Part shown: positions 1 to 64,000 of the stretch, one piece after another
Layout: each line of letters begins with the position of its first letter
How positions within the stretch are numbered: the stretch's first letter is position 1
Assembly (NCBI RefSeq): GCF_900167575.1
Contig: NZ_FUZP01000001.1
Coordinates: forward strand, 1-64,000
Direction: 5' to 3'
Source: Okibacterium fritillariae
Lineage (GTDB): Bacteria > Actinomycetota > Actinomycetes > Actinomycetales > Microbacteriaceae
DNA length: 64,000 bases
The notes under the pieces: model-generated
Seen by the model: only the letters and a program-made list of their open reading frames with translations
Databases searched by the model: none
What the model was told of the DNA's origin: nothing
Translations under genes and position numbers: made by a program

Positions 1-116
1 AACACCCAAAAAATGGATGCCGAGGTTATTTGGCATTTGACATTGTGCACGCTGTTGAGTTCTCAAAGATCAGACGCACCCAACAAACCCACCCGAAGGC
101 TGTTCATCAGGGCAAC
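1..116 (-). other. Leader of an rRNA operon (16S just left of window)
   Basis: Read on the minus strand, this stretch starts just downstream of a good -10 box. It carries TTTGAGAACTCAACAGCGTG (complement of about 48-67), the leader motif placed in front of 16S rRNA in many actinobacteria and linked to antitermination and RNase III processing. It runs into an AT-rich tract at the window edge. No rRNA sequence is inside the window. The identification rests on my memory of actinobacterial leaders together with the upstream promoters. Confidence 0.7.
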
Positions 117-122
117 TTCTCT

Positions 123-150
123 AACCTACCACATCTTGAAGTCTTGTCAA
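123..150 (-). promoter_or_regulatory. rRNA promoter P1 (proximal)
   Basis: On the minus strand, -35 TTGACA (complement of 145-150), a 16-bp spacer, and -10 TAGGTT (complement of 123-128). This near-consensus housekeeping-sigma promoter points left toward the rRNA leader. The start region reads AGAGAAGTTGCC, nearly the same as after P2. Confidence 0.75.
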
Positions 151-318
151 ATCGAACCGGTTTGTCATTTTCAGGCAGACTGATTCACATCGAAGATTTC
201 GTTGTGTGGGTTTTCCACGCTGACACGATGATCCGTAATCGGATTTTGTGCTTCTCAGCGGGGGTTTTGGTTGACTTCGGTTCTGGGCCTTTCGGCTTCC
301 GTCCCCGGCAACTTGTCT

Positions 319-347
319 ACTGTACGACAGATTCAGAGACCGTAAAA
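319..347 (-). promoter_or_regulatory. rRNA promoter P2 (distal, candidate)
   Basis: On the minus strand, -10 TACAGT (complement of 319-324) with a 17-bp spacer to a weak -35 TTTTAC (complement of 342-347). It is followed by AGACAAGTTGCC, which matches the initiation region of P1 at almost every base. That shared start region is why I call it a second rRNA promoter. The rest of 151-524 shows no convincing gene: the reading frames there have no coding bias or recognisable domain. Confidence 0.5.
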
Positions 348-524
348 GCCATTTCTCACACACGAGCCGTTTCCACGGCCGCGATGAGGCAGGGATTGCT
401 CTGTTTACCGGGGGAAAGTGATTCTGGAAAAACTTCTGAAGAATTTTCGGGATGGCCCGTCTGGCCCGGATATCCGCGGAATGGCGGGGTACGACGCGGG
501 CGACACCGCCACTCAGGGGAACAC

Positions 525-555
525 GAAAGGCCGCACTCGGTGAGTACGGCCTTTC
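525..555 (-). terminator. Terminator of the glycine betaine ABC operon
   Basis: Inverted repeat GAAAGGCCG / CGGCCTTTC with a 13-base loop, starting about 37 bases past the stop codon of the substrate-binding protein gene. It would end the leftward three-gene operon and shield it from the rRNA promoters. Confidence 0.7.
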
Positions 556-592
556 TGGCGGGTGGTGAACCCAGGGGTCTTACACCGGGCGA

Positions 593-1483
593 CTACTTCG
601 TGAGGGAGTCCACGTAGGCGCGGTTGTCTTCGATCCACTTCGCCACGATGGGCTCGTAGTCGTCGCTGGAGTTCTCGTTGAACATGGCGTTCTCCAGCGA
701 GTAGAGCTGGTCGCTGTCCATGGTGAAGTTCTTGATCCATCCCTCGAGGGTGGGGAACTTGTCGCCGAACTGCTTGCTGGATACCGAGTGGATGCTCTCG
801 GCATCCCCCAGCGTGCCCTGCGGGTCCGCGAGGTCCTTCAGGGGGAAGGCGTCATAGGCCCAGTGCGGCGTCCAGAGCGTGACGACGACGTTCTCGCCGG
901 CATCCGTGCGGGACTTCAGCTCGGAGAGCATGGCGGCCGTCGACGAGGTGAGGTACTCCATGTCCTCCAGACCGTAGCCGGGGATGACCTTCTCCTGCGT
1001 GGCCTCGGTGAGACCGGCACCCGGCTCGATGCCGATGAGACGGTTGTCGAAGAGGTCGGCGTTGTCGGCCAGCTCCTCGAGCGAGTCGATCGGGGCGTCC
1101 TCGTTCACGGCGATGGTGAGCTTGGCGTCGTCATTCCAGGCACCGAGGTCGGTGACATCCTTGCCGTAGCGGTCCATGTAGGTTTTGTGGGTCTGGGGGA
1201 GCCACGTGTCGAGGACCAGGTCGTAGTCGCCCGAAGAGAGTCCCTCATAGACGGGGGCGACGTCGGCATCCTCGAGTTCGACGTCGTAGCCCTTCTCCTC
1301 GAGGACGGCCTTCCAGAGGTAGCTGGCGGCCACCCCTTCGTCCCAGCCCTGGAAGACGGCGATCGTGACATCCTTCTGGTCGCCGTTGTCGAGGGTTTCG
1401 GCGGTGCCGGACGAACAGCCGACGAGGCCGACCATTCCGGCGAGCGCGACAGTGGCGAGGGTTGCTGTGGTGCGGTTATTCAT
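593..1483 (-). CDS. Glycine betaine/proline-type ABC transporter substrate-binding lipoprotein
   Basis: Likely binds glycine betaine or a related compatible solute outside the membrane and delivers it to the permease encoded upstream. The 296-aa product has a lipoprotein signal, with hydrophobic residues about 8-20 and a lipobox ending LVGC (Cys23). The rest reads as an OpuAC/ProX-type type II binding protein with a large central Asp/Glu-rich part. It is the last gene of a three-gene leftward operon (ATPase, permease, binding protein), about 120 bp after the permease. The exact ligand cannot be read from sequence: betaine, proline betaine, choline or carnitine are all possible. Confidence 0.88.
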   Translation of the reverse strand: MNNRTTATLATVALAGMVGLVGCSSGTAETLDNGDQKDVTIAVFQGWDEGVAASYLWKAVLEEKGYDVELEDADVAPVYEGLSSGDYDLVLDTWLPQTHKTYMDRYGKDVTDLGAWNDDAKLTIAVNEDAPIDSLEELADNADLFDNRLIGIEPGAGLTEATQEKVIPGYGLEDMEYLTSSTAAMLSELKSRTDAGENVVVTLWTPHWAYDAFPLKDLADPQGTLGDAESIHSVSSKQFGDKFPTLEGWIKNFTMDSDQLYSLENAMFNENSSDDYEPIVAKWIEDNRAYVDSLTK

Positions 1484-1604
1484 TGTTTCCTTTCGTCCCG
1501 TCAGAGAAGACGGGGGTGGGGGTATGGGGGCGCGGCGGGGTCAGCTCGAGGTGCGAAGCATCACCGGGACGCGCGTGCAGAGGCCGAGGCCCTCGCGCCG
1601 GACA

Positions 1605-2579
1605 TCACCGGGACGCGGGTGTCGGTGCGGGGGTAGCGTCCGCAGATGTGGTTGCGGTGCGGGCGCTCGAGCCCGGGGCCGGGGGGAGAGGGGCGCTCGA
1701 GGCGGCGGGGGATGCGGCATCCGCTGCGCGTTCGGTGCGAGAGGGGCGGCGAGCGCGACGTGTGCCGAAGGATGCCGTGAGGCGGTCGAGGAAGATGGCG
1801 AGGATCACGACCGCGAGACCCGCCTCGAAGCCGAGACCCACGTCGACGCGGCCCAGGCTCGCGACCACCTGGGCACCCAGACCACCGGCGCCGACGAGAC
1901 CCGCGATGACGACCATCGAAAGCGACAGCATGATGACCTGGTTGATGCCCGCCGAGATGCTGGGCATGGCGAGGGGCAGCTGGATCTGGCGCAGGATGCG
2001 GCCGGGGGAGGCACCGAACGCCTGGCCGGCCTCGACGACCTCCTTGTCGACACCGCGGATGCCGAGCTCGGTGAGGCGCACGCCGGGGGCCATCGCGAAG
2101 ATGATGGTCGCGACGATTCCGGGCACCACGCCGACGCGGAACAGGATGAGCGCCGGGATCAGGTAGACGAAGGCCGGCATGGTCTGCATGAAGTCGAGGA
2201 TCGGTTTGATGATCTTGGACGCCGTATCCGAACGCGCCGCCAGGATGCCGACGGGAACGCTGATCGCGATGGCGATGGCGCTGGCCACGAGGACGAGCGC
2301 CAAGGTATCCATGGCGTTCTCCCATTGGTCGACTCCGACGATCAGGAGGAAACCGACGGCCGAGCCGAGCGCGAACTTCCAGCCGCGCACGAAGAAGGCC
2401 AGCGCGACGGCGACGATGATGACGGCCCAGAACGGGGGAGAGGCGAGCACCAGGTCCACCGCGTCGTAGAGGGCGGCGAAGATGGCTCGCAGGACCGCGA
2501 AGAAGCCGCTGAAGACATCCGTGATGAAATCGACGACGCTTTCGGCCCACTCGCCGAGGGGAATGCGGAACTCGTTCAT
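1605..2579 (-). CDS. Glycine betaine/proline-type ABC transporter permease
   Basis: 324-aa membrane permease of the ProW/OpuAB class. Five or more hydrophobic segments are visible from about residue 47 to 270. The conserved EAGQAFGASPGRILRQIQLP segment is the EAA loop that docks on the ATPase. The C-terminal 45 residues are an Ala/Pro/Thr-rich tail with no clear fold. Its start codon overlaps the stop of the ATPase gene by four bases (ATGA), so the two are translationally coupled. A short direct repeat (CATCACCGGGACGCG) straddles its 3' end and the downstream gap. Confidence 0.9.
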   Translation of the reverse strand: MNEFRIPLGEWAESVVDFITDVFSGFFAVLRAIFAALYDAVDLVLASPPFWAVIIVAVALAFFVRGWKFALGSAVGFLLIVGVDQWENAMDTLALVLVASAIAIAISVPVGILAARSDTASKIIKPILDFMQTMPAFVYLIPALILFRVGVVPGIVATIIFAMAPGVRLTELGIRGVDKEVVEAGQAFGASPGRILRQIQLPLAMPSISAGINQVIMLSLSMVVIAGLVGAGGLGAQVVASLGRVDVGLGFEAGLAVVILAIFLDRLTASFGTRRARRPSRTERAADAASPAASSAPLPPAPGSSARTATTSADATPAPTPASR

Positions 2580-3874
2580 ACGAGGGTCCCTTCTGTGCTG
2601 CTGTTCGGGGCCGTGACGCGCAAGGTCTCGGTGATGGTCTCGACCGAGACGCTGGGTGCCGGTTCGATGGTGTCGAGCTCGGAGGTTGTCGTCGGCACGT
2701 TTCCGAGCGCGGCGAGCAGGGTGACGCGGGGGATGGCGCCGAGCAGACGGTTCTCGGCGTCGAGCACCGCGACGGGCAGCGGGCTCTCGACGGCGCTCTC
2801 GAAGAGGTCCGTCAAGTGGACGTCACCCGTGACCGTGGCGGCGTCGTTGCGGATGACCGTGCTGAGGTCGGTTTCGTTGGCCTTGACCAGACGCAGCACG
2901 TCCTTGTCGCGCACCACACCGAGGAGGCGACGACCCGGGCCGACGACGAACGCGGCCGACGTCTGCAGGTCGCGCATGGCACGGAGGGCGGCGCGCGGGC
3001 CGGCGGCGACCGAGACAACCGAACGGGCGGGCTCCATGACACCCGCGGCGGTGAGCACACGGGCGCGGTCGACATCCTGCACGAACTGGGCCACATAGTC
3101 GTTGGCCGGGTCGGTGAGGATGTCGTTGGGGGTGCCGACCTGCACGATGCGGCCGTCGCGCATGACCGCGATGCGATCGCCGAGGAACATGGCCTCGTTG
3201 AGGTCGTGCGTGATGAAGATGATGGTCTTGCCGAGCTCGGCCTGCAGTTCGACGAGCTGCTCCTGCATCTCGCGCCGGATGAGCGGGTCGAGAGCCGAGA
3301 ACGCCTCGTCCATCAGCAGGACGTCGGTGTCGGCGGCGAGCGCGCGGGCCAGACCGACACGCTGCTGCATGCCGCCCGAGAGCTGGGCGGGAAGCTTGTC
3401 GGCCCATCCGTCGAGCCCCACACGCTGGATGATGCGCTCGGCCCGTTCGCGGCGCTCGGCGAGGGGCATGCCCTGGATCTCGAGCCCGTAGGCCACGTTG
3501 TCGCGCACACTGCGGTGGGGGAGGAGCGCGAAGTGCTGGAAGACCATCGAGACGTTCTTCTTGCGCACCTCGCGCAGCTGGGCGTCGGAGATGCCCGAGA
3601 TGGGCGAACCCATGACCTCGACCGTTCCCGACGTCGGCTCGAGCAGGCCGTTGAGCATGCGGATGAGCGTGGACTTTCCCGAACCGCTCAACCCCATGAC
3701 GACGAAGATCTCGCCCTGCTTCACCTCGAACGAGGCGTCGATCACCGCGGCTGTGCCGAGGCCGGTGAGCTCGTCGCGCGCACTTCCCGCCGCGAGACGT
3801 TTCACCACCTCCCGCGGTTTTCTTCCGAATACCTTGTATAGATTCCGTGCGCTGACGGCAACCATTTCTGACAC
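2576..3874 (-). CDS. Glycine betaine/proline-type ABC transporter ATP-binding protein with CBS domains
   Basis: 432-aa ATPase that powers the importer. Visible motifs are Walker A GLSGSGKST, signature LSGGMQQR, and Walker B DVLLMDEAFSALD. The C-terminal 130 residues look like a pair of CBS domains (V-x-D-x-x-R-L-LG pattern), which in OpuA/ProV sense ionic strength or nucleotide. GTG start at 3874 is preceded by GGAGAACAC, giving a good ribosome-binding distance; an internal ATG four codons later is the alternative. First gene of the operon. CBS gating suggests osmotic control of transport; this is inference from the family. Confidence 0.9.
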   Translation of the reverse strand: MSEMVAVSARNLYKVFGRKPREVVKRLAAGSARDELTGLGTAAVIDASFEVKQGEIFVVMGLSGSGKSTLIRMLNGLLEPTSGTVEVMGSPISGISDAQLREVRKKNVSMVFQHFALLPHRSVRDNVAYGLEIQGMPLAERRERAERIIQRVGLDGWADKLPAQLSGGMQQRVGLARALAADTDVLLMDEAFSALDPLIRREMQEQLVELQAELGKTIIFITHDLNEAMFLGDRIAVMRDGRIVQVGTPNDILTDPANDYVAQFVQDVDRARVLTAAGVMEPARSVVSVAAGPRAALRAMRDLQTSAAFVVGPGRRLLGVVRDKDVLRLVKANETDLSTVIRNDAATVTGDVHLTDLFESAVESPLPVAVLDAENRLLGAIPRVTLLAALGNVPTTTSELDTIEPAPSVSVETITETLRVTAPNSSTEGTLV

Positions 3875-4388
3875 GTGTTCTCCAGCGCATTGCCGACGCC
3901 GGGCGCGGGCAACGCATTTCGTTTCTCACGGCCGGGTCACGGGGCGCGCGTCGGAACCCGCCACATCAAGCGGCGCACGAGTCGTTGCGGAACGGACTCG
4001 GCGCGGCGATACGGGTTCGCGGTCTGGCTGCTTCGGAGCCGGCCAGAACGCCCTGGACCATACGACCGCGGCGCGCGGACCCGGAGGCCCTGCACCCCGA
4101 TCGCGGACTGGGTGTGTGGTCGTCATGACCGTCGTCCAGCCTAACGACGGGCGGCCGAGTCGCCTATTCGGGGGACATCGAGAACGGCCGGATGTCGCGG
4201 CGAGACGGGCTTCGCGGCGCCCTAATGTGGCCCTGACCAGGCAATCGGCATTGTTGTCCTACCGTGACCTTCGACGGCATCGAGCGACGCCATCCCAGGC
4301 GTCCCGGCGGGCGATCTGAGCGACGTTCGGAGCCCGGCCCGGCGAGATGACCCCCGTCGCGCGATCGCGCCGCGCGGGGGACCGTCCG
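3875..4388. other. 514-bp intergenic region, no gene seen
   Basis: Lies upstream of the ABC operon and downstream of the 2-oxoacid dehydrogenase operon. Both are leftward, so it should hold the ABC promoter. A TAGGCT -10-like hexamer occurs on the minus strand (complement of 4137-4142) without a convincing -35. Reading frames are Arg/Pro-rich with no domain or codon bias. I found no riboswitch-like fold by eye. Confidence 0.5.
4349..4378 (-). terminator. Candidate terminator after the E2 gene
   Basis: GC-rich inverted repeat with outer arms CCCCCG/CGGGGG and an internal CGCG-rich stem, ten bases past the E2 stop codon on the minus strand. No clear T-run follows, so it may be a processing or partial stop signal. 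Confidence 0.45.
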
Positions 4389-5909
4389 TCAGTCGAGGAG
4401 GAGCGCCGGTTCTTCGATGATGGCCGCGACGTCCGCCAGGAAGCGGCTCGCCACGTCGCCGTCGACGACGCGGTGGTCGAACGAGGCGCCCAGGGTCGTG
4501 ACGAAACGGGGGCGCACCTCGCCATCCACCACCCACGGCTTCTGCTTGATCGTGCCGAGCGCGACGATGGCCACCTCGCCCGGGTTGAGGATGGGCGTGC
4601 CTGTGTCCATGCCGAAGACGCCGATATTGGTGATCGTAATGGTGCCCTGCTGCATATCGGAGGGCGGCGTCTTGCCGTCGCGCGCCGTGAGGGTGAGTTG
4701 TTCGAGGGCGCGGGCCAGCTCGAGCAGCGTCATGGCCTGAGCGTCTTTCACGTTCGGCACGATGAGGCCGCGCGGGGTGGCTGCCGCGACACCGAGGTTG
4801 ACGAAGTGGCGCACGATGATCTCTTCGTCGGTCCAGGCCGCGTTGACCATCGGGTTGCGGCGCACGGCCCAGATCATGGCCTTGGCCATGATGAGCAACG
4901 GCGACACCTTGACGCCCGCGAAATCGGTGGAAGCCTTCAGCCGCTTCACGAATTCCATGGTGCGGGTGGCATCGACATCGACGAACAGGCTCACGTGCGG
5001 GGCCGTGTAGGCCGACTGCACCATGGCATTGGCGATGGCCTTGCGCACACCCTTGACGGGGATGCGCTCCTCGCGCTCGGGCGCCCACTCGGGCGTCTCA
5101 ATGTTGCGGAAGACCTTCGGCTGGCTGGCCGCGCGCACGACGTCGTCGCGCGTGATCTCGCCCGCGAGACCCGTGCCCTCGAGCGTGTCGAGCGCGACGC
5201 CGAGGTCTTTCGCGAGCTTGCGGATGGGCGGTTTGACGATGATGGGGACGGCGGCCGCGGCCGGCACCGACGCCAGGACGGAGGCCGGGGGCGCGGGGCG
5301 GAGGTTCTGGCGTGACGTGGCTGTGCGGCGGCTGGAGACCTGGCCGCCCGTGCCGTAGCCCACCAGGACGCTGCCCTGCTTGGGCTCCTCGGAGGCGATG
5401 GAGTCACGGGTGTCGGAGACGGACTGCTCAGCCGATGCGGAGGCCTCGGCCTGAGCTTCGGCCTGCGCCAGCGTGGCCGGGACGTCGGCCGTGCCCGCCA
5501 TGCGGAACTGGGCGCTCTCGGCCGGGCCGGCGGCTGCTGCAGCCGACGGGATGTCGCCGACACCGGCGGCGCCCGCGGAGGAGCTGTCGCGGCCCGAACC
5601 GGCGGAGGGGGCGGTGGCAGAGGAAGCGGGGCCGGATGCGGAAGGCGTGGCTGCGGCATCCGCTGACTCGCCCGACTGGATGGTGACGATGTGCGTGCCC
5701 ACGTCGACCGTCGTGCCCTCGTCGACCAGGATCTCGCCGACCGTGCCGACGAACGGCGACGGCAGCTCGACGAGCGATTTGGCCGTCTCGATCTCGACCA
5801 GCACCTGGTTGAGCGCCACGTGATCGCCGGGGGCGACCTTCCACGACACGATCTCGGCCTCGGTCAGGCCCTCGCCCACATCGGGAAGAGGAAAGCGCAT
5901 CTCGCTCAT
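4389..5909 (-). CDS. bkdC: Dihydrolipoamide acyltransferase (E2) of a branched-chain 2-oxoacid dehydrogenase complex
   Basis: Transfers acyl groups from E1 to CoA through a swinging lipoyl arm. The 506-aa product has an N-terminal lipoyl domain (residues 1-78, lipoyl Lys44 in [10 protein letters not shown]), and a long Ala/Ser/Gly-rich linker (about 80-220). It continues with a peripheral-subunit binding domain (about 226-260, [13 protein letters not shown]) and a catalytic domain ending with the active-site motif DHRVVDGD (His479, Asp483). One lipoyl domain and the adjacent E1alpha/E1beta genes fit a branched-chain 2-oxoacid (BCKDH) rather than a pyruvate complex, but substrate is inferred. 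No E3 gene lies nearby, so a shared lipoamide dehydrogenase must serve it. Last gene of the operon. Confidence 0.88.
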
Positions 5910-6003
5910 GAGTTAGTCCATTCGGTGCGTGCGGTGCCGCTCGGGGCGGTGCGGGTGAAGCGGGGTTCGCCGGCGCAAGGCCGGCCGGGTGTTGGCGTGC
6001 CGG

Positions 6004-7041
6004 CTAGTAGGCCAGCGACCGGTCGACGGCCTCGAGGATGCGGTCGGCGTCGGGCAGGAACAGACCCTCGAGTTTGGCGGGCGGGAACGGCGTATCGAAG
6101 CCGGACACCCGCAGGACGGGCGCCTCAAGCGAATAGAACGCGCGCTCGGTGATGGTGGCCGCGATCTCCGACCCGATCGACGCGAAGCCGGAGGCCTCCT
6201 GCGCGACGACGGCGCGACCGGTCTTGCGCACGCTCTCGACGACGGGACCGTAGTCGACCGGGGAGAGAGAACGCAGATCGACGACCTCGACCGAGGTGCC
6301 CTCGGCGGCGGCCAGCTCGGCGGCCTGCAACAGCACCGTGACCATGGCGCCGTGGCCCACGAGCGTGACATCGGTGCCGGTGCGGACCACACGCGATGCG
6401 TGCAGCGGAACGGCCGACGACGAGAAGTCGACCTCGCCCTTCGGCCAGTAACGGCTCTTGGGCTCGAAGAACATGACGGGGTCGTTGGAGGCGATGGCCT
6501 CCTGAATCATCCAATAGGCATCGTTGGGCGTCGACGGGCTGACCGCGCGGAGGCCCGGCGTGTGCGCGAAGTAGGCCTCGGGGCTCTCCTGGTGGTGCTC
6601 GACCGCGCCGATGTGCCCGCCGTAAGGAACGCGGATGACGAGGGGCATGCTGAGCTGGCCCTCGTGCCGGTTGGTGAGCTTCGCCAGCTGCGACGTGATC
6701 TGGTCGAAACCGGGGTAGATGAAGCCGTCGAACTGGATCTCGCACACCGGTCGGAAACCGTGCATGGCGAGGCCGATGGCCGTGCCGATGATGCCCGACT
6801 CGGCGAGGGGTGTGTCGAGCACGCGGTCGGTGCCGAACTCGGGCTGCAGGCCCTCGGTCACGCGGAAGACGCCGCCGAGACGGCCGATGTCCTCACCCAT
6901 CATGAGCACGCGCGGGTCGTCGAGCATGGCCTGGCGCAGACCCGCGTTGAGGGCCTTCACCATGGGCAGGTTCTCGACGCCGCGCGGGGCCTCGGCTCCG
7001 TCGCCGCCGGTGGCCTGCGTGTTCGTCATCGTGTCGCTCAT
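6004..7041 (-). CDS. bkdB: 2-oxoacid dehydrogenase E1 component, beta subunit
   Basis: Partner of the E1alpha subunit in thiamine-diphosphate-dependent decarboxylation. From the ATG at 7041 the product is 345 aa, typical for E1beta. Visible family features are MGEDIGRLGGVFRVTEGL near residues 43-60, PLAESGIIGTAIGLAMHG, the potassium/cofactor-loop region around PYGGHIGAVEHHQESPEA, and a C-terminal transketolase domain. I chose the ATG at 7041 because it overlaps the E1alpha stop (ATGA) and is preceded by GGGGAG. The open frame extends upstream to 7296, but that part is the shadow of E1alpha. Co-translated with its neighbours. Confidence 0.9.
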   Translation of the reverse strand: MSDTMTNTQATGGDGAEAPRGVENLPMVKALNAGLRQAMLDDPRVLMMGEDIGRLGGVFRVTEGLQPEFGTDRVLDTPLAESGIIGTAIGLAMHGFRPVCEIQFDGFIYPGFDQITSQLAKLTNRHEGQLSMPLVIRVPYGGHIGAVEHHQESPEAYFAHTPGLRAVSPSTPNDAYWMIQEAIASNDPVMFFEPKSRYWPKGEVDFSSSAVPLHASRVVRTGTDVTLVGHGAMVTVLLQAAELAAAEGTSVEVVDLRSLSPVDYGPVVESVRKTGRAVVAQEASGFASIGSEIAATITERAFYSLEAPVLRVSGFDTPFPPAKLEGLFLPDADRILEAVDRSLAY

Positions 7042-8180
7042 GCGGACTCCCCGCCGTTCATCGAGTTCTCGTACTGGGCGAGCCACGCCTTCTGCTCTTC
7101 GAGGAGCGGGTGAGGCTCGGAGTAGACGTGATCGAACATGAGGCTCATGTCGGGCGTCTCGAGGGCCAGGGTGCGGCAACGGATGTCGGACGCGAAGTCT
7201 TTGGCCTCGGCATCCACATCGTCGAAGAAGGACTGCGGGGCATTCTGCGAGCGCAGGTAGGCCTCGAAGCGCGCGATGGGATCTTTGGCCACCCACGAGT
7301 CGAGCTCTTCCTGCGTGCGGTACTTGGTGGGGTCGTCACTCGTGGTGTGCGCGCCGATGCGATAGGTGAGCGCCTCGATGAGCTGCGGGCCCTGACCGGA
7401 GCGCGCATCGTCGAGGTGCTTGGCCGTGACCGCGAAGCTCGCCAGGACGTCGTTGCCGTCGACCTGCACGTTGGGCACACCGAAGCCGTCGCCGCGTCGG
7501 TGCAACGGTGTGCGCGACTGCGTGGTGACGGGCACCGAGATGGCCCAGTGGTTGTTCTGCAGGAAGAAGACCTGCGGGGTCTGGTAGCTCGACGCGAAGA
7601 CGAGGGCCTCGCTGACATCCCCCTGGCTCGTGGCGCCGTCGCCGAAGTAGACCATGGTGGCCTCGTCGGTCTCGTGGTTGCCCGTGTTGGTGCGGCCGTC
7701 GAGCTTCTGGCCGAGCGCATAGCCCGTGGCGTGCAGCGTCTGCGAGCCGATGACGAGCGTGTAGAGGTGGAAGTTGCCGTTGGTCGGATCCTTCGGGTCC
7801 CAGCCACCGTGCGTGACACCGCGCAGCAGGCGCAGCACGTTGAGCAGGTCGATGCCGCGCACGAATCCCACGGCGTGCTCGCGGTAAGAGGGGAAGAGGT
7901 GATCTTGCGGCCGGGCGGCGTGGGCCGAACCCACCTGGGCGGCCTCCTGCCCGAAGCTCGGCACCCAGAGGGCCAGCTGGCCCTGGCGCTGCAGGTTGGC
8001 CGACTCGACGTCGAACGCCCGCACGACCGACATGTCGCGATAGAACCGGCGGTGGTCGGCCTCGGTCAGACGCTCGAGGTAGGGGGCGTACTGCTCGCTC
8101 TGCTCGGAGACGCTGAACACGCCGTCCGTCGACAAGAACTGCACGGCAGGCGAAGCCTGATCATGAAGAGGAACTGTCAC
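7038..8180 (-). CDS. bkdA: 2-oxoacid dehydrogenase E1 component, alpha subunit
   Basis: Binds thiamine diphosphate and decarboxylates the 2-oxoacid with E1beta. The 380-aa product shows the ThDP motif starting FGDGATSQGDVSEAL at residue 179 and ending QNN at 208-210. It also has the phosphorylation-loop-like region YRIGAHTTSDDPTKYR seen in BCKDH E1alpha. Start ATG at 8180 lies four bases after the stop of the aminotransferase gene. Four genes (aminotransferase, E1alpha, E1beta, E2) form a tight operon, suggesting coupled amino-acid transamination and oxidative decarboxylation of the keto acid to acyl-CoA. Confidence 0.92.
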   Translation of the reverse strand: MTVPLHDQASPAVQFLSTDGVFSVSEQSEQYAPYLERLTEADHRRFYRDMSVVRAFDVESANLQRQGQLALWVPSFGQEAAQVGSAHAARPQDHLFPSYREHAVGFVRGIDLLNVLRLLRGVTHGGWDPKDPTNGNFHLYTLVIGSQTLHATGYALGQKLDGRTNTGNHETDEATMVYFGDGATSQGDVSEALVFASSYQTPQVFFLQNNHWAISVPVTTQSRTPLHRRGDGFGVPNVQVDGNDVLASFAVTAKHLDDARSGQGPQLIEALTYRIGAHTTSDDPTKYRTQEELDSWVAKDPIARFEAYLRSQNAPQSFFDDVDAEAKDFASDIRCRTLALETPDMSLMFDHVYSEPHPLLEEQKAWLAQYENSMNGGESA

Positions 8181-8184
8181 CGTT

Positions 8185-9291
8185 CTAACCTAACGTCGAG
8201 AGGGGATGTGCGGCGGGAAGCAGCCGGGCGATCTCGTCGGCCGCGCGGAACAGGCTCGCGATCGACTCCTCCTCGCCGATGCTGATGCGCACGCCGGAAC
8301 CGGGGAAGGCCCGCGCCACGATGCCGTGGGAGTAGAGGACGTCTTGCACACGATCGGTCTCGTCGCCGGCGCCCAGCCAGATGAAGTTGCCCTGCGCCTC
8401 GGGAACGCGCAGACCGCGGTCGAGGAAGCCGTCGCGGATGACATTGCGGCGAGCGCGGATGTGCGACACACGCTCGGCCAGCTCGGAATCGCGCTCGAGC
8501 GATGCCAGGGCGGCGACCTGCGACGGCTCGGTGACCGACAGCGGGATGGCGCTCGCGCGGGCGGCGTTGAGGATGTCGACGGGCCCGATCGCCCAGCCGA
8601 TGCGCAGCCCGGCCAGACCGTAGGCCTTGGAGAAGGTGTGCAGCACCACGAGGTTGGGGTAGCGACCCGTGAGCGCGAGACCGTCGACGGCGTCTTCGCG
8701 GTCGATGAACTCGTAGTAGGCCTCGTCGAGGAGGACGAGCAGGTCGTCGGGGATGGATTCCATGAAGTCGGCGAACTCGGCGGCGCCGACCACGGTGCCC
8801 GTGGGGTTGTTGGGGGAGCAGACGATGACGACGCGCGTGCGCTCGGTCACGGCCTCGGCGAGCGCGGGGAGGTCGAGCGAATCATCCGCTTTCAGGGGCA
8901 CCTGCACGCTCGTCGCGCCCGCGACCGTGACGAGACCGGGGTAGGCCTCGAACGAACGCCAGGGGTAGACGACCTCGTCGCCCGCTCCGGCGGCCGCGCT
9001 GATGAGCTGGCTGATGATCGACACCGAACCGGCGCCGATGTGCACCTCGTCGACCGAGACGCCGTTGCGCGCGGCCAGCACCTCGCGCACGGCGAGCGCC
9101 GTGGCATCCGGATAACGGTTGAAGGATGTCGCACGCACGACGTCCTCGATAACACCGTCTAGGGGAGGGTAAGGGTTCTCGTTGCTCGACAACTTATAGG
9201 CGTCGACGGGGGCCGGTTTGCCCTGCTTATAAGGGGGCAATGCGACGATTTCCGGGCGCAACTTGACGGGTCGGCGTTCGGCGGAGGTCAT
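8185..9291 (-). CDS. Histidinol-phosphate/aromatic amino acid aminotransferase
   Basis: 368-aa fold-type I PLP aminotransferase of the HisC/Pat group. Features seen: SSNENPYPPL near residue 35, CSPNNPTGT at 158-166, DEAYYEF at 189-195, the PLP lysine in TFSKAYGLAGLRIGW (Lys222), and a C-terminal RISIG arginine motif. The Pat-type subgroup acts on aromatic amino acids in actinobacteria. Being first gene of the 2-oxoacid dehydrogenase operon makes a catabolic or acyl-CoA-forming role plausible, rather than histidine biosynthesis. Divergent from the gene at 9390, with a shared 98-bp promoter region. Confidence 0.85.
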   Translation of the reverse strand: MTSAERRPVKLRPEIVALPPYKQGKPAPVDAYKLSSNENPYPPLDGVIEDVVRATSFNRYPDATALAVREVLAARNGVSVDEVHIGAGSVSIISQLISAAAGAGDEVVYPWRSFEAYPGLVTVAGATSVQVPLKADDSLDLPALAEAVTERTRVVIVCSPNNPTGTVVGAAEFADFMESIPDDLLVLLDEAYYEFIDREDAVDGLALTGRYPNLVVLHTFSKAYGLAGLRIGWAIGPVDILNAARASAIPLSVTEPSQVAALASLERDSELAERVSHIRARRNVIRDGFLDRGLRVPEAQGNFIWLGAGDETDRVQDVLYSHGIVARAFPGSGVRISIGEEESIASLFRAADEIARLLPAAHPLSTLG

Positions 9292-9389
9292 TGTGCGATT
9301 CTACGGCGCTGAGATTCCGAGCACGGAATACGGCCAACGGGCGAATAACAGCTTTGTCACGACGGGAGGCCGATGGGATAGTGGGTTCC

Positions 9390-9788
9390 ATGGGCAAATT
9401 CTTGATACGGATCGTGATCAACGGCGTGGCGATCTGGCTCACGACCCTCATCGTGGCCGGCGTGCATGTCACCCCCTATGACGACGGCATCTTGCCCACG
9501 GTCGTCACCTATCTGGTGGTCGGGCTGGTGTTCGGAATCGTCAACGCGATCATCGGCACCCTCATCCGTATCGTCGCCTTCCCGCTCTACATCCTCACGC
9601 TCGGGCTGATCTCGTTCATCGTGAACGGCATCCTGCTGCTCATCACCGCCGGCGTCACCTCCTGGTTCGGCTTCGGCCTGACCATCGACGGTTTCTGGTG
9701 GGGTGTGCTCGGCGCCCTCGTGCTGGGCATCATCAACTGGATCTTCGGGGCCATCCTGAAGCCCCAGTTGAACGAAGGTCGACGCTGA
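9390..9788 (+). CDS. Phage-holin-like (YvlD/DUF) small membrane protein
   Basis: 132-aa protein with four hydrophobic helices filling nearly the whole length, in the pattern of the widespread phage holin family 4 / YvlD membrane proteins. It is a chromosomal protein with no other phage gene near, so the holin label describes similarity, not lytic function. I start it at ATG 9390 (MGKFLIRIV); upstream in-frame codons are Arg-rich and unlike the rest. It ends one base before the TTG start of the phosphatase gene, so the two are probably cotranslated. Confidence 0.75.
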   Translation: MGKFLIRIVINGVAIWLTTLIVAGVHVTPYDDGILPTVVTYLVVGLVFGIVNAIIGTLIRIVAFPLYILTLGLISFIVNGILLLITAGVTSWFGFGLTIDGFWWGVLGALVLGIINWIFGAILKPQLNEGRR

Positions 9789-9789
9789 G

Positions 9790-10338
9790 TTGACCGGCCA
9801 GAAGGCCGACCTCGACGCCGAGCCCCCGCAGAAAGAGATCGTCCCCTACCGCGTCAGTTTCGTGTGCGCCGGCAACATCTGCCGCTCACCCATGGCCGAA
9901 GTCGTGTTCCGCTCGCTCGTGCGGGGCGCGCGGCTCGAAGAATACGTCGTCACCACCTCGGCCGGCACGGGTGACTGGCATGTGGGGGAACAGGCCGACC
10001 ATCGCACCGTGGCCGCTCTCGCGCGGCGCGGCTACGACGGTTCGGCGCACCGGGCGAAACAGTTCGACCCCGGCGAGTTCGGCAAGCTCGACCTCGTGGT
10101 GGCCCTCGACCGCAGCCACGACCGCATCCTCAAGGCCTGGGCGCCCACCGAGGGCGAGCGCAGCAAGGTGCAGATGCTGCTGAGCTTCGACTCGCGGCAG
10201 GCGCACCTCACCGACGTGCCAGACCCCTACTATTCGGACGATGCGATGTTCGACCAGGTTCTTGGGATGATTGAGCAGGCGTGCAAGCACCTCTTCCGCC
10301 AACTCGAACCCGCCATCCGACAGGGAGCCCTCCGATGA
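9790..10338 (+). CDS. Low-molecular-weight protein tyrosine phosphatase
   Basis: Hydrolyses phosphotyrosine (or phospho-arginine in relatives) in cytosolic proteins. The 182-aa product has the P-loop VCAGNICRSPMAE (Cys-x5-Arg) about residues 25-37 and the acid-loop DVPDPYYSDD near residue 148, both needed for catalysis. TTG start at 9790 follows the previous stop by one base; its first 20 residues are an extra acidic stretch before the fold. The stop overlaps the purB start (ATGA at 10335), so expression is coupled to adenylosuccinate lyase. Confidence 0.9.
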   Translation: MTGQKADLDAEPPQKEIVPYRVSFVCAGNICRSPMAEVVFRSLVRGARLEEYVVTTSAGTGDWHVGEQADHRTVAALARRGYDGSAHRAKQFDPGEFGKLDLVVALDRSHDRILKAWAPTEGERSKVQMLLSFDSRQAHLTDVPDPYYSDDAMFDQVLGMIEQACKHLFRQLEPAIRQGALR

Positions 10339-11723
10339 CCTCACTTCCCCCTCAGCCGCTCAGCCCGCTCGACGGCCGCTACAAGGCCTCGGTGCAGCCG
10401 CTCGGCGAATACCTGAGCGAGGCCGGTCTCAACCGGGCACGCGTGCAGGTCGAGGTGGAGTGGCTGATCTACCTGACCGACCACAGCATGTTCGGCTCGT
10501 CGCCGCTCGAGGCGGCGCAGAAGGAGAGCCTGCGCGCGCTCTACACCGAGTTCTCGCAGGCCGACATCGACTGGCTGGCTGAGAAGGAAGCGGTCACCCG
10601 CCACGACGTGAAGGCCGTCGAATACCTCGTGCGGCACCGCCTCGACGAACTCGGGCTGGCGTCCATCGCCGAGTTGACCCACATCGCCTGCACGAGCGAA
10701 GACATCAACAACCTCAGCTACGCACTGACGGTGTCGCTGGCCGTGCGCGAGGTGTGGCTGCCGGCCTACCGCGGCGTGATCGCCGAGCTGACGCGTCAGG
10801 CGCAGGCCTTCCGTGCCGACGCCATGCTGAGCCGCACGCACGGGCAGCCCGCGACGCCCACCACCATGGGGCGCGAACTCGCCGTCACCGCGTGGCGCCT
10901 GCGACGCATCGAGACGCAGATCGAGGGCACTGAATACCTCGGCAAGTTCTCGGGTGCCACCGGCACTTTCGCGGCTCACGTGGCCGCCGACCCCGAGGCA
11001 TCCTGGACCACCATCTCGCAGGAGTTCGTCGAATCGCTCGGGCTCACGTGGAACCCGCTGACCACGCAGATCGAGTCGCACGACTGGCAGGCCGAGCTCT
11101 ACAACCGGGTCTCGCACGCCAACCGCGTGCTGCACAACCTGGCCACCGACATCTGGACGTACATCTCGATCGGCTACTTCCGCCAGATCCCCGTCGCCGG
11201 CGCCACCGGGTCGTCCACGATGCCGCACAAGATCAACCCCATCCGCTTCGAGAACGCCGAGGCCAACCTCGAGCTGTCGAGCGCCCTGCTCGACTCGCTG
11301 GCGGCCACCCTCGTCACGTCGCGTCTGCAGCGCGACCTGACCGACTCGACCACGCAGCGCAACATCGGCGTGGGTCTCGGGCATTCGCTGCTCGCGCTCG
11401 ACAACCTGGCGCGCGGCCTGCGTGAGATCGACCTCGACCGGGATGCCCTGGCCTACGACCTCGACCACAACTGGGAGGTTCTCGCCGAGGCCATCCAGAC
11501 CGTCATCCGCGCCGAGGTGGTTGCCGGGCGCTCGTCGATCGACGACCCCTACGCGATGCTGAAGGATCTGACCCGGGGTAAGCGCATCGGGCGCGACGAC
11601 CTGGTTGCGTTCGTCGAGAAGCTCGACATCGGGGATGCCGCGAAGGCGCGCCTGGTCGCGCTGACGCCCGCCACGTATGTGGGGTTGGCCGACGAGCTGG
11701 TCGACCGGTTGCCGCAGGCCTGA
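10335..11723 (+). CDS. purB: Adenylosuccinate lyase
   Basis: Catalyses two fumarate-releasing steps in purine synthesis: SAICAR to AICAR, and adenylosuccinate to AMP. The 462-aa product carries the fumarase/aspartase superfamily signature GSSTMPHKINP, plus the region TSEDINNLSY and RTHGQPATPTTMG with the catalytic His. ATG at 10335 is chosen because it overlaps the upstream stop and gives the usual N-terminus (PLSPLDGRYK). A strong terminator follows at 11744. Confidence 0.97.
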   Translation: MTSLPPQPLSPLDGRYKASVQPLGEYLSEAGLNRARVQVEVEWLIYLTDHSMFGSSPLEAAQKESLRALYTEFSQADIDWLAEKEAVTRHDVKAVEYLVRHRLDELGLASIAELTHIACTSEDINNLSYALTVSLAVREVWLPAYRGVIAELTRQAQAFRADAMLSRTHGQPATPTTMGRELAVTAWRLRRIETQIEGTEYLGKFSGATGTFAAHVAADPEASWTTISQEFVESLGLTWNPLTTQIESHDWQAELYNRVSHANRVLHNLATDIWTYISIGYFRQIPVAGATGSSTMPHKINPIRFENAEANLELSSALLDSLAATLVTSRLQRDLTDSTTQRNIGVGLGHSLLALDNLARGLREIDLDRDALAYDLDHNWEVLAEAIQTVIRAEVVAGRSSIDDPYAMLKDLTRGKRIGRDDLVAFVEKLDIGDAAKARLVALTPATYVGLADELVDRLPQA

Positions 11724-11743
11724 GCCCGCCTTCTGGACTGGAT

Positions 11744-11782
11744 AAGAAGAAGCCCCGACCGGATGCGGTCGGGGCTTCTTCT
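11744..11782. terminator. Strong bidirectional terminator
   Basis: Perfect 16-bp stem AGAAGAAGCCCCGACC / GGTCGGGGCTTCTTCT with a 6-base loop between convergent purB and the small membrane protein gene. T-rich on one side and A-rich on the other, so it can serve both strands. Confidence 0.9.
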
Positions 11783-11829
11783 GTGTGTGCCGGTGGTTCG
11801 TGGGGCCGGGCTGAGCCCGCAGGTGGCTT

Positions 11830-12084
11830 CTAGTGAGGAGAGACCGGGGTCTCGTCGTCTTCGTCGTCGATCTCGTGGCGCTCGATGTCGTCGGGTTTGA
11901 TCGACAGCACGAACATGGCGATGACGACGAGCGTGACGACGAACGCCACGCCGAAGGCGACGAGCGCGATGACGGGCTCGCGCGTGGACATGAGCACGAT
12001 GACGCCGGTGAAGACGGCCGCGATGGCGGCCATCACGAGGAGTTCGACCGGTTTAAGGATCTCGCGACGGGACGGTTTGCTCAT
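11830..12084 (-). CDS. Small two-helix membrane protein
   Basis: 84 aa starting MSKPSRREILKPVELLVM. It has two hydrophobic helices (about 14-32 and 38-60) and a strongly acidic C-terminal tail (ERHEIDDEDDETPVSPH). The ATG at 12084 overlaps the stop of the upstream membrane gene by four bases, which sets the start. The frame is open further upstream, but that is the shadow of the neighbour. Function unknown; coupling suggests it works with the 218-aa membrane protein. Confidence 0.7.
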   Translation of the reverse strand: MSKPSRREILKPVELLVMAAIAAVFTGVIVLMSTREPVIALVAFGVAFVVTLVVIAMFVLSIKPDDIERHEIDDEDDETPVSPH

Positions 12085-12737
12085 GAGGAGGACTCCACGG
12101 GTGTAGCTTCGGTGCGTCGATCGGCCGAGGCGCCCCATTTGAGGGAGAGCCCGCCGATGAGCAGGTAGACGCCGAGCACGGCGGCGTAGGCGCCGAACAT
12201 GCCGACGGTGACGACCGCGGACGTGAGCGAGCGCTCGACGCCATCGGGGCCGACGAAGTGTTGGTCGAGGCCGCCGGGCACCAGCACCACGGCGATCGCG
12301 AGGATGAGCCCGAAGGCTCCGGCGGCGAGCCATTCGCGGGCGGCGGCGAGCGTCTTGCGGGCGCGCAGGCCGGCGATGAACTCGACGGCGCCGGTGACGG
12401 CGGCCCAGATGACGAGGAGCCACATGAGTGCGCTCGTGCCGTTGGTGCGCACGACGAGCGCGGCAACGCCGGCGACGGCCGTGAGGACACCCGAGATCAT
12501 GATGAGACGAATGCTCAGCGCGTCGACATGCCCGCCCGCCGCGGCACGGCGCGCCAGGAGCGCCGTCGCGATGCCGGAGGGAAGAGCGAACACGGCGAAG
12601 ACCGTGAGCCCGAATTCGGGGGAGTGGTCGGCCGAGAAGGTCACGACGGCGGCGATGATGAGCGCGAGCACGGCCCGGACCACGAGAGCGATCCAGTAAC
12701 GCGAGCTCGTCGGCTCGGCGACAGCGGATCGTGCCAC
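12081..12737 (-). CDS. HdeD/DUF308-like six-helix membrane protein
   Basis: 218 aa, about six transmembrane helices arranged as three hairpins, resembling the DUF308/HdeD acid-resistance membrane family. Similar actinobacterial proteins are often mislabelled acyl-CoA synthetase. GTG start at 12737. A TAGGAT -10-like hexamer lies about 38 bases upstream on the minus strand. First gene of a two-gene leftward unit. The physiological role is not shown by the sequence. Confidence 0.65.
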   Translation of the reverse strand: MARSAVAEPTSSRYWIALVVRAVLALIIAAVVTFSADHSPEFGLTVFAVFALPSGIATALLARRAAAGGHVDALSIRLIMISGVLTAVAGVAALVVRTNGTSALMWLLVIWAAVTGAVEFIAGLRARKTLAAAREWLAAGAFGLILAIAVVLVPGGLDQHFVGPDGVERSLTSAVVTVGMFGAYAAVLGVYLLIGGLSLKWGASADRRTEATPVESSS

Positions 12738-12836
12738 GTGCGGCGCCTCATTTCTCGTCGGGGGGATGCATCCATCCTACGCGCTCGCGCTGAGCCGAAG
12801 CGGTGTGCCGATCGCCCGCCAGCACCACCCGCTGCG

Positions 12837-14216
12837 TTACATGCCCGGCGCGAGGTCCGCGAAGCGGGAGTAGTGGCCGTGGAACGCGACCGTGACGGTG
12901 CGCGTGGGGCCGTTACGGTGCTTGGCGACGATGAGGTCGGCCTCGCCCGCGCGCGGGTTGTCTTTTTCGTAGGCGCTCTCGCGGTGCAGCAGGATGACCA
13001 TGTCGGCGTCCTGCTCGAGCGAGCCGGACTCGCGCAGGTCGCTGATGGCGGGCATCTTGTCGGCGCGCTGCTCGGGGCCACGGTTCAGCTGTGACAGCGC
13101 GATCACGGGCACCTTGAGTTCTTTGGCGAGCAGCTTGAGCGCACGCGAGAACTCGGAGACCTCCTGCTGGCGGCTCTCGACGCGCTTACCGCTCGTCATG
13201 AGCTGCAGGTAGTCGATGACGACCATCTTGAGGCCCACGCGCTGCTTGAGGCGGCGGCACTTGGCGCGAATCTCGACGAGCGTCATGTTGGGGCTGTCGT
13301 CGATGTAGAGGGGCGCGTCGTTGATCTTGCCGCGCGTCGACGCGAGCTTGGTCCAGTCGCGCTGGTCCACGTTTCCCTTGCGCATGCTCTGCAGGGGCAC
13401 GGATGCCTCGGCCGACAGAAGTCGCATGGCGATCTCGCTGCGACCCATTTCGAGCGAGAAGACGATGGTGGGCTGGTCGTTGTGGATCGCGGCGGCGCGC
13501 GCGAAGTCGAGGGCCAGCGTGGACTTACCCAATGCGGGTCGAGCGGCAACCAGGATGAGCTGGCCCGGGTGGAAACCGTTGGTGAGGTCATCCATCTCGA
13601 TGAAGCCCGTGGGAACACCCGCCATCTGGCCGTCGGTTCCGCTGGCGGCCTCGATCTCGTCGAAGGCCGCGCCCACGGCGTCGCTGAGCGGCACGTAGTC
13701 TTCGCTCTCGGTCGAGCCGGTGACGCCATAGATCTCGGCCTGCGCGTTGTTGACGAGGTCGAGCACTTCGCCCTCGCCGGCATAACCCATCTGCACGATG
13801 CGTGTGCCCGCTTCGACGAGACGGCGCAGCAGGGCGCGCTCGGCGACGATGGAGGCGTAGAACCCGGCGTTGGCGGCCGTGGGCACGAGGCTCGTCAGCG
13901 TGTGCAGGTAGTCGGCACCGCCAGCCCGCGACAGCTCGCCCTGTTTGATGAGCTCGTCGGTGACGGCGATGACGTCGGTGGGTTCACCCTGCGAGTACAA
14001 CGCGAGGAGAGCGTCGAAGATGATCTCGTGTTTGGGCACGTAGAAATCGGGGCCGCGCACGACCTCGACGACGTCGGCGACGGCATCCTTCGACAGGAGC
14101 ATGCCGCCCAGGGCGGATTGTTCGGCCAGCAGGTCGTGCGGCGGGGTGCGGTCGGAGCCGTAGGACGGGTTCGAACCCGAGCGATCATCTGCGAGGCCGA
14201 GGTGGGCGATTGACAC
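12837..14216 (-). CDS. dnaB: Replicative DNA helicase
   Basis: Hexameric 5'-3' helicase that unwinds DNA ahead of the replisome. The 459-aa product has the N-terminal primase-interacting helical domain (residues about 25-130) and a RecA-like domain. Visible motifs are ARPALGKSTLALDFA (Walker A), VVIDYLQLM (Walker B), and ALSQLNRGPEQRADKMP near the C-terminus. No intein or insertion is seen. It lies with rplI, rpsR, ssb and rpsF as usual, but here an oxidoreductase gene separates it from rplI. A DnaA-box cluster occurs about 230-310 bases upstream of its start. Confidence 0.96.
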   Translation of the reverse strand: MSIAHLGLADDRSGSNPSYGSDRTPPHDLLAEQSALGGMLLSKDAVADVVEVVRGPDFYVPKHEIIFDALLALYSQGEPTDVIAVTDELIKQGELSRAGGADYLHTLTSLVPTAANAGFYASIVAERALLRRLVEAGTRIVQMGYAGEGEVLDLVNNAQAEIYGVTGSTESEDYVPLSDAVGAAFDEIEAASGTDGQMAGVPTGFIEMDDLTNGFHPGQLILVAARPALGKSTLALDFARAAAIHNDQPTIVFSLEMGRSEIAMRLLSAEASVPLQSMRKGNVDQRDWTKLASTRGKINDAPLYIDDSPNMTLVEIRAKCRRLKQRVGLKMVVIDYLQLMTSGKRVESRQQEVSEFSRALKLLAKELKVPVIALSQLNRGPEQRADKMPAISDLRESGSLEQDADMVILLHRESAYEKDNPRAGEADLIVAKHRNGPTRTVTVAFHGHYSRFADLAPGM

Positions 14217-14447
14217 TCTGGTCTCCTTCCCTCGTGCACACGTTGTTATCGGGGCGCCACGGGCGCGGAACGATCAACGGATGCTGGAGCAGCGTGTCGC
14301 TTCGGGTGCGGCGTCGGCTCTAGTAAACCTCCGACCGCTGACAGTGTTGTTCGGTGCCCGTGATCGGTGACTCGTTCTCGCGTCTTCGCTCAGGAACGAG
14401 GCGCTGCCCCACATTAGGGACAGGGCTCTCTCCACAGCAAATATGCC

Positions 14448-14523
14448 TGTGGATAACTTTGTGTATAACCTGGGCGAAACGCCGCGCGCTGTGTGCACAA
14501 CCTGTGTGGAAACTTGTGGATAA
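14448..14523. promoter_or_regulatory. DnaA-box cluster upstream of dnaB
   Basis: Two perfect boxes TGTGGATAA (14448-14456, 14515-14523; complement TTATCCACA). Near-matches are TGTGTATAA (14460-14468), TGTGCACAA (14492-14500) and TGTGGAAAC (14505-14513), so five in 76 bp, all in the same orientation. A further TGTGCATAG lies at 14636. DnaA binding here is inferred from the motif. Confidence 0.65.
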
Positions 14524-14704
14524 CTAGAAATATTTGGCGCGTAAAAAGCTTCCGATCAGGTAATTCTATTCACACAGACCGACGGTGGAAAACTCTTTCG
14601 ATCAGACGTTGAATGTTCACAACGTGCCGTTAACCTGTGCATAGATCGACTTGACTCGCAACTCGCCGCGGGTGTACGACGCTCCATGGTCTCACCAACG
14701 ACGA

Positions 14705-14738
14705 CGCCCGGTGGCTCGAACACGAGCGACACCGGGCG
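14705..14738 (-). terminator. Candidate terminator after the Rieske oxidoreductase
   Basis: Stem CGCCCGGTG / CACCGGGCG with a further inner pairing (CTCG/CGAG), 50 bases past the stop codon on the minus strand. No T-run, so strength is uncertain. Confidence 0.5.
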
Positions 14739-14787
14739 GCGACTTTCTCTCGGAATAGGCCGCCGACCGGCCCGTCCCGCTGCGACT

Positions 14788-16281
14788 TTATTCGTGGGCC
14801 GCGAGACCTGCGACGGCCGGGCCCTCGAGCAGGTCGCCCTGAGCCGAGAAGCGTGAGCCGTGCAGCGGGCAGTCCCAACTCTGCTCCTGGTCGTTCCACG
14901 ACACGACACCCCCGAGATGCGGGCACACCGCACTGACCGCGCACGTTTTCCCGTCCACGGTCGACGTCCCGACCGGGGCTAGGCCGTCCGATGCGCGCGT
15001 GACCACGCCCTGGCCTTCGGCCGGGGCCTCGGACGGCGCCCCCGTGAGCACGTGCGCCCATCCCTTCACGATCTCCACACCGACCTCGGCGTTGTGCAGA
15101 GCGCCCTCGGCGAGGTCGGCGGGCGTGGTGATGCGCGTGCCCCAGACCTTCGCCCAACCGGGCTGCTCGGCATCCGTCAACTCGGCGGTGAGACGCAGGG
15201 ATGCCGCCGCCGCGTTCGTCATGCCCCACTTGTCGTAGCCCGTGGCCATGTAGACCGTGCCGCGCCCGCGGGGAAGTGCACCGACGAAGGGAATCTGGTT
15301 ATGCGAGCTGTAGTCCTGCGCCGACCAGGAATAGGCCACCTCGGCACCCGGGAAGTGCTGCTCCGTCCAGGCCACCAGGTCCTCGACCTTCTCGCGTTCA
15401 GAACCGCCGCGGCCCACGGGATGGTCGTTGCCGCCGATGATGAGGTAGTCGACACCATCCACCGTCGCCTGGCGCACCGACCGACTCGGGGTGTCCGCCG
15501 AGAGATACATGCCCTGCGGAGTCGCCGCCGCGCCCGTGAACGCGATCGCGTAGGAACGGGTGGGGGACACCTTAGCGAAGTAGCCGCCGCGATCGAGGAT
15601 CGGGATGCCGGTCGCCAGGACGACGTTCTCGGCGTGCACGTCGCCGCGCTCGGTTTCGACAAGGGTGGGCGATTCGACGTCGACACCCGTCACGCGCACA
15701 CCCGACACCACCCGGCCACCGTGCGCGCGGATGTCGGTGATCGCGGCCGCGATGAGGTCCATCGGGTCGAACTGGGCCTGGGCCGGCATCCGCACCGCGC
15801 CCTTGATGTCATAAGGCAGCTCGGATGTCTCGACCCACTCGACGCCCAGGCCGAGCTTCTCGTTGGCCTCGAACTCCTTGCGCGCCTGTTTCAGGCCCTC
15901 GTCGGACACCGCATAGGTGTAGGCGTCGCGGACATCCACCGGGACGCCCCACTCGGCGCACAGAGCCAGCAGGAGGGCCTGCCCGTCGGTGTTGGCCTCG
16001 ACGTAGGCCCGGCCGAGCTTCTGCGAGTGGTGGGACAGGATGGTCGAGAGCTTCGTGCCCTGCAGCACGCTGATCTTGGCGGTGGTGTTGCCGGATGTCA
16101 CGGCCCCGGGTGTGCGCGCCTCGAGCACCAGCACATCGACGCCCGCTCGGGCCAGCAGCGTGGCCGTGAGGAGCCCGGTGAGGCCGGCACCGACCACGAT
16201 GACGTCGGCGTGTTCCTCGACCACGAACGGGTCGCTCACGAATTCGGGGGCGTGCGCGTTCCACAGCGATACGGGGCTCAT
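14788..16281 (-). CDS. FAD-dependent oxidoreductase with C-terminal Rieske iron-sulfur domain
   Basis: 497-aa fusion. The N-terminal DAO-type FAD domain starts with the dinucleotide motif VVGAGLTGLLTATLLARAG near residue 29. The C-terminal domain, from about residue 405, is a Rieske 2Fe-2S domain with Cys453-x-His455 (CPHLG) and Cys471-x2-His474 (CPLHGS). Such fusions are common soil-bacterial oxidoreductases of unassigned substrate. I start it at ATG 16281: the ATG two codons earlier (16287) directly abuts GAGAGG, whereas 16281 has six-base spacing. The frame continues upstream without similarity. It interrupts the usual rplI-dnaB neighbourhood. Confidence 0.85.
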   Translation of the reverse strand: MSPVSLWNAHAPEFVSDPFVVEEHADVIVVGAGLTGLLTATLLARAGVDVLVLEARTPGAVTSGNTTAKISVLQGTKLSTILSHHSQKLGRAYVEANTDGQALLLALCAEWGVPVDVRDAYTYAVSDEGLKQARKEFEANEKLGLGVEWVETSELPYDIKGAVRMPAQAQFDPMDLIAAAITDIRAHGGRVVSGVRVTGVDVESPTLVETERGDVHAENVVLATGIPILDRGGYFAKVSPTRSYAIAFTGAAATPQGMYLSADTPSRSVRQATVDGVDYLIIGGNDHPVGRGGSEREKVEDLVAWTEQHFPGAEVAYSWSAQDYSSHNQIPFVGALPRGRGTVYMATGYDKWGMTNAAAASLRLTAELTDAEQPGWAKVWGTRITTPADLAEGALHNAEVGVEIVKGWAHVLTGAPSEAPAEGQGVVTRASDGLAPVGTSTVDGKTCAVSAVCPHLGGVVSWNDQEQSWDCPLHGSRFSAQGDLLEGPAVAGLAAHE

Positions 16282-16470
16282 GTTCATCCTCTCGGGCGAC
16301 CACGCATCGCGGCCACGAGTCCATGATCGGATGCTGCGCCGACGACGATCTACCGGTCGACAGACCTCGGATGATGCGCTAGCAACCCCATTGCGCACCG
16401 GAGAGAGGGCACCTAGCGTCGAACCGCACGGCGGCACAGCCGAGCACCGCATCACGACGAGAGGACGACA

Positions 16471-16617
16471 ATGTCTCATCACGACGACGACATCGCATCG
16501 GGCGACTACCTGCGAGAGGACGAGGCGACGGCTCCCGTTGCCGAAGAGGACAACGAGGTCATCAAGAAGGTCGACCCGGATGACTCGGACGAAGTCGCGG
16601 GCGAAGCCACCGACTGA
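16471..16617 (+). CDS. Small acidic protein (48 aa), hypothetical
   Basis: Starts MSHHDDDIASGDYLRE and ends EVAGEATD. It is rich in Asp and Glu with no hydrophobic segment, so probably a small disordered cytosolic protein. GAGAGG sits six bases before the ATG, and third positions are GC-rich, both supporting a real gene. It is oriented against rplI and shares the terminator at 16638. Function unknown; the composition resembles the other two small acidic proteins at about 20 kb. Confidence 0.6.
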   Translation: MSHHDDDIASGDYLREDEATAPVAEEDNEVIKKVDPDDSDEVAGEATD

Positions 16618-16637
16618 GCACCGCACGCACGAACGCA

Positions 16638-16675
16638 AAAGCGGGGGCCCAGGCAGATGCCCGGACCCCCGCTTT
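16638..16675. terminator. Bidirectional terminator between the 48-aa gene and rplI
   Basis: Stem AAAGCGGGGG / CCCCCGCTTT with an inner GCCC/GGC extension, flanked by A and T runs, placed seven bases from the rplI stop. Confidence 0.8.
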
Positions 16676-16682
16676 CGTGGTG

Positions 16683-17135
16683 TTACTTGGCTGCAACCAC
16701 CTGAAGGGTGATCGTGGCCGAGAGGTCTTCGTGCAGGCGCACCGTGGCGGTGTGCTCGCCGACGACCTTGATCGGGTTGGGGATCTCGACCTTGCGCTTG
16801 TCGACCTCGCCGACGCCCGACGCGGAAACCGCGTTGGCGATGTCGGAGGTCTTCACGGAACCGAACAGACGGCCTTCAGCGCCGGCCTTGACCGTGAGCT
16901 TGACCTTGTTGTTCTCGAGCTTCTGCTTGAGGTCCTGGGCTTCTTCGAGCGTGGCGAGCTCACGAGCGGCGCGAGCCGCCTTGATCTGCTCGATCTGCTT
17001 TTCGCCACCGCGGCTCCACGTGACAGCGAAGCCCTGGGGAACCAGGTAGTTGCGGGCGTAGCCGTTCTTGACGTCGACGACGTCACCCGGCTGACCGAGG
17101 CCGGTGACCTCGTGCGTCAGAATCAATTTCGACAT
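16683..17135 (-). CDS. rplI: 50S ribosomal protein L9
   Basis: 150 aa, usual length. The N-terminal rRNA-binding domain contains [21 protein letters not shown] long connecting helix (about 45-75) and the C-terminal domain with [13 protein letters not shown] follow. Last gene of the rpsF-ssb-rpsR-rplI operon, 11 bases after rpsR. Confidence 0.97.
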
Positions 17136-17146
17136 GGGGTTGCTCC

Positions 17147-17407
17147 TTAGCGGCCGGAGCCGGCGTAGGGGAGGAGCGCCATTTCGCGGGCGTTCTTCAC
17201 GGCACGGGCGATGAGGCGCTGTTCCTGGACGGAGACGCCGGTGATGCGACGAGCGCGGATCTTGCCTCGCTCGGAGATGAACTTGCGGAGCGTTGCGACA
17301 TCTTTGTAGTCGATAACGCCGACGCGGATCGCCTTCGCGGGTGCGACGACCTTTGCGCCCTTACCGCGGGCGGGCTTGCGGCTCGAGCCGCCAGACTTTC
17401 CAGCCAT
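17147..17407 (-). CDS. rpsR: 30S ribosomal protein S18
   Basis: 86 aa with a basic N-terminal tail. The core matches S18: [18 protein letters not shown] followed by [19 protein letters not shown]. Binds S6 as a heterodimer on the 30S platform. No CxxC zinc motif is seen at the N-terminus, so this is a zinc-independent type. Located between ssb and rplI. Confidence 0.96.
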
Positions 17408-17430
17408 AGTAGGTTTCCTTCGTTAAAGTT

Positions 17431-17952
17431 TTAGAACGGGGTGTCGTCGCCGTACGAGCCGGGAGTGTTCCAGCTGTCGGCGCCTGACGAGGACGACTGA
17501 GCGGGGGCGCTTGCGGCCCACGGCTCGTCTTGGACGGCTGCCGGTCCGCGACCTCCACCGCCGCCGGCGCCACCAGGGGCTCCGGAGGACTGGGCGCGCT
17601 GAACCTGAGCGGTCGCATAGCGGAGCGAGGGGCCGATCTCGTCGACCTCCAGCTCGATGCTGGTGCGCTTTTCGCCCTCTTTCGTCTCGTACGAGCGCTG
17701 CTTCAGGCGACCGGTGGCGATGACACGGCTTCCCTTGGTGAGCGATCCGGCGACGTGCTCGGCGAAGTCACGCCAGACACTTGCACGCAGGAACAGCGCT
17801 TCGCCGTCTTTCCACTCGTTGGCCGCGCGGTCGAAGCTGCGCGGGGTGGAAGCGATGGTGAAGTTGGCAACCGCGAGGCCGTTCTGCGTGTAACGCAGCT
17901 CCGGGTCGCTCGTGAGGTTGCCCACCACGGTGATTACGGTTTCGCCGGCCAT
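17431..17952 (-). CDS. ssb: Single-stranded DNA-binding protein
   Basis: 173 aa. OB-fold domain in residues 1-110 ([20 protein letters not shown] and [10 protein letters not shown]). A Gly/Ser/Pro-rich disordered linker follows, ending with the acidic tip GDDTPF, which docks replication and repair partners in SSBs. Gap of five bases to rpsF. This is the chromosomal SSB by its ribosomal operon context. Confidence 0.96.
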
Positions 17953-17957
17953 GGGGA

Positions 17958-18332
17958 CTAGGCGTCCTTCTTGGCGGCGCTCTGTGCCTTGCGGGCAGCC
18001 TTTTCTTCCGAGCGCTTCTGCTCGAAAGCGACCTGAGCGATGGCTTCTTCGGCCCGCAGCACCTTGGTGCGCATGACGGCTTCGGACAGCTTCAGCTGAC
18101 GGTCGAGCTCCTGCGTGGCTTCGCTGGTGGCCGTGAAGTCGACGACGGCGTAGATGCCTTCGGTCTTCTTGTTGATCTCGTATGCGAGACGACGACGGCC
18201 CCAGATGTCGACCTTGTCGATCGATCCGCCATCGTTGCGGATGACATTGAGGAACTTGTCCAAGCTCGGAGCGACCGTGCGCTCATCGATCTCGGGGTCC
18301 AAGATAACCATGAGTTCGTACTGATGCGTCAT
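17958..18332 (-). CDS. rpsF: 30S ribosomal protein S6
   Basis: 124 aa starting [19 protein letters not shown], with the basic Ala/Lys-rich C-terminal tail typical of actinobacterial S6. Start ATG 18332 is set by the strong GGAGGTGG ribosome-binding site just before it; the open frame further upstream is leader. First gene of the S6-SSB-S18-L9 operon. Confidence 0.96.
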
Positions 18333-18357
18333 TAACCCACCTCCTTCGGACTTAACG

Positions 18358-18376
18358 GTTGCAGACTCTCTGCAAC
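18358..18376 (-). promoter_or_regulatory. Leader hairpin upstream of rpsF
   Basis: Perfect 8-bp stem GTTGCAGA / TCTGCAAC with a 3-base loop, 26 bases before the rpsF start and followed on the minus strand by ACCGTTAAGTCCG. Its place fits an S6:S18 autoregulatory leader, known in several phyla, but I cannot confirm the conserved bulge by eye. Confidence 0.4.
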
Positions 18377-18453
18377 AGGAGGGTTGTGGCATCGTGCCCG
18401 GCTAGACGTAGCCCAGGCAACCTGCCTATCGTAGCCGACTTCGGCCCGATTAC

Positions 18454-19797
18454 CTACTTGTTGATGGCGACGTTGGCCGCATCTTGGGCTTTCTTCAGGC
18501 CGTCGGAGACGGGCGTCTGGCCCGCGAAGATCTGCTTGAAGATGGGATCGTAGGCGGTGAAACCGGCGGCATAGTTGACGCCCGAGGGCGACTCGATGGG
18601 CTTTGCGGCCTTCACAGCGTCGAGGAACGGTGTGACGTCGACATCCCGCTTCTTCCAGTAGTCGAGGAAGACCTTCTGGGCCGAATCGACGGCGGGCAGT
18701 GCGGCACCGTCGGTGGCGAGGTAGGTGTCACCCTCGGTCGAGCCGAGCCAGGTGAGCACCTTCTTGGTGGCGTCGAGGTGCTTGCTCTGCGCGTTGCCCG
18801 CGGCCACGATGCCGTTGGTGACCGTGACGTTGCCGGCGGGACCGGCGGGCGCGGGTGCGACGCCCCACTCGAAGTCGGCACCCTCGTCGATGCTCTTGAG
18901 GTTGTAGAGGCCCGACTGGAACAGCGCGATCTTGCCCTCGAGGAACGCGTCGCGGCTGAAATCCGAGTTGTCGTTGGTGTCGGATGCCGGGGGAGCGACC
19001 TTCTTGTCAGTGACGGCCTTGACGACATACTCGACGGCCTCGGTCGTCTTGGCGTCGGCGAAGTCGAAGTCGTCGCCGTCTTGGAACTGCCCGCCGTTCG
19101 AGCCGATATAGGGGAGCAGGATGGCCTGCAGGTCGTAGCCGAGGTTGGTGCCAAACGTGGCGATGGCGTTGGTATCGAACTCACCGTTGAGGCGGTCGCG
19201 GCCCGAGGTGTCCTTCGTGAGCTTCTGGGCGACGGGCAGGAACGTGTCCTTCGCCTCATCGGGGTTCCACTGCAGGTCCTTGAGTGTCGACGGGTCGATG
19301 CCGGCCTCGTCGAGCAACTTCTTGTTGTAGTAGACGGCGATGCCCGCGTCGTAGGTCTGCGGCACGCCCCACAGCGTCTTGTCGCGCGTGAACTGCTTCA
19401 CGACCGACGGCGTCCAGTCGTTCTTGGCGTCCTTGCCCAGGGCCGTGTCGACGTCGATGAGGTTGCCGCTGTCGGCGTAATTGCCGAAGTACGAGTTGTT
19501 CATCCAGAACACGTCGGCCGCGTTGCCCTCGGCGACGTCAGCGCGCAACTCGGTCCAGTAGTCGGCCCACGGCACGACCTCGACGTCGACCTCGATGCCC
19601 GGGTTCTGCTTCTCGAACGCCGCGAACGACTTCTCGTAGGAGGCGGCGGCCGTCTCGTCCCACAGACGGAACGTCACGGTGGTGTCGGCGCTGGATTCGG
19701 ATGAATCGGATGACGTCGACGATCCGGCCGAGCATCCGGCGAGCGCGAGGACGGCGGTGAGGGCGACCGCGGCGGACTGGAGAAGTTTGTGACGCAT
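18454..19797 (-). CDS. ABC transporter sugar-binding lipoprotein (orphan)
   Basis: 447-aa family 1 extracellular solute-binding protein. Lipobox LALAGC (Cys22) is followed by a Ser/Asp-rich linker. The body is of the MalE-like type (FRLWDETAAASYEKSFAAFE, NAADVFWMNNSYFGNYADSG). Such proteins bind sugars or sugar polymers and pass them to two MalF/MalG permeases, but no permease or ATPase gene lies next to it. It must therefore pair with components elsewhere or act as a sensor. Transcribed left, ahead of the ribosomal operon; no terminator was seen between them. Confidence 0.85.
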   Translation of the reverse strand: MRHKLLQSAAVALTAVLALAGCSAGSSTSSDSSESSADTTVTFRLWDETAAASYEKSFAAFEKQNPGIEVDVEVVPWADYWTELRADVAEGNAADVFWMNNSYFGNYADSGNLIDVDTALGKDAKNDWTPSVVKQFTRDKTLWGVPQTYDAGIAVYYNKKLLDEAGIDPSTLKDLQWNPDEAKDTFLPVAQKLTKDTSGRDRLNGEFDTNAIATFGTNLGYDLQAILLPYIGSNGGQFQDGDDFDFADAKTTEAVEYVVKAVTDKKVAPPASDTNDNSDFSRDAFLEGKIALFQSGLYNLKSIDEGADFEWGVAPAPAGPAGNVTVTNGIVAAGNAQSKHLDATKKVLTWLGSTEGDTYLATDGAALPAVDSAQKVFLDYWKKRDVDVTPFLDAVKAAKPIESPSGVNYAAGFTAYDPIFKQIFAGQTPVSDGLKKAQDAANVAINK

Positions 19798-19984
19798 GGG
19801 GAGCTTTCTATCGGGTATCTGTCATCGCGGCTGGCCCGGAACGAATCAGCGGGCGTTGCTGTGCGGGGGCTCGCGGTGGAGCGCCGCGGCCGTTTCACGA
19901 CGCCGGTCGTGCATCGTGCACACCGGGCTGCAAAGGGGCGAGATTATCAGGCGCACCGTAAAGTCGCCTGAAAACAGCCCCAGA

Positions 19985-20170
19985 TCAGCTCAAATCGGTC
20001 GGGGTGACATTCTTGTCGGCGAGCTGCGTGCGGCCCGTGGACCCTTCGCCGGCGCCGAGCGCGGGTTCGTCCTCGCCGTCAGCGTCGGTGGGGTGACCGA
20101 GCGAGGTGGGGGCGGCATCCGCGGTGCTCCCGGGGCCGATCAGCTCTTCGTCGTGGGGACGATCCGACAT
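19985..20170 (-). CDS. Small acidic protein (61 aa), hypothetical
   Basis: Begins MSDRPHDEELIGPGSTAD and ends ADKNVTPTDLS. Asp/Glu/Gly-rich and probably disordered, with no helix for membrane insertion. The ATG at 20170 is chosen because GGAGAGG lies eight bases before it; upstream in-frame codons are unlike the rest. It sits between the orphan binding protein and an isolated parS site. Function unknown. Confidence 0.6.
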   Translation of the reverse strand: MSDRPHDEELIGPGSTADAAPTSLGHPTDADGEDEPALGAGEGSTGRTQLADKNVTPTDLS

Positions 20171-20229
20171 CGATGTTCCTCTCCGTTGACCGTTAGGACA
20201 TGCCTCCACTGTAGGACAGGAGTCGACGG

Positions 20230-20270
20230 GGGCGCCAGGAAGCGCACGATGGGCGCCAGGAAGCGCACGA
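20230..20270. repeat. Two tandem 21-bp repeats
   Basis: GGGCGCCAGGAAGCGCACGA occurs at 20230-20249 and again at 20251-20270, period 21 bp, about 20 bases from the isolated parS core. No coding role seen. Confidence 0.8.
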
Positions 20271-20289
20271 CGGCCGCCCGGGCAGCGGG

Positions 20290-20305
20290 GGTTTCACGTG
20301 AAACA
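20290..20305. promoter_or_regulatory. parS site (distal)
   Basis: Perfect palindromic core GTTTCACGTGAAAC at 20291-20304, the ParB-binding sequence. It lies about 15 kb left of the other sites, between two small leftward genes. Confidence 0.9.
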
Positions 20306-20347
20306 CTCCGCGGCACGAGCGGCCGTCGAATCAGGGGAGGGGGGTGG

Positions 20348-20590
20348 TCAGTCCTCGGAGAGAGCCGAGTTGTTGCCTGGGGTTGCATGCGGCACGTTCT
20401 TCTCGGCCTCGTGCTGGGCGTCGGCGATGGGGACGCCCGGGGTTGCGACATCCGCGCCGCCGTTTTCGTCGTCGTCATCGCGGTGGGGGTTGCCGGGCGT
20501 CGTGTACTCGACGTCGCCCTCTTGCTGCTCGTGGACGGGGTTGCCCGGGGTCTCGTATTCGACAGCGTCGTCGTTCTTCTCGTGGCTCAT
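20348..20590 (-). CDS. TPGNP-repeat acidic protein (80 aa), hypothetical
   Basis: Highly acidic protein without hydrophobic segments. It contains four spaced copies of a short motif: VEYETPGNP (about residues 10-18), VEYTTPGNP (27-35), VATPGVP (48-54) and HATPGN (68-73). They are separated by Asp/Glu/Gln-rich spacers of roughly 15 residues. The repeat looks like a linear binding motif presented on a disordered chain. Start is ATG 20590. I do not recognise the family. Codon third positions are GC-rich in this frame. Neighbours are an acidic 61-aa protein, a parS site and the CCA transferase gene. Confidence 0.65.
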   Translation of the reverse strand: MSHEKNDDAVEYETPGNPVHEQQEGDVEYTTPGNPHRDDDDENGGADVATPGVPIADAQHEAEKNVPHATPGNNSALSED

Positions 20591-20642
20591 GGCATCAAAC
20601 TACGCCGCAGGGGGAGCGGTGTGAAGGAGATTGCACGAACTT

Positions 20643-22100
20643 TCAGGCGGAGCGCTCGGCCCACCAGGCGCGCAGGCGGCGGATGGCTTCGTCCTCGCCG
20701 AGTGGGCCGTTGTCGAGGCGCAGTTCGAGCAACCAGCGGTAAGCCTCGCCGACCTCGCGCCCCGGTGCAATGCCGAGGACCTCTTGGATGCGGTTGCCGT
20801 CGAGGTCGGGGCGCACCGCATCCATCTCTTCTTGTTCGCGCAGTTCGGCAATGCGCTGCTCGAGATCGTCGTAGGCGAAACCGAGACGGTCGGCCTTGCG
20901 TCGGTTGCGCGTGGTGACGTCGGCGCGCGTGAGCATGTGCAGGCGCTCGAGCAACGGCCCGGCATCGCGCACGTAACGGCGCACGGCCGAATCGCTCCAG
21001 GCACCCTCGGAGTAGCCGAAGAAACGCAGGTGCAACTCGATCAAGCGCGACACGTTCTTGATGGTGTCGTTGTCGTAGCGCAGAGCCGTCAGCCGCTTCT
21101 TGGCGAGCTTCGCGCCGACCACGTCGTGGTGGTAGAACGTGACGGTTCCGCCCGATTCGAGCTTCTTCGTGGCCGGCTTGCCGATGTCGTGCAGCAGGGC
21201 CGCCATGCGCAGCGTGAGGTCGGGGGGCGTGCCCGGATGCCGCTGCTTCTCGTAGTCGATGGCCTGATCGAGCACCGTCAGCGAGTGCTCGTAGACGTCT
21301 TTGTGGTGGTGGTGCTCGTCGACCTCGAGGCGCAGCGCCGGAATCTCGGGCAGCACCAGGTCGGCGAGCCCGGTGTCGACGAGCAGCTGGATGCCGGCGC
21401 GGGGGCTGTCGGTGCACAACAGTTTGGTGAGCTCGCTCTGCACGCGTTCGATGCTGACGATCGACAGGCTGTCGGCGCGTCGGCGCATGGCCTCGACCGT
21501 GTCGTCGCTGGGCGTGAACCCGAGCTGGGCGGCGAAGCGGGCGGCGCGCAACATGCGCAGAGGGTCGTCGCCGAACGAAACATCCGCCGTGCTGGGGGTG
21601 CGCAGAATGCCGGCCAGCAGGTCTTCGACGCCCGTGGACGGGTCGACGAGCGCCATCTGCGGCAGGCGCAGGGCCATGGCGTTGACCGTGAAGTCGCGGC
21701 GGGCGAGATCGCTCTCGAGGGTGTCGCCGAAGGCCACGACGGGTTTGCGCGTGACGCCGTCGTAGGCGTCGGCGCGGTAGGTGGTGATCTCGACCTGGTC
21801 GGTGAGGGTGGCACCGGATGCGTCGCGCGCGCTCACCCGGGCGCCGATCGTGCCGAACTCGCGGCCGATGTCCCAGTGCGCGTCGGACAGGGGCGCGATG
21901 ACCGCCAGGATCTCGTCGGGGCTCGCATTGGTCGTGAAGTCGAGGTCGTGCACCTCGCGGCCGAGCATGGCATCGCGCACGGGCCCGCCGACGAGGGAGA
22001 ATTCGAACCCCGCCGCGTCGAATGCCTCGGCGAGCCGGGCCACGATGGGGGACTGTGCGAGTGCGCCGAGGCGTGCCAAAGAATCCGCCATGCTCACCAT
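20643..22100 (-). CDS. CCA tRNA nucleotidyltransferase
   Basis: Adds or repairs the 3'-CCA of tRNA. The 485-aa product has the class II polymerase-beta head with GGPVRDAMLGREVHDLDFTT (catalytic Asp pair), the RRDFTVNAMALR motif, and a C-terminal HD domain (HHHKDVYEHSLTVLDQAI, LLHDIGKPATKK). That HD domain may give phosphatase activity. On the minus strand a TACGAT -10 (22108-22113) sits seven bases before the ATG at 22100, so a leaderless message starting there is likely; ATG 22091 is the alternative. In actinobacteria this gene normally neighbours murJ; here a methyltransferase, Stealth and phosphoesterase genes lie between. Confidence 0.93.
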   Translation of the reverse strand: MVSMADSLARLGALAQSPIVARLAEAFDAAGFEFSLVGGPVRDAMLGREVHDLDFTTNASPDEILAVIAPLSDAHWDIGREFGTIGARVSARDASGATLTDQVEITTYRADAYDGVTRKPVVAFGDTLESDLARRDFTVNAMALRLPQMALVDPSTGVEDLLAGILRTPSTADVSFGDDPLRMLRAARFAAQLGFTPSDDTVEAMRRRADSLSIVSIERVQSELTKLLCTDSPRAGIQLLVDTGLADLVLPEIPALRLEVDEHHHHKDVYEHSLTVLDQAIDYEKQRHPGTPPDLTLRMAALLHDIGKPATKKLESGGTVTFYHHDVVGAKLAKKRLTALRYDNDTIKNVSRLIELHLRFFGYSEGAWSDSAVRRYVRDAGPLLERLHMLTRADVTTRNRRKADRLGFAYDDLEQRIAELREQEEMDAVRPDLDGNRIQEVLGIAPGREVGEAYRWLLELRLDNGPLGEDEAIRRLRAWWAERSA

Positions 22101-22107
22101 GCCCCCA

Positions 22108-22113
22108 ATCGTA
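22108..22113 (-). promoter_or_regulatory. -10 element of the CCA transferase gene
   Basis: TACGAT on the minus strand ends seven bases before the ATG, so transcription should begin at or next to the start codon. No clear -35. Confidence 0.5.
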
Positions 22114-22160
22114 GCGGGCGGCGCGGGGGCAGGTGGGTCAGGCGACGCCGCGCAAGGCGG

Positions 22161-23768
22161 TCAGGTGAGGGGCTGCACGAAACCGTCGAGGATGAGCTGG
22201 CGCACGCGGGGGAGGAGTTCCTGGCGGAGCGCCGGCACGTCGGCCTCGAGCAGCTGTGCGATGGCCTCGACGATGACGCCGACCGGCAGCTCGCCATCCG
22301 ATGCGCCGACGAGGGCCGCAAGTGCCGTATCGAGCTTCACGGTGCGGGCGAAACCGCCGCCCTGCTTGAGCGTGATGGTGGACGGGTCGTCGTTGCCCGG
22401 CCAGTAGTTGCGTTCCTCGGTGACGTCGGGTGCCACCTGCAGCGTGGCGCGCCAGAGCGCGTCGTCGTCGTGCGCCGCGATCCAGTCGTGCGCGTCGAGC
22501 ACGGCGGCGATGTGGGTGCCGAGACCCGATGAGGCGGCGAGCGCGTCGGGCAGGCGCTCGAAGCGTCGCAGGGGTTCGGCGGTCGGGGCGGCGGGGGCGC
22601 GGCGCAGCGTGAGGTAGCCGAAACCGACCGATTCGACACCGCGTTCGGCGAAGTCATCCAGCCAGGCGTTATAGAGACGGTCGAAGTCGGGGGTTGCGCT
22701 GCGCGTGCCGCCGTCGCGGATCCACGTCTCGGCATAGGCGGCGGGGTCTTGACGCTCGCGCTCGATGAGCCAGACGTCGAGCAGTGTGTCGGATGCTCGC
22801 ACCCAGCCGCGCACGCGGTCCAAGCCGTCTTCGCCCGAGCGGTACTCCCAGTTTCCGAGCATCTGTGCAATGCCACCGGGGTTCAGGTGACGACCGACGC
22901 CCGTGACGACCTCGCGCATGATGCCGTCGCCGATGCGACCGCCGTCGCGGTATTCGTAGGCCGGGACATCCGATCGGCGCGGGGTGATGACGAAGGGAGG
23001 GTTGGTCACGATCTGGTCGAAGCGCTCACCCTCGACGGGCTCGAACATGTCGCCGAGTCGGAACTCGATGTTGTGAACGCCGTTGAGGCGTGCGTTGAGG
23101 GCGGCGATCTCGAGCGCGCGGGGCGAGATGTCGGTGGCGACGACGTGCTCGGCGTGGCGGGCGGCGTGCAAGGCCTGGATGCCGCATCCGGTGCCGAGGT
23201 CGAGCACGCGTCCGACCGGGCGCGACACCATCAGGCCACTCAACGTGAGGGATGCTCCGCCGACGCCCAGCACGTGATCGGTCGTGAGCGCGCCCTCGAG
23301 CACCATCTCGCCGAGATCGGAGACGATCCACCAGCTGCCGGCGCCGGCCGTGTCGACGAAACTGTAGGGCCGCAGGTCGACGCGGGCGCGAGCCCGACCG
23401 TCGTCGACAGAAACGAGGCCCAATTCGACGGCGCCATCGAGGCCCAGGGTCGGAAGGGATGCGGCGAGCGCCGACGCATCGACGGGAACGCCCAAGAGAA
23501 AGAGGGAGGCCAACGTGGCCGCCGTCTCCGCGGTATCGACGGAGGCCGACATCGATTCGGATTCCGACCCCGAGGCCGGCTCCGGTGCCTGTGCTGCTTG
23601 GCGTGCGGCGAGCGCACGTAGCGCCGGAACCCGCTCGCCACGGTGCAGGGCCTGCTCGGCGCGCTCACCCCACAGCTCGGACAGCGTACCGACCGAGAAA
23701 TCGGAGGTCTCGAGGTCGGCGGCAAGGCGGTCGATGAGCGTGTCAGTCACCTCACTATTCAACTGCAT
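22161..23768 (-). CDS. Class I SAM-dependent methyltransferase
   Basis: 535 aa. The N-terminal 150 residues are helical. The central Rossmann domain has VLDLGTGCGIQALHAARHA (SAM motif I) and IVTNPPFV, the NPPF/Y motif of N-methyltransferases that modify glutamine or adenine amino groups. A C-terminal domain of about 200 residues follows. The layout resembles RlmG/HemK-like enzymes, but the substrate cannot be assigned. Start taken at ATG 23768 (MQLNSEVTDTL); GTG 23750 is an alternative with GAGG directly before it. Divergent from the Stealth gene. Confidence 0.75.
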   Translation of the reverse strand: MQLNSEVTDTLIDRLAADLETSDFSVGTLSELWGERAEQALHRGERVPALRALAARQAAQAPEPASGSESESMSASVDTAETAATLASLFLLGVPVDASALAASLPTLGLDGAVELGLVSVDDGRARARVDLRPYSFVDTAGAGSWWIVSDLGEMVLEGALTTDHVLGVGGASLTLSGLMVSRPVGRVLDLGTGCGIQALHAARHAEHVVATDISPRALEIAALNARLNGVHNIEFRLGDMFEPVEGERFDQIVTNPPFVITPRRSDVPAYEYRDGGRIGDGIMREVVTGVGRHLNPGGIAQMLGNWEYRSGEDGLDRVRGWVRASDTLLDVWLIERERQDPAAYAETWIRDGGTRSATPDFDRLYNAWLDDFAERGVESVGFGYLTLRRAPAAPTAEPLRRFERLPDALAASSGLGTHIAAVLDAHDWIAAHDDDALWRATLQVAPDVTEERNYWPGNDDPSTITLKQGGGFARTVKLDTALAALVGASDGELPVGVIVEAIAQLLEADVPALRQELLPRVRQLILDGFVQPLT

Positions 23769-24090
23769 GCCCCCGCGCTCGACCGACCGAACAGTGCACG
23801 TATGATGAGCACAGAGCCCGAACCCGTCCGCACCGCATCCCATCGATCGCGCGCCAGACAGGGTGCTGGGCAACGACGACGACGTCGAGGCGGGGAGAGC
23901 CGAGGCTCAGCCGCCGCGGACATCCGACCACCGGTCGGCCCGCCACACAACGACGATGCTCCCGCCAAACGGCGCGCATCGTGAGCACCACTCGCATCAA
24001 GCACACGGAACAGGCCTCGCGGCCACCGCAGGCGAACGAACTCGAACCGAGAACCGCTCGCACAACACCCGCACCGGAAGGGGGACGCAG
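23769..24090. other. 322-bp divergent intergenic region
   Basis: Between the methyltransferase (left) and Stealth (right) genes. In-frame codons upstream of 24091 translate to a His/Arg/Thr-rich segment unlike the conserved protein, so I treat it as leader. Holds a candidate rightward promoter at 23779-23806. Confidence 0.5.
23779..23806 (+). promoter_or_regulatory. Candidate promoter of the Stealth gene
   Basis: TCGACC at 23779-23784, 16-bp spacer, TATGAT at 23801-23806. The -10 is good, the -35 moderate. It would give a leader of about 280 bases, long for this genome. Confidence 0.4.
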
Positions 24091-25806
24091 ATGACAACAG
24101 AAGCCACCACGCAGTCAAGCGGAGGAGACGGATCCTCGTTTATGCGCTCGGCGCCGAGCCTGCCCGAATCGCAGATCTCCACCGCCCCCGAGCTCGTCCT
24201 CATCGCCAACAGCACCCGGCCCCGCCGCCTCGAGCGCGATGACATCGTGCAGCGCAAGGGCAAATTCGCCCTGCTCAACGGCCACCTCACGCCGCGCGAC
24301 TCGATGATCGAAGACCTCATCGCCGTGCGCGACGCCCTCGAGGCCGCCGGCATCCAGTACCTCCTCGTGCGCGGCGACAACGACCGCCTCGTGATCGCCG
24401 TCGACCGCAAAGAACGCCGCGCCCTGCAGGCCGCCTTCGCCGAGGCATTCGCCAACGAGCCCTTCTACTCAGAAACCGTCGACCGGGATGCCGGTGAGCC
24501 CGTGTTGCTCGCCGACGGCGCCCTCTCCGACACCCGCAAGGCCGCCATCTTCCGCCTGTACCGCCCCCGCGTCGAACCCCTCGGCCGCCTGCGTTACGGC
24601 CCCGAGACCGCCCTGCAGCTCGAACTCTGGCGCTTCGGCGACGACGAGATCGTCGCCCCCACCGAAAACGCGCTCATGCGCCGCGAACTGCCGCGCTCCG
24701 AGGCCGTCGAAGACACCGTCGAAATGTTCGGCCGCACCTGGCCGACGCTCGAGAACATGTTCGCCCCGCTCGCGAGCGACCTCAACTTCGACATCGACAT
24801 GGTCTTCAGCTGGGTGGACGGCTCGGACATCGAGTTCCAGCGCGCCCGCGCCAAGCGCATGAAGAACTACGTGGTCGGCGACGGCGACGACTCCGAGGCC
24901 CGCTACCGCCAGATCGACGAACTGAAGTACGCCCTGCGCAGCGTCTACATGTTCGCGCCCTGGGTGCGCCGCATCTTCATCGCCACCGACTCGCCGCGCC
25001 CCGCGTGGCTGGCCGAGCATCCCCTCGTCACCATCGTGCCGAGCGAGACGTTCTTCCCCGACACCTCGGTGCTGCCCACGCACAACTCGCACGCCGTCGA
25101 ATCGCAGTTGCACTACATTGACGGCCTGGCCGAGCACTTCCTCTACTCCAACGACGACATGTTCTTCGGCCGCCCCATCGGCCCGCAGCTGTTCTTCTCG
25201 CCCGGCGGGGTGACCAAGTTCGTCGAGGCGCACACGCGCATCGGCCTGGGCGACAGCGACCCGTCGCGCAGCGGTTTCGAGAACGCCGCCCGCGTGAACC
25301 GACGCCTGCTGCGCGAGCGCTTCGGCAAGGTCACCACGCGCCACCTCGAGCACTCGGCCGCGCCCCTGCGGAAGAGCGTCATGCGTGAGCTCGAAAACGA
25401 GTTCCCCACCGAGTTCACGCAGACCGCCGCGAGCCGTTTCCGCTCGGCCACCGACATCTCGGTGACCAACTCGCTCTACCACTACTACGCGCTCATGACC
25501 GGCAAGGCGGTCGTGCAGACCGATGCCAAGGTCAAATACATCGAGACGACCCTGAAGTCGTCGCTGCGACAGATGGACCGACTGCTGAAACGCCGCAACC
25601 AGGACATGTTCTGCCTGAACGACGGCTCGAAGCCCGAGATCTCGGTCGAGACCCGCACCGAAGCCGTCACCGACTTCCTCGAGCGCTACTTCCCGATCGT
25701 GGCGCCGTGGGAGAAGGCCGCGGTCAGCGAAGCGACGGCACCGGCTCCGGCACCGAAGCAGGCTGAGGCACGGTCAGCGGCTCTTCGCGGGTCGGTGCAC
25801 GAGTAA
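24091..25806 (+). CDS. Stealth-family polysaccharide (hexose-1-phosphate) phosphotransferase
   Basis: 571 aa. The Stealth family (CpsY/SacB type) makes phosphodiester-linked surface polysaccharides. Conserved region 1 is visible around [20 protein letters not shown]. Region 2 is [13 protein letters not shown] with [21 protein letters not shown], followed by [18 protein letters not shown] and [13 protein letters not shown]. Regions 3 and 4 follow ([27 protein letters not shown]). The ATG at 24091 has GGAAGGGGG upstream. No other capsule or teichoic acid gene is adjacent, so the acceptor is unknown. The Ala/Pro-rich C-terminal end (after about residue 545) overlaps the convergent phosphoesterase gene by 83 bp. 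Confidence 0.88.
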
Positions 25807-26698
25807 CAGGCCCGCCGATCGTGACGCCGGCCCGCAACAGGCGGCTGGCGCTCTCGTCGGCATCCACGTAGCCGAGCGTCGGGAATTCTCCGAGGGGAAC
25901 CACCGAGTGCAGCACGGTGGACGGGTAGACGTGCACCAGGTTGAACGCTCGCGCGCCATCCTGAGGCCGTGTGCCGCCCGTGGGCACCGTGAGGTCTTGT
26001 GTGTAGCACGTGGCCGAAGCGACCGAGACGGGGATGCCCGCGAACGTGCCGCTCGACGAGTAGTGCAGGTGACCGGCGAGGATGCTGCGCACGTCGGTGC
26101 CCTCGAGCACCTCGGCCAGGCCGCCCTGGTCGCGCAACTCGACGCTGACCGCCAAGTCGAGCACGCTGGGCAGCGGCGGGTGGTGCATCGCAAGGATGGT
26201 GCCGTGCGGCGCCTTCACCGAGAGCTCCTCAGCCAACCAGTCGAGCTGCTCGCCCGCGATCTCGCCATGGTGCAGGCCCGGAACGGTGGAATCGAGCGTG
26301 ATCACGCGCAGGCCATTGATGTCATAGACGCGGTCGACAGGGCGCATCGTCGGCACCTCGTCGAACAAACCCTCGCGGAAGTTCTCGCGGTTGTCGTGGT
26401 TGCCCATGACCCAGATGACGCGGGCACCCATGCGGGCGGCAGCCGGTTCGACGATCTCGCGCAGACGCTGATAGGCCTCGGGTTCGCCCCGATCGGCGAG
26501 ATCGCCCGTGAAGACGATGGCCTCGGGGCGGCCGCGCGACGCCTCGAGTTCGACGAAGAGTCGGCGCAAGTACTCGGTGCTGTCGACCTGCCCGTAGAGG
26601 CGCTTGGTGCCGGCCAGCAGGTGAGTGTCACTCACGTGAAGAATGAAATGGTCCGGCCTCGGGTATTCGGCCGTTCGGAGATCCACAGGATGTCCCAT
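25724..26698 (-). CDS. Metallophosphoesterase (cyclic-nucleotide phosphodiesterase-like)
   Basis: 324-aa calcineurin-like phosphoesterase. All metal-binding motifs are present: [38 protein letters not shown] and [10 protein letters not shown]. This pattern matches the CpdA/Rv0805-type class III cyclic-nucleotide phosphodiesterases, whose real substrates are often broader (phosphodiesters, including cell-wall ones). The Pro/Thr-rich C-terminal 25 residues lie in the part of the gene that overlaps the 3' end of the Stealth gene on the other strand. The pairing with a phosphodiester-making enzyme may be meaningful or accidental. Confidence 0.85.
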
Positions 26699-26831
26699 TC
26701 GTCGAGCGGCCCAAGCCCATTGCTCAAGCCTTCGTGATACTTAGCTCAGCAGACTATTCCGAACATTCGGTGAACGCCACACAAAAGCCGGAAGCGGATG
26801 TGGGGCCGATGTGAGTGTCGGATGTCGGGCG

Positions 26832-26837
26832 TAACAT
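26832..26837 (+). promoter_or_regulatory. -10 element upstream of the 118-aa gene
   Basis: TAACAT nine bases before the GTG at 26847; suggests a very short leader or a leaderless transcript. Confidence 0.4.
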
Positions 26838-26846
26838 GGCCGCATT

Positions 26847-27203
26847 GTGAAGATCGCGCCACACCAACTCGAAAAGATGCGCGCCGACGCTCGACTCGAA
26901 CTCTACGTTCTCTATGAGCACCGGTCGCGTCAGGGCGAAGACCCCGCCGATTTCGTGCACGAGCTGCCGAGTGCCGACGAACTCGTCGTTGCCGCCATCC
27001 GCGACGACGAACTGCACGATTCGGGCCTGGCCGCCCAACACGGAATGGCCCGGCTCGCGGGGCTGAGCTCGCTGCCCGATGCCGCCCAGCACCGGCAGAA
27101 CGCGGATGACGTGGAGTTCGAGTTGCTGCGACGCATCGCGCTCGAGCATCCATCACTCATGAGGGCCGCCTGGTCGATGATGGGGCGCATCCGCCGCGGC
27201 TGA
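26847..27203 (+). CDS. Hypothetical protein (118 aa)
   Basis: Starts MKIAPHQLEKMRADARLELY from GTG 26847. Soluble, helix-rich, with alternating charged residues and no membrane segment; the N-terminal 40 residues may form a helical hairpin. Strong GC bias at third codon positions supports a real gene. It ends about 70 bases before the DUF6049 gene. In mycobacteria a Nudix gene (Rv3908) occupies this place; this protein has no Nudix box. I do not recognise it. An internal Met (26880) is an alternative start. Confidence 0.6.
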   Translation: MKIAPHQLEKMRADARLELYVLYEHRSRQGEDPADFVHELPSADELVVAAIRDDELHDSGLAAQHGMARLAGLSSLPDAAQHRQNADDVEFELLRRIALEHPSLMRAAWSMMGRIRRG

Positions 27204-27258
27204 GCGACCTTCGCGTCACGGTTCGCGCGCCGTGGGGGCGGCGCACAGCGAGTCGCCC

Positions 27259-27264
27259 TAGAAT
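27259..27264 (+). promoter_or_regulatory. -10 element of the DUF6049-murJ operon
   Basis: TAGAAT eight bases before the ATG at 27273; fits a leaderless or near-leaderless message. Confidence 0.5.
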
Positions 27265-27272
27265 CGGGAGTT

Positions 27273-29627
27273 ATGTCGGCTCGAACGTCGCGCGCCGGCA
27301 GGCAGCCTATGAACCCATTCCGATCAGCAGTACGACTGCGCCAGGTGATCGCCCTCGCAGTCGGTTCGGCGTCCCTGATCGTCGGCGGGCCAGCATCCGC
27401 CGCACTGGCCGTTACGAGCCACGGGGGAGTGGCTTCCCCGGTCACGGCGGTTGCCCCGGGCATCGCCCCCGGTGTCGCGCAGGCAGATGAGATCACGGCC
27501 AATCTGCACCTGAGTGGCAGCCCCGTAGCGCCCGGCGGCATCATGACCGTCACGGCGTCGGTGACCAACCGCACCGCCGAGACCATTCCCGCCGGCCGGC
27601 TCGTGCTGTCATCCGGATCGAGCCGCATCGACGCGACCAACGCCTTCGACGCGTGGATGGGAACCAACCCCGGGGCGGGCGACGACGGTGCTGCCGAGGC
27701 CGACCAGCTCGTCGCCGATATCCGCACCGGACACGAAATCACCGCCGTCGACGTCGACGAAATCTCACCAGGTGCGTCGTTCTCGACCGAATCGATCCTC
27801 GTACCCGCCGATTCGCTGGAACTGCCGGCGGACTACGGCGTATATCCCATCCGCGCCTCCTACTCGGCCGGCGCGGCCACAGCCGAATCTCGAGACACAT
27901 TCATCTTCACTCCGACCGCGGCACCCGCCACCGTCGGTGTCGCCGTCGCCGTGCCGCTCACCGTTCCGGCCAGCGCCGATGGCCTCATCCCCGCCGACCT
28001 GCTCGAAACCTACACCGGACCCTCCGGGGTGCTCACGCGTCAGCTCGACGGAGTCCGCGACCGCCCCGTCGCGATCGGCATCGACCCGCGCATCATCGCC
28101 TCCATCCGCGCCCTGGGAACGGCCGCCCCCGAATCGGCCACGAGCTGGCTCGAACGGCTCCAATCGGCCACCAACGAGACCTTTGCGCTGCAGTACGCCG
28201 ACGCCGACCCGGCGGCGCAATCGCAGATGGGCTTCGACGCGCTCCTGCAGCCGACCTCACTTCTCTACGGCATGAACCCCGCCAACTTCGCGGGCATGAC
28301 ACCGCCGCCGGCCGTGCCCACAGAACCGTCGACCGCGGGCACCGACGGCGCGCACAGCGTGCCGGGCGCTACCCCGACGGCCACGACCCAACCCGACGGT
28401 TCACCCGCGCTCCCCGACCTCGCCCAGCTGCTCGACTGGCCATATACCGATGACGGCATACTCTGGCCGGCCGACGACAGCGCGGCGGCAAGCGACCTGC
28501 CCGTCTTCCAAGCGTCCGGTGCAACGCAGACCATCCTCTCGAGCACCAACACGCAACTGGATGCCGCAGCCACCGCCTCGGCCTCAGCCCGCGTGGGTGA
28601 CGCATCCGTGCTGGTGTCCGATGCCCCCGCGTCGGCCGAATTCCGCGCCGCAACCGTCACCGCCGTCACGCCCGACCAGCAGCAGGATGCCCTCAACGCC
28701 CTGTCGTCGCGCCTCGCCGTGCTCTCGAGCAACGCCGCGTCCGACGGCACCGTGGTCCTGCTGACACTCGACCGGGGCGTGCCTCCCACCTCGTTCCGCG
28801 TCGGTGAGGCGATCGGGTCGCTGCAGAGTTTGGCCGGCACACGCGTCGCCACACTCGACGACGCGCGGTCGCGGCCATCCGTCGAAACGGCCATTGTCGA
28901 CGCCGCCGAACCGAGCGACCGCCTCTCGGACCTCGCGGATCGCTGGAAGAACGAATCCCGCCTCGGTGAATTCGCGACCGTGCTCGACCAACCCGAACTG
29001 CTCACGGGCCGCGAACGCGCCGAACTCCTGGCGTTGACCGCGATCGGATGGCAGGAGACGCCCGACACCTTCGACGCCGCCGTCGACAAGCACCGCGAGC
29101 AGACCTCGCGCACGCTGCAATCCGTGCAACTGGCCACGACGAGCCAGATCACCATGATCAGCGGCCAAGCATCCCTGCCCTTCGCCGTGCGCAACGACCT
29201 CGGCTACCCGATCACCGTGCGCCTCGACGCCAGCGCCAGCAACCCGCGCCTCGACATCGACGGTTCGGTCACCAAGAAGGTGCCCGCCAACTCGCGCGAG
29301 ACCGTTTCGGTGCCGGTCGAAGCACGCCTCGGCAACGGTGACGTCACGGTGCGCCTGCAGCTCTTCAGCGCCACGGGTGTGCGGGTCGCCTCTGACGCCT
29401 TCGTGCCGGTCGTCGTGCGAGCCGACTGGGAGGGCATCGGCGCGATCATCCTCGGCACCTTCGTGTTGCTGCTCTTCGTCGGCGGATTGGTGCGCACCAT
29501 CCTGAAGCGTCGTGCGGAACGCCGTGCCGACGAGACGGCCGCAGCCCCCGAGACCGCTGCAACTCCCGAGACCCCCGAAGCAACCGAAGCAACCGAAGCA
29601 ACCGGGAAGCCGGACGGCAATGACTAA
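27273..29627 (+). CDS. DUF6049 family exported membrane-anchored protein
   Basis: 784 aa. N-terminal signal (hydrophobic stretch about residues 24-47), a large extracellular part rich in Ala, Thr, Ser and Asp, and one transmembrane helix near residues 720-745 (GAIILGTFVLLLFVGGLV). A short cytoplasmic tail follows, with Glu-Ala-Thr repeats. Matches the actinobacterial family encoded directly before MurJ (Rv3909 in M. tuberculosis), thought to act with the lipid II flippase, though its activity is unproven. The stop overlaps the murJ start by eight bases. The tail contains about four tandem copies of the 9-mer ACCGAAGCA (29576-29603), a candidate slippage site. Confidence 0.8.
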   Translation: MSARTSRAGRQPMNPFRSAVRLRQVIALAVGSASLIVGGPASAALAVTSHGGVASPVTAVAPGIAPGVAQADEITANLHLSGSPVAPGGIMTVTASVTNRTAETIPAGRLVLSSGSSRIDATNAFDAWMGTNPGAGDDGAAEADQLVADIRTGHEITAVDVDEISPGASFSTESILVPADSLELPADYGVYPIRASYSAGAATAESRDTFIFTPTAAPATVGVAVAVPLTVPASADGLIPADLLETYTGPSGVLTRQLDGVRDRPVAIGIDPRIIASIRALGTAAPESATSWLERLQSATNETFALQYADADPAAQSQMGFDALLQPTSLLYGMNPANFAGMTPPPAVPTEPSTAGTDGAHSVPGATPTATTQPDGSPALPDLAQLLDWPYTDDGILWPADDSAAASDLPVFQASGATQTILSSTNTQLDAAATASASARVGDASVLVSDAPASAEFRAATVTAVTPDQQQDALNALSSRLAVLSSNAASDGTVVLLTLDRGVPPTSFRVGEAIGSLQSLAGTRVATLDDARSRPSVETAIVDAAEPSDRLSDLADRWKNESRLGEFATVLDQPELLTGRERAELLALTAIGWQETPDTFDAAVDKHREQTSRTLQSVQLATTSQITMISGQASLPFAVRNDLGYPITVRLDASASNPRLDIDGSVTKKVPANSRETVSVPVEARLGNGDVTVRLQLFSATGVRVASDAFVPVVVRADWEGIGAIILGTFVLLLFVGGLVRTILKRRAERRADETAAAPETAATPETPEATEATEATGKPDGND

Positions 29628-31263
29628 CGCCGCCACCCCCGCGCGCGGCAACCGATCTTCCAGCATCGGCCGGGCCAGCGCCCTGCTCGCCTCGGGCACG
29701 CTGGTGTCGCGCCTGCTGGGCTTCGTGAAGGCGATCATCCTCACCGCCACCCTCGGTCAGATCAGTGTCGGCGGCAACGCCTTCGCCAACGCGAATCAGC
29801 TGCCCAACACCGTCTATGCGATCATCGCCGGCGGCGTCCTGGGCGCCATCCTGGTGCCGCAGATCGTGCGGGCCACCCTGCACGCCGATCGCGGCCACGC
29901 CTACATCAACAAGCTTCTGACCATCGCGATCGTCGTGTTGGCTGGCGCTACCGTCGTCGCGACGTTCGCCGCGCCCGTGCTCGTGCGGTTGGTGGCCGCC
30001 ACGCTGCCGCCCGATCAGATGGCTCTGACCATTGCCCTGGCCTACTGGTGCATTCCTCAGCTCTTCTTCTACGGCCTGTATACGGTGCTCGGCGAGATCT
30101 TGAACGCACACAAGATCTTCGGCCCCTTCACGTGGTCGCCCGTGCTCAATAACGTGGTCGCGATCGCCGGGCTCGTGCTCTTCCAGATCGTCTACGGAGC
30201 CGAGGCTGCTAGCCCGCGCGAAGCCGGCGATTTCACACCCGACATGATCGCCGTGCTGGGTGGCTCGGCCACCGTGGGTGTGGCCGTGCAGGCCGTCATC
30301 CTGTTCGTATTCTGGCGCCGGGTGGGCTTGCACTTCCGGCCCGACTTCCACTGGCGCGGAGTGGGTCTGCGCGCGACCGGACGCCTGGCCGGGTGGACCT
30401 TCGCGATGATCATCGCCACGCAGCTCGCCGGTCTCGTCCAGTCGCAGACCGCCAACGTCGCCTCGGGTGAGGGGCCGTCGGTGCTGGCGCTCCAGAATGC
30501 CTGGCTCATCTTCATGCTGCCGCATTCGGTCATCACGGTGTCGCTGACGACGGCCTACTTCACGCAGATGTCCGAGCACGCCCGCGAGCGGGACTTCGTG
30601 GCCCTCAGATCGGATGTCTCGACATCCATTCGCCAGGTGTCCCTGCTCATCGTGTTGGCCGCCGCGGGCCTCATCGTCTGCTCCTACCCATTCGCCAGCC
30701 TGTTCTCGAGCTCCTATGCCGAAACGGTCGACTTCGCGCTCCTGATCGTCGGATACGTGCTCGGGCTCGTCCCGTTCTGCATCCTGTTCGTCGTGCAGCG
30801 CGCGTTCTACGCTCTCGGCGACACGCGCACGCCCTTCTTCTTCACGGTGTTCCAGGTGGTCCTGTTCGCTGCCTTGGCCTCGTTCGCGCTGCTGTTGCCG
30901 GCGGATGCCATCGCCTTCTGGTTGACCCTCACGAGCACGGTCGCGGGCACCCTGCAGATGTTCTTGGCGTTCTTCCTGCTGCGTCGGCGTCTGAACGGGC
31001 TCGATGTCCAGCACGTCGTCAACAGCGTGCTGCTGTTCAGCTTCTCGGCTGTTCCCGCGGCCGTCGTCGGTGGCATCGCAGGTATCGTGCTCGGCATCGA
31101 TTCTCCGGATGGTTTCGCGGTCGGTAGCGCGTTCGGAGCGCTCGTCTCGATGGGCATCATCGGAGCCGTCATGACGGTCGTCTATGTGCTCTTCCTGGCG
31201 ATCTTCCGGGTGCCCGAGCTGCGCCAGGCGCTGCGACCGGTGTTGCGCCGATTGGGTCGCTGA
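29620..31263 (+). CDS. murJ: Lipid II flippase MurJ
   Basis: 547-aa MviN/MurJ protein that moves lipid II across the membrane for peptidoglycan synthesis. About 14 hydrophobic helices span the sequence. Family segments seen include LVSRLLGFVKAIILTATLG near the N-terminus and ALGDTRTPFF in the second half. The mycobacterial homologue carries a fused cytoplasmic pseudokinase domain; here the protein stops after the last helix, so regulation by a fused pseudokinase is absent. Start ATG 29620 overlaps the upstream stop, which gives translational coupling. Confidence 0.92.
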   Translation: MTNAATPARGNRSSSIGRASALLASGTLVSRLLGFVKAIILTATLGQISVGGNAFANANQLPNTVYAIIAGGVLGAILVPQIVRATLHADRGHAYINKLLTIAIVVLAGATVVATFAAPVLVRLVAATLPPDQMALTIALAYWCIPQLFFYGLYTVLGEILNAHKIFGPFTWSPVLNNVVAIAGLVLFQIVYGAEAASPREAGDFTPDMIAVLGGSATVGVAVQAVILFVFWRRVGLHFRPDFHWRGVGLRATGRLAGWTFAMIIATQLAGLVQSQTANVASGEGPSVLALQNAWLIFMLPHSVITVSLTTAYFTQMSEHARERDFVALRSDVSTSIRQVSLLIVLAAAGLIVCSYPFASLFSSSYAETVDFALLIVGYVLGLVPFCILFVVQRAFYALGDTRTPFFFTVFQVVLFAALASFALLLPADAIAFWLTLTSTVAGTLQMFLAFFLLRRRLNGLDVQHVVNSVLLFSFSAVPAAVVGGIAGIVLGIDSPDGFAVGSAFGALVSMGIIGAVMTVVYVLFLAIFRVPELRQALRPVLRRLGR

Positions 31264-31353
31264 GCCGCCACGCGTCGTCCCGGGCGGCTCGGAATACTGC
31301 GCGGCTAGGATGTGTTTTAGCCGTCACGAGCACAAAAGCGAGGAGCATCCGTC

Positions 31354-32397
31354 GTGCGTAACGTCATCATCATCGGTTCGGGTCCCGCGGGTTACACCGC
31401 GGCCATCTATGCCGCACGTGCAAACCTCAAACCCGTCCTCATCGCGTCGAGCGTCGAGGCGGGCGGCGAGCTCATGAACACGACCGAGGTCGAGAACTTC
31501 CCGGGCTTCCCCCAGGGCATCCAGGGCCCCGACCTCATGTTCAAGATGCAGGAGCAGGCCGAGCGATTCGGCACCGAGGTCATCCTCGACGATGTCACCG
31601 AGGTCTCCCTCGACGGCCCCGTCAAGACGGTCACCACCGGCTACAGCGGCACCCTCGAGGCCCGCTCGGTCATCTTCGCCACCGGTTCGGCCTACCGCAA
31701 GCTGGGTCTGGCCGACGAGGAGCGCCTGAGCGGCCGCGGCATCTCATGGTGTGCCACGTGCGACGGGTTCTTCTTCAAGGAGAAGACCATCGCCGTCGTC
31801 GGCGGCGGCGACTCCGCGATGGAAGAGGCCACGTTCCTCACGCGCTTCGCGTCGAAGGTCTACGTCATCCACCGCAAGGACTCGCTGCGGGCCTCCAAGA
31901 TCATGCAGGAGCGCGCCTTCCAGAACGAGAAGATCGAGTTCCTGTGGAACAACGAGGTCGTCGGCATCAACGGTGATAACGCCGTCGAGTCGGTCACGCT
32001 GCGCAACACGGTCGACGGGTCCGAGCAGGTCCTTCCCCTCGGAGGCCTCTTCGTCGCCATCGGCAACGACCCGCGCGTGCACCTCGTGCACCAGCAGCTC
32101 GAGCTCACCTCCGACGGCGTCATCGCGGTCGACGGTCGCTCGTCGCGCACGAGCCTCGCCGGTGTCTTCGCCGCGGGCGACGTGATCGACCCGCACTACC
32201 GTCAGGCGATCACCGCGGCAGCCTCGGGCACGGTGGCTGCTCTCGACATGGAGAGCTACCTGGCCGAACTGGAGCAGGCCGAAGCCCACCTCGACGCCCC
32301 GGCCGATCATGAGGCCGAGGCGGAAGCCGAGGCTGTCGAAAGTGCCAGTGCCCGCGCCGCGGCCAGCGCAAGCGAAGCGGCCACCGTCGGCGCCTAA
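31354..32397 (+). CDS. trxB: Thioredoxin-disulfide reductase
   Basis: NADPH:thioredoxin reductase. 347 aa. FAD-binding motif [18 protein letters not shown] at the N-terminus, redox motif CATCDGFFF (Cys-Ala-Thr-Cys) near residue 135, NADPH motif [12 protein letters not shown], and the C-terminal FAD motif [21 protein letters not shown] start with GAGGAG ten bases upstream. An extra C-terminal tail of about 45 residues, made of Glu/Ala/Ser, extends beyond the usual end (about 305-310 aa) and is probably disordered. Followed by trxA. Confidence 0.96.
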
Positions 32398-32489
32398 CCG
32401 GCACCGCTGCGGCCCTCCAGCCTCACCAACCCCGGCTCGCACGTCGAGCCGTTCAGACTCACCCGACCACCAACAAGGAGCACATAACA

Positions 32490-32813
32490 ATGAGCGCACG
32501 CGCCGTAACCGAGCAGTCCTTCAACCAGGAAGTGCTGCAGTCCGACAAGCCGGTCCTCGTGGACTTCTGGGCCGCCTGGTGCGGTCCCTGCCGCATGGTC
32601 TCGCCGATCCTCGACCAGATCGCGTCTGAGAACACTGACAAGCTCGACATCGTCAAGGTCAACGTCGACGAGAACCCGCAGCTGGCCGTCGACTACCAGA
32701 TCACGTCCATCCCCGCCCTGAAGGTCTTCAAGGGTGGCGAGGTCGTGCAGTCCATCGTGGGCGCGAAGCCCAAGGCCGCCCTCGAGGCCGACCTGGCCGC
32801 CTTCCTGGCATAG
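32490..32813 (+). CDS. trxA: Thioredoxin
   Basis: 107 aa, usual length. Active site [10 protein letters not shown] (Cys-Gly-Pro-Cys) around residues 27-36 and the cis-proline [10 protein letters not shown]. Reduced by TrxB encoded 92 bp upstream; the pair supplies electrons to ribonucleotide reductase and other targets. The intergenic gap ends with AAGGAG seven bases before the ATG. Confidence 0.97.
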
Positions 32814-32827
32814 CCTGACGCACTCGA

Positions 32828-32864
32828 GTGACCCGTCCGGCAATCTGCCGGGCGGGTCACTTTT
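32828..32864 (+). terminator. Terminator of trxB-trxA
   Basis: GTGACCCG-TCCGGCA / TGCCGGG-CGGGTCAC stem followed by TTTT, 15 bases past the trxA stop. Confidence 0.85.
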
Positions 32865-32919
32865 GTTTAAGCACCCGAGAAGCCCCGATAGCATGTGAAG
32901 AGATCAGAACGGATTTGAC

Positions 32920-34242
32920 GTGGAAGAACCAGGCACCCCCCGCTCCGTCGGGAACAACCTTGACCCGTGGTATTCGAACTACGCCGAGCGCACCGCCGGC
33001 CTGTCCGCCAGCGAGGTCCGAGCCCTCTTCGCCGTGGCGAGTCGCCCCGAGGTGGTTTCGCTCGCCGGTGGCATGCCCAACGTGTCGGCCCTGCCGCACG
33101 ATGTCATCACCGACTCCATCGCCCGCGTCATGCGCGAGCAGGGCGCCACGGCGCTGCAGTATGGTTCGGGAGCCGGTCAACCAGTGCTGCGCGAGCAGAT
33201 TCTCGAGGTCATGGCGCTCGAGGGCATCCGCGGCACGGTCGACAATGTCGTCACGACGGTGGGTTCGCAGCAGGCGCTCGACCTCGTCACCAAACTCTTC
33301 ATCGATCCGGGCGACGTCATCCTGGCCGAGGCGCCCAGCTACGTCGGTGCGATCGGCGTGTTCCGGTCTTATCAGGCATCCGTCGTGCACGTCGCCATGG
33401 ACGATGACGGCCTCATCCCCGACGCGCTGCGCCAGACGATCGCGCAGCTGCGCGGCCAGGGCCGTCGCATCAAGTTCCTCTACACCATCCCCAATTTCCA
33501 CAACCCGGCCGGCATCACGTTGAGTGCCGAGCGCCGCCCAGAGATCCTCGAGATCTGCCGCGCCAACGAGATTCTCGTCGTCGAAGACAATCCCTATGGG
33601 TTGCTCTACTTCGATCACCCGGCTCCGGATGCCCTGCGCTCGATCGACGACGAGGGTGTCATCTATCTCGGCTCCTTCTCTAAGACTCTGGCCCCGGGCT
33701 TCCGCGTCGGATGGGTGCTCGCACCGCACGCTATCCGCGAGAAGCTCATCCTCGCTGCCGAGTCGGCCATCCTGTCGCCCAGCGCGTTCAGCCAGCTGAC
33801 CGTCGCCGAGTATTTGAAGACGGCTGATTGGAAGGGTCAGATCGACACCTTCCGCGGGGTCTACCACGAGCGCAAAAAGGCCATGGTGTCGGCGTTGGCC
33901 GAATACCTGCCCGACCTGACGTGGACCGATCCGAACGGTGGCTTCTACGTCTGGCTGTCCCTGCCCGATCAGCTCGACTCTAAGCAAATGCTGCCGCGCG
34001 CGGTGAAGGAGCTCGTCGCGTTCACGCCCGGAACGGCGTTCTTCGCCGACGGCCGAGGTCGTCACGCCATGCGCTTGTCGTTCTGCCACCCGACGCCCGA
34101 AAACATCCGCGTCGGCATTCGGCGCCTCGCCACCGTGATCAACGGCGAGATCGATTTGCTCGAGACCTTCGCCGGCACCGGCATGCTCGAGTCGCGCTCG
34201 AGTGATCGCCACGTCAGCACACCCCCGCCGAACCTGAACTGA
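32920..34242 (+). CDS. PLP-dependent aminotransferase (2-aminoadipate/MocR-domain type)
   Basis: 440-aa fold-type I aminotransferase of the LysN/2-aminoadipate transaminase-like group, without an N-terminal GntR domain. Motifs: SLAGGMPNVSALP, ALQYGSGAGQPVLREQI, TIPNFHNPAGIT, VVEDNPYGLLYF, and the PLP lysine in LGSFSKTLAPGFRVGW. Substrate not assignable; broad amino-acid specificity is usual. GTG start at 32920. The ddl gene follows 18 bases later, so they are probably cotranscribed. It sits where parB would follow trxA in many actinobacteria. Confidence 0.83.
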   Translation: MEEPGTPRSVGNNLDPWYSNYAERTAGLSASEVRALFAVASRPEVVSLAGGMPNVSALPHDVITDSIARVMREQGATALQYGSGAGQPVLREQILEVMALEGIRGTVDNVVTTVGSQQALDLVTKLFIDPGDVILAEAPSYVGAIGVFRSYQASVVHVAMDDDGLIPDALRQTIAQLRGQGRRIKFLYTIPNFHNPAGITLSAERRPEILEICRANEILVVEDNPYGLLYFDHPAPDALRSIDDEGVIYLGSFSKTLAPGFRVGWVLAPHAIREKLILAAESAILSPSAFSQLTVAEYLKTADWKGQIDTFRGVYHERKKAMVSALAEYLPDLTWTDPNGGFYVWLSLPDQLDSKQMLPRAVKELVAFTPGTAFFADGRGRHAMRLSFCHPTPENIRVGIRRLATVINGEIDLLETFAGTGMLESRSSDRHVSTPPPNLN

Positions 34243-34260
34243 TCCCCGAGAGGCCGATCG

Positions 34261-35214
34261 ATGTCATCCGAGAACTCTTTGTCCGTCGTCGTCCTGGCGG
34301 GCGGCATCTCCCATGAGCGGGACGTCTCCCTGCGTTCGGGCCGTCGGGTCGCCGACGAGCTCGCGGCCGCCGGCCATCGCGTCACCCTGCTCGACCCCGG
34401 TGCGGGCACGCTCGCGACGATCCTCGAAGCCGGGCCCGACGTGGTGTGGCCGGCGCTGCACGGCGCCAGCGGCGAAGACGGCGCGCTCCAAGCCCTGCTG
34501 GGTGCCCGCGGCATCCATTACCTCGGCAGCGGACCGCACGCGGCGTCTCTGGCCTGGTCGAAGCCCACGGCGAAGATCCTCGTCGACCGTGCCGGCATCA
34601 AAACGGCGCCGTGGATCAGCATGCCTCGCGAGACGTTCCGCGAGCTCGGCGCCGGGGGAGTCATCGTTGAACTGGCGGCCGCGGTCGGCACCCCCTCGGT
34701 GGTCAAGCCCGCGCAGGGCGGTTCGGCGCAGGGAGTCACCATCGTCGCGGACGAGTCCGATCTGCCGCGCGCGCTCGTCGACGCCTATACCTACTCCGAT
34801 GTCGCGCTCGTCGAGCAGAAGATCGAGGGCACGGAGCTGGCCATCTCCATCATCGACACGGGTGACGGCCCCGAGGCTCTTCCCGCGGTCGAGATCGAGC
34901 CGGTCTCGGGCGTCTACAGTTTCGAGGCGCGGTACAACGCGGGGGAGACGACCTTCTACGCACCCGCGCGCGTCTCCGACGAGGTCGCTGCTCGCGCATC
35001 CGAGGTCGCCCTCCAGGTGCACCAGGTCCTGGGCCTGCGCCACGTTTCGCGCATCGATGTCATCGTGGATGCCGCGGGCGAAGTGTGGTTCCTTGAGGCC
35101 AACATGATTCCCGGCACGACAGAAACCTCGCTCTTCCCGCAGGCCATCGAGGCTGCGGGACGCTCGCTCGCCGACACCTACGGCGCTTTGGCAGAGTTCG
35201 CCGCCCGCGGCTGA
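34261..35214 (+). CDS. ddl: D-alanine--D-alanine ligase
   Basis: 317-aa ATP-grasp enzyme that makes the D-Ala-D-Ala dipeptide of peptidoglycan precursors. Seen: VVLAGGISHERDVSLRSGR at the N-terminus, PALHGASGEDGALQALL, the ATP-binding VVKPAQGGSAQGVTIV, the metal-binding YSFEARYNAGETTFYAPA, and the C-terminal WFLEANMIPGTTETSLFPQA. Slightly shorter than the 340-370 aa typical of Ddl from other phyla. Ends 16 bases before a terminator that abuts a parS site. Confidence 0.9.
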   Translation: MSSENSLSVVVLAGGISHERDVSLRSGRRVADELAAAGHRVTLLDPGAGTLATILEAGPDVVWPALHGASGEDGALQALLGARGIHYLGSGPHAASLAWSKPTAKILVDRAGIKTAPWISMPRETFRELGAGGVIVELAAAVGTPSVVKPAQGGSAQGVTIVADESDLPRALVDAYTYSDVALVEQKIEGTELAISIIDTGDGPEALPAVEIEPVSGVYSFEARYNAGETTFYAPARVSDEVAARASEVALQVHQVLGLRHVSRIDVIVDAAGEVWFLEANMIPGTTETSLFPQAIEAAGRSLADTYGALAEFAARG

Positions 35215-35230
35215 CGCACGCTTTCGTCCC

Positions 35231-35268
35231 ACGACAGGCACCCTTCACACCCGGAGGGTGCCTGTCGT
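35231..35268 (+). terminator. Terminator of ddl
   Basis: Perfect 14-bp stem ACGACAGGCACCCT / AGGGTGCCTGTCGT. The T-run is the start of the parS palindrome, so terminator and parS share bases. Confidence 0.85.
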
Positions 35269-35283
35269 GTTTCACGTGAAACA
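35268..35283. promoter_or_regulatory. parS site
   Basis: TGTTTCACGTGAAACA, perfect 16-bp palindrome; partly overlaps the ddl terminator. Confidence 0.95.
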
Positions 35284-35340
35284 TGTGATGGGCCTGTGTC
35301 GACTGGCAGTCTTTGCTCCGCCGCAGTCATCCCTATCGGG

Positions 35341-35610
35341 GCTGCTTTCACGCCCGCAGTGCTGCTCTCACGCCGGCAGTGCTGCCCCCATCCCTGACGG
35401 GGCTGCTCTCATCCGTATCAGGGTGGTTCTCATGGCTGACGCGCTGCTCTGCGTCTAACGCGCTGCTCTGCGTCTAACGCGCTGCTCTGCGTCTAACAGT
35501 GCTGCTCTGTGTCTAACAGTGCTGCTCTGTGTCTAACAGTGCTGCTCTCGTGCCTGACGGCGCTACTCTCGTGTCTGACGGGCTACTCTCACGTTGAACG
35601 AAGCTGCCTA
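35341..35610. repeat. Array of about 14 imperfect 20-bp repeats
   Basis: The core GCTGCTCT or a close variant begins at 35341, 35361, 35381, 35402, 35423, 35443, 35462, 35481, 35501, 35521, 35541, 35562, 35582 and 35603. Spacing is 19-21 bp, close to two helical turns. Central units (35443-35540) are almost identical (GCTGCTCTGCGTCTAACGC); outer units have drifted. It is not a CRISPR array because there are no separate unique spacers. It lies 60 bp from a parS. Confidence 0.9.
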
Positions 35611-35710
35611 CTGCCTCGGTGCGCTGAAGAAACGGGGTGTTATCGTGCCTCGGGACTTGCCGTGAGAGGGGCTGACGACAGGGAGCGGCGGGCCCCATTC
35701 CCTTGGAGCT

Positions 35711-35785
35711 GGTAGCCGCTGGGCGTGTGACCGCTGAGCATGTGACCGCTGAGCATGTGACCGCTGAGCATGCGGCCGCTGAGCG
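35711..35785. repeat. Five tandem 15-bp repeats
   Basis: CCGCTGAGCATGTGA units; CCGCT starts at 35716, 35731, 35746, 35761 and 35776, period exactly 15. The middle copies are identical. A frame through them would read VTAEH repeats, but no start site or flanking coding sequence supports a gene. Confidence 0.9.
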
Positions 35786-35856
35786 TGGTGCCCCTGCTTA
35801 CACGACCCCGTCGTTCCTTCGGATCGTACGCAGACGAGCGCCGTCAGAGAAACGAA

Positions 35857-35885
35857 AGGCGGCCCGTCGTTGCCGCGGGCCGCCT
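35857..35885 (-). terminator. Terminator of parAB
   Basis: Stem AGGCGGCCCG / CGGGCCGCCT with a 9-base loop followed on the minus strand by TTTCGTTT, 20 bases past the parB stop. Confidence 0.85.
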
Positions 35886-35904
35886 CGTGTCGCCTCTGTT
35901 CCGG

Positions 35905-36966
35905 CTAGTTTTTGTCGGCGGATGCCGCGGTATCTCCATATCCGGGTTCACCGAGGATGCCGAGGATACGGTTGAGGTCCCCAATGGTGGCGAAATCGAT
36001 CGCAATCTGGCCTTTCTTTGCCGACAGCCCGATGCGCACGCGGGTGTCCAGGCGATCGCCGAGACGATCTGCGATGTCATCCAGAACCCCGCGGCGGCTG
36101 CCGGCCGACGGCTTGCTCTTCTTCGCGGAGGACTGACTCACGGCCGCTTCCGCTGCGCGAACGGACAGGTCCTCGTTGACAATCTTGTCGGCGAGCTTCT
36201 GCATCGCTTCGACATCGCCGGCCGCGAGCACGGCTCGAGCGTGTCCTGCGCTGAGAACGCCGGACGCGACCCGGCTCTGCACTGTTGCGGGTAGCTTGAG
36301 CAAGCGGAGCGTGTTGGAGATCTGCGGACGCGAACGTCCGATTCGTTCCGCCAACTGCTCCTGTGTGATTCCGAAGTCCTCGAGCAGCTGTTGGTAGGCC
36401 GAGGCCTCTTCGAGGGGGTTGAGCTGTGAGCGGTGCAGGTTCTCGAGCAGGGCATCGCGAAGCATGTCCTCGTCGGCGGTGTCCTTGACGATCGCGGGGA
36501 TGGTGGTCAGCCCGGCCTCCTGCGATGCGCGCAGTCGCCTTTCACCCATGATCAGCTCGTACTTGCCCTCCGAACCGGGCAGTGAGCGCACGACGATGGG
36601 CTGCAGAACACCCACTTCACGGATGCTGTGCACAAGCTCCGACATGTGCTCCGGGTCGAAGTAGGTTCGCGGCTGTACGGCATTGGGCACGATGTCGGAT
36701 TGTGCGATGCTTGCCAAGCGCGCACCCGGCACGGCAACCAGGTTCGGTGTGCTCTCGGAGTCAGGGGTCGCCACTTCAGTCTCAACCGAGGCGTCGGCAA
36801 TGGTCTCCACGTCCGTCGCGGGGGATTCGGACTGCGAGGCAGCCTGAGCCTTCGACGCGTCGCTATGAGGGAAGAACACATCCACCGGCCGCGCGGCAGA
36901 GCCTTCGGGAGCCGTCGGGATCAGGGCGCCGATGCCCCGCCCGAGTCCTGTTCGTTTCGTCGCCAT
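35905..36966 (-). CDS. parB: Chromosome partitioning protein ParB
   Basis: Binds parS, spreads along DNA as a CTP-dependent clamp and stimulates ParA. 353 aa. N-terminal ParA-activating patch RTGLGRGIGALIP; a linker of about 60 residues. Then the ParB/Srx CTPase domain (QPRTYFDPEHMSELVHSIR, GERRLRASQ, ENLHRSQLNPLEEA) and the helix-turn-helix ITQEQLAERIGRSRPQISN. A C-terminal dimerisation domain (about 300-345) completes it. AAGGAG lies ten bases upstream of the ATG. 14 bases after parA. Confidence 0.96.
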   Translation of the reverse strand: MATKRTGLGRGIGALIPTAPEGSAARPVDVFFPHSDASKAQAASQSESPATDVETIADASVETEVATPDSESTPNLVAVPGARLASIAQSDIVPNAVQPRTYFDPEHMSELVHSIREVGVLQPIVVRSLPGSEGKYELIMGERRLRASQEAGLTTIPAIVKDTADEDMLRDALLENLHRSQLNPLEEASAYQQLLEDFGITQEQLAERIGRSRPQISNTLRLLKLPATVQSRVASGVLSAGHARAVLAAGDVEAMQKLADKIVNEDLSVRAAEAAVSQSSAKKSKPSAGSRRGVLDDIADRLGDRLDTRVRIGLSAKKGQIAIDFATIGDLNRILGILGEPGYGDTAASADKN

Positions 36967-36980
36967 CTGTGTTGCGCTCC

Positions 36981-37919
36981 TTAGTTCTGCGGGGAAGTTG
37001 TGAGTTTGTCGCCGTACCGGCGCGCCATTTCATTGGCGGCTTCGAGGTAGGAGATCGCACCGAGCGACGACGGATCGTAGGAGATCACTGTCTGGCCAAA
37101 ACTCGGCGCCTCGGAGATGCGCACGGCGCGAGGAATGACGGCCTGAAGCACCTTGTCGGTGAAGTGGCTGCGGACGTCGTCGGCCACCTGGTTGGCAAGA
37201 TTCGTGCGGCCATCGAACATCGTGAGCAAGATGGTCTGCAGGGAGAGAGTCGGATTGAGATGCTTCTGAATCAGCTCGATACTGCCCAGGAGCTGACTCA
37301 ACCCCTCCAGCGCGTAGTACTCGCACTGAATAGGGATCATGACCTCGGATGCCGCGACGAAGGCGTTGATCGTCAACAAACCCAGTGATGGCGGGCAGTC
37401 GATGAAAATGTAGTGGTACGGCTGGTCGACGGAGCGTTGCAAATCTTCGACAGCTGTCCGTAGTCTGTGCTCACGGGCAACCTGCGAAACCAGCTCGATT
37501 TCGGCCCCAGCCAGGTGAATCGTAGATGGCGCGCAGAAGAGAGTATCGAACTCAGGGCTCTTTTGGATTACCTCCGTGAGGGGGAAATCGTCAATGAGAA
37601 CATCGTAGACACTGGGGACATCGGCGTGGTGTTGCACCCCGAGTGCAGTGGATGCGTTGCCCTGAGGGTCGAGGTCGATCACGAGAACCCGCGCGCCCAG
37701 TTTCGCCATGGCCGCGGCCACGTTGACGGCCGTGGTCGTCTTACCCACGCCGCCCTTTTGGTTGGATACCGTGATGACACGGGTCGTTCGAGGGAGGGGA
37801 GCGGACACATCGGCGACGCGCTTGCGACGCTTGGTGAGGTCAGCCAGCTCGCGCGCCAGCGGTGAATCCTCGAACGAGCCGAAGCTCATATCGTCGCCGC
37901 TTGGCTCTGATTGTTTCAC
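36981..37919 (-). CDS. parA: Chromosome partitioning ATPase ParA
   Basis: 312-aa deviant Walker ATPase that moves ParB-parS complexes on the nucleoid. Walker A VSNQKGGVGKTTTAVN with the signature lysine, VIDLDPQGNAST, and FIDCPPSLGLLT. GTG start at 37919 is chosen because AAGAAGG lies six bases upstream; ATG 37889 (MSFGSFEDSPLARELADL) has a poor ribosome-binding site but is also possible. The parS at 37912-37927 covers this start codon and part of the ribosome-binding spacing, so ParB could repress its own operon. Confidence 0.94.
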   Translation of the reverse strand: MKQSEPSGDDMSFGSFEDSPLARELADLTKRRKRVADVSAPLPRTTRVITVSNQKGGVGKTTTAVNVAAAMAKLGARVLVIDLDPQGNASTALGVQHHADVPSVYDVLIDDFPLTEVIQKSPEFDTLFCAPSTIHLAGAEIELVSQVAREHRLRTAVEDLQRSVDQPYHYIFIDCPPSLGLLTINAFVAASEVMIPIQCEYYALEGLSQLLGSIELIQKHLNPTLSLQTILLTMFDGRTNLANQVADDVRSHFTDKVLQAVIPRAVRISEAPSFGQTVISYDPSSLGAISYLEAANEMARRYGDKLTTSPQN

Positions 37920-37927
37920 GTGAAACC
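37912..37927. promoter_or_regulatory. parS site over the parA start
   Basis: Core GTTTCACGTGAAAC at 37913-37926. The complement of 37917-37919 is the GTG start codon of parA. Confidence 0.95.
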
Positions 37928-38331
37928 TTCTTGTGTCGGGGTCATATCAACCGTACCCGACGGCGCCGACAGCTGCCGCCATCGAACCCACCCTCCTGTG
38001 GCTAAACTCCTCAATCGCAGCTTCACGACACCGAATGAGCGTTCTGAAAGCTACAATTTTTGCATCCTGCGATCGCCGCCGTCGGTCTCAGGATCGTTCT
38101 CAGCGCGATTTTTCTCGGCAAATTCAGTCCAACTGCGATCAAGAACCGCCTCGCAATCTCGATTTCGGTGCTGTGGCTACCTCGAGAGCCGGCCGTCCCG
38201 ACGGATAGCTCCCTCAGTCCAACATGGACGGAGTCCAGCCTGTACGGAGCTCAAGGTGTACGAAGCCCCACGTCCGAAGAGTTGCCCTTCTTTCAAGCCG
38301 CTCGCGACATGGGCTCACCATCTGCTCGGAG

Positions 38332-38396
38332 GACTATCGCGGAGTGTGCGAGCGAAGCGACTATCGCGGAGCGTTCGAGCGAAACGACTATCGCGG
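38332..38396. repeat. 27-bp tandem repeat (about 2.4 copies)
   Basis: GACTATCGCGGAG begins at 38332, 38359 and (as GACTATCGCGGAC) 38386. Period 27 bp, middle differing by a few bases. Confidence 0.85.
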
Positions 38397-38529
38397 ACCC
38401 CGGAGAGGTGCTTCACGAGGCGCCTTCCAGGAACGGTCGCAATTGCGTGCCGGGATCTCTCCCACACCCCGAACACACTAGGCCGCGCACTTCGGCGAAC
38501 CGCGCAATCGGAGAGCAGAGACCCGCGAG

Positions 38530-38545
38530 TGTTTCACGTGAAACG
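38530..38545. promoter_or_regulatory. parS site
   Basis: Core GTTTCACGTGAAAC at 38531-38544. Confidence 0.95.
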
Positions 38546-38757
38546 CAGCAGCGGCCGGCAGGGAATACTCGGCATTGAAAATCCGCAGGCAGGCAACTTG
38601 TATTCGACCGAAGTGAGCCCATGAAGTACCGGCCGCTACGCAGCACCGGGGATAGCGACGCTGCCGCCGGTTACTCTCCACAAGAATGATTCGACTGTGA
38701 AGCTGGTGGCGGCGAGTCATCAATGGCTCATCCGAGCTCTTTCACCGCACTCCGGAC

Positions 38758-38773
38758 CGTTTCACGTGAAACA
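38758..38773. promoter_or_regulatory. parS site
   Basis: Core GTTTCACGTGAAAC at 38759-38772. Confidence 0.95.
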
Positions 38774-39082
38774 TGCCTCCGCGCCTCTAATGAAACGTAG
38801 AGGCCAAGCCGATTAACGATGACATCTAGGTATGCGTTACAGCCTTTGTAGGCTCACGACATCCGTAGGCAAGACATGCCAGGGGAGGCGCTCCGCTCTT
38901 CCGGGGAGGGCTCAGAAGAACACGTCTCAGGATGTAACCCGCCGCATCAGCCCACCGCCGTGCCCAGAGCCCGGAGAAGGGACAGCCCATTCATTCTCAG
39001 CAGCAAGCCGAGACTCCGCGGTGCCATCCTGTCTACAGGACGACGAACGATGCGAGCACCCACGCAACGGATCGCGTCATCA

Positions 39083-39098
39083 TGTTTCACGTGAAACA
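39083..39098. promoter_or_regulatory. parS site
   Basis: TGTTTCACGTGAAACA, perfect 16-bp palindrome, 320 bp from the rsmG stop. Confidence 0.95.
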
Positions 39099-39421
39099 TC
39101 CGATCGGCGAGGCTCCAGCTCGGTGACGGCGAATCGAACTGACGTGCGCCGAGTAGCACAGCCCGAAGGTTGATCGACCGGCTGCGCATAACGCCGTAGG
39201 TGGGAATTAGCTGCCGCTCGGACCGCGACGCAGAGTTTCGAATCAGCCGATCAAGACGCATCCGCCGGGGATCCCTCCGACGCAGTGGCGGAGCGCCATT
39301 CCGGGAAGTTCCTGATGAGAGGGAATTTAAGGACGCCCCACAACGCCCAGAAAAACTAAATCACGAGGTAAGGGAGCCGCCATCAACCATCACCGTAGAA
39401 GCATGGTCGAACAGGGATGAG

Positions 39422-40069
39422 CTAGCGAACAGTGCCGAGCAACGCACGAGTGGGCTCAGCGACGACACCTTCACCCAACACCTCCACGCGGACATCCTTC
39501 ACGCGGTACTTCTTGATCTCTCGGGCGGCGGCATCGATCTCGGCCTGCGCGTTCGCACCCTTGAGGAGCACAAGCTCACCACCGTCGCGAAGCAGGGGAG
39601 CGGTCAACGCCAGAAGCTTCTTGAAGGCACTGACAGCGCGCGCGGTCACCTGGTCGAGCTGGCCCTCGAGACCGGACTCTTCGGCGCGGGCGCGACGAAC
39701 CTCGACATTGTCGAGACCCAATTCCCGCGCCTGCGACGACAGCCAGTCGGTACGACGTTCCATCGGCTCGACCAGAACGAACTGCACATCGGGTCGCTGC
39801 AGCGCCAGCACCAGCCCCGGCAGACCTGCGCCCGATCCGATATCGCCTACCAGCCCGGGCTGAAGCAGCGGCCCGAGCAGCGCGGAGTTGAGGATGTGCC
39901 TGGTCCACAGTCGAGGAAGCTCGAGAGGCCCGATGAGGCCGAGCTCTTCGCCGTGCTGCGCCAGGTTGTGTGTGAAGGCACGCACCGCGTCGAGACGATC
40001 GCCGAGAACGGTCTCCGCAGCAGCGGGCTCGGGCTCGAGGGCCTCGAGAATATCGGGGGAGAGGGCCAC
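39422..40069 (-). CDS. rsmG: 16S rRNA (guanine-N7) methyltransferase RsmG
   Basis: Methylates G527 of 16S rRNA with SAM. 215 aa, usual size. SAM motif GDIGSGAGLPGLVLALQRPD, LVEPMERRTDWL and ARAVSAFKKLLALTAPLL match the GidB family. RHILNSALL near residue 58 is a family segment. I start at GTG 40069, one base past the khpB stop, by translational coupling; the open frame upstream is the khpB shadow. The ribosome-binding site is weak. Last gene of the rnpA-yidD-yidC-khpB-rsmG run. Confidence 0.92.
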   Translation of the reverse strand: MALSPDILEALEPEPAAAETVLGDRLDAVRAFTHNLAQHGEELGLIGPLELPRLWTRHILNSALLGPLLQPGLVGDIGSGAGLPGLVLALQRPDVQFVLVEPMERRTDWLSSQARELGLDNVEVRRARAEESGLEGQLDQVTARAVSAFKKLLALTAPLLRDGGELVLLKGANAQAEIDAAAREIKKYRVKDVRVEVLGEGVVAEPTRALLGTVR

Positions 40070-40070
40070 G

Positions 40071-40580
40071 TCAGGAACGCGTGATGACGGTGTGACGGTC
40101 GCGGCCTTCGCCCTCGGACTCGGAGACGAAACCACGCTCGGAGACCACATCGTGCACGAGCTTGCGCTCGTAGCTCGACATCGGGGGGAGTGCCGCCGAC
40201 TGGGCGCCCGCCTCGATCTGCTCGATGGCACGCTCGACGAGTTCCGTCAGCTCCTGCTGGCGGGCCTCGCGCGACCCGCCGATGTCGAGGATGAGACGCG
40301 AGAAGGCCCCGGTCTTGCTCTGCACGGCGAGGCGTGTGAGCTCCTGCAGGGCGTTCACGACGTCGGTCTTGGCCAGGACGCGCAGGCTGCTGTTATCGGT
40401 CGCCGTGACGCCAACGTAGGCGCGTCCGTTGCGGGCGTCGATGTCGAGGTCGCCATCGAAGTCGCAGATGTCGAGGAACTCTTCGATGTAGTCTGCCGCG
40501 ACTTCGCCCTCTTCTTCGAGCTGCGAGAGCGTGGGGGCTTCGTCGACGACGCGTTCTTCGGCGTGAGTGGTGTCAGACAT
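40071..40580 (-). CDS. khpB: RNA-binding protein KhpB/Jag (KH and R3H domains)
   Basis: 169 aa. An acidic N-terminal segment (residues 1-30) replaces the Jag domain found in firmicutes. A KH-like domain (about 35-100) and a C-terminal R3H domain (LPPMSSYERKLVHDVV followed by the R-x3-H-like motif GRDRHTVITRS) follow. Located directly after yidC as SpoIIIJ-associated protein; binds RNA in cell-wall and division control in other bacteria. ATG 40580 (MSDTTHAEER) sits four bases from the yidC stop. Confidence 0.9.
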   Translation of the reverse strand: MSDTTHAEERVVDEAPTLSQLEEEGEVAADYIEEFLDICDFDGDLDIDARNGRAYVGVTATDNSSLRVLAKTDVVNALQELTRLAVQSKTGAFSRLILDIGGSREARQQELTELVERAIEQIEAGAQSAALPPMSSYERKLVHDVVSERGFVSESEGEGRDRHTVITRS

Positions 40581-40584
40581 CCGT

Positions 40585-41577
40585 CTAGCTTCCGTTCTTG
40601 ATGTTGGGGGTGCCGGGTGCGCCACCGGTCTTCTTGGCACGGTTCTTGCCCATGGGCTGCTGGCGCTGCGTGGGCTTCTTCTCCTGCACGACGACCGTCT
40701 CGGCCGAAGGGGACTCGACGACGAGCTTGCCCTTGCGAGCCAGGCGCTCTTCGCGCTGCTTCGCCGCTTCGGTGCCGGGCATGGGCATGTTGCGGATGAT
40801 GAGGAACTGCTGAACCATCGTCCAGATGTTGGAGGTCAGCCAGTAGAACATGACGCCCAGCGGGAACGTGAAACCGGAGAACAGGAACACGAACGGGAGG
40901 ATGTAGAGCAGCACCTTCTGCTGGCGGAACATCGGGCTGGCCTTGGTCTCGTCCGAGATGTTCTTCGACACGATCTGCAGCTGCGTGATGAACTGCGATG
41001 CCGTCATGAGAACCACCATGATCGCCGCAACGACCATCACGCCGACCTCGGGGCCGCCCACGGCGTTCATGGCGCCCGAGAAGCTGAGGTGCAGAGGCGC
41101 AAAACCGAAGAGGGATGCGTCACCGAACTGGTCCGCCAACGTCGCGTTCAGCGGGCCGACGCCCTCCTTCGAGTGCTGAGCATCGTTCAACACCGAGAAC
41201 AGCGCGAAGAAGATGGGCATCTGCACGAGGAGGGGGAGGCACGAGCCGAGCGGGTTGGTGCCCGTCTTCTTGTAGAGCTCCATAGTCTCGCGGCTCATGG
41301 CCTCACGCGAGAACTGGTCCTTCTTGCCCTTGTACTTCTCCTGAATCTTCTTCAGCTGGGGCGCGACCTCCATCATGCGTCGCTGGTTCTTGATCTGCTT
41401 CACGAACAGCGGGATGAGCGCGGCACGAACGACGAGCACGAGACCGACGATCGAGAGAACCCAGGTCAGACCGGCTGCCGGGTCGAGGCCGATGGCGCTG
41501 AACACCCAGTGCCAGGCGACGAGCAACAGCTCGACCACCCATTTGAGTGGCCAGAGGATGGTCGACAGAAGGTCCAT
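40585..41577 (-). CDS. yidC: Membrane protein insertase YidC
   Basis: 330-aa insertase of the short YidC/Oxa1 type, acting alone or with Sec. About five transmembrane helices: one near the N-terminus (WVVELLLVAWHWVFSAIGL), then VLSIVGLVLVVRAALIPLFV, LPLLVQMPIFFALFSVL and two in the C-terminal half. The hydrophilic-groove arginine is in the RAALIP segment. The C-terminal tail is basic (KKPTQRQQPMGKNRAKK) and probably ribosome-contacting. Confidence 0.95.
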   Translation of the reverse strand: MDLLSTILWPLKWVVELLLVAWHWVFSAIGLDPAAGLTWVLSIVGLVLVVRAALIPLFVKQIKNQRRMMEVAPQLKKIQEKYKGKKDQFSREAMSRETMELYKKTGTNPLGSCLPLLVQMPIFFALFSVLNDAQHSKEGVGPLNATLADQFGDASLFGFAPLHLSFSGAMNAVGGPEVGVMVVAAIMVVLMTASQFITQLQIVSKNISDETKASPMFRQQKVLLYILPFVFLFSGFTFPLGVMFYWLTSNIWTMVQQFLIIRNMPMPGTEAAKQREERLARKGKLVVESPSAETVVVQEKKPTQRQQPMGKNRAKKTGGAPGTPNIKNGS

Positions 41578-41584
41578 TGCGGGG

Positions 41585-41896
41585 TTACGCCTTTCTCTGG
41601 CTGTTCGTAATGACGAACCCGTGCGGGGTCACGTCGTAACGGAAGTTCTTTTTCGCGGGCGCATCGTCGACCCCGCCGGCCGCCCACGGGTGGCACCGTG
41701 CAATTCGAGCGGCTCCGAGCGCCGACCCGATCACCACACCGTGTTGCTGGATCGCCGCGACTGCATATGCAGAACACGATGGATAATACCTGCACACCTC
41801 GCCATAAAGCGGTGAGATCACTGTGCGATAGGCCTTGAGTGCCGCGACGGCCGAGTTGCGGGGGAGAAGCAGCACCGAATCGACGACGGCATTCAT
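41585..41896 (-). CDS. yidD: Membrane protein insertion efficiency factor YidD
   Basis: 103 aa. Signature YRTVISPLYGEVCRYYPSCSAYAVAAIQQHG and later RIARCHPWAAGGVDD identify it (read as shorter segments: CRYYPSCS and RCHPW). Amphipathic N-terminal helix. Overlaps rnpA by four bases and precedes yidC by seven. Helps membrane protein insertion by YidC in E. coli; role here is by homology. Confidence 0.95.
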   Translation of the reverse strand: MNAVVDSVLLLPRNSAVAALKAYRTVISPLYGEVCRYYPSCSAYAVAAIQQHGVVIGSALGAARIARCHPWAAGGVDDAPAKKNFRYDVTPHGFVITNSQRKA

Positions 41897-42231
41897 CGCG
41901 CATCCTTCGGCGCCATGGCGCGGGCAAGCTCGGCACTCAGATCAGCGAAGGATGCATCGGATGCCGCGGGAAGCGCTCGCACCACCACATCCGTTCCATC
42001 GCCGACCGTGGGAACCAGCGCATAGGCCGCTGCCTTCAAGCGCCGACGGACACGGTTGCGATGAACAGCGTTGCCCACGTTTTTTGCAACAATGAACCCG
42101 AACCGCGGGGATCCGCCGTTCGGGTTCATCGTGATGTAGGTGACCGTGTTCGCCGCTGCACGCCTCTTGCCACGACGCACTACGCGGCGGTAGTCGTCGC
42201 CGCGAGTAATTCGGTGCGAGGAGGCGAGCAC
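41893..42231 (-). CDS. rnpA: Ribonuclease P protein component
   Basis: 112 aa basic protein that works with RNase P RNA in tRNA 5' maturation. The RNR motif NAVHRNRVRRRLKAA is intact. Starts MLASSHRITRGDDYRRV, 20 bases after the rpmH stop. Confidence 0.95.
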   Translation of the reverse strand: MLASSHRITRGDDYRRVVRRGKRRAAANTVTYITMNPNGGSPRFGFIVAKNVGNAVHRNRVRRRLKAAAYALVPTVGDGTDVVVRALPAASDASFADLSAELARAMAPKDAR

Positions 42232-42251
42232 GGAGAACCGTAGCTGCGCTG

Positions 42252-42389
42252 TTACGCGGAGAGCTCGGTGCGCCCCTTGCGGCGACGTGCGCCGAGGATG
42301 GCGCGGCCGGCGCGGGTGCGCATGCGCAGACGGAAGCCGTGCACCTTGGCGCGACGACGGTTGTTCGGCTGGAAAGTTCGCTTGCTCAT
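42252..42389 (-). CDS. rpmH: 50S ribosomal protein L34
   Basis: 45-aa basic protein [18 protein letters not shown] to GRTELSA; the family core [14 protein letters not shown] is present. GGAGTG lies eight bases before the ATG. First gene of the leftward rpmH-rnpA-yidD-yidC-khpB-rsmG operon, divergent from dnaA. Confidence 0.97.
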
Positions 42390-42711
42390 AGTTTTCACTC
42401 CACTTGGGATCTCACTGCGACATCGGGATCACAGGGAAAGATTTAGCGCCCGGAGGCATACGTCAACTGATTAAAACTACGGCCTCGAAGCCGTGCGGTC
42501 AAACCGAGGGCAGACCAATCTACGATTATGGACGAACTCACGGGCAAAACGGATGCTGACACGCGGGGCCTCGTGGAGTAAATTTGCCCGAATCACTGCA
42601 TGGTCGTTACCGTTGGGGAAGTTATCCCCAGCTTTCTGCGCCGAGTTCCCGATCATTGCGGGCATGTGCGAGCATCGGTGGATAAACCTGTGAATAACTT
42701 CCCGAGGATGT
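42390..42711. other. 322-bp rpmH-dnaA intergenic region
   Basis: Carries the rpmH promoter on the left and the dnaA upstream region on the right. Three degenerate DnaA boxes lie near dnaA: TTATCCCCA (42622-42630), GGTGGATAA (42677-42685) and TGTGAATAA (42689-42697), which would allow DnaA to control its own gene. No additional gene seen. Confidence 0.7.
42440..42466 (-). promoter_or_regulatory. Candidate rpmH promoter
   Basis: TTGACG (complement of 42461-42466), 15-bp spacer, TAAATC (complement of 42440-42445). The spacer is short. Gives a leader of about 45 bases. Confidence 0.45.
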
Positions 42712-44208
42712 ATGTCAGACGCTACCGATCCAACCACGCGCATGTGGCAAGACGTGCTCGGCGTACTCGCTACTGACGAACGCATCACGCCGCCTCTGCA
42801 TGGTTTCCTCAATCTGGTCGTGCCGAAGGGCGTCATGGCCGGCACGGTCTACCTCGAGGTGCCCAACGAATTCACCGCTGGCCAGCTCAACATGCGCATG
42901 CGCGCACCGCTGCTGCAGGCGCTGACATCCCTCGAAGATCAATACGGCGCCAGCACGTTCGCCGTGGTCGTGAATCCCGAGATCATCGAGGAAGAGTACG
43001 AGGCCTACGCCGAGACCGCAGCGGCGGTGGGCGCGTCCGAACCGCAGGGGTACATCGACACCCCGCAGTCGCAGTTCCCGGGCAACGGCATGGGTGGCAT
43101 CAACGGCGTGAACGCCGGCGCGGGTGGCATGTCGCCATCCGAACCCGTTCTGCCGCCGCGCCAGAACGACACACGCCTGAACATGAAGTACTCGTTCGAC
43201 AACTTCGTCATCGGACAATCGAACCGGTTTGCCCACGCCGCTGCCGTTGCTGTCGCCGAGGCGCCCGCCAAGGCATACAACCCTCTCTTCGTCTATGGCG
43301 AGTCCGGCCTCGGCAAGACCCACCTCCTGCACGCCATCGGTCATTACGCGATGAGCCTGTATCCCGGCGTGCGCGTGCGTTATGTAAGCAGCGAAGAATT
43401 CACGAACGACTTCATCAACTCGATCGCCAACAACCGCGGCTCGGTGTTCCAGGCCCGTTACCGCGATATCGACATCCTGCTGATCGACGACATCCAGTTC
43501 TTGCAGGGTCGCGCCGAAACCCAGGAAGCGTTCTTCCACACCTTCAACACGCTGCACGACCACAACAAGCAGGTCGTCATCACGAGCGACCTGCCGCCCA
43601 AGGCGCTGACGGGTTTCGAAGACCGTATGCGTTCGCGCTTCGAGTGGGGCCTCATCACCGATGTGCAGGCGCCCGACCTCGAGACGCGTATCGCCATCCT
43701 GCGCAAGAAGGCGCAGAGCGAAAAGCTGCAGATCCCGGATGAGGTGCTCGAGTTCATCGCCACGAAGGTGTCGTCGAACATCCGCGAACTAGAAGGAACG
43801 CTCATTCGCGTGACGGCTTTCGCGAGCCTCAACCGCACCCCCATCGACATGGTGCTCGTGCAGACGGTGCTCAAGGACCTCGTCACGCTCGACGACGACA
43901 ACGTCATCGCGCCCGTCGACATCATCAATACGACCGCGGCCTACTTCAAGCTCACCGTCGACGACCTGTATGGCTCGTCACGATCGCAGGCCGTCGCCAC
44001 GGCGCGCCAGATCGCCATGTACCTGTGCCGTGAGCTGACCAACCTGTCGCTGCCCAAGATCGGTCAGCTCTTCGGCAACCGCGACCACACCACGGTCATG
44101 TACGCCAACAAGAAGATCGGCGACCTCATGCAGGAGCGTCGTTCCATCTATAACCAGGTGACCGAGTTGACGAGCCGCATCAAGCAGGGACACCGCTTCA
44201 ACAACTGA
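42712..44208 (+). CDS. dnaA: Chromosomal replication initiator DnaA
   Basis: 498-aa AAA+ initiator. Domain I (residues 1-90), a variable linker rich in Gly/Asn/Met (about 110-150), and an ATPase domain with Walker [10 protein letters not shown] (196-204) and Walker B LLIDDIQF. The C-terminal DNA-binding helix-turn-helix carries the signature [18 protein letters not shown] 42712 has GAGG five bases upstream; an overlapping ATG at 42708 is out of frame. DnaA boxes lie both in the promoter region and downstream in oriC. Confidence 0.98.
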
Positions 44209-44332
44209 CGTGGGCGCCGACGGGCCGCGCGTCCGTCGCACTCCTTCCTGGCACCGACGTTCCGCGCCGTCCTTCCGTGTACTTAGTCGATGCGCTTGAT
44301 CCTCCGATGCGCATCGACGTGTCCCTACGCTC

Positions 44333-44389
44333 CTTGACGTGCCTTGCCGCGCTTGACGTGCCTTGCCGCGCTTGACGTGCCTTGCCGCG
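44333..44389. repeat. Three tandem 19-bp repeats downstream of dnaA
   Basis: CTTGACGTGCCTTGCCGCG repeated exactly at 44333, 44352 and 44371, then a partial fourth copy. GC-rich, at the left end of the oriC region. Confidence 0.95.
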
Positions 44390-44488
44390 CTTGGGGCGTG
44401 GATGCCTGCCCGCCACCCGTTCCGCCGGCCCCGCTCTGTGCAGCGTCATGGATTGCGTAACCTCTAGCGCGCGCCACCCGCATCCCGC

Positions 44489-44523
44489 ACCCCGAACCCG
44501 GAACCCCGAACCCCGAACCCCGA
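44489..44523. repeat. Five tandem 7-bp repeats (ACCCCGA)
   Basis: ACCCCGA at 44489, 44503, 44510 and 44517, with the variant ACCCGGA at 44496. Strand-asymmetric C-rich run. A small hairpin ATCGTT/AACGAT follows at about 44526-44543. Confidence 0.9.
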
Positions 44524-44743
44524 AAATCGTTCTCCAGAAACGATCCTGAGCACCCGGATGACAATCCGTTGAGAGCCTCAGGACAACGCTTCGAAGGCTC
44601 CACGGCGGCGCTCCACCAGAACTTCGTGATTTCCCTCGAATTTTTTTGGGATGCCGTCACCTCATGGGCTTCGACGCGTTTCACACAAGCCAACCTCACG
44701 CTTGCCGCCGAACCGGTGCCAAAACGTGCCGATCCGCCTCGAG

Positions 44744-45043
44744 TTATCCACAGGCTACGAAGTAATCCACAGGCTGGGGAGAGACGAATTACGGCCGTGT
44801 TACACAATGTGGACAACCTGTGGATAACTGTGGATTATCTCGGGCGTGTCTGTTGAAACTCGACCGCGGCCTGTGAATAGACCCGTGTTTATGCGGAATT
44901 GGCCGGCACCGGCATCCCCACCCGTTTCACACCCTGTCAACAAGTCACACGGTTGTAGTTCCCAGTGTTTGAGCGCTCTCCACCGAGTTATCCACATTAT
45001 CCACAGGCGTTAACACCATTAACAGTTCTTTAAACATTTCTCC
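44744..45043. other. oriC: DnaA-box clusters and AT-rich tract
   Basis: Left cluster: TTATCCACA (44744-44752), TAATCCACA (44763-44771), TGTGGACAA (44808-44816), TGTGGATAA (44819-44827) and TGTGGATTA (44829-44837). Right pair: TTATCCACA at 44988-44996 and 44997-45005, directly abutting. An AT-rich tract (TTAACACCATTAACAGTTCTTTAAACATTT, in part 45010-45040) follows and is the likely unwinding element. Box orientation flips inside the left cluster. The region 44209-45157 between dnaA and dnaN (949 bp) has no gene. Confidence 0.92.
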
Positions 45044-45157
45044 GGCCGACAACCTTTTGCGGCTGGGCCGAACGAGCGCGGTTCGTGGAACTACAGCGAT
45101 CCAGGCATCCGGCTAACATGGTCACGACTCGTACCTCGAAATGACAGGGGAACCACT

Positions 45158-46303
45158 GTGCGATTTAGCGTCAACCGAGATGTCTTCAGCGAAGCCGTCT
45201 CGTTCGCCGTCAAGCTCCTGCCCCAGCGCACGACCCTCCCGATCCTGAGCGGTGTCCTCATCGACGCCCGCGAAGACGGACTCGTGCTCTCGAGCTTCGA
45301 CTACGAGGTCTCCTCACAAACTCAGATTCAGGCAGACGTCGAAGAAGCCGGAACGGTGCTCGTCTCCGGCCGCCTCCTCGCCGACATCGCCAACCGTCTG
45401 CCCAACGCGCCCGTGCAGTTCAGCACCGACGAGAACCGCATCCTGGTGTCGTGCGGATCGGCCAACTTCACGTTGCTCTCGATGCCCGTCGAGGAGTACC
45501 CGAGCGTTCCGCAGGTCGACGAGCAGTCGGGCCTCGTTCCTGCCGAGGAATTCGCCACGGCCGTCGCCCAGGTCGCCGTGGCCGCCTCCCGTGACGACGT
45601 CACCCCCGTCATCACGGGCGTGCAGCTCGAGGTTTCGAACAACTCGCTCGGCCTGGTGGCCACCGACCGATACCGCGTCGCCGTGCGCAACATCGATTGG
45701 GACAACGGAACCTCCGAGGGCGGCGACTTCACGGCGCTCGTCCCGGCCAAGACGCTGCAAGAGGTCGGCAAGACCTTTGGCCACTCGGGCACGATCTCGG
45801 TCAGCTTCACCAACAAGGACGACCGCGAGCTCATCGCGTTCAGCGCCGACAAGAAGACTGTCACCTCGCTGCTGATCAAGGGCTCGTTCCCGCCCGTGCG
45901 CCGCCTGTTCCCCGAGAACACCGAAAACTACGCGGTCATCAACACCGCCGAGCTCATCGAGGCCGTGCGCCGCGTCTCTCTCGTACTCGAGCGCGAAGCT
46001 GCGCTCCGCTTCAGTTTCACCATCGACGGGCTCATCATGGAGGCCGTCGGCAGCGAACATGCGCAGGCATCCGAGAGCATCGACGCTCTCCTCACCGGCG
46101 ACGACATCGTGCTCTCCCTCAAGCCGCAATTCCTCATCGACGGTCTGAACGCCGTTCGCAGCGAATTCGTGCGCTTCTCGTTCACCAAATCGGAGAACAC
46201 GAACAAGCCGGGACCCATGTTGATCACGAGCCAGAGCTCGAAAGACCAGCCGGGCGCCGACAGCTACAAGTACCTGCTGCAGCCCAACCTGCTGCTGCGC
46301 TAA
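45158..46303 (+). CDS. dnaN: DNA polymerase III beta subunit (sliding clamp)
   Basis: 381-aa clamp that tethers DNA polymerase III to DNA. Three repeated clamp domains of about 125 residues. Opens MRFSVNRDVFSEAVSFAVKL. Typical segments are RTTLPILSGVLI and ATDRYRVAVRNI; the last residues are LLQPNLLLR, close to the conserved MPMRL-type end. GTG start with AGGGGA upstream. Downstream of oriC, first gene of the rightward arm. Confidence 0.97.
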   Translation: MRFSVNRDVFSEAVSFAVKLLPQRTTLPILSGVLIDAREDGLVLSSFDYEVSSQTQIQADVEEAGTVLVSGRLLADIANRLPNAPVQFSTDENRILVSCGSANFTLLSMPVEEYPSVPQVDEQSGLVPAEEFATAVAQVAVAASRDDVTPVITGVQLEVSNNSLGLVATDRYRVAVRNIDWDNGTSEGGDFTALVPAKTLQEVGKTFGHSGTISVSFTNKDDRELIAFSADKKTVTSLLIKGSFPPVRRLFPENTENYAVINTAELIEAVRRVSLVLEREAALRFSFTIDGLIMEAVGSEHAQASESIDALLTGDDIVLSLKPQFLIDGLNAVRSEFVRFSFTKSENTNKPGPMLITSQSSKDQPGADSYKYLLQPNLLLR

Positions 46304-46328
46304 GTAAACAGAAGAAAGCGTGATTGCA

Positions 46329-47216
46329 ATGCACATTGGCCTCATCGGTCTCGGCAAAATGGGAAACAACATGCGCACCCGTCTGCGCGAGGCCGGCGTC
46401 GAGGTGACCGGTTTCGACCGTAACCCCGACGTCACCGACGTTCCCACGGTCGAAGCGCTCGTCCAGGCCCTGCCGGCCCCCCGCACCGTGTGGGTCATGG
46501 TTCCGGCCGGACAGATCACCGACTCCGTCATCGAAGAGCTCAACGGGCACCTCGAAGCCGGCGACCTCGTGATCGACGGTGGCAACAGCCGCTTCACCGA
46601 AGACTTCAAGCACGCCGCGCTGCTCGCCGAGAAGGGCATCGACTACATCGACGCCGGTGTCTCGGGTGGTGTCTGGGGTGTCGAGAACGGCTACGGCCTC
46701 ATGGTCGGCGGTTCGGCCGAGCAGGTCGAGCGCGTCATGCCCGTGTTCGACGCGCTGCGCCCCGAAGGCCCCCGCGAAGAAGGCTTCGTGCACGTGGGCG
46801 AGGTCGGCGCCGGCCACTACGCCAAGATGGTGCACAACGGCATCGAGTACGCCATGATGCAGGCCTACGCCGAGGGTTATGAGCTGCTCGAGAAGCGCAG
46901 CGACCTGATCAAGAACGTTCCGGGAACGTTCGAGGCTTGGCAGCGCGGCACCGTCGTGCGCTCCTGGCTGCTCGAGCTCCTCGTCCGTGCGCTCAAGGAA
47001 GACCCGACGCTCGCCAAGATCGAGGGCTACGTCGAGGACTCCGGCGAGGGCCGTTGGACCATCGAAGAAGCCATCGACAACGCCGTGCCCGTTCCGACGA
47101 TCGCCGCGTCGATCTTCGCGCGCTTCGTGTCGCGTCAGGACGACTCGCCCGCCATGAAGGCGGTCGCGGCCCTGCGCAACCAGTTCGGCGGCCACGCGGT
47201 CAAATCGAACGACTAA
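46329..47216 (+). CDS. gnd: 6-phosphogluconate dehydrogenase (decarboxylating), short YqeC type
   Basis: Oxidises 6-phosphogluconate to ribulose-5-phosphate and CO2. 295 aa, the short class found beside dnaN in actinobacteria (the long class has about 480 aa). N-terminal Rossmann motif HIGLIGLGKMGNNMRTRL, GNSRFTEDFKHAALL, and the catalytic GHYAKMVHNGIEYAMMQ. I start at ATG 46329; the GTG nine bases earlier is possible. The cofactor (NAD or NADP) is not clear from sequence. Confidence 0.93.
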   Translation: MHIGLIGLGKMGNNMRTRLREAGVEVTGFDRNPDVTDVPTVEALVQALPAPRTVWVMVPAGQITDSVIEELNGHLEAGDLVIDGGNSRFTEDFKHAALLAEKGIDYIDAGVSGGVWGVENGYGLMVGGSAEQVERVMPVFDALRPEGPREEGFVHVGEVGAGHYAKMVHNGIEYAMMQAYAEGYELLEKRSDLIKNVPGTFEAWQRGTVVRSWLLELLVRALKEDPTLAKIEGYVEDSGEGRWTIEEAIDNAVPVPTIAASIFARFVSRQDDSPAMKAVAALRNQFGGHAVKSND

Positions 47217-47261
47217 CACCTCTGCCGCTGGGGCCGAGGCTCCAGTGACGGACGACGAGGG

Positions 47262-47267
47262 TAAGGT
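47262..47267 (+). promoter_or_regulatory. -10 element of recF
   Basis: TAAGGT six bases before the GTG start; suggests leaderless transcription. Confidence 0.4.
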
Positions 47268-47273
47268 GACGGC

Positions 47274-48611
47274 GTGATCGTTCGGCACCTTACCCTCTCT
47301 GATTTCCGCAACTACGCGGCGGCCGATGTCGAACTCGCGCCCGGCACCAACCTCTTCATCGGCCGCAACGGCCAAGGCAAGACCAACCTGGTCGAGGCCA
47401 TCGGATATCTGAGCACCCTCGGCTCTCATCGGGTGTCGTCCGATCAGGCCATGATCCGGGCCGGCCGTGATTCGGCAATCATCCGCACCCGCCTCGAGCA
47501 CAACGGGCGCGACCTACTGGCCGAGGTGCAGATCAACCGGTCGACCCCCAACCGGGCGCAAGTGAATCGTGGTCAGATCAAACCCCGCGAGCTGCCCCGC
47601 TACTTCTCGAGCGTGCTGTTCGCACCCGAAGACCTGGGCATCGTGCGCGGGGACCCGTCGGCCCGGCGCAAATTCGCCGACCAGCTCATCGTTCTGCGCA
47701 CGCCGCGCATGGCCGGTGTGTATGCCGACTACGACCGCACGCTGCGCCAGCGCAACACGCTCCTCAAGTCCGCCCGGGGCTCGGGGCTGAAGGAGTCTCA
47801 ACTCTCGACGCTCGAGGTCTGGGACGACAAACTCATCACGCTGGGCACCGAGATCATCGGCGCGCGCAGTCGGCTGGTGGCCGAGTTGGCTGCGCCGCTG
47901 CAGGATGCATACCGCTCCGTCGTGGGTGACGACCACGGTCCGCGCATCAGCCTGATCATGTCGGTCGACGGTGTGGATGCGGACGACGACGGTTTTCCGA
48001 ATGCCCCGGCTCCGGCATCCGCTGCGTCTGGCGCTTCGGGTTCGGTTGGGTCAGGGTCCGGATATGCGTCGGATGGCGTCGGCAGCACGGCGTCGGCGAC
48101 CGACGGTTCCGGTGCCGCACTGCCCACGCCGGCCGAGGTCACCGAGGCTTTCCGTCGCCGCATAGCGGAACGTCGCCGCGCTGAACTCGACCGCGGTGTG
48201 ACGCTCGTCGGCCCGCACCGCGACGACCTCCTCTTCGAATTGAACGGTTTGCCGGTCAAGGGATACGCGAGCCACGGCGAATCGTGGTCGTTCGCGCTCT
48301 CGCTCAAGCTGGCCTCGGCCGAGCTGCTGCGCCGCGAATCCAACCTCGGCGACCCTGTTTTGATCCTCGACGACGTGTTCGCCGAGCTCGATCAGTCGCG
48401 TCGCCGCCGCCTGGCGGAGGCCATCTCCGGCTACGAACAGGTGCTCATCACGGCGGCCGTGCTCGACGACGTGCCCGAGCAGCTCACGGCGCGCACCGTG
48501 CGGATCGCCGCGGGCGAGATCGTCGGAACGAGTGACAACGCAGTGCTGAGCGATGGCCCGACTGACAACTCGAGTGACAGCGCGGTCGCCACGGAGACCG
48601 ACCGTGGCTGA
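47274..48611 (+). CDS. recF: DNA replication and repair protein RecF
   Basis: 445-aa SMC-like ATPase that loads RecA at gaps. Walker A GRNGQGKTNLVEAI (residues 30-43); Walker B VLILDDVFAELDQSRR. Residues about 233-286 are an extra Asp- then Ala/Ser/Gly-rich stretch (APAPASAASGASGSVGSG), which makes it longer than the usual 360-390 aa. It sits in the coiled-coil-side part before the conserved GPHRDDLLFELNG, so it is probably a flexible loop. The C-terminus also has about 25 extra Asp/Ser/Thr residues, and its stop overlaps the next gene by eight bases. Confidence 0.95.
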   Translation: MIVRHLTLSDFRNYAAADVELAPGTNLFIGRNGQGKTNLVEAIGYLSTLGSHRVSSDQAMIRAGRDSAIIRTRLEHNGRDLLAEVQINRSTPNRAQVNRGQIKPRELPRYFSSVLFAPEDLGIVRGDPSARRKFADQLIVLRTPRMAGVYADYDRTLRQRNTLLKSARGSGLKESQLSTLEVWDDKLITLGTEIIGARSRLVAELAAPLQDAYRSVVGDDHGPRISLIMSVDGVDADDDGFPNAPAPASAASGASGSVGSGSGYASDGVGSTASATDGSGAALPTPAEVTEAFRRRIAERRRAELDRGVTLVGPHRDDLLFELNGLPVKGYASHGESWSFALSLKLASAELLRRESNLGDPVLILDDVFAELDQSRRRRLAEAISGYEQVLITAAVLDDVPEQLTARTVRIAAGEIVGTSDNAVLSDGPTDNSSDSAVATETDRG

Positions 48612-49089
48612 CAACACCGAAGCCGTGCGCGTTTACGAGCACTTCAAGGAGATCTTCGCCGGCGAACGCCCCCGATATAAGGGACGCAAACGGCGCGAGA
48701 CCGTCGACGCCGACACCGTGCCCTACGGCAAGGGCCGCGAACCCCGCGGCCTCGGCGACGTCGTGATGTCCCTCACCTCCGAGCTCGGCTGGGACTCGCC
48801 CCTCGCGCAGAGCGAGCTCGTCGATCGGTGGGCCGAGCTGGCGGGCGAAGAGACCGCCAACCACTCGACCCCCGTGGGCGTCGAAGAAGGCGTGCTCATC
48901 GTGCAGTGCGCCTCCACCGCGTGGGCCACGCAGCTGCGCATGATGCGGGTCGAGATCATGACCCACATCGTGAAGCGTTTTCCCGAAGCCGGGGTTCAGA
49001 GCATCCGCTTTCTCGGGCCGGACGTCCCATCCTTCAAACGGGGCCTCAGATCGGTTCAAGGGCGCGGCGTGCGCGATACCTACGGATAA
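48604..49089 (+). CDS. DUF721 family protein, DciA-like
   Basis: 161 aa. The C-terminal 90 residues match the DUF721/DciA KH-like fold (LTSELGWDSPLAQSELVDRW, VQCASTAWATQLRMM and VQSIRFLGPD). DciA proteins help load or recruit the DnaB helicase in bacteria without DnaC, consistent with its place between recF and gyrB. GTG at 48604 overlaps the recF stop by eight bases, which decides the start. Confidence 0.85.
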   Translation: MADNTEAVRVYEHFKEIFAGERPRYKGRKRRETVDADTVPYGKGREPRGLGDVVMSLTSELGWDSPLAQSELVDRWAELAGEETANHSTPVGVEEGVLIVQCASTAWATQLRMMRVEIMTHIVKRFPEAGVQSIRFLGPDVPSFKRGLRSVQGRGVRDTYG

Positions 49090-49210
49090 CCGGACAAAAC
49101 AGGTCACCCACGCGAAAATAGTGGCTCAGATCGCCAAATACGCCCGTGAACTGGGACTCAACTGATAGAATCGACTGTCGAGTAACAGACGGTTTGGAGC
49201 CCAATTTCAT

Positions 49211-51238
49211 ATGTCATCAGAACCGAAAAGCGGTACGACGCAGCACGAATACGGCGCCAACGATATCCAGGTTCTCGAGGGGCTCGAAGCCGTTCGCAAG
49301 CGCCCGGGTATGTACATCGGTTCGACGGGCCCCCGCGGTCTGCATCACCTCGTGTACGAGATCGTCGACAACTCCGTCGATGAGGCCCTCGCCGGTTACT
49401 GCGACACCATCGACATCACGATCCTCGCCGACGGTGCCGTCCGCGTGATCGACAACGGTCGAGGCATCCCGGTCGACATCCACCCCGTCGAGAAGAAGTC
49501 GACCGTCGAGGTCGTGCTCACCATTCTGCACGCCGGCGGCAAGTTCGGCGGCGGCGGATACGCGGTCTCCGGTGGCCTGCACGGCGTCGGCAGCTCGGTG
49601 GTCAACGCCCTCTCCAAGAAGCTGGATGTCGCGGTGAGCCGCCAGGGCAACGTCTACCGTCAGAGCTTCCAGAACGGTGTGCCCGACGCGCCCCTCGAAA
49701 AGGGCGAGGCCACCGACAAGACCGGCACCACCATCACGTTCTGGCCGAACGACGACATCTTCGAGACCGTCGACTTCGACTACGACACGCTGCGCACCCG
49801 ATTCCAGCAGATGGCGTTCCTCAACAAGGGCCTGAAGATCGCCCTGCGCGACGAGCGGGCCGGACAGGTCGTCATCGAGACCGGTGAAGACGCCGCGACC
49901 GAGGGCGAAGACGTCACGGTCGAGGAGAACGCGGAGCGTTCCGACGTGTTCCTCTACGAGCGCGGCCTCGTCGACTACGTCGAATACCTCAACCAGGCCA
50001 AGCGCTCCGAGATGGTGCACGACGACGTCATCTCGTTCGAATCCGAAGACACCGAGCGCAAGATCGCGCTCGAAGTGGCCATGCAGTGGACGACGGCATA
50101 CACCGAGAGCGTCCACACCTACGCCAACACCATCAACACGCACGAGGGTGGCACGCACGAAGAGGGCTTCCGCGCGGCGCTCACGTCGCTCGTGAACAAG
50201 TACGCGCGCGAAAAAGGCATCCTCAAAGAGAAGGACGACAACCTCTCGGGTGAAGACGTGCGCGAGGGCCTAACGGCCGTCATCTCGGTCAAGCTCGGCG
50301 AGCCGCAGTTCGAGGGCCAGACGAAGACCAAGCTCGGCAACACCGAGGCCAAGGCGTTCGTGCAGAAGGTCGCCGGCGATCAGCTGGGCGACTGGTTCGG
50401 CCGCAACCCGCTGCAGGCGAAAGAGATCATCCGCAAGGCCATGCAGGCCAACACGGCGCGCCTCGCGGCGCGCAAGGCCCGCGAGACCGCGCGCCGTAAG
50501 GGTCTGCTCGAGGGTGGCGGCATGCCCGGCAAGCTCAAGGACTGCCAGTCGAAGGACCCGTCCATCTCCGAGATCTTCATCGTCGAGGGTGACTCGGCCG
50601 GCGGCTCGGCGGTGCAGGGGCGCAACCCCGAGACCCAGGCCATCCTGCCGCTGCGCGGCAAGATCCTCAACGTCGAGAAGGCGCGCCTCGACCGCGCCCT
50701 CGGAAACGCCGAAGTGCAGGCCATGATCACGGCCTTCGGTGCCGGCATCGGCGAAGACTTCAACCCCGACAAGGCGCGCTATCACAAGATTGTGCTGATG
50801 GCCGATGCCGACGTCGACGGCCAGCACATCACCACGCTGCTGCTCACGCTGCTGTTCCGCTACATGCGGCCGCTCATCGACCAGGGCTACGTCTACCTCG
50901 CGCAGCCGCCGCTCTACCGTCTCAAGTGGACCAACGCCGAGCACCAATACGTCTACAGTGACCGGGAGCGCGACGCCCTGCTCGCCGACGGAATCGCCGC
51001 CGGCCGCCGCATCCCGAAAGACAACGGCATCCAGCGTTACAAGGGTCTCGGCGAGATGGACTACAAGGAGCTCTGGGAGACCACCATGGACCCCCAGACC
51101 CGCACGCTGATGCAGGTCACGCTCGACGATGCCGCCGCAGCCGACGAGATCTTCTCCACCCTCATGGGCGAAGACGTCGAAAGCCGACGCACATTCATTC
51201 AGAAGAACGCCAAGGACGTGCGGTTCCTCGACATCTAA
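49211..51238 (+). CDS. gyrB: DNA gyrase subunit B
   Basis: ATPase subunit of gyrase. 675 aa. GHKL ATP site: [12 protein letters not shown] and [19 protein letters not shown]. Transducer domain follows. TOPRIM motifs are [21 protein letters not shown] and [10 protein letters not shown] Glu-rich stretch near residues 225-240 ([17 protein letters not shown]) is an insertion in the transducer part. Upstream, a TAGAAT -10-like hexamer at 49166-49171 gives a leader of about 40 bases. 66 bp before gyrA. Confidence 0.97.
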
Positions 51239-51304
51239 CGGGCCCGCCCGCACGATGACGACGACCGCGAACTGAGTTAGACGAAGCGAACGAGAAAAGA
51301 AGAC

Positions 51305-53920
<2,616 letters not shown>

Positions 53921-53924
53921 CCAC

Positions 53925-54329
53925 ATGAGTACTGTTGCCGAGAAGCTGGCCAAGAAATCGACCAAGCGACCCAGCACCAAGCAGGTGCGACTGAAGCTCG
54001 TCTACATCGACTTCTGGTCGGCCGTGAAGCTGTCCTTCCTCGTCGCCGTCGCCCTCGCGGTCATCACCATCGTGTTCTTCTTCCTGGTGTACACGGTGCT
54101 CGATCGCACCGGTCTCTTCGGCGAGATCGACAAACTCTACGAGACCGTCGCCGGTGAAGGCATGACCCTCACCGACCTCTTCGGCCTCGGACAGGTCATG
54201 GGCTTCGCCGTCGTGCTCGCCATTTTGAACCTCGTCGTCATCACCGCGCTCGGCGCGATCACGGCCGCTCTCTACAACCTGAGCGTCAAGATCACGGGCG
54301 GTCTGCTGGTCGGATTCACCAACAACTGA
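53925..54329 (+). CDS. DUF3566 membrane protein
   Basis: 134 aa with two transmembrane helices (about 32-60 and 92-118) and a basic N-terminus (AEKLAKKSTKRPSTKQVRL). The segment TDLFGLGQVMGFAVVLAILN is typical of DUF3566, always found after gyrA in actinobacteria. Probably part of the gyrB-gyrA operon (four-base gap). Function unknown. Confidence 0.9.
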   Translation: MSTVAEKLAKKSTKRPSTKQVRLKLVYIDFWSAVKLSFLVAVALAVITIVFFFLVYTVLDRTGLFGEIDKLYETVAGEGMTLTDLFGLGQVMGFAVVLAILNLVVITALGAITAALYNLSVKITGGLLVGFTNN

Positions 54330-54357
54330 CCACAAACGGGGCAGGAGCGGCGCCGAT

Positions 54358-54386
54358 TTACGAATCCCACGGAAATCCGGTAATGT
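54358..54386 (+). promoter_or_regulatory. Candidate promoter of the tRNA pair
   Basis: TTACGA, 17-bp spacer, TAATGT at 54381-54386, ending 15 bases before tRNA-Ile. The -35 is weak. Confidence 0.4.
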
Positions 54387-54401
54387 CTAACCTGCCCAGA
54401 C

Positions 54402-54475
54402 GGGGCTATAGCTCAGGCGGTTAGAGCGCTTCGCTGATAACGAAGAGGTCCCAGGTTCAAGTCCTGGTAGCCCCA
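54402..54475 (+). tRNA. tRNA-Ile (anticodon GAT)
   Basis: 74 bases. GGGGCTA acceptor pairs with TAGCCCC, anticodon loop CTGATAA gives GAT, T-loop GGTTCAAGTCC. No encoded CCA after the discriminator A, so it depends on the CCA transferase. Confidence 0.97.
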
Positions 54476-54520
54476 CTCGGGGAACGTCACTGATTCTCAC
54501 CAATCACAACAATCCCCAAC

Positions 54521-54593
54521 GGGGACGTAGCTCAATTGGCAGAGCACCTGCTTTGCAAGCAGGGGGTTAGGGGTTCGATTCCCCTCGTCTCCA
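54521..54593 (+). tRNA. tRNA-Ala (anticodon TGC)
   Basis: 73 bases. Acceptor GGGGACG pairs with CGTCTCC, anticodon loop TTTGCAA gives TGC, T-arm GGGGTTCGATTCCCC. No genomic CCA. 45 bases after tRNA-Ile, probably cotranscribed. Confidence 0.97.
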
Positions 54594-54608
54594 CCCGTAA
54601 TATTTCTG

Positions 54609-54635
54609 AACCCGCCGGTCCGCGCCCGGCGGGTT
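54609..54635 (+). terminator. Terminator after the tRNA pair
   Basis: Stem AACCCGCCGG / CCGGCGGGTT, 7-base loop, T-rich tail. Confidence 0.85.
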
Positions 54636-54827
54636 TGGTCGTTTAACGCGACGATGTGGGCGCGAGGTTTTCGGCGATGAGGGCGCGCGGTTCAAGCGAA
54701 TGTACAGACGCATGCCTTTCGCCCGTGATCGGCCCTCTTGCGGGAAGTGCTGCCGGCGTGTTTGCCGCACTCTGTAAGTGGGCGCGAGGGTGGGAATAGA
54801 TTTGCGTGGGGGGTGTTGGAGTGATTG

Positions 54828-54841
54828 TATGCAAATGCATA
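54828..54841. promoter_or_regulatory. Palindrome upstream of the monooxygenase gene
   Basis: TATGCA-AA-TGCATA, perfect 6-bp arms, ten bases before the ribosome-binding site. Candidate repressor site overlapping the promoter region. No regulator gene is nearby. Confidence 0.5.
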
Positions 54842-54857
54842 GACATGGAAAGAGGCG

Positions 54858-56087
54858 ATGAGCATGCAGTTCGGCATCTTCACGGTGGGCGACGTCACCA
54901 CCGACCCCACGACCGGGTACACACCGACCGAGGGTGAGCGCATCCAGTCGACCCTGCGCATCGCGCAAAAGGTCGAAGAGGTGGGCCTCGACGTCTTCGC
55001 GACCGGTGAGCACCACAACCCGCCGTTCGTGCCCTCCTCGCCCACCACCCTGCTCGGCTACATCGCCGCGAAGACCGAGCGCATCATCCTGTCGACCTCG
55101 ACGACGCTCATCACCACGAACGACCCCGTGAAGATCGCCGAAGACTACGCGATGTTGCAACACATCGCCGGCGGCCGCGTCGACCTCATCATGGGCCGCG
55201 GAAACACCGGGCCCGTCTACCCGTGGTTCGGCAAAGACATTCGCCAGGGCATCCCGCTGGCCATCGAGAACTACGCGCTGCTGCACCGCCTGTGGCGCGA
55301 AGACGTGGTCGATTGGGAAGGACACTTCCGCACGCCCCTGCAGGGCTTCACATCGACGCCCCGGCCTCTCGACGACGTGCCCCCCTTCGTGTGGCACGGC
55401 AGCATCCGCAGCCCCGAGATCGCCGAACAGGCGGCCTACTACGGCGACGGGTTCTTCGCGAACAACATCTTCTGGCCCAAAGAGCACTACATGCGCCTGA
55501 TCCAGCTCTACCGCCAGCGCTTCGAGCACTACGGTCACGGTCGCGCCGACCAGGCGATCGTCGGCCTGGGTGGCCAGGTCTTCATGCGCAAGAACTCTCA
55601 GGATGCCGTGCGCGAATTCCGTCCCTACTTCGACAACGCGCCCGTCTACGGACACGGCCCCTCACTCGAGGACTTCACCGAGCAGACGCCCCTGACCGTC
55701 GGCAGCCCGCAGCAGGTCATCGACCGCACGCTCGAGTTCCGCGAGTACTTCGGTGACTATCAGCGCCAGCTGTTCCTCATGGACCACGCCGGACTGCCCG
55801 AGAAGATCGTCATGGAGCAGCTCGACCTGCTGGGCGAAGAGGTCGTGCCCGTGCTGCGCGCCGAGTTCGCCAAGCTGCGGCCGGCCCACGTTCCGGAGGG
55901 TCCGACGCACGAGGCGCTGGTTCTCGCGCGCGACACCGAGCTCGCGGCCGCTCAGGCCTCGAGCAACGCCGATGCCGGTGTCGAAGGCGGTGCGGATGCC
56001 GAGGGCGCTGCAGGCGCGCAGAGCGACGCTGCGGCATCCATTGACACTGACTCACGTTCTACCGACGCCCAGCGCGTCGTGGCCTAA
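54858..56087 (+). CDS. Luciferase-like FMN-dependent monooxygenase (CE1758 family)
   Basis: 409 aa. A LLM-class TIM barrel (FGIFTVGDVTTDPTTG, FATGEHHNPPFVPSSP, GRVDLIMGRGNTGPVY). The last 60 residues are an extra Ala/Asp/Gly/Ser-rich tail, probably disordered. Works with reduced FMN supplied by the reductase encoded 11 bases downstream; this pair is conserved in corynebacteria (CE1758/CE1759). Natural substrate unknown. ATG 54858 has AAAGAGG upstream. Confidence 0.88.
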   Translation: MSMQFGIFTVGDVTTDPTTGYTPTEGERIQSTLRIAQKVEEVGLDVFATGEHHNPPFVPSSPTTLLGYIAAKTERIILSTSTTLITTNDPVKIAEDYAMLQHIAGGRVDLIMGRGNTGPVYPWFGKDIRQGIPLAIENYALLHRLWREDVVDWEGHFRTPLQGFTSTPRPLDDVPPFVWHGSIRSPEIAEQAAYYGDGFFANNIFWPKEHYMRLIQLYRQRFEHYGHGRADQAIVGLGGQVFMRKNSQDAVREFRPYFDNAPVYGHGPSLEDFTEQTPLTVGSPQQVIDRTLEFREYFGDYQRQLFLMDHAGLPEKIVMEQLDLLGEEVVPVLRAEFAKLRPAHVPEGPTHEALVLARDTELAAAQASSNADAGVEGGADAEGAAGAQSDAAASIDTDSRSTDAQRVVA

Positions 56088-56098
56088 GGAGGGCCGTC

Positions 56099-56725
56099 AT
56101 GACCGAGAAGAAGATCGTCGTGCTGAGCGCCGGACTGAGCAACCCCTCGTCGACGCGCCTCTTGGCCGACCGGCTTGCGGATGCCACAGTGTCGCGTCTG
56201 GCCGAGAGCGGCGTCGAGGCATCCGTTCGTGTCATCGAGCTGCGCGACCACGCGCTCGACGTGACCAAGAACCTGTTGACGGGGTTCCCTTCGGCCGAAC
56301 TACGTGAGGCGCTCGACGCCCTGTCGGCGGCCGACGGCATCGTGGCGGTGACGCCCATCTTCAGCACGAGCTACAGCGGTCTGTTCAAGTCGTTCATCGA
56401 CATCCTCGACCGCGAGGCGATCGTCGGCACGCCCGTGCTGCTCGGGGCGACCGGAGGCACGACGCGACACTCACTCGCGATCGACTACGCCATCCGCCCG
56501 CTGTTCACCTATTTGCACGCGGCGCCCGTGAGCACCGGAGTGTTCGCGGCCAGCTCCGACTGGGGCGACGGCGCCGACACGGTGGCCGACCTGCCGTCTC
56601 GCATCGCGCGCGCGGCCGGTGAGTTGGCCAACGCCGTGATCGGTCCGTCACCGCGGACGCCGCAGGCCGACCCGTTCGCGCTCGAGATGTCGTTCGAGGA
56701 CATGTTGCGGGCCCAAGGGCAGTAG
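56099..56725 (+). CDS. NAD(P)H-dependent FMN reductase (CE1759 family)
   Basis: 208-aa flavodoxin-like fold reductase. Segments VLSAGLSNPSSTRLLADRL (phosphate-binding loop) and TPIFSTSYSGLFKSFID, LLGATGGTTRHSL match the family. Supplies reduced FMN to the monooxygenase encoded just upstream. The two genes form a rightward operon. Confidence 0.88.
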   Translation: MTEKKIVVLSAGLSNPSSTRLLADRLADATVSRLAESGVEASVRVIELRDHALDVTKNLLTGFPSAELREALDALSAADGIVAVTPIFSTSYSGLFKSFIDILDREAIVGTPVLLGATGGTTRHSLAIDYAIRPLFTYLHAAPVSTGVFAASSDWGDGADTVADLPSRIARAAGELANAVIGPSPRTPQADPFALEMSFEDMLRAQGQ

Positions 56726-56789
56726 CCCCGCCCGTGTGAGGTTGACCGTCGTGGAGGGTATCCCCGCGTCTGACCCCGGGATGCCCGCG

Positions 56790-56795
56790 TAGGCT
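56790..56795 (+). promoter_or_regulatory. -10 element of the Nudix gene
   Basis: TAGGCT six bases before the ATG at 56802; predicts a leaderless message. Confidence 0.45.
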
Positions 56796-56801
56796 GTGCG
56801 C

Positions 56802-57227
56802 ATGGACATTCGGGTTGCGGCATACGGTGTGATCATCGAGGGCGACAACATCCTGCTCGCCCACTGGAACGAGCGCGGGCACGACGGCTGGACGCTTCCC
56901 GGCGGCGGCATCGATCCCGGTGAAGATCCCTCGGATGCCGCGGTGCGCGAGATCTTCGAAGAAACGGGCTACGAAGCCGAACTCGACGGCCTCATCGGCA
57001 TCGACTCCTATGTCGTGCCGGCGACGCGGCGGCTCGATCCGGCGGCGCAGGGTCCGTTGCACGCCATCCGCATCCTCTACCGCGCGCACGTGACAGGCGG
57101 CGACCTCACGTTCGAGGAGGACGGCTCGACGGACTATGCCGCCTGGCATCCGTTGTCGGCGCTCCCGACGCTCAAGCGCGTGGGCCTCGTCGACGTGGCG
57201 ATGCGCATGCTCGATGAGACACTCTGA
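56802..57227 (+). CDS. Nudix hydrolase
   Basis: 141 aa. Intact Nudix box GGGIDPGEDPSDAAVREIFE followed by ETGY. Hydrolyses a nucleoside diphosphate linked to another moiety; substrate not assignable, although the small size fits MutT-like enzymes. I start at ATG 56802 (MDIRVAAYGVI) rather than the GTG two codons earlier, since a -10 hexamer sits six bases upstream. An Nudix gene usually lies next to murJ in this phylum; this one is elsewhere and may be unrelated. Confidence 0.88.
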   Translation: MDIRVAAYGVIIEGDNILLAHWNERGHDGWTLPGGGIDPGEDPSDAAVREIFEETGYEAELDGLIGIDSYVVPATRRLDPAAQGPLHAIRILYRAHVTGGDLTFEEDGSTDYAAWHPLSALPTLKRVGLVDVAMRMLDETL

Positions 57228-57332
57228 CCGACCGAGACAGAGGGGCGGCTGCTCAGCCGCCTCGCAGATGCGCGGTAGACATCGCTCCGCGTCGGTGCCG
57301 GCCGGCGCTGCCCCACCCGGCGGTGGAACGAA

Positions 57333-57367
57333 AGAAGGGCGCACCCTCGGTGAGGATGCGCCCTTCT
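57333..57367. terminator. Terminator between the Nudix gene and the 173-aa gene
   Basis: Stem AGAAGGGCGCA / TGCGCCCTTCT with a 13-base loop, between convergent genes. Confidence 0.85.
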
Positions 57368-57408
57368 CGGCGTGACGGCCGCGACCTGGCGGAGCGGCCG
57401 AACGATCG

Positions 57409-57930
57409 TTACAGGTTCGGCAGAACCGGCTCTTCTTCGGCGACCCAGAGCTCGTCGTCGGCGCGGAAGGTCTGCCAGACGGCGTAGGCCACTCCGGCAG
57501 CGGCGACCACGCCGACACCGATCGCGATGACCGTGCCCGCGCCGGGACCCTTCTTGACGGGCGGCTTGCCCTGCAGGCGGTTCAGCGCTGAGCGAACACG
57601 GGTGTCCTTGGCGATGTCGCCGACGCTGAGGACAGCGCCGAGCGCCGTGCCGACAGCGGGGAGGACGTTCTTGTTGAACGCCCGGTTGGCCTCGTCGGCC
57701 ACCTTGTGCGTGACCTTCACGCCGCGGTCGACGACCGGGGCGAGGCGCTGGTCATAGGCTCCGCGAACGACGGGAGCGACCTGCTCGCGGCTGTAATTTC
57801 CCAGTTGACGGCCTGCTTCTCGCGCGACGGCGTTGGCGTGGTCAAGGATTTCCTGCTGCGACTGCCACAGATCGTTGGCGTGGTTCTTGAGCCGTTTCAG
57901 CTCCTTCTTGCGCTTGCGTGACAGACTCAC
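57409..57930 (-). CDS. Membrane-anchored basic/helical protein (173 aa), hypothetical
   Basis: Starts VSLSRKRKKELKRLKNHAND from GTG 57930, with GGAGG seven bases upstream. The N-terminal 110 residues are a charged, probably coiled-coil segment. A glycine-rich single transmembrane helix follows (GTVIAIGVGVVAAAGVAYAV, about 136-155) and an acidic end (DDELWVAEEEPVLPNL). Similar proteins in Microbacteriaceae are sometimes labelled DNA helicase without any helicase motif. Function unknown. Upstream in-frame codons to 58080 are leader. Confidence 0.7.
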   Translation of the reverse strand: MSLSRKRKKELKRLKNHANDLWQSQQEILDHANAVAREAGRQLGNYSREQVAPVVRGAYDQRLAPVVDRGVKVTHKVADEANRAFNKNVLPAVGTALGAVLSVGDIAKDTRVRSALNRLQGKPPVKKGPGAGTVIAIGVGVVAAAGVAYAVWQTFRADDELWVAEEEPVLPNL

Positions 57931-58028
57931 TGCTGACCTCCATCGATCATCGATTTCGTGCGGACGAATGCCCCCATCTTGCCATTGAATGCTCGGAGGG
58001 GCACATGGGTTGCGCAGGTAGGCATGTG

Positions 58029-58034
58029 TAAGAA
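58029..58034 (+). promoter_or_regulatory. -10 element of the cyclophilin gene
   Basis: TAAGAA(T) eight bases before the ATG at 58043. Confidence 0.4.
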
Positions 58035-58042
58035 TTGGGAAC

Positions 58043-58582
58043 ATGTCATCGCACACCGCTGTCGCAACGCTCCACACCAACTATGGCGACATCGTCGTCA
58101 ACCTGTTCGGCAACCACGCACCGAAGACCGTGAAGAACTTCACCGGCCTCGCAACGGGCGACATCGAGTGGGTCGACCCCACCTCCGGTCAGCCCACCAA
58201 GCGTCCTCTCTATGACGGTGTGATCTTCCACCGCATCATCCCCGGCTTCATGATCCAGGGCGGCGACCCCCTCGGCACCGGAACGGGCGGCCCCGGCTTC
58301 CAGTTCGACGACGAGATCCACCCCGAGATCGGCTTCACCGAGCCCTACATCCTGGCCATGGCCAACGCCGGCACCATCGGCGGCAAGGGCACCAACGGTT
58401 CGCAGTTCTTCATCACCGTCGGCCCGACCACGTGGCTGCAGGGCAAGCACACCATCTTCGGCCAGGTCGCCGACGACGCCAGCCGCAAGATCGTCGACAA
58501 GCTCGCCGCCGTCCCCACTGACGCGCGCGACCGCCCGCTCGACGACATCGTCATCCAGAACGTCACCGTCACCGAGGCGTAA
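58043..58582 (+). CDS. Cyclophilin-type peptidyl-prolyl isomerase
   Basis: 179-aa cytosolic cyclophilin without signal peptide. Catalytic segments: FHRIIPGFMIQGGDP (Arg), GTNGSQFFITVGPT and WLQGKHTIFGQV. Corresponds in position to PpiA (Rv0009) close to the rhomboid and crgA genes in mycobacteria. Confidence 0.94.
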   Translation: MSSHTAVATLHTNYGDIVVNLFGNHAPKTVKNFTGLATGDIEWVDPTSGQPTKRPLYDGVIFHRIIPGFMIQGGDPLGTGTGGPGFQFDDEIHPEIGFTEPYILAMANAGTIGGKGTNGSQFFITVGPTTWLQGKHTIFGQVADDASRKIVDKLAAVPTDARDRPLDDIVIQNVTVTEA

Positions 58583-58611
58583 GCCCCGACTGGCGCGACC
58601 AGCGCTTCCGC

Positions 58612-58670
58612 GGCCTCGGCGCCGAATCTCTGCTCCTCCAGGAGCGGGTTTCGGTTCCGGGGCCGTTTTT
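58612..58670 (+). terminator. Terminator of the cyclophilin gene
   Basis: Long imperfect stem GGCCTCGGCGCCGAA / TTCGGTTCCGGGGCC enclosing a second hairpin GCTCCT/AGGAGC, followed by GTTTTTC. Confidence 0.7.
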
Positions 58671-58720
58671 CTTACCGCACGTCGTCGATCCGCCCCAACC
58701 TCGAGGAGCTGAAGGTTCGC

Positions 58721-59560
58721 ATGAGCCAGGCCCAACCCGACCGCGACAACTTCTGCTACCGGCATCCCGATCGTCAGAGCTTCGTGCTCTGCCAGCGGTG
58801 CGGTCGCACCATCTGCGGCGAATGCCAGACCCCGGCCGCCGTCGGTGTGGTGTGCCCCGAGTGCATGGCCGAGCAGCGGCGATCGGCGCCGCGACAGGTG
58901 CGCCCCACCATCCTCACCGCGTCGTCTGAGGCGCCGGTGGTCACCTATGCGATCATCGCGATCTGCGCCGTGGTCTATGTGCTGCAGCTGGTGACGGGCA
59001 ACCTGGTCACGAATGCGCTGTCGTATGCGGGCGCCTACTCGATGCCCGGCATCGGGGTTCCTTTCGAGCCGTGGCGCATGCTGACCGCGGCGTTCGTGCA
59101 CGGCAACTTCCTGCACCTGGCGCTCAACCTCTACACACTGTTCCTCTTCGGCCGCATCCTCGAGCCGATGCTGGGGCGCGTGCGTTACCTCGCGCTCTAC
59201 CTCATGTCGGCGCTCGGCGGTTCGGTGGCCGTGATGTTCCTGGCCAGCCCGTTCCAGGGTGTGGTCGGTGCATCCGGTGCGATCTTCGGGTTGATGGGCG
59301 CGTTCCTCGTGATCCAGCGACGACTCGGCGGCGACATGACCGGCCTGCTCGTGCTGGTGGGCATCAACCTCGTGATCGGCTTCGTGCCCGGGTTCGGCAT
59401 CTCGTGGCAGGCGCACCTCGGTGGGCTGGTCGTCGGCGCGATCATCGGCCTCATCCTGTTCGAGACACGCCGCCGCAACCAGAAGAATACGCAGATCGCG
59501 CTGCTCATCGCCGTTGCCGTCGTGCTCGTCGCCGTGAGCCTGATCTACGTCTTCGTGTAG
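58721..59560 (+). CDS. Rhomboid family intramembrane serine protease
   Basis: 279 aa. An N-terminal zinc-finger-like cluster (Cys12, His15, Cys24, Cys27, Cys32, Cys35, Cys45, Cys48) precedes about six helices. Catalytic serine in GASGAIFG (Ser185) and histidine in AHLGGLVVG (His232); PWRMLTAAFVHGNFLHLALN is the family segment. Substrates unknown. Cytosolic B-box-like finger plus rhomboid is the usual actinobacterial form. GAGGAG is 15 bases before the ATG. Confidence 0.92.
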   Translation: MSQAQPDRDNFCYRHPDRQSFVLCQRCGRTICGECQTPAAVGVVCPECMAEQRRSAPRQVRPTILTASSEAPVVTYAIIAICAVVYVLQLVTGNLVTNALSYAGAYSMPGIGVPFEPWRMLTAAFVHGNFLHLALNLYTLFLFGRILEPMLGRVRYLALYLMSALGGSVAVMFLASPFQGVVGASGAIFGLMGAFLVIQRRLGGDMTGLLVLVGINLVIGFVPGFGISWQAHLGGLVVGAIIGLILFETRRRNQKNTQIALLIAVAVVLVAVSLIYVFV

Positions 59561-59572
59561 ACCAACACAAAG

Positions 59573-59619
59573 TTATCCACAGGTTTATTAACACTGGGGA
59601 TAATTACACCCGTGTAATT
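59573..59619. promoter_or_regulatory. DnaA boxes and palindrome between rhomboid and crgA
   Basis: Perfect DnaA box TTATCCACA (59573-59581), near-box TGGGGATAA (59595-59603), then an 8-bp inverted repeat AATTACAC-CC-GTGTAATT (59602-59619). AT-rich relative to surroundings. It lies between convergent genes, upstream of neither promoter. Confidence 0.6.
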
Positions 59620-59666
59620 GCGGTAAGGGCGCTCGGGAGTCCCACGCAGCCCCAAAGACACGAAAA

Positions 59667-59700
59667 AGCCGCCGCACCTGGTTCTCAGGATGCGGCGGCT
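59667..59700 (-). terminator. Terminator of crgA
   Basis: Stem AGCCGCCGCA / TGCGGCGGCT, 14-base loop, and TTTTTCG on the minus strand. Confidence 0.9.
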
Positions 59701-59738
59701 GATGTTCGGCAGCGCGAAAACGTGTGTGGTGGGACCCG

Positions 59739-59984
59739 CTAGCGCCAGCGTGTCGTCATGAGGAAGCCGATGAAGGCGATGCCGAAGCCGACCGCGATGT
59801 TCCACGACGCCAGCGCGGGGATGGGCAGAACGCCCTGGCTGACGTAGAAGACGATGATCCACGCGAGGCCCACGAGCATGAAACCGAACATGACCGGCTT
59901 GAACCACACGGGGTTGGGAGCCTGCTCGCCCGATCGCTCGGTGTCGGATGCCAGGGGCTTGGTGTTCTGCTTGGTGCGTGCCAT
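59739..59984 (-). CDS. crgA: Cell division protein CrgA
   Basis: 81 aa with two transmembrane helices (about 31-50 and 58-76) separated by a short periplasmic loop, and a Lys/Arg/Asn N-terminus (MARTKQNTKPLASDTERS). CrgA helps stabilise the FtsZ/FtsI septal complex in actinobacteria. ATG 59984 is seven bases downstream of a TACAAT -10, so the message is probably leaderless, which also supports this start over the ATG at 59993. Confidence 0.9.
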   Translation of the reverse strand: MARTKQNTKPLASDTERSGEQAPNPVWFKPVMFGFMLVGLAWIIVFYVSQGVLPIPALASWNIAVGFGIAFIGFLMTTRWR

Positions 59985-59991
59985 GCCGCCC

Positions 59992-59997
59992 ATTGTA
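59992..59997 (-). promoter_or_regulatory. -10 element of crgA
   Basis: TACAAT on the minus strand (complement of 59992-59997), seven bases before the start codon. Confidence 0.55.
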
Positions 59998-60108
59998 GCG
60001 GGAGGATCGACCCCTTCGCTGAGTGAACGGTGCTGGTGGGGGCGCGCTTCCGCCGGGTGCCCGCGACGCTCCCACGGCACTCGCAGGGTTTGCGTCATAC
60101 GCGCTCGG

Positions 60109-60114
60109 TAGAAT
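60109..60114 (+). promoter_or_regulatory. -10 element of the sortase gene
   Basis: TAGAAT seven bases before the ATG at 60122. Confidence 0.55.
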
Positions 60115-60121
60115 CGCCACC

Positions 60122-60895
60122 ATGACCACTGCCCACGGCACACCTGTGACCCGCCGCGAGCGTCGCACCCGCAAGACGGCCAAGCGGCCGCCCAAGGTGA
60201 CGTTCCTCGGCGTGCTCGGCGAGCTTCTCTTCACCGCCGGACTGCTCGTCATGCTGTATCTGGTGTGGCAGCTGTGGTGGAACGACATCGTGGTGCGGGC
60301 TGAGCAGGACAGCGGAGCGGCCGCGTTGAGCGAGTCGTGGACCGGTGGCCTCGATAACCTGCCGACCACAACGGATGAGACCGACTTCGGCGCGCCAGCG
60401 GTTTCACCGGAACCGGTGGACGGTGAGACCTTCGCCATCCTGAAGGTGCCGCGTTTCGGTGACGACTATGGAGCAAAGATCGCCGGCGGCGTCAGCAAGG
60501 CACGCACACTCGACAAGATCGGCATCGGCCACTACCCCGACACGCAGGTGTTGGGAGAAAACGGCAACTTCGCGCTGGCGGGTCACCGCAACACCTACGG
60601 CAAGCCCCTCAACCAGATCGCCGAGCTGCAGGTGGGCGACTCGATCGTCGTGCAGACGAAGCAGGGCTGGTACACCTACAAGTTCCGCACCCTCGAGTAC
60701 GTCACGCCCAAGGCCGTCGACGTCTTGAACCCGGTGCCGCAGACCGAGGTCACCGAGATGACCGATTCGTTCATCACGCTCACGAGCTGCAACCCCAAGC
60801 TGTCCACGGCCGAGCGCATCGTCGCCTACGGCGTGTTCGACTCGTGGCGCCCGACCGAGGCCGGCCCACCGGCCGAGCTCGCGGCGCAGAAGTAG
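60122..60895 (+). CDS. Class E sortase
   Basis: 257-aa membrane transpeptidase. Basic N-terminal tail, transmembrane helix at about 27-50, then the sortase barrel. Catalytic His155 (LAGHRNTYG), Cys223 (TLTSCNP) and Arg232 (TAERIVAYG) are all present. Class E sortases recognise LAXTG-type signals in actinobacteria; no sorting-signal protein is next to it. Start ATG 60122 fits the -10 element upstream. Divergent from crgA. Confidence 0.92.
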   Translation: MTTAHGTPVTRRERRTRKTAKRPPKVTFLGVLGELLFTAGLLVMLYLVWQLWWNDIVVRAEQDSGAAALSESWTGGLDNLPTTTDETDFGAPAVSPEPVDGETFAILKVPRFGDDYGAKIAGGVSKARTLDKIGIGHYPDTQVLGENGNFALAGHRNTYGKPLNQIAELQVGDSIVVQTKQGWYTYKFRTLEYVTPKAVDVLNPVPQTEVTEMTDSFITLTSCNPKLSTAERIVAYGVFDSWRPTEAGPPAELAAQK

Positions 60896-60929
60896 CACCC
60901 ACACTCATCGAGTAAGAAGAGGACAAGAC

Positions 60930-61088
60930 ATGTACGGAGCGTTCTGGCGCATCCTGCCCGGCCCCTGGTGGATCCGGCTGCTGATCGTGCTCGTGATCGT
61001 CGCTATCGTGTTGTATAGCCTCGTCACGTGGGTCTTCCCCTGGGTTCAAGAGCTCACCAACGCGACGGATGTCACCGTAGGAGGTTGA
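60930..61088 (+). CDS. Small single-helix membrane protein (52 aa)
   Basis: Starts MYGAFWRILPGPWWIRLL, with one hydrophobic helix (about 16-38) and a short acidic C-terminus. GAGGA lies nine bases before the ATG. A membrane protein lies in the same position, before pabA, in mycobacteria (Rv0012), but whether these are related is not clear. Stop is four bases before pabA. Function unknown. Confidence 0.75.
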   Translation: MYGAFWRILPGPWWIRLLIVLVIVAIVLYSLVTWVFPWVQELTNATDVTVGG

Positions 61089-61092
61089 CCGC

Positions 61093-61728
61093 ATGACCCG
61101 AGTACTCGTCATCGATAACTACGACAGCTTCGTCTACACCCTCAACGGCTACCTGCAGCAGCTGGGTGCCGAGACCGAGGTGTTGCGCAACGACGCCTTC
61201 GCGGCGGCCGATTCCGCAGCGAAGCTCGCCGAATACGACGCCGTGCTGGTGTCGCCCGGCCCCGGCAAACCGTCGGATGCCGGCGTCTCCATCCCCATGG
61301 TCAACGCCGCACTCGCTTCGGGTACGCCCCTCTTCGGCGTGTGCCTCGGCCACCAGGCGATCGCCGAAGCCTTCGGCGCCACCGTCACAGTCGCCGAAGA
61401 ACTCATGCACGGTAAGACGTCGCTCGTCGAGCACGACGACAGCATCATCTACGACGGCGTTCCGCAGCCGTTCACGGCCACGCGCTACCACTCGCTGGCC
61501 GTCGTCGACGGCACGACGCCCGCCGAACTGACCGTGACCAGCCGCACGCAGGGCGGCGTCATCATGGGTGTGCAGCACGAGAGTGCGCCCATCTACGGCG
61601 TGCAGTTCCACCCCGAGAGCGTGCTGACGCAGGGCGGCTACCAGATGCTGGGCAACTGGCTCGCGGCATCCGGTCTGCCCGAGGCCGCTGTGACGGCGCG
61701 AGGACTCAGCCCACTCGTTCAGCTGTAG
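61093..61728 (+). CDS. pabA: Glutamine amidotransferase, para-aminobenzoate/anthranilate synthase component II
   Basis: 211-aa class I amidotransferase. Catalytic Cys84 in GVCLGHQAIAEAFG; His and Glu in YGVQFHPESVLT. The VSPGPGKPSDAG segment matches the PabA/TrpG subgroup. The synthase subunit it serves is not in the window, so PabA versus TrpG cannot be settled. Follows the 52-aa gene by four bases. Confidence 0.92.
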   Translation: MTRVLVIDNYDSFVYTLNGYLQQLGAETEVLRNDAFAAADSAAKLAEYDAVLVSPGPGKPSDAGVSIPMVNAALASGTPLFGVCLGHQAIAEAFGATVTVAEELMHGKTSLVEHDDSIIYDGVPQPFTATRYHSLAVVDGTTPAELTVTSRTQGGVIMGVQHESAPIYGVQFHPESVLTQGGYQMLGNWLAASGLPEAAVTARGLSPLVQL

Positions 61729-61790
61729 GGCTACATCTCGCGCTTTCTGCTGTGACGTTGAGGCACGACTGTCGACCGCTAGGACCGCCG

Positions 61791-61897
61791 TGGCTGCGGG
61801 GATATGAGCCGCGTGAGGTCCGCCTGGGCTGCGGGGATATGAGCCGCGCTAGCCCTCGTCTGGGGCCGCGGCGTAAGCTGCGCTAGCCCTCGTCGGG
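61791..61897. repeat. Imperfect direct repeats over the pknB 3' end
   Basis: GCTGCGGGGATATGAGCCGCG occurs twice (about 61793 and 61829). CGCTAGCCCTCGTCNGGGGCCG also occurs twice (61848 and 61881), the second copy covering the stop codon and last residues of pknB. Looks like local tandem duplication. Confidence 0.8.
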
Positions 61898-63622
61898 GGC
61901 CGGGGCGGACGGCGTCGAGGGTGCGCCACCCGAGCAGTAGCTGAGCTCGATCGTCGAGCCCTGGGGGACGTCTCCGGGAGCCAGCGACTGGTTCGTGACG
62001 GGGCTGTTCGCCTGCGCCGGGCACGACGGGTCGGGCTTCGGAGCGACCGTGAGGCCGATGGCCGGGTCGGACATCATCTCGGTGGCGACCGACAAGATCT
62101 GGCCGCGGACATCCGAAATGGTGACGAGGCCCGACGACACGATCAGGTTGACGGTGCTGCCCTTTTCGACCGGCGTGCCAGCAGCGGGATCCGACCGCAT
62201 GACCGTGTCGGCGGGCACCGTGGGAGAGTTCTCTTTGTTCTGGGAGCCCGCGACGAGGCCCGCGGCCTGCAGGGCTTGCACCGCGGCATCCGTGCCCTGG
62301 CCCGTGACCTCGGGTACGACGGCCTGCTCGGGGCCCGAAGAGACCGTCACGCGCACGCTCTGCTCGCGCGGCACCTTGAGGCCCGCGGCGGGGTCGGTGC
62401 GGATGACGATGCCGGGGTCGACGGTGTCGCTGGCCTCACGCTGCACGACGGGGACGAGATCGAGCCCGTTGAGGGTGTCGAGGGCGTCTTGCTCGGCGAC
62501 GTTGACCACGTTGGGCATGGTGCGGGTGTCGGTGGGCAGCGTGGAGCCCGTGGGCAGCGTGACCACCCAGAACATGACCGCGAGGAGCATGACGGCGACG
62601 GCGGCGATGCCCGCCCAGATCCAGACGACCGGGGGGCGGCGCTGCGTGCGTGTGACCGTGGTGTCGGTGGTGAGCTGACGGAGCGCCTGCTCGGTGCTCG
62701 TGGACGTGGGGACGGCCGTGCCGAAGAGCGCCGTGCTGGCGTCTTCCTGTCGGCGGTAGAGCGGGACCTTGCCCGAACCGGCGAGCACGAGGTCGTCTCG
62801 GAACTCGGCGGCCGTCTGATAGCGGTCGTTGCGGCCCTTGTGCAGTGCGCGGAGCACGACGACGTCGAGCGCCGGCGAGACCTGCGGGTTGACCGACGAC
62901 GGCTTGACCGGCGTCTCGCTGACGTGCTGGTAGGCGACGGCAACCGCCGTGTCTCCGCGGAACGGCGCGCGACCCGTGAGCATCTCGAACAGGACGACGC
63001 CCGTCGAGTAGAGGTCGGTGCGTGCGTCGACCGTCTCGCCCTTCGCCTGCTCGGGCGAGAAGTAGGCGGCCGTGCCGAGGATGGCGGTGGTCTGCGCGAC
63101 CGTGGTCGACGAATCGGAGACGGCCCGGGCGATGCCGAAATCCATGACCTTCACCCGACCGTCGGGCGTGATCATGATGTTGCCGGGTTTGATGTCGCGG
63201 TGCACGACGCCCGCGCGGTGCGAGTACTCGAGCGCGGTGAGGATGCCCTCGGAGATGCGCACGGCCTCGGTCTGCTCGATCGGGCCCTCGGCGATCATAG
63301 CCTTGAGGGTGCGGCCCTCGACGTATTCCATGACGATGAACGGCTCGCGCACGGTGCGGCCATCTGCGGCGGTCGTCGTTTCTTCACCCGCGTCGTATAC
63401 CCGCACGATGGTGGGGTGCGCCATGCGCGACGCGGCCTGCGCCTCTTGGCGAAAACGGGTGCGGAAGGCGGGATCGGTCGCGAGCTCGGAGCGGAGGATC
63501 TTGATCGCGACCGTGCGCCCCAGGCGCGTGTCTGTGCCCCGGAACACCTCGGCCATGCCCCCGTGACCGATGAGGTCGCCGACGAGATAGCGTCCGGCGA
63601 GGACGCGTTGATCGTCAGCCAC
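61883..63622 (-). CDS. pknB: Serine/threonine protein kinase with PASTA domains
   Basis: Membrane kinase that senses peptidoglycan fragments and controls growth and division. 579 aa. The kinase domain (about 10-280) has a Gly-rich loop GHGGMAEVF, Lys41 in VAIKIL, HRDIKPGN (Asp143) and DFG (161-163); activation loop carries several Thr/Ser. A transmembrane helix lies at about 332-354. Three extracellular PASTA repeats follow: about 368-435, 436-502 and 503-565 (PGIVIRTDPAAGLKVPREQS type), where M. tuberculosis PknB has four. GTG start with AAGGAG ten bases upstream. The C-terminal tail is Pro/Ala/Ser-rich. Confidence 0.95.
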   Translation of the reverse strand: MADDQRVLAGRYLVGDLIGHGGMAEVFRGTDTRLGRTVAIKILRSELATDPAFRTRFRQEAQAASRMAHPTIVRVYDAGEETTTAADGRTVREPFIVMEYVEGRTLKAMIAEGPIEQTEAVRISEGILTALEYSHRAGVVHRDIKPGNIMITPDGRVKVMDFGIARAVSDSSTTVAQTTAILGTAAYFSPEQAKGETVDARTDLYSTGVVLFEMLTGRAPFRGDTAVAVAYQHVSETPVKPSSVNPQVSPALDVVVLRALHKGRNDRYQTAAEFRDDLVLAGSGKVPLYRRQEDASTALFGTAVPTSTSTEQALRQLTTDTTVTRTQRRPPVVWIWAGIAAVAVMLLAVMFWVVTLPTGSTLPTDTRTMPNVVNVAEQDALDTLNGLDLVPVVQREASDTVDPGIVIRTDPAAGLKVPREQSVRVTVSSGPEQAVVPEVTGQGTDAAVQALQAAGLVAGSQNKENSPTVPADTVMRSDPAAGTPVEKGSTVNLIVSSGLVTISDVRGQILSVATEMMSDPAIGLTVAPKPDPSCPAQANSPVTNQSLAPGDVPQGSTIELSYCSGGAPSTPSAPAPDEG

Positions 63623-63699
63623 GCAGGTACTCCTTCTCTTCGACGATCCGGCCTCCCCAAGGGGAGAGGATCGTGGTCGTCTTAGCTTTTGATACTAGG

Positions 63700-64000
63700 T
63701 CAATTAGTCGGCGTGGGTGTCGGCTGCGACGTGTCGGCGATCGTGGCGTTGGCCGACGGCGACTGCGAGCTCTCGCCCTCATTGCAGAATGCCGAGTAGG
63801 ACGCCGTGAAGGCACCGGGGGCGTCGTTGATGAGCACCTGCGCGCTGTTCGACTTCACCGCTCCGCCGGGTGCGTTCTGCACGACCCCGCCGGAGGTGGT
63901 GAGGCGGTATCCCGTGAGCTCCTGGCCGGCCGGGCAGCCGGTGAACGTGGGCCAGGTGACCGTGACCGTGGAACCCGGGGCGAGGGTGCACGCGGCGCCC
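63700..64000 (-). CDS. C-terminal part of a secreted or membrane-anchored protein (cut by window edge)
   Basis: Frame is open to the right edge; 99 residues are visible. They read as an extracellular beta-rich segment with three cysteines (near CTLAPG, TGCPAGQE and FCNEG), a fibronectin-like pattern, ending in a Thr/Pro tail (TSQPTPTPTN). It lies upstream of pknB in the same direction, where pknA usually sits, so it may be the outer domain of that kinase, but I cannot see a kinase domain. Other extracellular proteins are possible. Confidence 0.55.
   Translation of the reverse strand, partial: GAACTLAPGSTVTVTWPTFTGCPAGQELTGYRLTTSGGVVQNAPGGAVKSNSAQVLINDAPGAFTASYSAFCNEGESSQSPSANATIADTSQPTPTPTN

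Follow-up and report, generated by a model that had tools for sequence, protein, structure and literature searches.

An array of DnaA boxes at fixed distances from the predicted dnaB promoter in Okibacterium fritillariae and its relatives

The dnaB locus and its DnaA boxes

The DNA considered here (the window) is a stretch of 64,000 nucleotides from Okibacterium fritillariae (NZ_FUZP01000001.1, positions 1 to 64,000 of the forward strand). It carries a minus-strand gene block in the order rpsF, ssb, (rpsR), rplI, a gene for an FAD-dependent oxidoreductase with a C-terminal Rieske domain, and dnaB as the last member, with rpsF and rpsR assigned presumptively. The dnaB product scored 520.6 bits against the NCBIfam DnaB model (cut-off 385). 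A gap of 570 bp separates the oxidoreductase gene from dnaB, and it contains an array of DnaA boxes together with a predicted promoter, an accessory motif, and an AT-rich upstream part (Table 1).

Table 1. Features of the dnaB upstream region and other DnaA-box sites in the window
Feature	Position	Strand	Basis or remark
dnaB, replicative DNA helicase, GTG start at 14216	12837–14216	−	ORF; NCBIfam TIGR00665 DnaB
Predicted −10 element TAATGT	14411–14416	−	fixed distance from proximal box in family
Predicted −35 element TTGCTG	14435–14440	−	7 bp 3′ of proximal DnaA box; 18 bp to −10
DnaA box 0 (proximal), TTATCCACA, perfect	14448–14456	−	box search; center ~−47 from predicted start point
DnaA box −12, TTATACACA, 1 mismatch to TTRTCCACA	14460–14468	−	box search
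Accessory motif CGGCGTTTCGCCCA, non-DnaA box; family consensus CGGCGTTTCGCGCA	14471–14484	−	fixed offset in relatives
DnaA box −44, TTGTGCACA, 1 mismatch	14492–14500	−	box search; position conserved in anchored genomes
DnaA box −57, GTTTCCACA, 2 mismatches	14505–14513	−	position conserved at −55/−57
DnaA box −67, TTATCCACA, perfect	14515–14523	−	box search; position conserved
AT-rich upstream part, 57% AT	14524–14645		composition; weak conserved box-like sites
Weak box-like site CTATTCACA	14566–14574	+	conserved, inside AT-rich part
Weak box-like site TTTTCCACC	14584–14592	−	conserved, inside AT-rich part
Promoter-like site TTTCCA-17-TAGAAT	14591–14563		generic sigma-70 scan; unconserved
Far box CTATGCACA	14636–14644	−	box at −188 to −190 in 32/66 anchored genomes
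FAD-dependent oxidoreductase, C-terminal Rieske domain	14788–16281		between rplI and dnaB
dnaA upstream boxes TTATCCCCA, then inverted TTATCCACC and TTATTCACA	42622–42697		conserved in relatives
oriC	44744–45005		canonical boxes between dnaA and dnaN
Convergent DnaA box pair TTATCCACA / TTATCCCCA, 22 bp apart	59573–59603		3′ of crgA; most of 30 family loci conserve it

A preliminary description of this DNA had reported five DnaA-like 9-mers at 14448–14523, two of them perfect and all in one orientation, about 30 kb from oriC. All five were recovered, they lie on the minus strand and read towards dnaB, and the distance agrees with the location of oriC. The extent proposed for the feature held for these boxes only, as the full feature is larger, with the array reaching to about 14645 and the predicted promoter lying on the dnaB side. 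At the −57 position, where the match is poorest, the close relative G043 displays TTTTCCACA, which has a single mismatch.

Clustering of DnaA boxes at dnaB exceeds chance, a mark of DnaA-regulated promoters. The window contains 20 boxes at ≤1 mismatch (10 ± 3.3 in shuffles), and given how densely boxes occur in the window, P for four of them within 76 bp is ~1e-8 per position. The sole other comparable cluster within the window is oriC, and across the 3.14 Mb genome, the dnaB array is the strongest DnaA-box cluster outside oriC. A genome-wide pattern search retrieved 16 copies of TTATCCACA versus 3 for the reversed control. Two of the 16 reside in the dnaB array, four in oriC, and one near crgA, while nine are isolated (lacking a second box within 250 bp).

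Judged by consensus, the predicted dnaB promoter is sigma-A-like, with a predicted start near 14404 and a 5′ UTR of about 190 nt. A generic sigma-70 scan missed this conserved promoter because its −35 element is only TTG-like, and instead flagged the unconserved site TTTCCA-17-TAGAAT. An Rfam search of 14000–14900 returned no family (best E 0.49, far below the gathering score), leaving the long dnaB leader without explanation by a known RNA family.

The AT-rich neighbor of the boxes noted in the preliminary description was also confirmed: positions 14524–14623 are 58% AT in a window of 34% AT, within the top 0.06% among 100-bp stretches. This conserved part could serve in DNA bending, polymerase contact, or unwinding.

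Conservation, spacing, and reach

The dnaB gene was located in 100 Microbacteriaceae genomes, and the upstream DNA was read in 90, representing >70 genera. Within 450 bp upstream of dnaB, all 90 contain at least one DnaA box, 86 at least two, and 74 at least three. Together these regions hold 120 perfect boxes and 358 at ≤1 mismatch, compared with 0.40 and 16.6, respectively, in dinucleotide shuffles, with 319 in the dnaB sense and 39 in the opposite orientation. A control stretch 700–1400 bp upstream in the same genomes yielded no perfect and one imperfect box. The absence of the boxes in related genomes, which the preliminary description had named as evidence against its proposal, was therefore not seen; their placement, which it had called unusual, is the rule across the family and most of the class. 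In most family genomes, dnaB lies ~20–30 kb from dnaA. Four genomes with dnaB 78, 92, 113, and 454 kb from dnaA on the same contig retain 3–7 boxes (apparent distances of 1–4 Mb were disregarded, as these come from circular genomes cut at dnaA).

The boxes also stand in a fixed relation to the dnaB promoter that is conserved in relatives, a further mark of DnaA-regulated promoters. With gaps of 4–10 bp permitted, a box at ≤1 mismatch was found exactly 7 or 8 bp before TTGnnn-N16..18-TAnnnT in 62 of the 90 genomes, compared with 0.8 in shuffles that moved the non-box bases. The box core CACA precedes TTGnnn-N16..19-TAnnnT by 7–8 bp in 66 of the 90 (shuffle mean 0.2, maximum 2), leaving 24 genomes that lack a strict promoter match. 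Gaps between CACA and the −35 element are almost exclusively 7–8 and 17–20 bp (mostly 19), the latter reflecting the second box. Ungapped anchoring of 66 genomes on the proximal box revealed a common consensus of ~190 bp in which boxes occupy positions 0, −12, −44, −55/−57, −67, and ~−189; the box at −12 (≤1 mismatch) is present in 33 of the 66. These positions match an 11-bp period (R = 0.94), and the boxes would therefore lie on one face of the helix. A search of 100 whole genomes for TTATCCACA-N7..8-TTG-N19..22-TAnnnT gave 43 matches, of which 41 fell upstream of dnaB, as judged by comparing match and dnaB positions by eye; the reversed pattern gave none. The O. fritillariae genome contains a single match to the box-plus-promoter pattern, at the dnaB array.

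Conservation extends to the accessory motif, with GCGTTT occurring at its offset in 54 of the 66 anchored genomes and CGGCGTTTC present in the dnaB upstream DNA of 62 of 90 family genomes (none for the reversed control). Among exact CGGCGTTTCGCGCA matches in 100 genomes, ~17 of 26 lie at dnaB (compared by eye), which argues against a motif shared by a general regulon.

Outside the family, dnaB is preceded by boxes in nearly all of ~85 genomes sampled from ~28 other families of the class, as well as in named Nocardia, Rhodococcus, Streptomyces, and Amycolatopsis records and many Mycobacterium records. The promoter lock is less uniform. In its direct orientation, it was found in only 5 of 81 genomes from other families of the class; an inverted-box lock was found in 22 of 81, comprising the Streptomyces-type family plus two others. 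Families f20 (Streptomyces-type) and f19 carry the inverted box TGTGGATAA 4–6 bp before the −35 element at dnaB, about once per genome; f20 was taken as Streptomycetaceae and f7 as Mycobacteriaceae by agreement with named loci. The Streptomyces-type dnaB upstream regions (L153, L157, L161, L162, L165, L166, L329, L330) display a fixed four-box pattern in which an inverted perfect box comes last, against a TTGGCT promoter. With the patterns used, many of the remaining families showed no lock. In a sample of the phylum outside the class, few boxes precede dnaB, and their occurrence is patchy.

DnaA sites in the window and in other bacteria

Besides the dnaB array and oriC, the window harbors two further DnaA-box sites. 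The boxes upstream of dnaA fit autoregulation of that gene. The convergent pair near crgA resides in a neighborhood of cyclophilin, crgA, glutamine amidotransferase, and kinase genes, which matches that of the Rv0010c-Rv0011c DnaA site of Mycobacterium tuberculosis. For that site, the excerpted text of Hicks et al. (2020, PMC7738170) reports no obvious counterpart in other bacteria. According to the same text, IDAP-seq of M. tuberculosis DnaA identified five regions, namely, oriC, rpmH-dnaA, a region upstream of dnaB (Rv0057), Rv0010c-Rv0011c, and Rv3843c, and ChIP-seq in Mycobacterium smegmatis placed DnaA at the homologues of all five. Counterparts to four of these five sites occur in the window: oriC, dnaA upstream, dnaB, and crgA.

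The mycobacterial dnaB region resembles the present array in carrying DnaA boxes upstream of dnaB, and the excerpts further describe an I282T DnaA mutant that binds this region more weakly and under-expresses dnaB (PMC7738170). In the mycobacterial loci read, however, the boxes are fewer and less regular than in the array, and four named loci have none at ≤1 mismatch. An array architecture or promoter lock is not described in the excerpted portion of PMC7738170. DnaA also acts on dnaB in Caulobacter crescentus, although in a distant phylum: boxes are predicted upstream of dnaB, which belongs to the DnaA regulon (excerpt of the review PMC8203912, citing Hottes 2005). Multi-box sites outside oriC are likewise known from Bacillus subtilis, where, unlike here, no main listed DnaA peak falls at the helicase gene (PMC4447404), and from Escherichia coli, where datA, together with IHF, has a role in DnaA-ATP hydrolysis and DARS has one in nucleotide exchange (PMC5835720), in contrast to the promoter-locked dnaB array. 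A search of largely open-access literature found no description of a promoter-locked array or of its conservation over actinobacteria. A DnaA site at dnaB is of a known kind; its promoter-locked architecture and how widely this extends seem not to have been described.

Candidate roles of the array

The boxes, their spacing, the promoter lock, the conservation, and the co-movement with dnaB are properties of the sequences compared, and they fit best with a cluster that activates the dnaB promoter from upstream. It is probable that DnaA raises dnaB transcription from this site and so matches helicase supply to initiation. DnaA would occupy the row of boxes at whole helical turns on one DNA face; the final box lies directly against the −35 element, and DnaA bound there may contact RNA polymerase and increase dnaB transcription. 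Activation would occur when DnaA is plentiful, probably in its ATP form, and helicase supply would thereby follow initiation, with a presumed cell-cycle timing in O. fritillariae. Activation is the best reading because the proximal box, immediately before the −35 element, is centered at about −47 relative to the predicted start and is backed by more boxes at whole helical turns, an arrangement typical of activators that contact RNA polymerase, and because of the mycobacterial mutant; the direction of the effect leans on that one mutant and on box position. The regulatory link between DnaA and dnaB suggested in the preliminary description is strongly supported by the promoter-locked geometry, the co-movement with dnaB, and published DnaA binding in mycobacteria.

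The same promoter might instead be repressed by DnaA, or repressed at high and activated at low DnaA in the manner of an autoregulatory brake. In several bacteria, DnaA is a repressor of dnaA itself (PMC8203912), and DnaA bound to the boxes would block transcription from TTTCCA-17-TAGAAT, which lies upstream of them. That site is unconserved, whereas the conserved promoter is downstream of all boxes, with −35 and −10 elements free of conserved box overlap, and the mycobacterial mutant with weaker DnaA binding shows lower dnaB expression. Repression is accordingly an unlikely reading.

Less likely still is a titration or nucleotide-switch site of the datA/DARS kind that buffers free or ATP-bound DnaA and adjoins dnaB incidentally. 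With five or more sites in 76 bp, the array would soak up some DnaA, and at 30 kb from oriC it would be duplicated early. Titration, however, needs no particular position, and the array is base-exact relative to the −35 element; a titration site would be expected to remain near the origin, but the array is kept with dnaB where the gene lies far away. Nor is a promoter lock expected of a datA/DARS role. Titration, one of the readings offered in the preliminary description, is a by-product at most.

We consider it very improbable that the true binder is a nucleoid protein or some regulator other than DnaA whose site resembles a DnaA box. The conserved non-DnaA motif within the array would suit such a protein, but the 9-mers match the DnaA box, DnaA binds the corresponding mycobacterial region (excerpted text of PMC7738170), and the accessory motif may mark a factor that acts alongside DnaA instead of replacing it. 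Least probable of all is the small second origin of the preliminary description, for although dense boxes adjoin a stretch of 57% AT (49% in the oriC box region), a normal, canonical oriC is present at dnaA-dnaN, the conserved part is a promoter array that, unlike oriC, is single-orientation and promoter-locked, and the array moves with dnaB and not with the origin. The window's GC skew is uneven and offers no way to distinguish two origins 30 kb apart.

Beyond upstream activation, a more elaborate model is possible, albeit speculative. The dnaB promoter of the family may form a rigid, enhancer-like nucleoprotein array of ~200 bp, with DnaA on one face at an 11-bp period and a second protein at CGGCGTTTCGCGCA. 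Most of these genomes would have no other DnaA-locked promoter of this type, and the array, conserved across the class with its boxes in one of two orientations, would constitute a dedicated feed-forward connection by which the initiator acts on helicase supply.

The comparison extends a single mycobacterial binding peak to a promoter architecture that is conserved to the base in much of the actinobacterial class. This suggests that initiation and fork assembly have long been connected, under selection, through the control of helicase supply by DnaA. The array would also provide a clean class of DnaA-activated promoter for studying contact between the initiator and RNA polymerase.
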